Positions 1 through 28,878 of a stretch of DNA of 28,878 nucleotides are shown piece by piece. Position 1 is the stretch's first letter, and each line of letters starts with the position of its first letter. The stretch is from positions 1 to 28,878 of the IMG/VR virus record IMGVR_UViG_3300035156_000136; one strand, 5' to 3'. This DNA comes from a virus. Below the pieces are notes generated by a model. That model did not search any database and was not told where the DNA came from. It saw only the letters and a program-made list of their open reading frames with translations. The position numbers were made by a program, and so were the translations under genes.

Positions 1-238
1 TGTTACCGTTGTACGCTGTGATTGTGCTAAAGCCTACATCATCACGTATACCATCATCAACATCGACGAAGCGGCCGTTATCACGTAACCAGTTGTTCAT
101 GGCTAGCGGGTCAACGTTACCAGCGCCAAAGCGTTCGATGATGTTACAAAACGACGTTATGAAGCAGCCGATTTGAGCAATAGAGTATTTACCGTTTATA
201 CCTTGTTTTTGTGGGTAGTTGGTTTGCGCGTAAGCCAT
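1..238 (-). CDS. Lysin-like cysteine peptidase, 3' end beyond window
   Basis: The 79 visible residues begin MAYAQTNYPQKQGINGKYS and contain QIGCFITSF, with Cys25 preceded by Gln22. This Gln-x2-Cys layout, followed by a DPLAMNNWL stretch, resembles the start of C39-like/papain-fold peptidases in phage lysins (family knowledge). The start is an ATG at 238 with a good AAAGGAA ribosome site. It is the first gene after the fibre genes, where siphoviruses usually keep lysis genes, so a peptidoglycan-peptide endopeptidase role is inferred. The catalytic His and Asp and any cell-wall-binding domain would lie beyond the window and are not seen. Alternatively it is a virion-associated peptidase. Confidence 0.6.
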   Translation of the reverse strand, partial: MAYAQTNYPQKQGINGKYSIAQIGCFITSFCNIIERFGAGNVDPLAMNNWLRDNGRFVDVDDGIRDDVGFSTITAYNGN

Positions 239-251
239 GGTGATTTCCTTT

Positions 252-262
252 ATATTAACATA
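252..262 (-). promoter_or_regulatory. TATGTTAATAT element before the lysin gene
   Basis: The 45-base gap before the lysin gene holds TATGTTAATAT, which reads as an extended -10 (TGTTAATAT). The same 11-mer occurs before the neck gene at 12741-12751. No good -35 is seen. The element is so close to the ribosome site (AAAGGAA) that a promoter here would give a nearly leaderless message, so it may be a leader element instead. A CTTTA and a TAAAG flank it and could pair across the ribosome site. Confidence 0.35.
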
Positions 263-283
263 AGCAATAAGTAAAGCTATATT

Positions 284-1075
284 TTATTGTTCTGCCCTGA
301 ATTGAATTGGATTTAAGGTACTATAGACGGTGCCACCGCCGCCCTGCACAACCGTGCCATCAGGGTTAACATCAAGCCGTGTGGGTCCTGTATCGGAAAA
401 GCCGGTAAACATAATCCTAGTTACTGGACGATATCCAACAGGCAGAGTGAAGATTACAGAGTTATTTGAACCGTTTTTGATAAGCCCGCGTACCCTGACG
501 ATATTCAGCGCGTCTTTGTTATAACCAGCATTAGCCCAGTTATCTAACCCGTAATTAACCCAGCCGCCGCCCATTGAAACAAATGTTACTGGGTCTTGTC
601 TGGCAATCGGGCTAGTGTTATACACCAAATTACCTAGCAAGTCATACCCGTACTGCTGGACGCTGGTTATCGCCGTAGCGCTTGTAACAACCTTGGCCAG
701 GCGTAAACCAGCCGTACCATCTGTGTTGGTGCTGATCGGGAATCCAGTGCCAACGTTATTGGTAACGGCTATATAAACGATGGTGCCGTTGTCTAAGAGG
801 TCAATATACGTATCCTTGGATGCAGTGAACGTCTTGGCTACTGCCGTTCTACTAACATAAAGACCGTTAACAAACGCCACGCCCGCCGCGATAGTAGCCG
901 TCAATGATGCGCTAGTGGGCACCGTATAGCCGGATGAAACGAAGTTAACAAAGCCCCGCTTACGGGTTTCAGCAAGACTATTGGCAATTGTATCGGCAAC
1001 GCCTGTGGATAAGTCCGTGAAGTTCTGATTAACTTCAGCTGATTTTATTCTGGTGGATGGGCTAAAGGTGTACAT
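284..1075 (-). CDS. Tail fibre/receptor-binding-like protein, paralogue A
   Basis: A 263-residue protein and the last of three tandem paralogues. Residues 1-155 match the two upstream copies: an N-terminus with FSPSTRIKS and VNQNF, a TVPTSASLTATI segment, FTASKDTYIDLL, and AITSVQQYG at the end of the shared part. This is probably the attachment and shaft region. The C-terminal ~100 residues are unique to this copy, with WVNYGLDNW, FTLPVGYRP and a Gly-rich VVQGGGGTV stretch. That type is known from fibre tips of many siphoviruses. The ATG at 1075 overlaps the previous stop (TGATG), so it is translationally coupled. Receptor binding is inferred from position and architecture, and a structural fibre subunit is the alternative. 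Confidence 0.75.
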   Translation of the reverse strand: MYTFSPSTRIKSAEVNQNFTDLSTGVADTIANSLAETRKRGFVNFVSSGYTVPTSASLTATIAAGVAFVNGLYVSRTAVAKTFTASKDTYIDLLDNGTIVYIAVTNNVGTGFPISTNTDGTAGLRLAKVVTSATAITSVQQYGYDLLGNLVYNTSPIARQDPVTFVSMGGGWVNYGLDNWANAGYNKDALNIVRVRGLIKNGSNNSVIFTLPVGYRPVTRIMFTGFSDTGPTRLDVNPDGTVVQGGGGTVYSTLNPIQFRAEQ

Positions 1076-2052
1076 CAGTCATGCCCCAGTACTATCATTT
1101 CGCTACCTATGCCCAAGTTGCCTGCACCATTATTGACTATACTGACACTTGTAATCTGGGCGACGGTATTTGCCCAGTGGCCCCATGTTTCAAACGGCAC
1201 ATGCTGAAATGCTGCTGATTGTCCTGAATAATGATCCATGGCATGCACCATTTTGACCCGTCCTAAGAAGTTAGTAATTTCGATTTCGGTGTGCATTTCA
1301 TCAAAGTTAATCGGTGAGTTGTCTAATGATATTCTAGGCTGACTGACAGCGGCAGTAAATGCATTACCATTCTTAAGATCGTAAGTGAATGCATAGTTAT
1401 TACCGTTATCGCCGTTAAATATCATGTCCTTCTCTATAGAACCGCCGCCACCACCGATAGATGCAACGATAATCTTGAGGAATTTGCGAGGTGGAAATGT
1501 TGCCGTAATGATATCGCCTACCGCTTCTAGCCTTGTCCGCCCAATCTCTTCATAAAACATTGCTGGAGCATTAGGACCCGCTATCGGTCCGGTGTTGAAT
1601 ATGCGGTTATTCAAAGGGTCGAAGCCGTACTGTTGGACGCTAGTGATGGCGGTGCCGCTAGTTACAACCTTGGCAATACGAAGGGCTTTAGATCCGTCGC
1701 TGTTAAGAGTAATAGCCATGCCGGTGGTAGCGCCGTTGGTTAAGGCGATGTAAGTAACACCACCGTCATCTGTAATATCTACATACGTATCTTTTGAGGC
1801 GGTGAACGTCTTGGCGAGCGCTGTCCGGGTAACGTACTTACCATTAATAATGGCTACGCCACCGGCCATGGTAGATGTTAGGTTGGCGCTGGTCGGTACG
1901 GTAAAGCCTGACGATACGAAGCTAGTAAAGGCTAACCGGCGCATTAGTTCCATGCTGTTTTTATCCAAGTCGCCAAGTCCGGATGCCAAGTCGGTAAAGT
2001 TCTGGTTGACCTGTGATGATTTAATCGGTGTATTCGGGCTGAAGCTAAACAT
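1075..2052 (-). CDS. Tail fibre/receptor-binding-like protein, paralogue B
   Basis: A 325-residue middle member of the fibre triplet. The first ~155 residues are closely similar to the neighbours (FSPNTPIKS, VNQNFTDLASG, TVPTSANLTST, FTASKDTYVDI, GTAITSVQQYGFDPL). The remaining ~165 residues form a different beta-rich tip containing ATFPPRKFLKI, a GGGGG turn and FNGDNGNNYAF, a domain style seen in other phage tail proteins. An exact 23-base match with paralogue C (1634-1656 against 2518-2540) lies just where the shared part ends. The start overlaps the upstream stop as TAATG. Function is inferred as host-surface binding. Confidence 0.75.
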   Translation of the reverse strand: MFSFSPNTPIKSSQVNQNFTDLASGLGDLDKNSMELMRRLAFTSFVSSGFTVPTSANLTSTMAGGVAIINGKYVTRTALAKTFTASKDTYVDITDDGGVTYIALTNGATTGMAITLNSDGSKALRIAKVVTSGTAITSVQQYGFDPLNNRIFNTGPIAGPNAPAMFYEEIGRTRLEAVGDIITATFPPRKFLKIIVASIGGGGGSIEKDMIFNGDNGNNYAFTYDLKNGNAFTAAVSQPRISLDNSPINFDEMHTEIEITNFLGRVKMVHAMDHYSGQSAAFQHVPFETWGHWANTVAQITSVSIVNNGAGNLGIGSEMIVLGHD

Positions 2053-2936
2053 TATGCTGCTTTCCTTGCAATAACTCTAAATTGTGGCACCCATCTTGCT
2101 TGATCGGTACATGTAAAAACAGTACCGCCTGCACCGCCTTCACGATACAAAAACATACTGATAGTTATAGTGGTATTAGCTGGAATCGTATAATCATAAT
2201 CTAAAGTTGATCGAACCCATGGAGAGGCTGGGTCAAGGTAGCCTTCAAGCGGACTTCCAGGAATTGTAGCGCTGTTAATGAGGATGCCGACTTCGCCACT
2301 ATTGCCGCCGGTGTCGCAACAACTCATGTGGCTTAAGCTGATAGCTAAGTTTTCAGGTTGTGACCCGCTACGATAAGTAAACTTAGTACCCGTTACTTCT
2401 TGTGGTGTTGATTGTTGTGTTGAATATCTATTGGATGTAGGGCTTTTGTATATGATATTTCTTTCGTGGCCGGTAGTGTTATAAATCGAATTACCGAGTG
2501 GATCTAAAAAACTTTGCTGGACGCTAGTGATGGCGGTGCCGGATGTAACAACTTTTGCAAGGCGAAGGGCGTTGCTACCATCACTATTAACCGATAGTGT
2601 CATGCCCGTCGTAGCATTGTTTGCAACTGCTATATACACTAACGTGCCATCATCCAATAAATCGACGTAAGTATCTTTGCTGGCGGTGAAGGCTTTAGAT
2701 ACAGCTGTACGGCTGACATACTTACCATTTACGATAGCGACGCCAGTAGCAATAGTGGCGGTCAGGTTGGCGCTGGTCGGTATCTTGTACCCACTTTGAA
2801 CATGAGAGAAGAAGGTCAGTCGCCGCATAAGTTCAAGGCTGTTGGCGGCGGTATCTTCGGAGCCATTAGCAAGGCCGCTAAAATTTTCATTAACTAGCGA
2901 ACTTTTGATCTTGGTATTTGGAGTAAAGATATTCAT
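2052..2936 (-). CDS. Tail fibre/receptor-binding-like protein, paralogue C
   Basis: A 294-residue protein, the first of three paralogues after the hub gene. The N-terminal ~155 residues are shared with A and B (FTPNTKIKSSLVNENF, KIPTSANLTATI, FTASKDTYVDLLDDG, GTAITSVQQ). The C-terminal ~135 residues are unrelated to either. They look like a beta-sandwich, with a Cys-Cys pair in SHMSCCDTGG, YTIPANTTITISMF near the end, and a basic finish. The ATG overlaps the hub stop as TAATG, which ties it to the tail-tip operon. A receptor-binding or fibre role is inferred. No enzyme motif is visible. Confidence 0.72.
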   Translation of the reverse strand: MNIFTPNTKIKSSLVNENFSGLANGSEDTAANSLELMRRLTFFSHVQSGYKIPTSANLTATIATGVAIVNGKYVSRTAVSKAFTASKDTYVDLLDDGTLVYIAVANNATTGMTLSVNSDGSNALRLAKVVTSGTAITSVQQSFLDPLGNSIYNTTGHERNIIYKSPTSNRYSTQQSTPQEVTGTKFTYRSGSQPENLAISLSHMSCCDTGGNSGEVGILINSATIPGSPLEGYLDPASPWVRSTLDYDYTIPANTTITISMFLYREGGAGGTVFTCTDQARWVPQFRVIARKAA

Positions 2937-5900
2937 TATTCTGTAACCTCGCCAAAGCCAACCACCTCTTCAGCGACTTCTGGGTTGTTAAGTGTTTGCT
3001 GTGCTTCCAGGTTACGGTTAATATCTTCGATACGCTTGTTAACATCTGGTGGCACCGTGCTAAGTGTCATTATAGCTTGTTCTGGCGTATAGGTATGCTT
3101 TGCAATTTGGATGGCTAGGGTGCTAGGGTTATTAACGTCGAAATCCCAATAGCCTTCATCCCAAAACGCGGCATCCCAGTTGCTGGAGCTGTCAGAACTA
3201 CCACCGGCATTAGCAAAGCCGACGATATCGCCAGGGCGGATGGATTCAATGTCATAGACGCCATCTAATATAGTGATGTTAGCCCGAACCTCTGGCATCT
3301 TGTATTGTTCAATGATGGCATTAGCGATGGTGTCGGCTGTATCGGGGTTCGTAACGCGGTTATCTACGTAGATACGAAGCTTCTGACCGTACAAATCAAC
3401 ACTGCCGGTGTCCTTATATCTACGGTAGAGGTTAACGCCGTTGTCATCTACGCCGCCGGTGAACTCCACGGAGTTGATAATATTTTCTGACCTATCTTCA
3501 AAATTAACGCTTTGCAGGTGTTTACCGATAACGAACTTATGATTAACAGTCGTACCCTTTAGCTTGAAGTGAACCTTTTTAGTGGCGTGGTCGATATAGA
3601 AGAACCAGTTGGCCGGTGATAATTCCAGACATTTCTTAAGGGCGTCGTATACGCTGGATGATCGGAAGGTATAACTAACCTTGGTACCTGTTAATTCAAT
3701 TGAAGCATCATCGAAGGTAACACTGCCACCCTGCAAGCTGTAGTTAGTCAGGATGTCTTTTAAGATGACGCTAGGATCTTCGCTAAGGTATTTGGCCACA
3801 GTCGATCCGGTGTCGCTATATAGTTCACAGTAAAGGCCGCCGATTTGCGCCATCGTACTACCGGAGTTATTAATTGACACAGTATAGCCATAACCGCCGA
3901 CGATAGGCGGGTAACTCATGCCGTTAATAATATCGCCTGCAGCTGTTCCACCGCGGAGATAAAAGAACTCATCTGTATCGAAGGTAATCAGTACATAATA
4001 GCTTTGGCCAGCAGCAAGGATTTGTGTTGTATCAAAATCAAACTTAACAAGGTCCGGGTTGGTTTCCGGTACCGCTGCAGAATCAGTGAATGCTATGGCC
4101 GTATTGGAAGTGGTGTAGGAGAATGAACCGGCAGTCGTGCCCACTATGTCATTTACTGGCGTGCCGGAGTATAGCGTCAAGTTTTTCTCTTTAGGGAGAT
4201 TACCGGCTAACCGTGCCATCTTAAGTACTACTGATTTCAATCGAATATTAGATGTAGGCTTGATAACAACCGCATAAGCACTACCCCAAACACTAGTGTT
4301 GTAAGCACCATTATCAATCGGCATCGCGGTAAGCTGTGACTGCCCGCTTTGAACGGTATAGTTGCTTAGCTGTTCGCCGTAGCTATAGACTTCGATGTTT
4401 ACGCAATTCTTGTTGTAGTCTGGGATGTAATTGGCAATGTATCCGGTAAAGATGAGCTGCCCGTTAGGGAATTGATCGTCAGCACAGTAAAAGCGGACTT
4501 CCAAACCGAAATCAACATCAACGCGCTCGCCAAAACTACCAGGGTCGCGGGCAAGGGTGACTTTGACCTTTGATCCAGCGCTGTTAATCTCCTGTTCATA
4601 ACCAAATTCGCTGGAGATTTCCTTACTCCAAGTCTTACGGTAAGTATAAGTAGTGAAGGTACCGGTAAAGACGTTGGTGAGCGCGTTAAAAGCATAGACC
4701 GATGAGCCGGTGCTAGGGAAGGTGTCGTCGAAGTATTCGTACGGCGTAGCACCATTGTTCAGCGCCATCTTGTCCACATAGAAGGTTTTGACTGATGCGT
4801 TAGCGTTGCGAAGTAGTACGCGGAGCTGACCCACAGTAGCTGCAGGGTCTGTGGTACCGGTGACGGTAATGCGCTGCCATTGGCCTGTAGCAGTAAGTGT
4901 GGACTGTAGGCTGGCGCCAGCATCGGCTGCAAGGCTGATAGTGACTTGCTCGCCTGGGTCGGCCTTAAACCAAGCGCTACCGCTGTAAACGGTGTTTCCG
5001 GTAATCGGGATGAGCGTTAGGCTGTCAGTTTGCGGGCCCTGCAGCGTTAGGCCGCCAGTGCTTGTAACTGTTTTTATTGAGCGTTCTAAGTAGATACTAG
5101 CACTATCGACAAGCTGGCAATTACCCAAATATAGGCAAGTGTAAAGCGTCGTATTAGAAGCGGTGTCATAACCCAGGGTAAAACTACCGTCTTCATTCGT
5201 AGTGTTGATTGCATTGAAGTCAAAATGCAGCAAACAACCCGAACCAATCGGCATCTTGGTATCGTACATTTCCAGTAGTAATGCCGGGGTCAGTAGGCTG
5301 CCGTAGATGCTGAAGTAATCGAGAGTTCCAGCAGCGAATTTATCACGGACGCCGGTATTGTTATTGTAACGGGCGCCAAGGTACACGTTTAAATTACCGT
5401 AATCAGTAGTGTTACCGGCGATGCCATTATCGAACTGGGCGACCTGTACGCCATCTATATTAAGCTGGAGATATCGCCCATCACTACCAAAACTAATCTG
5501 ATGTTCCCCTGCAGTGATGGTGCTTAGATCTACTGAGGCCGACTTCATTACGTTACCCATGCTAAGACGGACGGTTAATTTACCGGTCGTGGTCAAATTC
5601 CTATCAAGGCTGAAGCCACTACCTGGCGAGCCGGTATCTTCATGCCATACCAGTACTTCTTGCGTTGCATTAGCCCAGTTTGGTTTGGTGTGCCGAATAA
5701 CTACCGTATAGGCGTTACTGATATTAACATCTGGTTCGCCAAACCCAGAACCAACCTGGCCCACCGACGGCATGATTATATAAGACGTTACGCCATCAAG
5801 TACTACGGCCTTCTTTTTTACCTGTGGATAAGCCTGGGCGCGGTTGCGACCTACGAACGTGGCGCTGCCATATGGGTCAATCGCGGCGATAAACGGCGCA

Positions 5901-5992
5901 CTCTCAAAGCCTTCAGCATCGCCTTCTTTAACATATTGGTTGACGGTAACACGGTCACGCTTATAGATTTTCGCAAAATATTCTTTTCGCAT
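2936..5992 (-). CDS. Tail hub (Tal-like) protein with lectin-type inserts
   Basis: Follows the Dit gene, the usual place of the tail-associated hub. I start it at the ATG at 5992 (1018 residues), which overlaps the Dit stop (TAATG) and has a GGTGG ribosome site. A GTG at 6001 would add three residues. In order: a short N-terminal KEYFAKIYKRD strand; a LamG/concanavalin-like jelly roll (~60-275); a CBM-like jelly roll (~290-425, with SAWFKADPGEQVTISL); hub-like beta domains (~450-560, KEISSEFGYEQEI onward); another sandwich (~575-740); a second hub segment (~760-930); and a C-terminal coil (NKRIEDINRNLEAQQ). The hub thus seems interrupted by carbohydrate-binding modules. No lytic catalytic motif was recognised. 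Confidence 0.75.
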   Translation of the reverse strand: MRKEYFAKIYKRDRVTVNQYVKEGDAEGFESAPFIAAIDPYGSATFVGRNRAQAYPQVKKKAVVLDGVTSYIIMPSVGQVGSGFGEPDVNISNAYTVVIRHTKPNWANATQEVLVWHEDTGSPGSGFSLDRNLTTTGKLTVRLSMGNVMKSASVDLSTITAGEHQISFGSDGRYLQLNIDGVQVAQFDNGIAGNTTDYGNLNVYLGARYNNNTGVRDKFAAGTLDYFSIYGSLLTPALLLEMYDTKMPIGSGCLLHFDFNAINTTNEDGSFTLGYDTASNTTLYTCLYLGNCQLVDSASIYLERSIKTVTSTGGLTLQGPQTDSLTLIPITGNTVYSGSAWFKADPGEQVTISLAADAGASLQSTLTATGQWQRITVTGTTDPAATVGQLRVLLRNANASVKTFYVDKMALNNGATPYEYFDDTFPSTGSSVYAFNALTNVFTGTFTTYTYRKTWSKEISSEFGYEQEINSAGSKVKVTLARDPGSFGERVDVDFGLEVRFYCADDQFPNGQLIFTGYIANYIPDYNKNCVNIEVYSYGEQLSNYTVQSGQSQLTAMPIDNGAYNTSVWGSAYAVVIKPTSNIRLKSVVLKMARLAGNLPKEKNLTLYSGTPVNDIVGTTAGSFSYTTSNTAIAFTDSAAVPETNPDLVKFDFDTTQILAAGQSYYVLITFDTDEFFYLRGGTAAGDIINGMSYPPIVGGYGYTVSINNSGSTMAQIGGLYCELYSDTGSTVAKYLSEDPSVILKDILTNYSLQGGSVTFDDASIELTGTKVSYTFRSSSVYDALKKCLELSPANWFFYIDHATKKVHFKLKGTTVNHKFVIGKHLQSVNFEDRSENIINSVEFTGGVDDNGVNLYRRYKDTGSVDLYGQKLRIYVDNRVTNPDTADTIANAIIEQYKMPEVRANITILDGVYDIESIRPGDIVGFANAGGSSDSSSNWDAAFWDEGYWDFDVNNPSTLAIQIAKHTYTPEQAIMTLSTVPPDVNKRIEDINRNLEAQQTLNNPEVAEEVVGFGEVTE

Positions 5993-6807
5993 TATAGCCA
6001 CCGTGGTACTTGAGTTGCTACAACCGTACCAGCACGGGCAGTGAAATCATCACGAATCTGCAATCCGTTTGCAAGGGTGCCGCCAACTACCGGCTTATAC
6101 ATCGAGAACATACCGTCGTAATCGACGCCGACTTCAGTGCCGTTCACCTTTACCGTGTAGTTATCGTTATCAATTTCAATGACGTCACCGGCTACGAACG
6201 CCCGCGATATGCTGATTACTTGGCCTGTATTGGTGTTCGTGAAGTAGATAGTATTGGTCGTGCTACCGGTAAAGCTGGTGAGCGTTAAGGTAGTCTTGAT
6301 AACCTGTTCTTTGGTGCTACCAAGGACATCGAAGGTATAGGTATCGGTCGTGTTGTTGTGGGCCACGCCGTTAATAAGGGTGGTCGTGGTGGTGTCGTAT
6401 CCCCATGGCCACAGGCAAAGCAACTGCAGCGAGTAGGAAACAGCAAATGGCGCTCCACCATCCTGAAAATCCAAGCCGCTGATGACTGCCACATAGCGAC
6501 GGGTCTTCAAGCCATCACTACCATGTTTGCCGATATCTAAATTCGCGCCATTGCCATCATTCTCGATAGCGGCTTTGAAGAGGTCAACACGGTTATTGAT
6601 ATCACCAAGGTTAGTACCCCAGATATCACCACTAATAGTTATAACTTTTTGGGTATAGTATTGGCCGGTCTTAATGCTACGGCTAGCACGCGGAATAGCA
6701 AAAACATTTAATGTCTTCGTTGGTATCGACTTGTGGGTAATCGCCGTAACGCTTATATTGTTAGTCTGTAGGTTGACTAAGTTATAAGTTACTGGTATAC
6801 CATCCAT
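5992..6807 (-). CDS. Distal tail protein (Dit-like)
   Basis: At 271 residues it lies between the tape measure and the hub genes, the standard Dit position. The N-terminal half has the siphovirus tail-component pattern: KTLNVFAIPRASRSIKTGQYYTQ, then KVITISGDIWG, and FKAAIENDG. That half would form the ring that caps the tail tube. The C-terminal half is a beta sandwich with Thr/Asn-rich strands (TNTIYFTNTNTGQVISI, IDNDNYTVKVNG), as in Dit galectin-like domains. It starts one base after the tape measure stop and ends in a TAATG overlap with the hub gene. It would join tube, tape measure and hub. Confidence 0.8.
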   Translation of the reverse strand: MDGIPVTYNLVNLQTNNISVTAITHKSIPTKTLNVFAIPRASRSIKTGQYYTQKVITISGDIWGTNLGDINNRVDLFKAAIENDGNGANLDIGKHGSDGLKTRRYVAVISGLDFQDGGAPFAVSYSLQLLCLWPWGYDTTTTTLINGVAHNNTTDTYTFDVLGSTKEQVIKTTLTLTSFTGSTTNTIYFTNTNTGQVISISRAFVAGDVIEIDNDNYTVKVNGTEVGVDYDGMFSMYKPVVGGTLANGLQIRDDFTARAGTVVATQVPRWL

Positions 6808-6808
6808 T

Positions 6809-8788
6809 TTAGAAACCGCCCACTAAGATTTTATTTGTTGTTATGCCCTTAGAAGCTAAGCCATTGTTTTCATCATGTTGCGCAAAGTATGCAGCAACCG
6901 CACTGGAATCACCAAGGTATACATCGCCGTAGTGATTGAACTCGCGCTTACTACCACCACCTGATTCGCTATCGTTATTATTGAACATCGCGTTTGTTTT
7001 ACCGCCTGGGATAATAGTACCAGATTGATTAGGTACAAATAGTTCTGACGTTGGATTTAATGAGCCATCAGGGTTATCACCAACGATATATGGCTGACCG
7101 GCTTTAACGGGGCCACCCTTAGCGCGCTTAAGTAATGGCGACAGGTCGATCTTAGTACCGCCAGCGGTCTTGGTCTGGACCTTTTCAACAAGCTTGTTAA
7201 TACTGACAACCGCACCATCTGCTGAACGCTTAACGCCATCAATTTCACGACTAGTAGTCTGCATGGTTCGAATAAGCGCTTGTTCCTTGGCAACTTCTTT
7301 TTGCTTATCCCAGAATCTTTGTTGGCTATCCTTGGTCTGGTCTTGAGCGGTTTTAAGGTTTTGCTGTGCTACCTGTAAGTTGTAAAGCGCTTGGCGAGCC
7401 TCTAGAGAGTTTGGCCCGAATCGCTTAACGGCTTCGTTATAACTTTTTTGTGCTTGTTCGACGTTCAAGGATGCACCGACCTGGGCCAACTGAGCGTCTT
7501 TAAGCGTCTGCTGTGATACCCGCATCTCATCGGTCTTCTGTTTTAAGTTAGCCTGAGCCAACGCTAGCTGCTCTGAGGCGGTTTTCTGGTTCATAATGCC
7601 ATAAGTTACCGCCGCGACTACGCCAACGACTGCAGCGCCTCCTAATACCCAAGGATTGGTCAGCGCCGGGCCAAACTTCTCAAGCAAAGGAAGCGCACTT
7701 GATAGGTTGCCCAGGAATCCAGTCAACGCCGATGTACCGGTAAGCACTGGGCCGCCAAAGGCCAAAGCGTTGGCAATGATTCCTTTAAACGGCGAATCGG
7801 TCGCAATCAATCGCATGGCCACCGAGTTTAGCCGCTCTTGGAAGGCAGCAAGAACTGGCATAGTTAATGAACCGACCGCCAGCTTGAGTGCATCAGTCTG
7901 ATCCTTCATGTCCTTTTGGGCTTTAACGTATTTGGCGACATCGGCAACGTTCTTAGAAGATAATGTCAGGCCAAGTTTTTGGGCTTGAAGTTCCATATCC
8001 TTGATGCCATCTGATCCAAGGTTTAGGGTTTTGATAAGGTCTTTGCCCTTTTTGCCAAACAGTTCCATCGACAGTGCGGTCTTTTCAGAACCATCCTTCA
8101 TGCCCTTGAACCGGTCAGCTATGTCCATTAAGACATCGTTGAAGTTACGGGTTTCACCGGATGAAGTCTTAGTAGCAACGCCAAGCTTCTCCAGTGGTGT
8201 CTTCGCATTAGTAAGCTGGTCGGTGTAATCCTTGATGGATATCTTAAGCCCTTCAACCTTGTTTCTCAGCTCGCCAGAACTATCGCCGTTCTTTTTAATA
8301 TCGGCGGTGTAGTCCTTGATTTTGATTTGCGCCTCTTCAATCTTGTTCTTGATTTCAGCTTGCTTCTTTGACAGGTCGCCAGTGGCATCGTTGGTAGCAA
8401 CGATTTGTTTGGATAATACGCCGAAGGCAGCACTAGTATCTTGAGTAGTGAGGCCCATCTTCTTGGTAACGGCCAGTAGCAGTGATGTGCTTTCGGTCGT
8501 CATGCCCGTTTGTCTTGCTAATATCGAAGTATCTTTAACCAGGCTAACAACATAATCGGTCGCGTTCTTAGCATAAAGGGTTACACCAGCGGCTAGAACA
8601 CCGGTAACTACCGATACTTTCTTGAACCCAGCTTCGCTCTTTTTAGCGAACTCCGTGAATCGCCCACCCGCTTCATCGGTCGCATTGCCGATTGCTTCGA
8701 TGCCTTTTTTGGCCTCAGTAAAGCCCGATCCTTCGGACTTATTTGAGATGATGACATCGACGTTGTTGTTACTGCCTAGTAGACTCAT
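6809..8788 (-). CDS. Tail tape measure protein
   Basis: A 659-residue protein with the hallmarks of tape measures. The N-terminal core includes LARQTGMTTESTSLLL and SMELFGKKGKDLI, as in TP901-1-type tape measures. A Lys/Glu-rich coiled coil (~138-195) is inserted in that core. A membrane-like segment lies at ~380-399 (WVLGGAAVVGVVAAVTYGIM), a second coiled coil at ~400-500, and a Gly/Asn-rich C-terminus follows. Using the known rule of about 0.15 nm per residue, the tail would be near 100 nm. The ATG overlaps the end of the frameshifted chaperone frame by 20 bases, and there is only a weak ribosome site, so coupling is likely. Confidence 0.9.
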   Translation of the reverse strand: MSLLGSNNNVDVIISNKSEGSGFTEAKKGIEAIGNATDEAGGRFTEFAKKSEAGFKKVSVVTGVLAAGVTLYAKNATDYVVSLVKDTSILARQTGMTTESTSLLLAVTKKMGLTTQDTSAAFGVLSKQIVATNDATGDLSKKQAEIKNKIEEAQIKIKDYTADIKKNGDSSGELRNKVEGLKISIKDYTDQLTNAKTPLEKLGVATKTSSGETRNFNDVLMDIADRFKGMKDGSEKTALSMELFGKKGKDLIKTLNLGSDGIKDMELQAQKLGLTLSSKNVADVAKYVKAQKDMKDQTDALKLAVGSLTMPVLAAFQERLNSVAMRLIATDSPFKGIIANALAFGGPVLTGTSALTGFLGNLSSALPLLEKFGPALTNPWVLGGAAVVGVVAAVTYGIMNQKTASEQLALAQANLKQKTDEMRVSQQTLKDAQLAQVGASLNVEQAQKSYNEAVKRFGPNSLEARQALYNLQVAQQNLKTAQDQTKDSQQRFWDKQKEVAKEQALIRTMQTTSREIDGVKRSADGAVVSINKLVEKVQTKTAGGTKIDLSPLLKRAKGGPVKAGQPYIVGDNPDGSLNPTSELFVPNQSGTIIPGGKTNAMFNNNDSESGGGSKREFNHYGDVYLGDSSAVAAYFAQHDENNGLASKGITTNKILVGGF

Positions 8789-9343
8789 TTTTTTGTGCTG
8801 CTTCCGCTTCTAGTCTCTGTACTTCTAGTTCTAAGTTACTGATTTGAATGAATCTGTTTATATGGCTAAGCTCTGTATTCTGAAATTCCAGAAATGTCGC
8901 CCCTGTCAACTGCCTCCAGCGCTTGAATAGCTGGAATGTTACATAACCGGTGGGGAGTAGTCCGGGGTCAGGTTTGGTGTTACCGCCTCTGTGGAAGCGG
9001 TAGAAGTTTTTTTTTCCTCCGCACTCAGACCCCCTTGCGCCTCTTCGATCTGATCGCGGCTTATATCTTTTAGATAGTTGAAATCAGTGGCATCCATCCG
9101 CAAGATATTGTCATAGGTTATGGCAGCCTTGCTACCATCAGCTTCGGTGAAGCTCCAATCAAGTATCGTTGCAGATAAACCTGCAGCGACTTGTTCGGTG
9201 ATAGTGTCGTATTCATACATCACTTCAAGGTCGCGGGCAAAAACAACAGACCGTAGTTCAACCCAGTCCTGTTCAGCTTCCGGTAGATGCTTACTAGATG
9301 GAAGGGTGAATCGTTTGCTTTTGTAAGTTCCAAGTTGCGACAT
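8769..9343 (-). CDS. Tail assembly chaperone, frameshifted long form (G-T type)
   Basis: A -1 shift on the A run at 9008-9014 joins the first 112 codons of the short chaperone to 79 further codons, ending at a TAA at 8769. The product is about 191 residues. I translated the extension by hand. It begins NFYRFHRGG, contains YVTFQLFKRWRQLTG and FLEFQNTELSHI, and ends in a Glu-rich helix. That composition is coding-like, with no stop over the whole stretch up to the tape measure start. Long-tailed phages commonly make the G and G-T chaperones this way, to coat the tape measure during tail assembly. The extension frame has no evident start of its own. Confidence 0.82.
8939..9343 (-). CDS. Tail assembly chaperone, short form (G type)
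   Basis: A 134-residue acidic protein between the tail tube and tape measure genes. It begins MSQLGTYKSKRFTLPSSKHL and carries an aligned core (DWVELRSVVFARDLEV, ITYDNILRMDATDFNYL) typical of tail chaperones. The last 22 residues after the slippery Lys-Lys are Pro/Thr-rich (TSTASTEAVTPNLTPDYSPP) and look like an unstructured read-on. This is what the unshifted product of a G/G-T pair usually looks like. The ribosome site is weak, and the start lies eight bases after the tail tube stop, so coupled translation is likely. Confidence 0.8.
   Translation of the reverse strand: MSQLGTYKSKRFTLPSSKHLPEAEQDWVELRSVVFARDLEVMYEYDTITEQVAAGLSATILDWSFTEADGSKAAITYDNILRMDATDFNYLKDISRDQIEEAQGGLSAEEKKTSTASTEAVTPNLTPDYSPPVM
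9008..9014 (-). promoter_or_regulatory. -1 ribosomal frameshift slippery site
   Basis: The minus strand reads GAG GAA AAA AAA ACT in the chaperone frame, within an unbroken run of nine A (9007-9015). The heptamer A AAA AAA fits the X XXY YYZ rule for tandem -1 slippage. The shifted frame stays open for 79 codons. A GGAG just upstream of the A run (9017-9020) could act as an internal Shine-Dalgarno stimulator. I did not find a convincing downstream pseudoknot by eye. Confidence 0.82.
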
Positions 9344-9351
9344 GATGACTA

Positions 9352-10533
9352 CTAGAGTGTTGCCAATCCGTTAACTACTTTTACATCGAACGCTTGGCCA
9401 TCAGTCTGGTCGTATTGTGGGATGTAATCAATTTCGGAATAGTTTACTTGTTCCGGTTTGATATCGGCAACAACTTTACCATCGGTCTTGATGTTGTTCA
9501 ACGTAATACGTAGTTCATGCTGTCGCGTCGAACCGGTGAAGTGTCGGATGACAACGGCTTGCTTCTCAAGTGCGTTGAATCGGCGGACTGCTTCAGGGGT
9601 ATCAAAGAACTGTTTAACGCTAAGGGTGGCGTCAGCTATCGTGCGGATGAGTGATGCAGGATCAACAGCCCCTGATCGCTTGCTACCCTCTTCCTCTTCG
9701 AAGCTGTGCATAATTTCCCATGTTGACCCTTGCTCTAGCGGGGTGTGTGTGGCAGTCAAGGCTGCAGCTGCAGTAGCTCCAAACCTAAATTCTGTACCAG
9801 ACCATGTGAATGGCGTAAGCAAGTTAAGGTTTGGTGATGCAGGTCGTAAGTAAAGCATGTCACCAGCTGCAAAGGCGGCAGCGGATGCGCCTAAGGTGAC
9901 AGTGATGCCGTCACCGGCAACAGTATTGATTGTAGTATCAAGCGTGGCGCCAGTAGATGCTTTGTATACCCGAACCAAGTCACCGACAACAAGACCCTTG
10001 CTAGGGGCTTGGTCGTAATCGGTCTTAAGAACAACGCTAGTGGTTGCGATGCTAGCGATTTCACGACCCTGGAATGATCCTAGAGCGCTCAGGCTAGCTT
10101 GCAGTTGCATTTCGTTATCATTCCACGATGGAGATATTTTAGAAGCTCCTACGCCCCAGAATCGCTTGACGACGTTGCCGGTAGAGATATCGACGGTATA
10201 AAAGGCTGGGTCTACGGTATTGCTGATGCTTAGCGAGTGAGTGTAAGGGTTCGCGCCGGTTGTTCCGCTCTTTGTAAGTAGCATATCGAACATACGGCCA
10301 GCGGTGTTTGGTTCGCCCATGATTGTAACGTCGCCAACATGCCCACGCTGACCTTGCAGGACGTTAAAGGTACCGTACTTGCCGCCATAAATAGGATTCT
10401 GTTTTACGAAGTTACCATTGGTCTGAATCGAAGAATCATATAATGCTACATAATCGGTAGGGGTTAATACTACGTTAGGACTAGCTTGCTTGATAAGGGC
10501 AAGGTAGCCGTTGTTTCCAATACGTTCAGCCAT
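9352..10533 (-). CDS. Major tail tube protein
   Basis: A 393-residue protein directly upstream of the tail chaperones, the usual tube position. N-terminal features include NNGYLALIKQASPNVVLTPTD and a YGTFNVLQGQRGH segment. The C-terminal half contains VIRHFTGSTRQHELRITLNN and KPEQVNYSEIDYIPQYD, in line with tail tube proteins that have a long insertion loop. Residues ~160-235 appear to be an inserted beta domain (LVVGDLVRVY, GITVTLG, AAGDMLYLRPA), which explains the greater-than-usual length. The start overlaps the previous stop as TAATG. Many copies would stack as hexameric rings around the tape measure. Confidence 0.8.
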   Translation of the reverse strand: MAERIGNNGYLALIKQASPNVVLTPTDYVALYDSSIQTNGNFVKQNPIYGGKYGTFNVLQGQRGHVGDVTIMGEPNTAGRMFDMLLTKSGTTGANPYTHSLSISNTVDPAFYTVDISTGNVVKRFWGVGASKISPSWNDNEMQLQASLSALGSFQGREIASIATTSVVLKTDYDQAPSKGLVVGDLVRVYKASTGATLDTTINTVAGDGITVTLGASAAAFAAGDMLYLRPASPNLNLLTPFTWSGTEFRFGATAAAALTATHTPLEQGSTWEIMHSFEEEEGSKRSGAVDPASLIRTIADATLSVKQFFDTPEAVRRFNALEKQAVVIRHFTGSTRQHELRITLNNIKTDGKVVADIKPEQVNYSEIDYIPQYDQTDGQAFDVKVVNGLATL

Positions 10534-10769
10534 TACTGGGATACTCCATTATTTGTTGGTTGTGGTTGTGCAACGGGTGCGGTCGGTTCTACTTGAGCCG
10601 GTGCAGCAGCGGGCTGGTTAAGTGGTTGTGCAGGCTCGCTTGGGTTATTGATTTCCTCCACAAAAGGACTAAGAATAGGGCTTTCACTTTGTATAGTTCC
10701 GTCTTCTAGGGTTTGAACACCGATAAAAACACGATTTTCACTGCCCTGTTTTAATTTATATTTGAACAT
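10533..10769 (-). CDS. Small Pro/Gln-rich virion-region protein, unknown
   Basis: A 78-residue protein between the tail terminator candidate and the tail tube. The first half (MFKYKLKQGSENRVFIG, GTIQSESPI) looks like a short beta hairpin domain. The second half is a low-complexity Pro/Ala/Gln tail (PAQPLNQPAAAPAQVEP). It has a strong ribosome site (GGAGG, then CAAT and ATG) and follows a 44-base gap with a promoter-like sequence. Small proteins of this type occur beside capsid and tube genes in many phages, but I do not recognise the family and give no function. Confidence 0.55.
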   Translation of the reverse strand: MFKYKLKQGSENRVFIGVQTLEDGTIQSESPILSPFVEEINNPSEPAQPLNQPAAAPAQVEPTAPVAQPQPTNNGVSQ

Positions 10770-10778
10770 ATTGCCTCC

Positions 10779-10808
10779 ATTATCTATTTATGCTTATGCT
10801 TTTGTCAA
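10779..10808 (-). promoter_or_regulatory. Promoter-like sequence before the tail tube operon
   Basis: The minus strand has TTGACA (10803-10808) and GATAAT (10779-10784) with 18 bases between; TAGATA with 16 is an alternative. The spacer contains CATAAGCATAAA, similar to the spacer of the portal promoter. This is a rare intergenic gap in an otherwise packed array. Transcription would start within or just after the ribosome site of the next gene, so that gene would be made from a very short leader, or mainly the downstream tail genes would benefit. Confidence 0.5.
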
Positions 10809-10813
10809 CTTTA

Positions 10814-11323
10814 TCAATCTCTGCCTATTACTTCGACAACTCCACGGGTCTTGATCAGTACGTGAGCTTCCGCCGTAAGTACCGAATCTTCGCGTGGCTG
10901 AATGCCATATTCCCAAGTAATATCATTCTCAAATACTTCCTGTGACAACGTTAGATGCTTCCGCAAAGTATGTACGATAGTGCCTTCCTTCCAGGCGCCA
11001 GTATCTTTATCACGGGCTTCAACAATGTAACGAAGTTTGCGACCGGTAAGATCAACGTCGTCGTTAGCGCCGTAATCATCCTTCTTGTTGAAGACTATCT
11101 TAACAATGATGTCACTCTCAGTTGAATCATGGCCGGTTGGCGCGCCCTTTATCGTGGCATTACCAATCGACTTTTCGACGATGACACAGGGCAAATTAAC
11201 AGTGGGGATTTGGATTGGGTCCGATTCGTAATAGGCTGCAAACCGCTTGGAAAAGGTGGCCTGCAGCAAATCAATAATCCTATCAACGGTATCTTTATAT
11301 TGATTGTCTAAATCAAATTCCAT
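10814..11323 (-). CDS. Neck/tail terminator-like protein
   Basis: At 169 residues it follows the virion morphogenesis gene and precedes the tail tube, the classical slot of the tail terminator. It opens with a helix (DRIIDLLQATFSKRFAAYY), then alternates strands (NLPCVIVEKSIG, SDIIVKIVFNKKDDYG, AEAHVLIKTRGVVEVIGRD), as expected for the alpha/beta fold of terminator proteins that cap the growing tube. The call rests mainly on position and secondary structure pattern. A TAATG overlap couples it to the upstream gene. The minor capsid/connector class is the alternative. Confidence 0.6.
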   Translation of the reverse strand: MEFDLDNQYKDTVDRIIDLLQATFSKRFAAYYESDPIQIPTVNLPCVIVEKSIGNATIKGAPTGHDSTESDIIVKIVFNKKDDYGANDDVDLTGRKLRYIVEARDKDTGAWKEGTIVHTLRKHLTLSQEVFENDITWEYGIQPREDSVLTAEAHVLIKTRGVVEVIGRD

Positions 11324-11781
11324 TACAATTTAGCCCTTCTAATTTTCTTAGCGATGTCTTGTTCTAACGTTGCTTGAACAATATTGATAACAGCGTCATT
11401 AATACCCAGGGATGGGCGATAAGGTATCTTTGATCGGGGTTCACTTGATTGGTGGTACTTGAAATAAGGGGCCGTGTTATACACCTTTACCCCGTGCTTG
11501 TCGGCTTTAAACTTGAAGCTATCTTGCATCGTGCCAGTCTTCACCAGTGGCGGCGCTCCAGGATTCTGACGGGATTTAGATTTTGCATAGCCTAAATCAA
11601 GACGGCTCCACTTATAACCGAAGACGCCACCTTGGGAAGTAAAACCAACGCCACTGTAATAGGCGGCTAAGTCTTCACCAATGGATTTGTTAGCGCTACT
11701 AAAATCCAAGAACGACTTTTCAAGGGTCTTAAGTCTGTTCCTTAGTTCATTCGATCCATTAATTTTGATTGATACGCGCAC
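11323..11781 (-). CDS. Virion morphogenesis / head-tail joining protein
   Basis: A 152-residue protein that starts with GTG at 11781 (no better start seen) and ends in a TAATG overlap. It begins with a helix (LRNRLKTLEKSFLDF). The middle has GYKWSRLDLGYAKSK, then APPLVKTGTMQDSFKF, and near the end APYFKYHQSSEP and IPYRPSLGIND. This R/K-rich loop, then L-x-x-T-G-x-M/L-x-x-S, then Y-x-x-Y/H-Q layout is known from Mu gpG-like virion morphogenesis proteins and HK97 gp10-like neck proteins. It would act at the head-tail interface. Confidence 0.7.
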   Translation of the reverse strand: MRVSIKINGSNELRNRLKTLEKSFLDFSSANKSIGEDLAAYYSGVGFTSQGGVFGYKWSRLDLGYAKSKSRQNPGAPPLVKTGTMQDSFKFKADKHGVKVYNTAPYFKYHQSSEPRSKIPYRPSLGINDAVINIVQATLEQDIAKKIRRAKL

Positions 11782-11783
11782 AA

Positions 11784-12731
11784 TTAATACCGTTCACTAA
11801 TCCTGAATAAGCGTTCGCCGCCGCCAAGTTCGCCTGGGGTTGCAGCGGTGTCGCTGTTAGGCCAACCAATAAATCCGGTGCTGCCTGGGATTGAATCCTC
11901 GCCGCCATCGTCAACTAAGCTACCACCGCCCTCTTGAAGTTCTTTGATGTCCGCGCGCGCCTGAGCAACCTTTGACTTACCGGGGTTGTTATCGTCGGTG
12001 CCGTATTCGCCATAAAGGGATAAGAGTAAGAGGCCAGCAGCAAGCCTTACGGTGATGTCACTTATATAAGCATTGACTGGACGGGCAAACGGTACGCTGT
12101 AACGGGTCTTGAGCTTAGCGTTTATCTCATCCTGGGCAGCCTGGCGCTTTTGGTCCACCATGGTATCGGTAACACGTGGGTTGTTTTGAAATCCAGCCTC
12201 TTGCTTGATAGATTCGATGCTACAGTAATCACCATAACCACCGCCGCGGACCGCTGCACTGGAGTTCAGTGGCGTTTCATTATTACTGACTGAATCCCTA
12301 AAGGTAGACTTGTACCAGTACCCTTCGCCGCCGCTAGTATCGGTGTAGCTTGTGCTAGGCTGGTCGAAGTCAACATCAAAGGTGGAGATGACACTAAACT
12401 GGTCATCGGCCGGTACTTCGCCGTTTACATTCGTCGCCCTATACAACGAAATCTGGTCGCCAAATATAACGGTGACGGGTTCCTGGGCAAGGTGTGCATA
12501 AAGGGTTGATGTGATCTCGATGTTAAGGTGGTCGGTAGGATCAATCGTAACGTCCACCTTTTCAGACTGTTCTTCACCGGGGCGGCCGATGACAAGGTGG
12601 CTGTTGACGGCTATTCCATCAGTGTTTTCTACGATAGCGGCGGTCGAATTGGCTGCTAAATCAGCGCCTAAAAAGGTTGTTTCCAGTAAGTTCTTAGATG
12701 CAAAATTAGCTATTTTTATTGTTTGTGACAT
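11784..12731 (-). CDS. Neck protein: DUF1320 (Mu gp36-like) domain with extra N-terminal domain
   Basis: A 315-residue protein. Residues ~168-275 match the DUF1320 pattern: DYCSIESIKQEAGF, then DTMVDQKRQAAQDEINAKLKTRY, VRLAAGLLLLSLYG and RADIKELQEGG. These proteins are head completion/adaptor components. DUF1320 proteins are usually near 140 residues. Here about 165 residues precede the domain, beta-rich with HLVIGRPGEEQSEKVDV and YWYKSTFRD, and look like an added sandwich or fibronectin-like module. The start has a GGAG ribosome site (TATGGAGTCAATATG). It is the first of the neck genes after the middle block. Confidence 0.68.
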   Translation of the reverse strand: MSQTIKIANFASKNLLETTFLGADLAANSTAAIVENTDGIAVNSHLVIGRPGEEQSEKVDVTIDPTDHLNIEITSTLYAHLAQEPVTVIFGDQISLYRATNVNGEVPADDQFSVISTFDVDFDQPSTSYTDTSGGEGYWYKSTFRDSVSNNETPLNSSAAVRGGGYGDYCSIESIKQEAGFQNNPRVTDTMVDQKRQAAQDEINAKLKTRYSVPFARPVNAYISDITVRLAAGLLLLSLYGEYGTDDNNPGKSKVAQARADIKELQEGGGSLVDDGGEDSIPGSTGFIGWPNSDTAATPGELGGGERLFRISERY

Positions 12732-12740
12732 ATTGACTCC

Positions 12741-12751
12741 ATATTAACATA
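12741..12751 (-). promoter_or_regulatory. Second copy of the TATGTTAATAT element, before the neck genes
   Basis: The 37-base gap between the repeat-protein gene and the neck gene has TATGTTAATAT followed at once by GGAG, TCAAT and ATG. It shares the 11-mer with the lysin leader and AATAAGCACAA with the portal promoter region. It could be an extended -10 box, although no -35 fits, or a conserved leader/ribosome-site element. Confidence 0.35.
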
Positions 12752-12768
12752 GTTGTTGTGCTTATTAT

Positions 12769-15700
12769 TTATAGGTAAATATCCCTATTATCATCGGTTG
12801 GAATTGCTTTGACATCATCGTTTCCGATCACAATTGAAGTATTATCATCCACCAGTATGGCAACGCCGGTGATATCCAGTTGGCCAAGGATGGTATCGGT
12901 AGGCTGGTTGCCAATGATTATCTCATCGGTTTTACCCGGTTTGACAAAGGTAATGCGGGCGGTAGCTTCCTGGGTAAAGGTGAGTAGCTTGGCGATGCGG
13001 GCAGTGGCCGATTGGGTAAAGGTGCCAGTTGCACTAACCCGGCCTGTCGCTGGTTGTACCTTAGTGAATGTTTTGCTAACACGTGCGGTGCTGGTTTGCG
13101 AACGGGTAAGGTTTTTGGTAACTCTACCGACTGCCGTTTGCGTCTTGGTGACAACCTTGTTAATGCGTACCGTTGCCAGCTGTGCATAAGTGATTGATTT
13201 GGTTATCCTAGCCGTGGCAGTCTGGGTTAAGGTGTAAGCTTTACTGATTCGGGCGATAGCAGGTTGTGACGAAGTTAGGTTCTTGGTTATTCGGGCGGTG
13301 GCTAGCCTGCTGGTGGCGCGGCCTTTTAGAATCCGACCAACCGCTAACTGAGTAAAGACGCTTTGAATCGTAATGTTTGCCGTGGCCGTTTGCGTCCTAG
13401 TGAAGCTACGAGCGACGCGGGCAATAGCGGGCTGGGTTCGGGTGAATGACTTAGCTATCCGACCTGCAGCCGTTTGCGATAACGTCATCGACTTGGTAAC
13501 GCGACCTGTGGATAACTGGGTTCGGGTTCCAATGATACTAATGCGGGCGGCAGCCAATTGAGTAATCGACATAGTAGCCGGGTTAATCTTAGCGGTTGCC
13601 GACTGGGTTTTAGTGAAACTCTTGGCAATCCTACCGGCCGCCAGCTGGGTTAAGGTCAATGATTTGGTAATACGGCTGGTGGTAGTCTGGGTTCGGGTTT
13701 GTGCCTTCGATATGCGGGCGGTAGAGGTCTGGTTTAGCGTGAAGTCCTTGGTGACACGGGCAGCCGCGGGTTGTGTCTTAGTAAATGACTTTTGCAAACG
13801 GGCAATAGCTACCTGTGGATAAATCAGGGTTCTGGTGATTCGGGATGTAGCGCCCTGAGTGAAGAGGCGCGATAGCTGAATCCTAGCAGTGGATGTTTGG
13901 GTAAACGTGCGGCTACTTTGAACCCTGGCAACGGCTGGTTGTGTCTTGGTAATCGCTTTTGTAATGCGAGTAGCCGCTATCTGTGACAGGGTGAATGCTT
14001 TGCTGATCCGACCGGCTGCTAATTGTGTCTTGGTGACAGTAAAGCTTAGCGCCTCTTGCGCGGAAGGAGCGTAAAAGGTTGCCGGGCTATTCTGGTTGTT
14101 GTATTCGGTGGCAATCCAGTTATCGCTACGATCGCCCGTGCTAGTGCGGATTTCGTCTAACGTACCGCTGTAGTTATACCCAGCTGTACCCCATGAACCA
14201 AAGTATAGTGGGGCGCCGCCAGTAGCCGTTGCATCGCCTGATAAGGTGCCGCTATTAACTAGAACGCCGTCAACAAACAGCTTGGCATTACCTGAACCAT
14301 CACGCTTTGCGACGATGTAATGCTGGGCCCCATCACAGACCGATGCGGGTGATTCAAGGGTGGTGCTATTAATCCAGAACGTCGCTTTGGTGGCGTTGGT
14401 CTGTAGCGTCCAGCCATTAGTGATGCCAGCATTAATATGCCCGAACAAACCAGGGAATGCAGCATTTTGCGACGATGACATCCAGGTGGATATGGTGAAT
14501 GCACCAGTGAAGTCGTTGGCGGTATCGTTGGCAGGCGTTGCGATAACCTGGCCACCGGCAAATGTGGCGCCTTTACCTATCTTGGTAGTAGACCCATAAG
14601 CTGGACCGGTGCCGACGACGTTATTACTGACAGTCCTAGCAGCGGCCGTGCTATCTACGAACCCACCAGATGCATCATTCATGTGGTAGACGTTCTTATA
14701 GTTGGCATCCCAAACGTTCTGACTACCATAGGTAGAGTTAGCGGCCAGCAAGGTACTAGATGGCGCGCCGTAATAAATGTAGAACTTGGTATTAGTCAGG
14801 TTGGCTAAGCTTGGCGCCTTGAACCATAGTTCACCAGTGCCGCCTACCTTATCGACTGCAACCAGTTCAAAAGGCACCTGGGTCGTGCCATCACCAGTGG
14901 TAACGCGGATATCACCGCCGTCGCTACGGATATTGGTAAAGAATCCGGTGGCTAGATTGGCTAGGTTAACGTGTACAGGGAAATTGGTATGCGAACCGAT
15001 GACTTTGGTGCCATCTACGGTAATCTTTTGGCGGTAACTATAGCCTGCAAGTACACCTGGTGGCGTTTCGATGTTCGCCGTGGCAGTCTGGGCTTTGGTC
15101 AGGGCCTTGGTAATACGACCGGTAGCGGGCTGAGTTTTGGTAGGAGTGATAACCGGGATGGAGTTAACGGCGGTAATCTTGCTACCATTTTGGCCTATTA
15201 GCTGAGCGTATACGTCGCCCTGTACACCTATTGCGTTAGGGTCGGTGTATACAACGCTCCAGGAAACGCCATCGGGTGAATATTCAAAGAAGATGGTGCC
15301 GGATACATCGCGGATTCGTAACCATTTAGCTTGAGAGGCAGCAAGGAGTATATTGGCGGCCATGAATGCATCACTAAAGTCGCTGTAGTAAACGAACATG
15401 CGGCCTTGCGCCTGATCGTAAGTAAATTGATACTGAGCAAGATTAGCTAAATCACTACCAATGGTAAGACCGAAAACACCGGTAAGCGTTTCGTTGACTA
15501 TATAGATTTGGCTGTTTCGTATCTGATATACAGGATAAGAAGCAACTGAGGTAGTTGCATTGAAGTTCAATAAGCCACCGCTAACACTAACGTTGGCATT
15601 GGCAACCCACTTGGCCGAATCTAAGGCGACGCCATCAAAGCTATCGACCAATTGGCTGATAGGTAGCGTTATCCTAGCCGTGGCGGTACGGCTGGCAGTA

Positions 15701-15807
15701 AAGTTTTTAGTAACCCTGGCCGTAGCGGTCTGGGTTTTAGTGACGATACCACCATCACTAGCCTGGGTAAGCGCTAGCAGCAGGCCAAGAGGTTCACCAG
15801 CAGCCAT
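12769..15807 (-). CDS. Large repeat protein with LamG/DUF2341 domains (head fibre or decoration candidate)
   Basis: A 1012-residue protein. Order: residues 1-22 leader; two 14-residue repeats (23-50); a jelly roll with DSFDGVALDSAKW and SPDGVSWSVVY (~52-220); two more repeats (223-250); a DUF2341-like domain (~255-345, GYSYRQKITVDG, FPVHVNLA, FYIYYGAP); a LamG domain (~345-580, FTGAFTISTWM, NAKLFVDGVLV, NWIATEYNNQNSP); 26 tandem 14-residue repeats (592-956, consensus TKTQTATARITKSF); and a 56-residue Asp/Ile-rich end (TDTILGQLDITG). The repeats are basic. LamG and DUF2341 pairs are known glycan-binding modules on surface proteins. Its place between capsid and neck genes suggests a virion surface fibre. 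Its start shares one base with the stop of a mini-ORF. Function is inferred only. Confidence 0.7.
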   Translation of the reverse strand: MAAGEPLGLLLALTQASDGGIVTKTQTATARVTKNFTASRTATARITLPISQLVDSFDGVALDSAKWVANANVSVSGGLLNFNATTSVASYPVYQIRNSQIYIVNETLTGVFGLTIGSDLANLAQYQFTYDQAQGRMFVYYSDFSDAFMAANILLAASQAKWLRIRDVSGTIFFEYSPDGVSWSVVYTDPNAIGVQGDVYAQLIGQNGSKITAVNSIPVITPTKTQPATGRITKALTKAQTATANIETPPGVLAGYSYRQKITVDGTKVIGSHTNFPVHVNLANLATGFFTNIRSDGGDIRVTTGDGTTQVPFELVAVDKVGGTGELWFKAPSLANLTNTKFYIYYGAPSSTLLAANSTYGSQNVWDANYKNVYHMNDASGGFVDSTAAARTVSNNVVGTGPAYGSTTKIGKGATFAGGQVIATPANDTANDFTGAFTISTWMSSSQNAAFPGLFGHINAGITNGWTLQTNATKATFWINSTTLESPASVCDGAQHYIVAKRDGSGNAKLFVDGVLVNSGTLSGDATATGGAPLYFGSWGTAGYNYSGTLDEIRTSTGDRSDNWIATEYNNQNSPATFYAPSAQEALSFTVTKTQLAAGRISKAFTLSQIAATRITKAITKTQPAVARVQSSRTFTQTSTARIQLSRLFTQGATSRITRTLIYPQVAIARLQKSFTKTQPAAARVTKDFTLNQTSTARISKAQTRTQTTTSRITKSLTLTQLAAGRIAKSFTKTQSATAKINPATMSITQLAAARISIIGTRTQLSTGRVTKSMTLSQTAAGRIAKSFTRTQPAIARVARSFTRTQTATANITIQSVFTQLAVGRILKGRATSRLATARITKNLTSSQPAIARISKAYTLTQTATARITKSITYAQLATVRINKVVTKTQTAVGRVTKNLTRSQTSTARVSKTFTKVQPATGRVSATGTFTQSATARIAKLLTFTQEATARITFVKPGKTDEIIIGNQPTDTILGQLDITGVAILVDDNTSIVIGNDDVKAIPTDDNRDIYL
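12940..14034 (-). repeat. 26 tandem 42-bp (14-codon) repeats
   Basis: I count 26 imperfect units, one of them with an extra codon, each encoding a variant of T-x-T-Q-x-A-x-A/G-R-I/V-x-K-x-x. Thr1, Gln4, Ala6, Arg9 and the hydrophobic residue 10 are best kept. Four further units lie apart in the N-terminal quarter of the same protein. Units differ from each other at many positions, so the array is old rather than freshly amplified. The alternation of small polar and hydrophobic residues would suit stacked beta turns, but that is inference. Confidence 0.9.
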
Positions 15808-15848
15808 CAGACGCTACCAGGATTCGGATGTAATTGATTCCCTAACAT
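15807..15848 (-). CDS. 13-residue mini-ORF before the repeat protein
   Basis: ATG at 15848 encodes MLGNQLHPNPGSV and stops with TGA that shares its A with the start of the 1012-residue gene (TGATG). A GGAG lies ten bases upstream, right after the stop of the preceding gene, while the large gene has no other clear ribosome site. The reading fits a coupling peptide that hands ribosomes to the next gene. It fills most of the 56-base gap. It is short enough to arise by chance. A similar unit of the same length lies at 17613-17654. Confidence 0.4.
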   Translation of the reverse strand: MLGNQLHPNPGSV

Positions 15849-15863
15849 CTGTGATGTGCTCCA

Positions 15864-16532
15864 CTAACCAACGCCCATTAACATCAGGCGACTGGTCTGG
15901 GGCGTAGCAGAACTACCGCCGGAAGGCGTTAAAGCCACCGCAACTATATTGAATTGGTCGTTGAAGGCAGCATTAACAGTCCAACCCATGATTCTTGCAC
16001 CGGCAGCGGCAACATTAGCGAAGCCCGCCATGAAGCGGCGGTTATCAGCGGTTATCTGTAGTATTTCGGTGGTGTTGGCGTTCACAGTCATCGCGTCATT
16101 GAAGTTATTTGTATTAACCACCAGACAATATGTGTTAGCTACGGTCGGCGTAATAGTAACCAGGTGGCTGGTGCTTGTTCCTGATGCCGGGGTGCTTGTA
16201 TTTATCGGCGTCGCTTGATCTACTCCACTAAACGATGTAGATGACGCCCCACCAAAGGCGGCAGATGCGCCGAAGCTTATGACTACGTTATTGGCGCCCG
16301 AAGGTGGATTTAAAAGCCGGTAAACATATGTTCCGCTTGGTACAGTAGACGAATTAACTAAAGTCATGGCGTTACCGGCATAGGTTACACCGGTAGGCGT
16401 AAAGTTTTCACATGAGAAATAGACTAGTAATATGCTGTTACTCAGTCCAGCGCCGACGGGGTGGCTATAGGTCCAGTTTGAATTGCTTGCGAAGGTTTGC
16501 CCTGTCTGTTGAAAATCAACTGCTACCGGCAT
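15864..16532 (-). CDS. Beta-sandwich virion protein, unknown
   Basis: A 222-residue protein starting with PVAVDFQQTGQTFASN, followed by alternating strands (SILLVYFSCENFTPTGVTYAGN, TYVYRLLNPPSGANNVVISFG, NTYCLVVNTNNFND, GARIMGWTVNAAFNDQFNIVAVALTP). This pattern of about ten strands with S/T/G loops resembles single-domain jelly-roll proteins found in environmental phage structural regions. No catalytic motif is seen. It sits between two other beta-rich proteins in the capsid-neck interval, and starts almost directly after the upstream stop (TAATAATG). A surface decoration role is inferred only from context. Confidence 0.6.
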   Translation of the reverse strand: MPVAVDFQQTGQTFASNSNWTYSHPVGAGLSNSILLVYFSCENFTPTGVTYAGNAMTLVNSSTVPSGTYVYRLLNPPSGANNVVISFGASAAFGGASSTSFSGVDQATPINTSTPASGTSTSHLVTITPTVANTYCLVVNTNNFNDAMTVNANTTEILQITADNRRFMAGFANVAAAGARIMGWTVNAAFNDQFNIVAVALTPSGGSSATPQTSRLMLMGVG

Positions 16533-16534
16533 TA

Positions 16535-17611
16535 TTAAACCCTCTTAACGTAAAGTGCTGTTACCTTAAGTGATGTCACGCTTGTTGCACAAGTCGCGGT
16601 CCAGTTAGTGTTGACGGCAGCTTGAGGAATAGCCGAATCAAGAGGGAGCGTATAACCGACGGTCTGACCTGCTGGCACCATGAACGGTGTGGCCGTACCA
16701 GCTCCAGTAGCATCCCTTATCGTCACTTCCGTGGCTGTTGCCGATGTATTGGTGAGGAAGAGGCCGTATAGGTCGTTAAACGTGGCAGCGATAGCCGTAA
16801 CGATAGTGGTTTCAGCAGTGGATGCGGTGATTGTCGTGACTTGGCGGGCTTTGAGTAGGCGCGGCGCACCGGCTACCATCACCATACCGGCTATATCAGT
16901 AGCTTTTGGTGAGTAGTCACCGGTTGTTGATGTTAGGGCGGCTAGCGTATCGTTTCGGACGCCCCAGGTAGCTACACCAGTATCGGCAGTGACATGTGCG
17001 GTATCTTCAGTCTTGCCAAGTGCCGTGGGGGTTACGCCAGGTACGACTGAGCTTACCGAGACCGAACCCGTAACCGTAGATGTGCCGTTGGTTGTTACGA
17101 ACATCGGGGCGAACTGGGCGCTTGGCTCGATGATTACGTTGGCGGTGCCAGAGGTGTAGTTAAGTGCCCGTACGCGTAGCTGCTGGGTGCCAAGCAGTAG
17201 CGTCGTTTCATAAAGCAAGGCCGAGTTAGCAGTGATGATACCGGTGGTCAGAATTGGTATCGGGTTAACCGTGTTAGAAGCTGGGCGGAAGGCTATGACA
17301 TACCAGTTAACACCGTCAAATGCTTCAACAGTGAAGTTAACACCTGCATACGTTCCGTAAATTGAGATAGTAGCGCCACCAATACCGGTAAGATCGGTAG
17401 CGGTAATGGTGCTGGTAGCATTGACGATTGTTCCAGCGGTAGGAGCTTGCTTAGCCGCGACACTTACCGGAAGAGGATTGGCAGCAGTGACATCCTGAGC
17501 AACACCATCAGCGCCCCACTCTACTTTTACACGTTGGTGCTGGACGCCACCGATATCATCAGATGCAACAGATACACCGGTGCCAGGCGTTACGGTAACA
17601 TTATCAGCCAT
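16535..17611 (-). CDS. Structural protein, tail/decoration type, unknown
   Basis: A 358-residue protein, Thr/Val/Ala-rich and strand-forming. It begins MADNVTVTPGTG, then DDIGGVQHQRVKVEWG, a pattern I know from uncharacterised virion proteins in many phages. The middle has VEAFDGVNWYVIAFRP and QQLRVRALNYTSGTANVII, like a fibronectin or jelly-roll fold. The C-terminal third (LFLTNTSATATEVTIRDATG, FMVPAGQTVGYTLP) is another sandwich. No enzyme signature. The own ribosome site is poor (AGGA at 13 bases), but a mini-ORF ends two bases upstream, so coupled translation is likely. Confidence 0.65.
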   Translation of the reverse strand: MADNVTVTPGTGVSVASDDIGGVQHQRVKVEWGADGVAQDVTAANPLPVSVAAKQAPTAGTIVNATSTITATDLTGIGGATISIYGTYAGVNFTVEAFDGVNWYVIAFRPASNTVNPIPILTTGIITANSALLYETTLLLGTQQLRVRALNYTSGTANVIIEPSAQFAPMFVTTNGTSTVTGSVSVSSVVPGVTPTALGKTEDTAHVTADTGVATWGVRNDTLAALTSTTGDYSPKATDIAGMVMVAGAPRLLKARQVTTITASTAETTIVTAIAATFNDLYGLFLTNTSATATEVTIRDATGAGTATPFMVPAGQTVGYTLPLDSAIPQAAVNTNWTATCATSVTSLKVTALYVKRV

Positions 17612-17612
17612 C

Positions 17613-17654
17613 TTAGCGTACCCGTCCTACATATTGATTTATTCCTGTTTTCAT
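17613..17654 (-). CDS. 13-residue mini-ORF before the 358-residue virion gene
   Basis: ATG at 17654 encodes MKTGINQYVGRVR and stops with TAA one base before the next ATG (TAAGATG). It has a good ribosome site (GGAGC, six bases, ATG) that coincides with the last codons of the upstream gene, whereas the following large gene has none as good. This supports real translation as a coupling peptide or very small protein. Its frame and length match the other mini-ORF at 15807-15848. Whether the peptide itself does anything is unknown. Confidence 0.5.
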   Translation of the reverse strand: MKTGINQYVGRVR

Positions 17655-17655
17655 G

Positions 17656-18021
17656 TTATAGCTCCATTATATTCTTAACGTTTTGGCCGTTCTCATCGTT
17701 GTATTGGTATCCAAACCGCATACCAGACCAACCTGTTATAGTATCGCCATTCTGATTGAGTATCGAATAGCCATCCCTGAAGCGGACAGGGCGCGCTGAA
17801 CTTGGTACGTTAGCCCAATCAATGTCGTAGCGGTTGTTCTGGTAAAAGGTCGATAATCGAACCATCGGGCCATGTTCGGCCTCTGGGTCCTTGTTCAAGA
17901 TAGAATAAAAGACATTCCGCCCCTCAGAGTAAGGTGAAATGTCTTTTAATTCTGTCTCGCTTAGTATGAAGCCGTCTGTATATTCGGCTTCTACTGATGT
18001 ATCTAACGGTATCTGTGGCAT
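17656..18021 (-). CDS. Hypothetical protein, 121 residues
   Basis: An acidic protein beginning MPQIPLDTSVEAEYTDGF, with many Asn, Asp and Tyr residues (LSTFYQNNRYDIDWANVP, RDGYSILNQNGDTITGW, MRFGYQYNDENGQN). There is no signal peptide, membrane segment or known motif. The ATG at 18021 has an AGGGG ribosome site about eight bases upstream. It lies in the block of small genes after the capsid gene, all in one direction, so a virion accessory role is plausible. I do not recognise the family. Confidence 0.6.
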   Translation of the reverse strand: MPQIPLDTSVEAEYTDGFILSETELKDISPYSEGRNVFYSILNKDPEAEHGPMVRLSTFYQNNRYDIDWANVPSSARPVRFRDGYSILNQNGDTITGWSGMRFGYQYNDENGQNVKNIMEL

Positions 18022-18056
18022 TGGATTGCCCCTTATTGGATTAAGGTTAGTATTGA

Positions 18057-18551
18057 CTAAGATTCAGTCCAGGTTGCTGTGATGGTGACTGTAGAAATGT
18101 CACCAGGGCCAGCAGCTCCTGTAGTTTGCAGTTGCGTACGGTAAACGTTCGCATAAACGGTGCCACCAGTGGTATAGCTGGATGTACCAGCGCCATAAGG
18201 TGTACTGTTACCGACGAAGTTGGCAGCTGTACCAACGGTAGATGCAGCAGCGTCACCAGTTGCAGCAGTTGAAGGCGTAACGCCCGATGTACGGACGGAT
18301 GCGACAACTGAAGCACCGGTTGCTGGAGCGTTAGAACTGACCTTATATGTTAAGGCGCTAAGGCTGTTGTAAGTACCGGCAAAAACGATCGCCTGGTTCT
18401 TGTCAAAGCTGTTGTTGCCTGCAGTAATAGGGAATGATGAGTAAGGCGATGTGCTATCGTCAATATTCTTCCAGTTCGCTTCACTTCGGCTAGCCGTAGC
18501 GGTTGCAGCGTTGGTGCCGTTATATTCGGTCCATGATTGGGTAGTTGCCAT
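18057..18551 (-). CDS. Small Ala/Thr/Ser-rich structural protein
   Basis: A 164-residue protein, low in charge. It begins MATTQSWTEYNGTNAATATASRS, then NWKNIDDSTSPYSSFPITAG and NSFDKNQAIVFAGTYNSLSALTYK. The rest is Ser/Thr/Gly/Ala-rich with strand-like ends (VYANVYRTQLQTT, ISTVTITATWTES). This composition is typical of virion surface or decoration proteins rather than enzymes. The start overlaps the upstream stop (TAATG). It may be an Ig-like or jelly-roll decoration subunit, but no family was recognised. Confidence 0.6.
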   Translation of the reverse strand: MATTQSWTEYNGTNAATATASRSEANWKNIDDSTSPYSSFPITAGNNSFDKNQAIVFAGTYNSLSALTYKVSSNAPATGASVVASVRTSGVTPSTAATGDAAASTVGTAANFVGNSTPYGAGTSSYTTGGTVYANVYRTQLQTTGAAGPGDISTVTITATWTES

Positions 18552-18739
18552 TAGCTTCTAGCCTCCTTGTGCCAACCTATAACTTCACCGGCTTCGTTGT
18601 AATCGTGTACAACTACTTCACCAGTCTCAGTGCCCAATACGTTGGTAACAACTTCACCGTTATCAGGGTAAGTGACGTTCATGCGTTCAGCTTCCGTAAT
18701 AGGAGTCTGGACAATTTCAGGTGGGTTTTGATTATCCAT
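18551..18739 (-). CDS. Hypothetical protein, 62 residues
   Basis: A short acidic protein (PPEIVQTPITEAERMNVTYP) with a Val-rich hairpin-like middle (GEVVTNVLGTETGEVVVHDY) and a charged end (GWHKEARS). The ribosome site AAAGG lies about nine bases before the ATG at 18739. It is coupled to the next gene by TAATG. No homologue comes to mind, and its position after the capsid gene suggests a virion accessory protein. Confidence 0.55.
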   Translation of the reverse strand: MDNQNPPEIVQTPITEAERMNVTYPDNGEVVTNVLGTETGEVVVHDYNEAGEVIGWHKEARS

Positions 18740-18757
18740 ATTATTTGGCCTTTGGAT

Positions 18758-19084
18758 TTAACTTAGTTGTGGCGGTTGTGAGCCGACCCCAGCTTGTTCG
18801 AAGTCTTGAGCGACTTGCTCCGGTGTCAGAGTTAACGGGGCTGGAGTATCCGCTGGTAAAGGGGCTTCGGTAGCCGGTGCCTCCGGTGCGGCGGGCGGCG
18901 TAGTAACTGATTCGACCGCACCAGCCGCTGGCGCGTTGTTTAAAGACTGGACCTCGCCACCATCGGCTTCGGCAATGCCCTTCTCGATGAAGCTTAACGC
19001 CTCGTCTTCCGGCAGGTCTACTTTAGATCCTGCCGGTACATCTTTATCCCCATATGCTAGGGCGGTTAATAGCTTAACAATCAT
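18758..19084 (-). CDS. Hypothetical post-capsid protein, 108 residues
   Basis: The N-terminal ~45 residues (IVKLLTALAYGDKDVPAG, then DLPEDEALSFIEKGIAEA) match a small fold commonly found right after phage capsid genes, where a beta strand pair is followed by a helix with a K/R-G-I-A-E end. The rest is a Pro/Ala-rich linker (TTPPAAPEAPATEAPLPA) and a short Gln/Glu-rich helix. The ATG has a GGAAGGATC ribosome site. It begins 16 bases after the capsid gene. A head completion or scaffold-adjacent role is a guess. Confidence 0.6.
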   Translation of the reverse strand: MIVKLLTALAYGDKDVPAGSKVDLPEDEALSFIEKGIAEADGGEVQSLNNAPAAGAVESVTTPPAAPEAPATEAPLPADTPAPLTLTPEQVAQDFEQAGVGSQPPQLS

Positions 19085-19099
19085 TGTGATCCTTCCGAT

Positions 19100-20068
19100 T
19101 TAGGCTAGAACATCTTTAAAGACGTAACCAGCGGTTTGGCTGAATACCCATGGCACGTAGAAGTCAGTAGCACGGATGATGGTACTCTTGATTTCCTTTT
19201 CATACCACTTATCAACACCAACAAGAGGTGAACCGTTGCCAGTTGCGTTCTTTGGGTTAAGGCGTAGCAAGTAACCTTGGGTAAGAGTTTCGATAGCTGG
19301 TGCAGGTGTAACGTACTGCATAACAACGTCATCACCCCAGATTCGTGACTTAGTACCATCAGTAGTAGAGTTCTCAGCCTGGTCGCTAGAGACTGCATCA
19401 CCGATAATGATACGTTCAACCTGGAAGATATCACGAAGGATAGTATCGCGCTGTTCGTTAGTGACAGCAACGGCACCGACAAGGCGGTTTTTAACTTCGT
19501 TGTGCTGGCGAAGGGTGTCACGTACAAGCTTGTTCATAACAACCTGGTTAGGGTATGAACCACAGCCCATTTTGACTGCTTCACGGGCAGTGTTAACACG
19601 GGTTTCAAGTGGACTGGTTGGATCGCTCCACTGGTTAGCACCAGTCAAAGTAATCTTGTTAGCAGCGGCGTAGTTGTTAACATCAGTAACAGCGTTACGT
19701 ACTAAGATTTCTTTGTCGATGAGCAATTGACCGGTAACAACGTTAGTTGCGTTGGTTTCAGGTACAAGTGGTGCATCGTAGTTACGCATGACACCATCAG
19801 TTACAGGAATTTCCAATGAGTGTTCGACCAGTGGTCCGTAGCTGACCTGTGTGACGTTCATGCCGACACGGTTAGCACGGGCTAGCGCTGCACGGGTGGT
19901 ATCAGATGGCGCACGTAAGTGGCTCTCATCGAGCTTGTAGGCTAGACCAGTAAGATCTGGCACGTTTAGGGTAGGGAAAACCTGTTCAGCAATGAAGTCT
20001 TGCTGTGGGAATCCGAGCATGACATTGGTTAATACCTTGTCGACATATACTTGGCGTTCGTTTTGCAT
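19100..20068 (-). CDS. Major capsid protein (HK97 fold)
   Basis: A 322-residue protein after the protease/scaffold and decoration genes. It begins with an N-terminal helix (VLTNVMLGFPQQDFIAEQVFP). An E-loop-like stretch follows (MNVTQVSYGPLVEHSLEIPVT). The A-domain has PNQVVMNKLVRDTLRQHNEVKNR, a classic capsid feature, then VERIIIGDAV and WGDDVVMQYV, and a terminal DFYVPWVFSQTAGYVF. Together with the Mu-I-like protease this fits an HK97-fold shell protein. The N-terminus has no long delta-like scaffold domain, so scaffolding is probably supplied by the protease gene. The ribosome site is AAGGAA nine bases upstream. Confidence 0.88.
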   Translation of the reverse strand: MQNERQVYVDKVLTNVMLGFPQQDFIAEQVFPTLNVPDLTGLAYKLDESHLRAPSDTTRAALARANRVGMNVTQVSYGPLVEHSLEIPVTDGVMRNYDAPLVPETNATNVVTGQLLIDKEILVRNAVTDVNNYAAANKITLTGANQWSDPTSPLETRVNTAREAVKMGCGSYPNQVVMNKLVRDTLRQHNEVKNRLVGAVAVTNEQRDTILRDIFQVERIIIGDAVSSDQAENSTTDGTKSRIWGDDVVMQYVTPAPAIETLTQGYLLRLNPKNATGNGSPLVGVDKWYEKEIKSTIIRATDFYVPWVFSQTAGYVFKDVLA

Positions 20069-20089
20069 TTCTATAATTCCTTATTAATT

Positions 20090-20455
20090 TTAGTATTTCG
20101 CCGTGGTTGGCATTACTTCTACGAACAAACCTGCAGCACCGACAGCCCTAAGCGCGTAGCCTAAGATTTGGTTGCCTGCTGTGGTTGTGGTGACTGCTAG
20201 ACCTGCAGCAGTACTAGTGATTGCTGCATCCTTAGCGACTGCTGCACTAGTCTTAACGTGCAAAGTACCTGCACAGCTACGAAGACGAACGCTAGTAGCG
20301 AATCCGGTTTTAACGTCGCTGTTGATGACACCAAGGAAGTTATCGGTTGCTGCAGTTGCGGCTACGATCTTACCATTGGCATCGAGTTTGACAATTGTAC
20401 CGTTAACTAAATCGGTAGCGGCTACGAAAGCCTTTTCTGAACCTTCTACGTACAT
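20090..20455 (-). CDS. Head decoration protein (DUF2190-like)
   Basis: A 121-residue protein with the pattern of capsid-decorating DUF2190/Mu-type small head proteins: AATDLVNGTIVKLDANGKIVAA near the start, then a mid-barrel VRLRSCAGTLHVKTS and a C-terminal GNQILGYALRAVGAAGLFVEVM. It lies between the protease and the capsid gene, where such proteins are usually found. A perfect AAGGAG ribosome site seven bases before the ATG predicts high expression, in line with a stoichiometric head protein. It would form trimers on the shell. Confidence 0.78.
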   Translation of the reverse strand: MYVEGSEKAFVAATDLVNGTIVKLDANGKIVAATAATDNFLGVINSDVKTGFATSVRLRSCAGTLHVKTSAAVAKDAAITSTAAGLAVTTTTAGNQILGYALRAVGAAGLFVEVMPTTAKY

Positions 20456-20465
20456 TATTTACTCC

Positions 20466-21119
20466 TTAAGCGCCAACTGAATTAGTGTGGCTGTTAGCTA
20501 GTTCCGGGTCTTCTTGGGCAACCTTAATTGTTGCTTCGCTGTAGTTGATCTTCTCAGATGCCATTACTTCACGGACCTTTTTATCAAAGCTATCGGTAGC
20601 TTCGACTTCTTGGGCGTTTTCCTTGCCATATTCTTTACCGATTTCGGTGTTTGAAGGCAAGTCGTTAAGATCTTCTAGAACTGATGCATCGACACTAGCG
20701 CGGTTAACCCACTTTTCGACTGCATCACCCTTGATTGCGCCACGGGCAGCATGTGCTTCAACCTTAGTCTTAAGGTCAGCTTTAGCGATGTTCGCTAATT
20801 GTTCGCTGTTTGCATCGACCTGCTTTTGCAGTTCGGTCTTAGCCTCTTCACTTGCTTCAACAGCTTTTTTAGCGGTTGCTAGTTCTTCGCGCATTGATAC
20901 GATTTCGCTGGCTTCGACGGACACTAGGCCCATGTCAGCGGTTACGGCGGATGCTTCTACTGCTGTCACGTTTTCTTCCTTTTCTATGTTATTACTTGCT
21001 TCAACACCAAGTTGCTTAAGCTCTTCGGCATTAAATTCGTCCTGGTGTGCTTCAACAAATGTTTTTTCGTCAGCAGTCAAATCTGCTGCCTTCTTTACGC
21101 GGATTAAATCAGCGTTCAT
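20466..21119 (-). CDS. Nested scaffold protein from internal start (Mu gpZ-like arrangement)
   Basis: The in-frame ATG at 21119 is codon 192 of the protease gene. Just upstream the minus strand reads AAAAGGAGC, AAAGC, ATG. This is a near-perfect ribosome site at ideal spacing, in the middle of a coding region. The product would be 217 residues, starting MNADLIRVKKAADLTADE and consisting of the coiled-coil part. In Mu the scaffold Z is made from an internal start of gene I, and the same layout is seen here. Expression is inferred. The alternative is cleavage of the full-length protein. Confidence 0.65.
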   Translation of the reverse strand: MNADLIRVKKAADLTADEKTFVEAHQDEFNAEELKQLGVEASNNIEKEENVTAVEASAVTADMGLVSVEASEIVSMREELATAKKAVEASEEAKTELQKQVDANSEQLANIAKADLKTKVEAHAARGAIKGDAVEKWVNRASVDASVLEDLNDLPSNTEIGKEYGKENAQEVEATDSFDKKVREVMASEKINYSEATIKVAQEDPELANSHTNSVGA

Positions 21120-21692
21120 GCTTTGCTCCTTTTCTGCATCTGCATTTACATAAATTACTTGCTTACCATCTTCAGTGTCAGCCTCTGCACTGGCCAATAC
21201 ACCCTGGTTCCCTGAGAACATAGGAATATTGGTCAATGCACAACCTGTGAAGACGTTACGAACCTTTTGGGCGACGTTTTCTGGATTAGTCCAGAATCCG
21301 CCAAGGCTACGCGGGGTAAACTCTGAGCTAAAGAAGCGATAGTTACCGGCTTCAACTTCAGTCTTACCCGCGCCGGTCCATTCAAGCTTAGTGCCCCAAA
21401 GGTTTACGCCATCAAACTCTAAATCGTTGATCCAAGCGGCAGCAACACCGCCCTTATCGTGACGGATGTTACAAGGGATGCCAGCCTTACTACCTTCGGG
21501 GCCAGGGCGTCCATAGCCCATAGTAAAATGCTCAATAAATTCCTTCATATCATCGGCGTTAACTTCGATAGTGCCATACTTGGCAGTTTCAAACTTGCCG
21601 ACACGTAATAGATGGATTCTATCAGGTAAAACACCATTACTATCAGCTTCTACCGATGTTAGCTTTGCGATTGTGGATGATATATGTGTCAT
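20466..21692 (-). CDS. Capsid maturation protease with scaffold region (Mu gpI-like)
   Basis: A 408-residue protein. The N-terminal ~190 residues match the Mu I-type protease: DRIHLLRVGKFETAKYG, then an isolated His at 78 (NIRHDKGGVAAAW), NYRFFSSEF (Ser122-Ser123) and VFTGCALTNIPMF. The His and Ser are the likely catalytic residues by family analogy. The C-terminal half is Ala/Glu/Lys-rich coiled coil (SMREELATAKKAVEASEEA), typical for an internal scaffold. Its own start follows a stem-loop and a weak ribosome site. An internal ATG at codon 192 has a perfect ribosome site, so a separate scaffold is likely made from the same gene. Confidence 0.8.
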   Translation of the reverse strand: MTHISSTIAKLTSVEADSNGVLPDRIHLLRVGKFETAKYGTIEVNADDMKEFIEHFTMGYGRPGPEGSKAGIPCNIRHDKGGVAAAWINDLEFDGVNLWGTKLEWTGAGKTEVEAGNYRFFSSEFTPRSLGGFWTNPENVAQKVRNVFTGCALTNIPMFSGNQGVLASAEADTEDGKQVIYVNADAEKEQSMNADLIRVKKAADLTADEKTFVEAHQDEFNAEELKQLGVEASNNIEKEENVTAVEASAVTADMGLVSVEASEIVSMREELATAKKAVEASEEAKTELQKQVDANSEQLANIAKADLKTKVEAHAARGAIKGDAVEKWVNRASVDASVLEDLNDLPSNTEIGKEYGKENAQEVEATDSFDKKVREVMASEKINYSEATIKVAQEDPELANSHTNSVGA

Positions 21693-21705
21693 TTTATTGG
21701 CAATT

Positions 21706-21720
21706 ACCCCACAAAGGGGT
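21706..21720 (-). promoter_or_regulatory. Stem-loop in the leader of the protease gene
   Basis: ACCCC, TTTGT, GGGGT on the minus strand forms a 5-bp stem with a 5-base loop, 14 bases before the start at 21692. The GGGGT half is the only Shine-Dalgarno-like sequence there, so the hairpin might limit full-length protease translation in favour of the nested scaffold. A 14-codon open frame (MFVRNLTQQNPFVG, 21721 region) runs into the stem, and a TTGACA (21757-21762) lies further upstream without a good -10. As a terminator it is weak, since no T run follows on the minus strand. Confidence 0.4.
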
Positions 21721-21763
21721 TTTGTTGTGTTAAGTTTCTTACAAACATTAGCGCTTTGTCAAA

Positions 21764-22654
21764 TTATTTATTCAATTCCATCTCTTCAGGGAATACCAAA
21801 CGTAGCGCGCAACGGCACCGCGGGTGGTATGCTGGGCCGTTATCTTCGCCGCCATACAGGTAATCTAGTTCAACAATTCCTTCAGCTTCATAGTCAGCAC
21901 ATTGATCGTCACTATCAAGGGCTTGGGATTCCTTGCCTACAGCACCGGTTTGCTTACCGAACTGCAGGATACCGCCCTGAAAAGAGTTTACGGCTTCGGT
22001 TTGGGCGATAAGCTCAGCACGTTTAGGGCTTTTGATAACATCCTTAAGCCTAAATACGGCCTCTTCGTGGTTCTCGCGTAGGCTCAGGCTGGTTTTGATT
22101 GATGATCGGATGTCATCGCGTATTTTATCGGTAACGCGGTATTCGGCCTTAGGATTGTCTACAACAACGCCATCTTTGCCTAGTCGCTTGCCAACTAAGT
22201 AGGCTGCCCGCTCCATCGCGTAACGCTGAATAAATGCATCAGTCTTTTCGATACCCCTGTACTTGGAGTAGATGGATTCACCACTTTTAGCGCCAGTGAA
22301 TACGCCAACAGCTATTTCTTCGAACATAACCTTTATGAACGTACCGTCGTAGCTACCCAAGTCGGCATTTTCTACGATAGCCTGGACGCTGAAGTTATCA
22401 GCCGCTTTGACTTCGGCTGATTTAACCTCTTCTAAGGCGTAGATATAAGCTGGTTTGTTGATGAATGACGGCGCATCATCGGATATGTTCTTGAAGTAGC
22501 GCCGTAATACCCGCATCATGGATGCCTCTAGGCGAAGTAGTGCGGCGTGAGTCTTTGGGTCCTTGCTATACTGAGGCGCCCAATCTTCAGCAGCTAATAT
22601 AGCCACATCCGACTTAAACAGCTCATCTTCTATAGCTTTAACCGAGTAGGACAT
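21764..22654 (-). CDS. MuF/SPP1 gp7-like head morphogenesis protein
   Basis: A 296-residue protein. I start it at the ATG at 22654 (SYSVKAIEDELFKSD), which has an AGAGGT site ten bases upstream and overlaps the portal end by 17 bases. A start at 22834 would overlap the portal by nearly 200 bases and add a basic, non-coding-like stretch. The helical N-terminus is followed by the C-terminal MuF signature: ELIAQTEAVNSFQGG, then DSDDQCADY, and AYHPRCRCAL with H277, C280 and C282. MuF proteins sit with the portal inside the head at low copy. No toxin-like C-terminal extension is present. Confidence 0.82.
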   Translation of the reverse strand: MSYSVKAIEDELFKSDVAILAAEDWAPQYSKDPKTHAALLRLEASMMRVLRRYFKNISDDAPSFINKPAYIYALEEVKSAEVKAADNFSVQAIVENADLGSYDGTFIKVMFEEIAVGVFTGAKSGESIYSKYRGIEKTDAFIQRYAMERAAYLVGKRLGKDGVVVDNPKAEYRVTDKIRDDIRSSIKTSLSLRENHEEAVFRLKDVIKSPKRAELIAQTEAVNSFQGGILQFGKQTGAVGKESQALDSDDQCADYEAEGIVELDYLYGGEDNGPAYHPRCRCALRLVFPEEMELNK

Positions 22655-24119
22655 CAAGCAATTTACCTCTTGATTCAGTGGCAGCTTCAACGGCGGCCTG
22701 CACCTTGTCTGGATTAACCTTGGTCGGCTTCTCTTCCTCTTTGAGGGTTTTATCATCATTCTTGGTGCCGGTAGCGGCGTTGCCGTTAGGCTTGGTGGTC
22801 TTTTCATCGTCTGCTGGTAGTTCGCCGCCTGCAAGTGACTTCATGCCTTCAAGTGCGGCATCTTTACCGGCTTCGTAAGCTTCACGGGTTTCTTTGCTCA
22901 TCGCTGGCAAGCGGTTGGTTTTACGTAAGTGGGTTTCGATATCGAGGTCAGGCGTCAATAAGCCCTTCTCAGCTAAGGTGCCTAGAGTAGTTGCGATAGC
23001 GGTAGGATCATCATCACTTAACTGGCCGAATGATAGCTTTGGATAGCCGTTAGGCATTTCGCTAAAGTTCATATCGCATAACTGCTGAATGATATCTTCG
23101 GTAACGGTTGAAACAATCAGCTTAGCTAATGCCTCTTCCGATTTCATAAACAGGCTGGATAAATCCGAGCTTAGGCCATTACTACCAGTACCGGATGCGC
23201 CGCCTAGCTCCATAAAGCGGGCAAGAACACCAGCCATGATACGGCCATCGTGGTACACCAGGGTAGGAATAACGTCAGTGGTTGTGTTGGTTCGCATATC
23301 CAGCATTTCAATGTCGATGGATTTAGGCGACTTGATGTAACCCTCTTCATTTGCCCGGAGATTACGGAGCGTATCTGCAACCTCTTCCCAATCAGCTTCC
23401 GAAGCGGTGCCTTGCTGGTTTTCTTTAGCGATTGGTACGCCGATGGCTTGCTTTTCGTGCTTGATGGCGTTAATCAGCGTTAGCTTATCCTTGATATCCC
23501 AATCCTTGTAGACGTAGCGAAGTAAGCTGATACCTTCGTAGTTATCGCCTTCTTGGTCGTGGGTAAATACGGCGAGCTTGGCGCGGGGAATCAGTATCGT
23601 ACCTTCGTCAAGCTGCTGGGTGACGCCGTCGCCCTCTTCTTTGCCGGTGGTCCATTGCTGGATAGTTATCTGTTTACGGTAAGCAAGTTTGCGAATGCCA
23701 ATCAGCTGTACACCTTCGTACGTGACCGGCTCCCAGACCTTTTCAAAGACTGAGTAACCGAAATCAAGCATGGTAAGCGATTCACGAAGGAAGCGATCCC
23801 AGTTAACAGCCCGGTCAAACATTTCACGGCGGATAAAGTCGGCTTTGCGCTGATCTTCGGCTTCTACTTCGCCCTTAGCGTTAACGGCAGCCTTGATATC
23901 CCACTCTGCAGATTGCAGTGGCAGCTTCACGACCTGGAGTGCGGCACGGATAGTGCTATCGCTACGGCGCATCGTATCGTACATGACAATGGCGTTAGTG
24001 CCGGTTAATCGGCGGTTGTATTCTTCGGCACTGATGTATCCGGAGTTAATGCGGGTGCCCGATTTGCCAAGCTCACGGCCTGCATTTTGCGGTAGATTCT
24101 TAGGGTTGTTTTGTGGCAT
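22638..24119 (-). CDS. Portal protein (DUF935/Mu gp29-like)
   Basis: A 493-residue protein between the terminase and the MuF gene. The wing/clip pattern includes YDTMRRSDSTIRAALQVVKL near residues 47-66, SAEWDIKAA, and DFGYSVFEKVWEP (119-131), a signature of DUF935/Mu-type portals. Further on are AVFTHDQEGDNYEGISLLRY and PLVYHDGRIMAGVLARFMELG-like stem residues (VYHDGRIMAGVLARFM). The C-terminus is a Glu/Lys/Asn-rich tail (TKPNGNAATGTKNDDKT) that may reach into the head. It is preceded by a strong promoter-like sequence. Twelve copies would form the DNA entry ring and bind the terminase. Confidence 0.85.
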   Translation of the reverse strand: MPQNNPKNLPQNAGRELGKSGTRINSGYISAEEYNRRLTGTNAIVMYDTMRRSDSTIRAALQVVKLPLQSAEWDIKAAVNAKGEVEAEDQRKADFIRREMFDRAVNWDRFLRESLTMLDFGYSVFEKVWEPVTYEGVQLIGIRKLAYRKQITIQQWTTGKEEGDGVTQQLDEGTILIPRAKLAVFTHDQEGDNYEGISLLRYVYKDWDIKDKLTLINAIKHEKQAIGVPIAKENQQGTASEADWEEVADTLRNLRANEEGYIKSPKSIDIEMLDMRTNTTTDVIPTLVYHDGRIMAGVLARFMELGGASGTGSNGLSSDLSSLFMKSEEALAKLIVSTVTEDIIQQLCDMNFSEMPNGYPKLSFGQLSDDDPTAIATTLGTLAEKGLLTPDLDIETHLRKTNRLPAMSKETREAYEAGKDAALEGMKSLAGGELPADDEKTTKPNGNAATGTKNDDKTLKEEEKPTKVNPDKVQAAVEAATESRGKLLDVLLG

Positions 24120-24138
24120 AGTTTGATTCTTTACTGTG

Positions 24139-24167
24139 ATTATGCTTTGTGCTTATGTTTTTTGCAA
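24139..24167 (-). promoter_or_regulatory. Sigma-70-like promoter before the portal gene
   Basis: TTGCAA (24162-24167) and CATAAT (24139-24144) are separated by exactly 17 bases on the minus strand, in the 48-base gap after the large terminase. The predicted start, near 24132, would leave a 13-base leader. A near-identical arrangement lies before the small terminase, including the CATAATCACA string and a following ATCAAA. Confidence 0.6.
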
Positions 24168-25820
24168 CTAGTATCGTTGCTGCAAATCGGCAGTGATTGG
24201 CCTAACCGCTTCTTTGCGAGCAACAATCTGTTCCGATTGCTTGATGATTTCTTGAGGTGTGGTAGGGTCTACGCGCATGTAACGTTGGCCGCCCGCAAAC
24301 GCCAAAGCCAATGCATCAGAACGGTCCGGGGATTTGCCGCCAGTCCGCTTTTTGTATTCATCTTTTGATTCGACCTTGATTAATCCGCGACTTGTCATAC
24401 CCCAGCGCCTGCCAACCAACTCATCGAACAATTGTTTGTCCTTTGGCAGGGCTATTTGCTTACGCTTGAACCATCCGGCCAGGTTCCAATACAGTTCGCT
24501 GGTGATGTCGTGGAATTTGTCAGGCTGGCGCATGTACTCTTTGCTGCTGAAGTTGTAAGCGACTAACCGGTATTGGTGTGCTGGGTCGCCACGCTGCCGG
24601 GCTTCGTTGCTCATCTGGCGTAAGCGGTCGGTAGTACCGCCACCGTTACCAGTATCATCAATGTTCACCCGTAAGTCAGGGTTCATAACGTCGATAAGCG
24701 ATGCAACGCGGTCAGCCGATTCCATCAAATCCTTGCCATTCCACTGGATGTAATCATCAACCCATCCACCACGGCGCGGCATAAGCACAGTGTTATCGCT
24801 ACCGAAGCGAGCCATATCGAGGCCGTATTCTGGTAAACCATCGGGGATATTCCAGCCGGATAGCTTGGCCATGGTTTCGCCGGTATCTTCATCAATCCCC
24901 TGCATTTCCATCGACATGGTTACAAGGTCAGTAGGGAATAGCGCATGTTCGGATTGGCTAGGAAATTCGCCCATAACCAGTGATTGCCAGGCGCCAGAAT
25001 CAGGGCCCCATTCGTGATAGCGGCCGAAGATGACAGAGGGCGCTATCAGACCATCGTATACCGGATTCATGCGCTCCTTCAGCTTGGCGTTGACCTGGTT
25101 GATCCATACGTTCTGTTCGACCCCAGCGGGGGCGGTAAAGGTGGTGATAAGCGTTTCCAGGTCAGTAATCCCGGTATCGGTGAAGTTCGGGGTATCGAAG
25201 GCGCTAACTGTAAAGCACGTGTAGCCCATTTCTGGCGTGTTAAAAGCGTTGAAGAACGTACCTGATGGATTCGTGGGATTTCCAATCAAAAGCACCTTAG
25301 CGCCAGCGTTAGGGGTGATAGCGGCCACGCCCTTGAATATCTGTTCATCAACTCCACCGGCTTCGTCCACAACGACCAGGATATTTTCGGCGTGATAACC
25401 AAAAAAGTTTTCCGGCTTGCTTGTGGATAACCCTACCGCAAACCAGTTAGTGTCTAGGCTCAAGCCCGCTTGGTTCACTTCCGCATCGGTCAGTTTGAAC
25501 TTAGCCTTCTTGATGGTGGTAGCGATTTCACGCCACAGTACATCCGTTACCTGGCGCCATGTCGGTGCGGTCGTTACCACGATCGACCCAGGGAATAGCA
25601 TCAGGAAGGTCACGACGATTACCGCGGCGATGAAGCTTTTGCCGATAGCGTTACAGGTCTTGACTGCCGTGTATTTGTTATCAAACACTGATTCCAGGAT
25701 GGATACCTGCATGGACCATGGCAGGATACCGAATACATCCTTTGCAAACTCTGTGGGGTGCTTCAGGTAGTAGTTATACAGCTTGTCGAAATCAGCTTGG
25801 GTTATCTGTGCTTGAGCCAT
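24168..25820 (-). CDS. terL: Terminase large subunit
   Basis: A 550-residue packaging motor. The ATPase part has an adenine-binding region (FGILPWSMQVSIL), a Walker A variant (KTCNAIGKS, 54-62), TTAPTWRQV, Walker B (LVVVDE, 148-153) and a coupling motif (VLLIGNPTNPSG). The RNase H-like nuclease part has LDMARFGSDN (Asp335), VNIDDTGNG (Asp388/389) and DRSDALALAF (Asp502). All expected catalytic acids are present, so the enzyme looks intact. It would drive ATP-powered DNA packaging through the portal and cut the concatemer. It overlaps the small terminase end by 29 bases in another frame and has no strong ribosome site, so coupled translation is likely. Confidence 0.95.
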   Translation of the reverse strand: MAQAQITQADFDKLYNYYLKHPTEFAKDVFGILPWSMQVSILESVFDNKYTAVKTCNAIGKSFIAAVIVVTFLMLFPGSIVVTTAPTWRQVTDVLWREIATTIKKAKFKLTDAEVNQAGLSLDTNWFAVGLSTSKPENFFGYHAENILVVVDEAGGVDEQIFKGVAAITPNAGAKVLLIGNPTNPSGTFFNAFNTPEMGYTCFTVSAFDTPNFTDTGITDLETLITTFTAPAGVEQNVWINQVNAKLKERMNPVYDGLIAPSVIFGRYHEWGPDSGAWQSLVMGEFPSQSEHALFPTDLVTMSMEMQGIDEDTGETMAKLSGWNIPDGLPEYGLDMARFGSDNTVLMPRRGGWVDDYIQWNGKDLMESADRVASLIDVMNPDLRVNIDDTGNGGGTTDRLRQMSNEARQRGDPAHQYRLVAYNFSSKEYMRQPDKFHDITSELYWNLAGWFKRKQIALPKDKQLFDELVGRRWGMTSRGLIKVESKDEYKKRTGGKSPDRSDALALAFAGGQRYMRVDPTTPQEIIKQSEQIVARKEAVRPITADLQQRY

Positions 25821-26262
25821 CTACATCAACAACTTTACGTTTACTTTCGATGAGCGCCGCCCAGCTATTGCCCATTTCGTGCTCTACTTTTTCGGTTGGC
25901 ATCCGGAAATCATCATCAAAGTTTGCTAGGAAAAGCTGACGATCTCTGAAGCCTTCATTGCCCGGCTTGAGTGATGACAAATACCAAACTTCATGCACTT
26001 TTGAGAGTCTAAAATTCGGGGTCATCTCTTTGCGCCGTGTGTTTACAGCAGCCCAAAAGCCGGGGCGTTTCTGCCATTCGTACAGAGTTTTACGTGCTAC
26101 TCCAACGGCTGTTGCTAATTCCTCAACAGGCATTTTTCGGATTCCATCATCATCGGTTATTATCCCTGATAAAGCCCGGTAATCGATTAGCGACAGGTAA
26201 CGCCAATCCTGATTGTAATCTGTTAAGTTTTCACCATTTGTAACGTTTTGTAACTCGGCCAT
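25792..26262 (-). CDS. terS: Terminase small subunit (HTH, phBC6A51-like)
   Basis: A 156-residue protein just upstream of the large subunit. An HTH lies at residues ~47-70 (VEELATAVGVARKTLYEW), followed by the tryptophan-rich QKRPGFWAAV that is typical of phBC6A51-type small terminases. The rest is helical (FRLSKVHEVWYLSSLKPG, FRDRQLFLANFDDDF). It would recognise the packaging site on phage DNA and feed it to the large subunit. A promoter-like box lies only ten bases before its ATG, and there is no Shine-Dalgarno sequence, so its message may be nearly leaderless. Confidence 0.78.
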   Translation of the reverse strand: MAELQNVTNGENLTDYNQDWRYLSLIDYRALSGIITDDDGIRKMPVEELATAVGVARKTLYEWQKRPGFWAAVNTRRKEMTPNFRLSKVHEVWYLSSLKPGNEGFRDRQLFLANFDDDFRMPTEKVEHEMGNSWAALIESKRKVVDVDGSSTDNPS

Positions 26263-26271
26263 TTGATTGTG

Positions 26272-26300
26272 ATTATGCTACATGAACCTCTGCCATGCAA
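26272..26300 (-). promoter_or_regulatory. Sigma-70-like promoter before the small terminase
   Basis: TTGCAT (26295-26300) and CATAAT (26272-26277) with 17 bases between, inside the 3' end of the preceding gene. The -10 and the bases after it (CATAATCACA) are identical to the portal promoter. The expected transcription start, near 26265, is about three bases before the ATG, so the first gene would be read from an almost leaderless message. Confidence 0.55.
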
Positions 26301-26542
26301 CTACTACGTCGTAATCCAGGCTTGCAAATACAGCTGGTTGATGGAGCTACGCCACCGCCTTCCCCACTAGCAAACAAGCTGGCTTCATCTGCTGCCGACT
26401 TCAACCGCGGGTCTTCCAACTCCAGCAATTTGCCATGTGCCTCAGCGTCCTTCAGGTGGCTGATAATCTTGTTGCGGCGTTCACCATTTGGCATGGCCTT
26501 GTAAGCCGTGATGAGGTCTGAGATGTGATTACTTAGCGCCAT
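26273..26542 (-). CDS. Small protein with C-terminal Cys/His cluster, 89 residues
   Basis: The N-terminal ~55 residues are helical (NHISDLITAYKAMPNGERR, NKIISHLKDAEAHGK). The C-terminus has SCICKPGLRRSSCMAEVH, a C-x-C-x8-C-x4-H arrangement that could bind zinc. Proteins with such a C-terminal cluster are common in the early-gene end of phage genomes, but no function is established to my knowledge. The start overlaps the upstream stop (TAATG). The gene carries the small terminase promoter in its last codons. Confidence 0.6.
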   Translation of the reverse strand: MALSNHISDLITAYKAMPNGERRNKIISHLKDAEAHGKLLELEDPRLKSAADEASLFASGEGGGVAPSTSCICKPGLRRSSCMAEVHVA

Positions 26543-26796
26543 TACCGTTCAACTCCCGCGCAAACATGACAAGGCTTTGCGAAACCATGTTCACTGCAAG
26601 TAGAAACCGTTACGCCCGGAATCATGCTTGGCTCCACTTCCTGATAATTCTCAATCGGTCCAGAGTTCCTAGCTATCACCAACAAACTAGCCGCGATAGA
26701 CTGCAAGCTATTAGCCTGAACCATATCCATCGGGGTATCCTTGTCAATCGACTGTAGCAACGCCTCAGCGCTATCCAGTAAAACTTTATCTTGCAT
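26542..26796 (-). CDS. Small protein with C-terminal zinc-ribbon-like end, 84 residues
   Basis: I start it at the ATG at 26796, where a GGAGG site is six bases upstream and the ATG overlaps the previous stop (TGATG). A GTG at 26799 would add one residue. The helical body (KVLLDSAEALLQSIDKD, SLQSIAASLLVIARN) is followed by CSEHGFAKPCHVC, a C-x2-H-x5-C-x2-C pattern likely to bind zinc. Its neighbour downstream also ends in a Cys/His cluster, so the two may act together. Function unknown. Confidence 0.6.
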   Translation of the reverse strand: MQDKVLLDSAEALLQSIDKDTPMDMVQANSLQSIAASLLVIARNSGPIENYQEVEPSMIPGVTVSTCSEHGFAKPCHVCAGVER

Positions 26797-27002
26797 CACT
26801 CGCCTCCATTTTCCCTTAGCATCAGGGTTAAGAATTTAATTACCATTTCTTCGCTCATGCCGATTTGGTAGAACGTATGCAGCTGTTGCAATGTCTGCCT
26901 ACCAAGCGACGTAACTGCAAGGGCGGCCATCAAAGCATCCTGGGCATACATCCTGAAGTCCGGCTCTTGCTCAAGGAGCTTTTTGTAATCAGTTTCGATC
27001 AT
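26796..27002 (-). CDS. Hypothetical helical protein, 68 residues
   Basis: A short, all-helical protein (ETDYKKLLEQEPDFRMYAQD, LGRQTLQQLHTFYQIGMSEE, MVIKFLTLMLRENGGE). There is no membrane segment or cysteine. The ATG at 27002 overlaps the previous stop as ATGA and has a GGAGG site eight to nine bases upstream. It is part of a chain of small overlapping genes between the replication-like gene and the terminase. Not recognised. Confidence 0.6.
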   Translation of the reverse strand: MIETDYKKLLEQEPDFRMYAQDALMAALAVTSLGRQTLQQLHTFYQIGMSEEMVIKFLTLMLRENGGE

Positions 27003-27370
27003 CGCCGCTTCCTCCTAAAAATTTCTCTTGCTTCCAATATAGCCTCGTAGGTCGCGTTTTTACCAGCTAACAGTTTGTAATGCTTAGCAATTCTCCAAAC
27101 ATCTTCATCATCGTAATCTGGCCGGACGATATCCCCATTCCTGTCGCGCATAAACTGTAAAATTATAATCTCTCGCAAAAATGCAGCCCGATCATCCAAG
27201 TAGCTGTCAGGTGCATTGCGCCAATTGAGATATATTTTTTTAACGTTCGCCGCGACTGCCTGCTGTTTCTCGTTGCCCTCAGTTTCGCCGTTTAGGACTT
27301 TCCAAAGTTCAGCACCGGCTTTTGGTTTCAATGCTTGTTCTTGCCCATTGCTCAGTCGGATAAACGCCAT
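26999..27370 (-). CDS. Hypothetical protein, 123 residues
   Basis: I start it at the ATG at 27370, which shares a base with the preceding stop (TGATG) and has a GGGGA site seven bases upstream. A TTG at 27373 would add one residue. It begins MAFIRLSNGQEQALKPKAGA, then ELWKVLNGETEGNEKQ, and is charged and helical (KKIYLNWRNAPDSYLDDRAA, DEDVWRIAKHYKLLAGK). The Arg-rich end (EAREIFRRKRR) could contact nucleic acid. It follows the replication-like gene in one operon. No family recognised. Confidence 0.6.
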   Translation of the reverse strand: MAFIRLSNGQEQALKPKAGAELWKVLNGETEGNEKQQAVAANVKKIYLNWRNAPDSYLDDRAAFLREIIILQFMRDRNGDIVRPDYDDEDVWRIAKHYKLLAGKNATYEAILEAREIFRRKRR

Positions 27371-28047
27371 CAATCATCCCCAAATAATTTATCTAAATCA
27401 TCACTAGGCACTGGCGGGCGTTTATCGGCTGCTTGGGCACGGGCTACTTGTTCTTCATCAGCACGTACAGCAGCTGCATAAACTTTTTTGTCTAAACCTT
27501 TTGATTTATCAAAACCTTGCGACTTTGCAGCTTCGGCGTTTTCTGTCGTAGACGGCAACGCGTTTAGTTTAGATTTATATTTAGTTTCTTTTAGTTTAGT
27601 TTCTTTTATTTGTGCACGACTTGTATCCAAGCTGTCGACAGGCTGTGGTACAGAGTGTGCAGAGGTTGTTAAGTCGATACCCCTGTAATGTCGTAGGTCT
27701 TTTAGCACATTTACGATCCAATCGGGTGCTACGGCAACTATTTTTTCGACATTTTTGACCATACTTGGATTTAATTTCTGATGTTTCAAAAAATTCAATA
27801 AAACGACCCAATTATTTTTAAATAACAGCCTGTCATCAGCCTGTAGTTTTTCCAGTATTTTAATGATTTCGGGCTGCTCAATGTCCGTATGCATGGCCGC
27901 AATTTTGAGGCTTAATTCATAAAATCCGGCCAGATTTGTTTGCGGATTTGATAGCAAATATATAAAAATAAGCTTCTCGTGGGCGTTCAATTCAAGTATG
28001 TAATTATCAGTCCAAAAGCTGGTGCTGAGCATGCGTTGTGATGCCAT
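27370..28047 (-). CDS. Replication initiator/replisome organiser-like protein
   Basis: A 225-residue protein. Residues 1-110 match the winged-helix N-terminus of phage replication proteins (SQRMLSTSFWTDNYILELNA, then HEKLIFIYLLSNPQTNLAGFY, and NNWVVLLNFLKHQ). The middle is a Lys/Thr-rich linker (KETKLKETKYKSKL), and the C-terminus is acidic and Ala-rich (PSDDLDKLFGDD), perhaps binding a helicase or loader. By analogy to lambda O or DnaD-type organisers it would bind the origin. AT-rich direct repeats lie in the linker-coding part of the gene. GAGG seven bases upstream supports the start. No helicase or polymerase is in the window. Confidence 0.65.
   Translation of the reverse strand: MASQRMLSTSFWTDNYILELNAHEKLIFIYLLSNPQTNLAGFYELSLKIAAMHTDIEQPEIIKILEKLQADDRLLFKNNWVVLLNFLKHQKLNPSMVKNVEKIVAVAPDWIVNVLKDLRHYRGIDLTTSAHSVPQPVDSLDTSRAQIKETKLKETKYKSKLNALPSTTENAEAAKSQGFDKSKGLDKKVYAAAVRADEEQVARAQAADKRPPVPSDDLDKLFGDD
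27580..27609 (-). repeat. Two 15-bp direct repeats, iteron-like
   Basis: TTTAGTTTCTTTTA plus G or T occurs twice in tandem (27580-27594 and 27595-27609 on the plus strand), in an AT-rich tract of about 50 bases. The repeats encode the KETKLKETK linker, so coding constraint alone could explain them. Lambda keeps its iterons in the O gene linker, which makes an origin a reasonable but weak inference. Confidence 0.35.
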
Positions 28048-28048
28048 T

Positions 28049-28408
28049 CTAAGCCTCTTTCCTTAGCTCTTTTAGTTTTGATTCATACCAATCTATTTGT
28101 TTGTCTAAAGCCGCTCTATCAGTCCGTAATGACGCAATAAGATCCTTTAGTTTCTGTCTACGGTGCAAATACCATACTTCATCACTTTTATCTGGATTTA
28201 TGCAAAATCCTGATCCAGCGACTTGACCCTCATCAGTCATCAAGCCACGAGCAAATAATATATAACCTTCATCCTTAAGTTTATCTACAATCGGTTTTAG
28301 TACTGATCGCGGCTGCTTAGTTTCACTCTCGATGACCTTATAAGAGAAGTAATGGTAATCTTCACCGCCAAGCAATGATCCGAGTACTCTAATTTCTAAC
28401 TCAGTCAT
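28049..28408 (-). CDS. Winged-helix/coiled-coil protein, unknown
   Basis: A 119-residue protein. The first ~60 residues (ELEIRVLGSLLGG, KQPRSVLKPIVDKLKDEGYI) look like a winged helix, with a recognition helix and a wing (LFARGLMTDEGQVAGSG). A coiled coil ends the protein (QKLKDLIASLRTDRAALDKQ, YESKLKELRKEA). It could bind DNA as a dimer and regulate early genes. The start overlaps the upstream stop as ATGA. The next gene begins one base after its stop. No family assigned. Confidence 0.6.
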   Translation of the reverse strand: MTELEIRVLGSLLGGEDYHYFSYKVIESETKQPRSVLKPIVDKLKDEGYILFARGLMTDEGQVAGSGFCINPDKSDEVWYLHRRQKLKDLIASLRTDRAALDKQIDWYESKLKELRKEA

Positions 28409-28713
28409 ACCCTTACCAATATCCCTTGCTTGAACAGCTCGATGGCCAGCTTACATGCGGCATCTTCTGGGGTGTCGGCTTTAGCGGTAGGATACTCATT
28501 ATCTTCAATTCCGCCATCATCATATTGGCAAGTCCAACGATTACCGATTACAAATAACTCAAGTGCTTCGTTGTTGTATTTAGTCGGCAACTTCCGCAAC
28601 AGATAGCCGAGCGGATATTCCGGGCAATTCATCGGTCCATGTATTTTATCTTCACTGGTTTCCCAACCAGATAGCTTGTATAGCTCTGCATTTAATTCAT
28701 CATTAGCGTACAT
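28405..28713 (-). CDS. Hypothetical protein, 102 residues
   Basis: I start it at the ATG at 28713 because GGAGGT lies six bases upstream. The open frame extends to 28779, but that part encodes a poor hydrophobic run overlapping the preceding gene. It starts MYANDELNAELYKLSGWE, then GPMNCPEYPLGYLLRKLP, and ends in a domain with NRWTCQYDDGGIEDNEYPTA and DTPEDAACKLAIELFKQG. The latter D-x-P-x-E/D-A-x-x-x-L-x-I pattern is common in small phage proteins of unknown function. It overlaps the partial gene upstream by 11 bases. Confidence 0.6.
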   Translation of the reverse strand: MYANDELNAELYKLSGWETSEDKIHGPMNCPEYPLGYLLRKLPTKYNNEALELFVIGNRWTCQYDDGGIEDNEYPTAKADTPEDAACKLAIELFKQGILVRV

Positions 28714-28878
28714 GTTTCCACCTCCGGCCATTCCAAATATCGTAAATTGTCTGATCACCAATTTCATAAAGGGCAGCAAGCTTATAGCCGCTTATCGCAC
28801 CCTTGCAGTGCTTAATATTTATTACCTGATTAACAGTCAGTTTGTGCATGCCATGACCTTCGCCACGAGTTTGAAATA
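28703..28878 (-). CDS. C-terminal end of HNH endonuclease-like/HTH protein, 5' end beyond window
   Basis: The open frame at the right edge gives FQTRGEGHGMHKLTVNQ, then an HTH (GYKLAALYEIGDQTIYDIW) ending GRRWKHVR before a TAA at 28703. R-G-E-x-x-x-x-x-K-L-T at the start and G-R-x-W-K-H-V at the end are typical of the C-terminal DNA-binding part of phage HNH homing-type endonucleases (family knowledge). The HNH catalytic part would lie beyond the window, so it is not proven. A start at the internal ATG at 28849 would make a 48-residue HTH-only protein, but the upstream residues look coding. Confidence 0.6.
   Translation of the reverse strand, partial: FQTRGEGHGMHKLTVNQVINIKHCKGAISGYKLAALYEIGDQTIYDIWNGRRWKHVR

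Follow-up and report, generated by a model that had tools for sequence, protein, structure and literature searches.

Probable −1 ribosomal frameshifting in the putative G/GT tail chaperone gene of phages without annotation

Introduction

How is the DNA between a small tail gene and the tape-measure gene read in the phage analysed here? The window, that is, the whole stretch of DNA that was analysed, comprises 28,878 bases and is a virus record from IMG/VR. Between the stop codon of the small gene, G (8939), and the start of the tape-measure gene (8788), 150 bases are left without a zero-frame gene, unless a second frame, T, is used. The first-pass annotation had described this stretch as otherwise empty and had proposed that T is a hidden −1 frameshift product of the tail chaperone. 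Its description holds, and its coordinates and counts for the nine A's before T, the 79-codon frame, and the 20-base overlap of T with the tape-measure gene are correct.

In phage lambda, the tape measure is bound by G and the tube protein by the T part of GT; the ratio, about 30:1, is important (PMC5009743). The tail chaperone frameshifts that were assayed with reporters reached 6–7% (PMC3711429). Here, we compare the window with its relatives and weigh the routes by which T could be translated.

Organization of the locus

The window encodes a tailed-phage module composed of portal, major head protein, terminase-like protein, neck, tape measure, and distal tail. The main genes are all on the minus strand, and the gene order is tube–G–T–tape measure (Table 1). 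The translation of the −1 frame runs from NFYRFHRGG to NESTRQ and closes at a TAA (8771..8769) inside the tape-measure ORF, which starts at ATG 8788. A family search with the tail tube candidate gave no match.

Upstream of the head–tail connector genes, positions 12769..15807 of the minus strand encode a 1012-aa protein with a Laminin_G_3 (concanavalin A-like) domain and DUF2341. This protein is perhaps a virion decoration or adhesion protein.

Table 1 Features of the G/T locus in the window.
Feature	Coordinates	Strand	Remark
Tape measure protein, 659 aa	6809..8788	−	phrog_8462 tail length tape measure protein, E=1.9e-24
T frame (−1), 79 codons + TAA	8769..9008	−	Putative C-terminal extension of the GT product
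Gene G, zero-frame product of 134 aa, predicted short tail assembly chaperone	8939..9343	−	ATG 9343, TAA 8941..8939
9-bp hairpin UACCGCUUC-CACA-GAGGCGGUA	8981..9002	−	Candidate 3′ stimulator, 5 nt after the heptamer
A9 run	9007..9015	−	Inside gene G
Slippery heptamer A AAA AAA, G frame (Lys-Lys)	9008..9014	−	
GGAGG	9016..9020	−	Stimulator proposed by the first-pass annotation, 1 nt before the heptamer
Anti-SD complement AAGGGGGU (AAGGGGGT)	9029..9036	−	Candidate 5′ stimulator, spaced 14 nt from the heptamer
Tail tube (major tail) protein candidate, 393 aa	9352..10533	−	Assigned by position

The A run in the window

The zero-frame codons across the A run are GAG GAA AAA AAA ACT, and a heptamer of the X XXY YYZ type lies in the zero frame. 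The A AAA AAA register, to which the first-pass annotation had pointed, is present at 9014..9008. However, it carries no evidential weight, because A AAA AAA is bound to occur in phase in any stretch of nine A's. The run itself is unremarkable as well: 0.92 A9 runs are expected by chance in the window when both strands are counted (shuffles), and at least one is found in 47 of 100 shuffles. We therefore reject the run and its register as stand-alone evidence and turn to the comparison with relatives.

Relatives of the window

Direct searches of IMG/VR with G, T, and the tube protein singly found nothing, nor did direct searches of 50,697 phage records with G and the tube protein. A terminase search led to four IMG/VR contigs. 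The tube is encoded on two of them, with identities of 57% and 41%. A search with a tube alignment then gave overlapping sets of loci (17 and 19). A tape-measure search among the first relatives was unsuccessful. The adjacent tube gene, used as a handle, is thus a way to find frameshift products in unnamed families. In a prophage scan, the tube alignment returned none and the terminase returned one MAG contig.

This contig, JAGXRF010000063.1 (L046–L049), is 46.7 kb long and is binned in a Flavobacteriales MAG. It encodes a related phage, at 64% for the terminase and 46% for the tube, in which A9 and a T frame in −1 are again present. The contig hints at Flavobacteriales as a possible host, although the binning may be wrong.

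Conservation of the slip site

A homologue of G is located behind the tube gene in each phage, with the consensus I.LPS...AWV...I..WN.T..DG...PI...L...D and usually the end EEKK. The order tube candidate–G–tape measure is kept in the relatives, and a second frame extends to the tape measure in each phage. In 19 of 21 independent split-frame phages (the window counted), an in-phase slippery heptamer leads into a homologous −1 T frame. The heptamer is A AAA AAA in 16 phages, C CCA AAA in two (L019 and L037), and T TTA AAA in one (L011). Four phages (L033, L034, L037, and L047) were collected after the heptamer rule had been formulated, and all four obey it; L045, from the same batch, breaks it. 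The first-pass annotation had named a kept A run and a conserved T frame in related phages as the comparison that bears on its proposal, and the 18 further phages with a homologous −1 T frame after an in-phase heptamer bear that proposal out.

Sites of the KK type are spelt AAA AAA in all 15 checked. AAA accounts for 24–81% of the Lys codons in these loci, and log10 P for the uniform spelling, calculated from Lys codon usage and ignoring kinship, is about −9.6. Elsewhere, an in-phase A AAA AAA occurs 0 times in 45,106 codons (ORFs of at least 150 aa from 15 of these loci).

Candidate stimulators

SD-like sequences stimulate −1 shifts at a spacing of 9–14 nt and +1 shifts at a spacing of 3 nt (PMC5009743). 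Two candidate stimulators in the window, both overlooked by the first-pass annotation, are at known spacings (Table 1). The pairing energy of AAGGGGGU (9036..9029) with the anti-SD is −11.1 kcal/mol, which exceeds that of every background stretch of G sampled, and the match is stronger than that of the GGAG which had been proposed before. The hairpin (9002..8981) has a folding energy of −13.6 kcal/mol (z=−2.94), equalled in about 3% of 45-nt windows of the same strand. The GGAG next to the slip site is rejected as an SD stimulator, because it is only 1 nt away and the known range for −1 shifts is 9–14 nt (PMC5009743). In addition, GGAGG is partly dictated by the conserved Glu-Glu codons that precede the A run.

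When looked for in the relatives, a stable downstream hairpin is absent from L019 and L020, and an SD-like site is absent from several loci. The hairpin varies among relatives and is rejected as a conserved feature of the family. Because the hairpin and the SD-like site both vary, we only infer their role in the shift.

Place of the slip

Taken together, the locus very probably encodes a tail assembly chaperone of the lambda G/GT type, with −1 ribosomal frameshifting as the source of GT. Most ribosomes would end G at the stop codon 8941..8939 and release the 134-aa short chaperone. A minority would slip back one base on A AAA AAA (9014..9008). The upstream AAGGGGGU (14 nt away), through mRNA–rRNA pairing, and the downstream 9-bp hairpin (5 nt away) would probably aid this step. 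The slipped ribosomes would read the 79 T codons and stop inside the tape-measure gene, giving a GT protein of 191 aa (112 + 79). By analogy with lambda, G would coat the tape measure and T would recruit tail-tube subunits.

The same GT protein would result if the slip occurred during transcription, with RNA polymerase adding an A (A10) in some transcripts and ordinary translation entering T. Bacterial RNA polymerases slip on 9-A runs (PMC5009743; Thermus dnaX, PMC3711429), and among the 18 phages tabulated, including the window, the run is A9 in 12 and A8 in three. Moreover, T is in the +1/−2 frame behind A8 and A9 in L021 (about 6450–6800) and L045 (about 4680–4940), an arrangement that slippage of either sign permits; the frame in these two loci may stem from polymerase slippage, from a shift by −2 or +1, or from a homopolymer assembly error of one base. 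However, only A4 remains in the three relatives with C CCA AAA or T TTA AAA, where two-tRNA slippage is needed, and the window has a correctly spaced SD-like site and a hairpin. The A4 heptamers and the spaced stimulators favour the ribosome as the site of the slip, and transcriptional slippage is an unlikely source of GT.

T as a protein domain

The T profile built without the window has a single significant match among 574 six-frame segments. The match is in the −1 frame (E=5.6e-9; next, 0.17). Likewise, the leave-one-out G profile matches G with E=2.8e-22, its only significant match in the window. For T, pN and pS are 0.28 and 0.91 in the close pair L013/L015 and 0.29 and 0.91 in the close pair L019/L037, which show that T is under purifying selection in close pairs. 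T is a conserved protein-coding domain, and the leave-one-out profile and the selection on T lend further weight to the core of the first-pass proposal, as does the natural in-frame G–T fusion described below.

A conserved T could also be a separate gene, translated without a frameshift by reinitiation or coupling near the G stop. Coupling is common among phage genes, and T extends beyond the G stop and abuts the tape measure. However, T of the window contains no ATG or GTG. Independent initiation is unlikely because T offers no start codon other than a TTG, at codon 33, past the start of the conserved core, and most relatives also lack an early start. Furthermore, the homology of T starts exactly at the slip codons, and in L012 T is fused to G. 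A separate T gene is therefore highly improbable.

Fused G–T relatives

In L012 and L014, G and T are fused in one continuous frame of 158 aa (L012:6188-6988). The fusion of L012 matches both profiles (hhalign probability 98.5–98.9%). A second, separate G follows the fusion in both phages, and its EEKK is kept as GAG GAG AAG AAG, without an A run (spelling tabulated for L012). The A run is therefore missing where the shift can be dispensed with. The first-pass annotation had held that a broken T frame or loss of the A run in related phages that still make tails would refute its reading. Loss of the run does occur, but the three relatives have C CCA AAA or T TTA AAA and L012/L014 have the in-frame fusion. 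Because the run is replaced by other heptamers or by a fusion, its loss strengthens the frameshift reading.

A homopolymer error in assembly or sequencing, by which the true gene would have A10 and one continuous G–T frame, is scarcely credible. Metagenome contigs can carry such errors, and a continuous GT frame is possible, as seen in L012/L014. However, 19 independent contigs share the split, and three of these have no long homopolymer. In many relatives the zero frame closes within a few codons, and the fused relative has an extra, separate G.

Ribosomal frameshifting remains the preferred reading for the window, and across the homologous family the G/GT pair may be obtained by interchangeable routes: a −1 slip on A8–A9, the same −1 shift at C CCA AAA or T TTA AAA, a +1/−2 shift (L021, L045), or an in-frame GT with a separate G and the slip site lost (L012/L014). 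We put this forward tentatively, as somewhat short of an even chance. If it is true, having both proteins is what is selected, not the frameshift itself, and the family is a natural experiment. L012/L014, with fusion and duplication in place of the shift, offer a direct test of why tailed phages keep the frameshift.

Proposed identity of the chaperone

Neither G nor T of the window itself matches a Pfam, PHROG, or NCBIfam family. In the relatives, T of one phage matches phrog_9001, tail assembly chaperone (E=4e-4), and G of one phage weakly matches phrog_313. The AF2 model of G has a pLDDT of 88.6. A Foldseek search of BFVD with the predicted fold gave named tail assembly chaperones as matches, with a probability of 1.00 and E of about 4e-4 to 5e-4. 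Among chaperones of Bacillus phages, those of Gemini (M1I8W5) and 019DV002 (A0A5J6T714) share the predicted fold of G with a Foldseek probability of 1.00, but are only 16–18% identical to G. A search of the PDB with the G fold gave no significant match (best 3klu, YqbN, E=1.5). T is predicted to be helical, and its fold search gave no significant match. The assignment as a putative chaperone is based on synteny, the predicted fold, and the weak matches of relatives.

Comparison with known systems

As in lambda gpG/gpGT, the gene order in the window is tube–G–T–tape measure, T is in the −1 frame near the end of G and overlaps or abuts the tape measure, and a small G domain is followed by a T domain. 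The heptamer of lambda G/GT is GGGAAAG, whereas here it is mainly A AAA AAA, and some relatives have C CCA AAA or T TTA AAA instead. In contrast to the shared layout, no sequence similarity to lambda gpG/gpGT is detectable in the libraries searched.

The HK97-like GeneTack cluster also has a conserved frameshift site in a tail chaperone gene, with an efficiency of 6–7% measured in that cluster (PMC3711429). However, the cluster is defined by similarity to HK97, and the window family has no such similarity in the searches made.

The −1 cassette of E. coli dnaX resembles the window in its A-rich heptamer, upstream SD-like stimulator, and simple downstream stem loop. In dnaX, however, the slip occurs on A AAA AAG with a frequency of about 50% and yields a shorter product, whereas the shift in the window would yield a longer one. 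The SD spacing in the window, 14 nt, is at the edge of the 9–14 nt range, unlike in dnaX.

The trick is a known one, and the window is an ordinary but firmly established case of it, in a protein family that is unnamed in the public libraries searched. The gene model of an unannotated phage group is corrected, for G, T, and a tube candidate without a Pfam or PHROG match.

In two relatives, an additional ORF lies between the tube gene and G. In L023 (6376-7057), it is an HNH-like endonuclease ORF, as judged by eye from the translation. In L016 (6175-6445), it is a small ORF that resembles a membrane protein.
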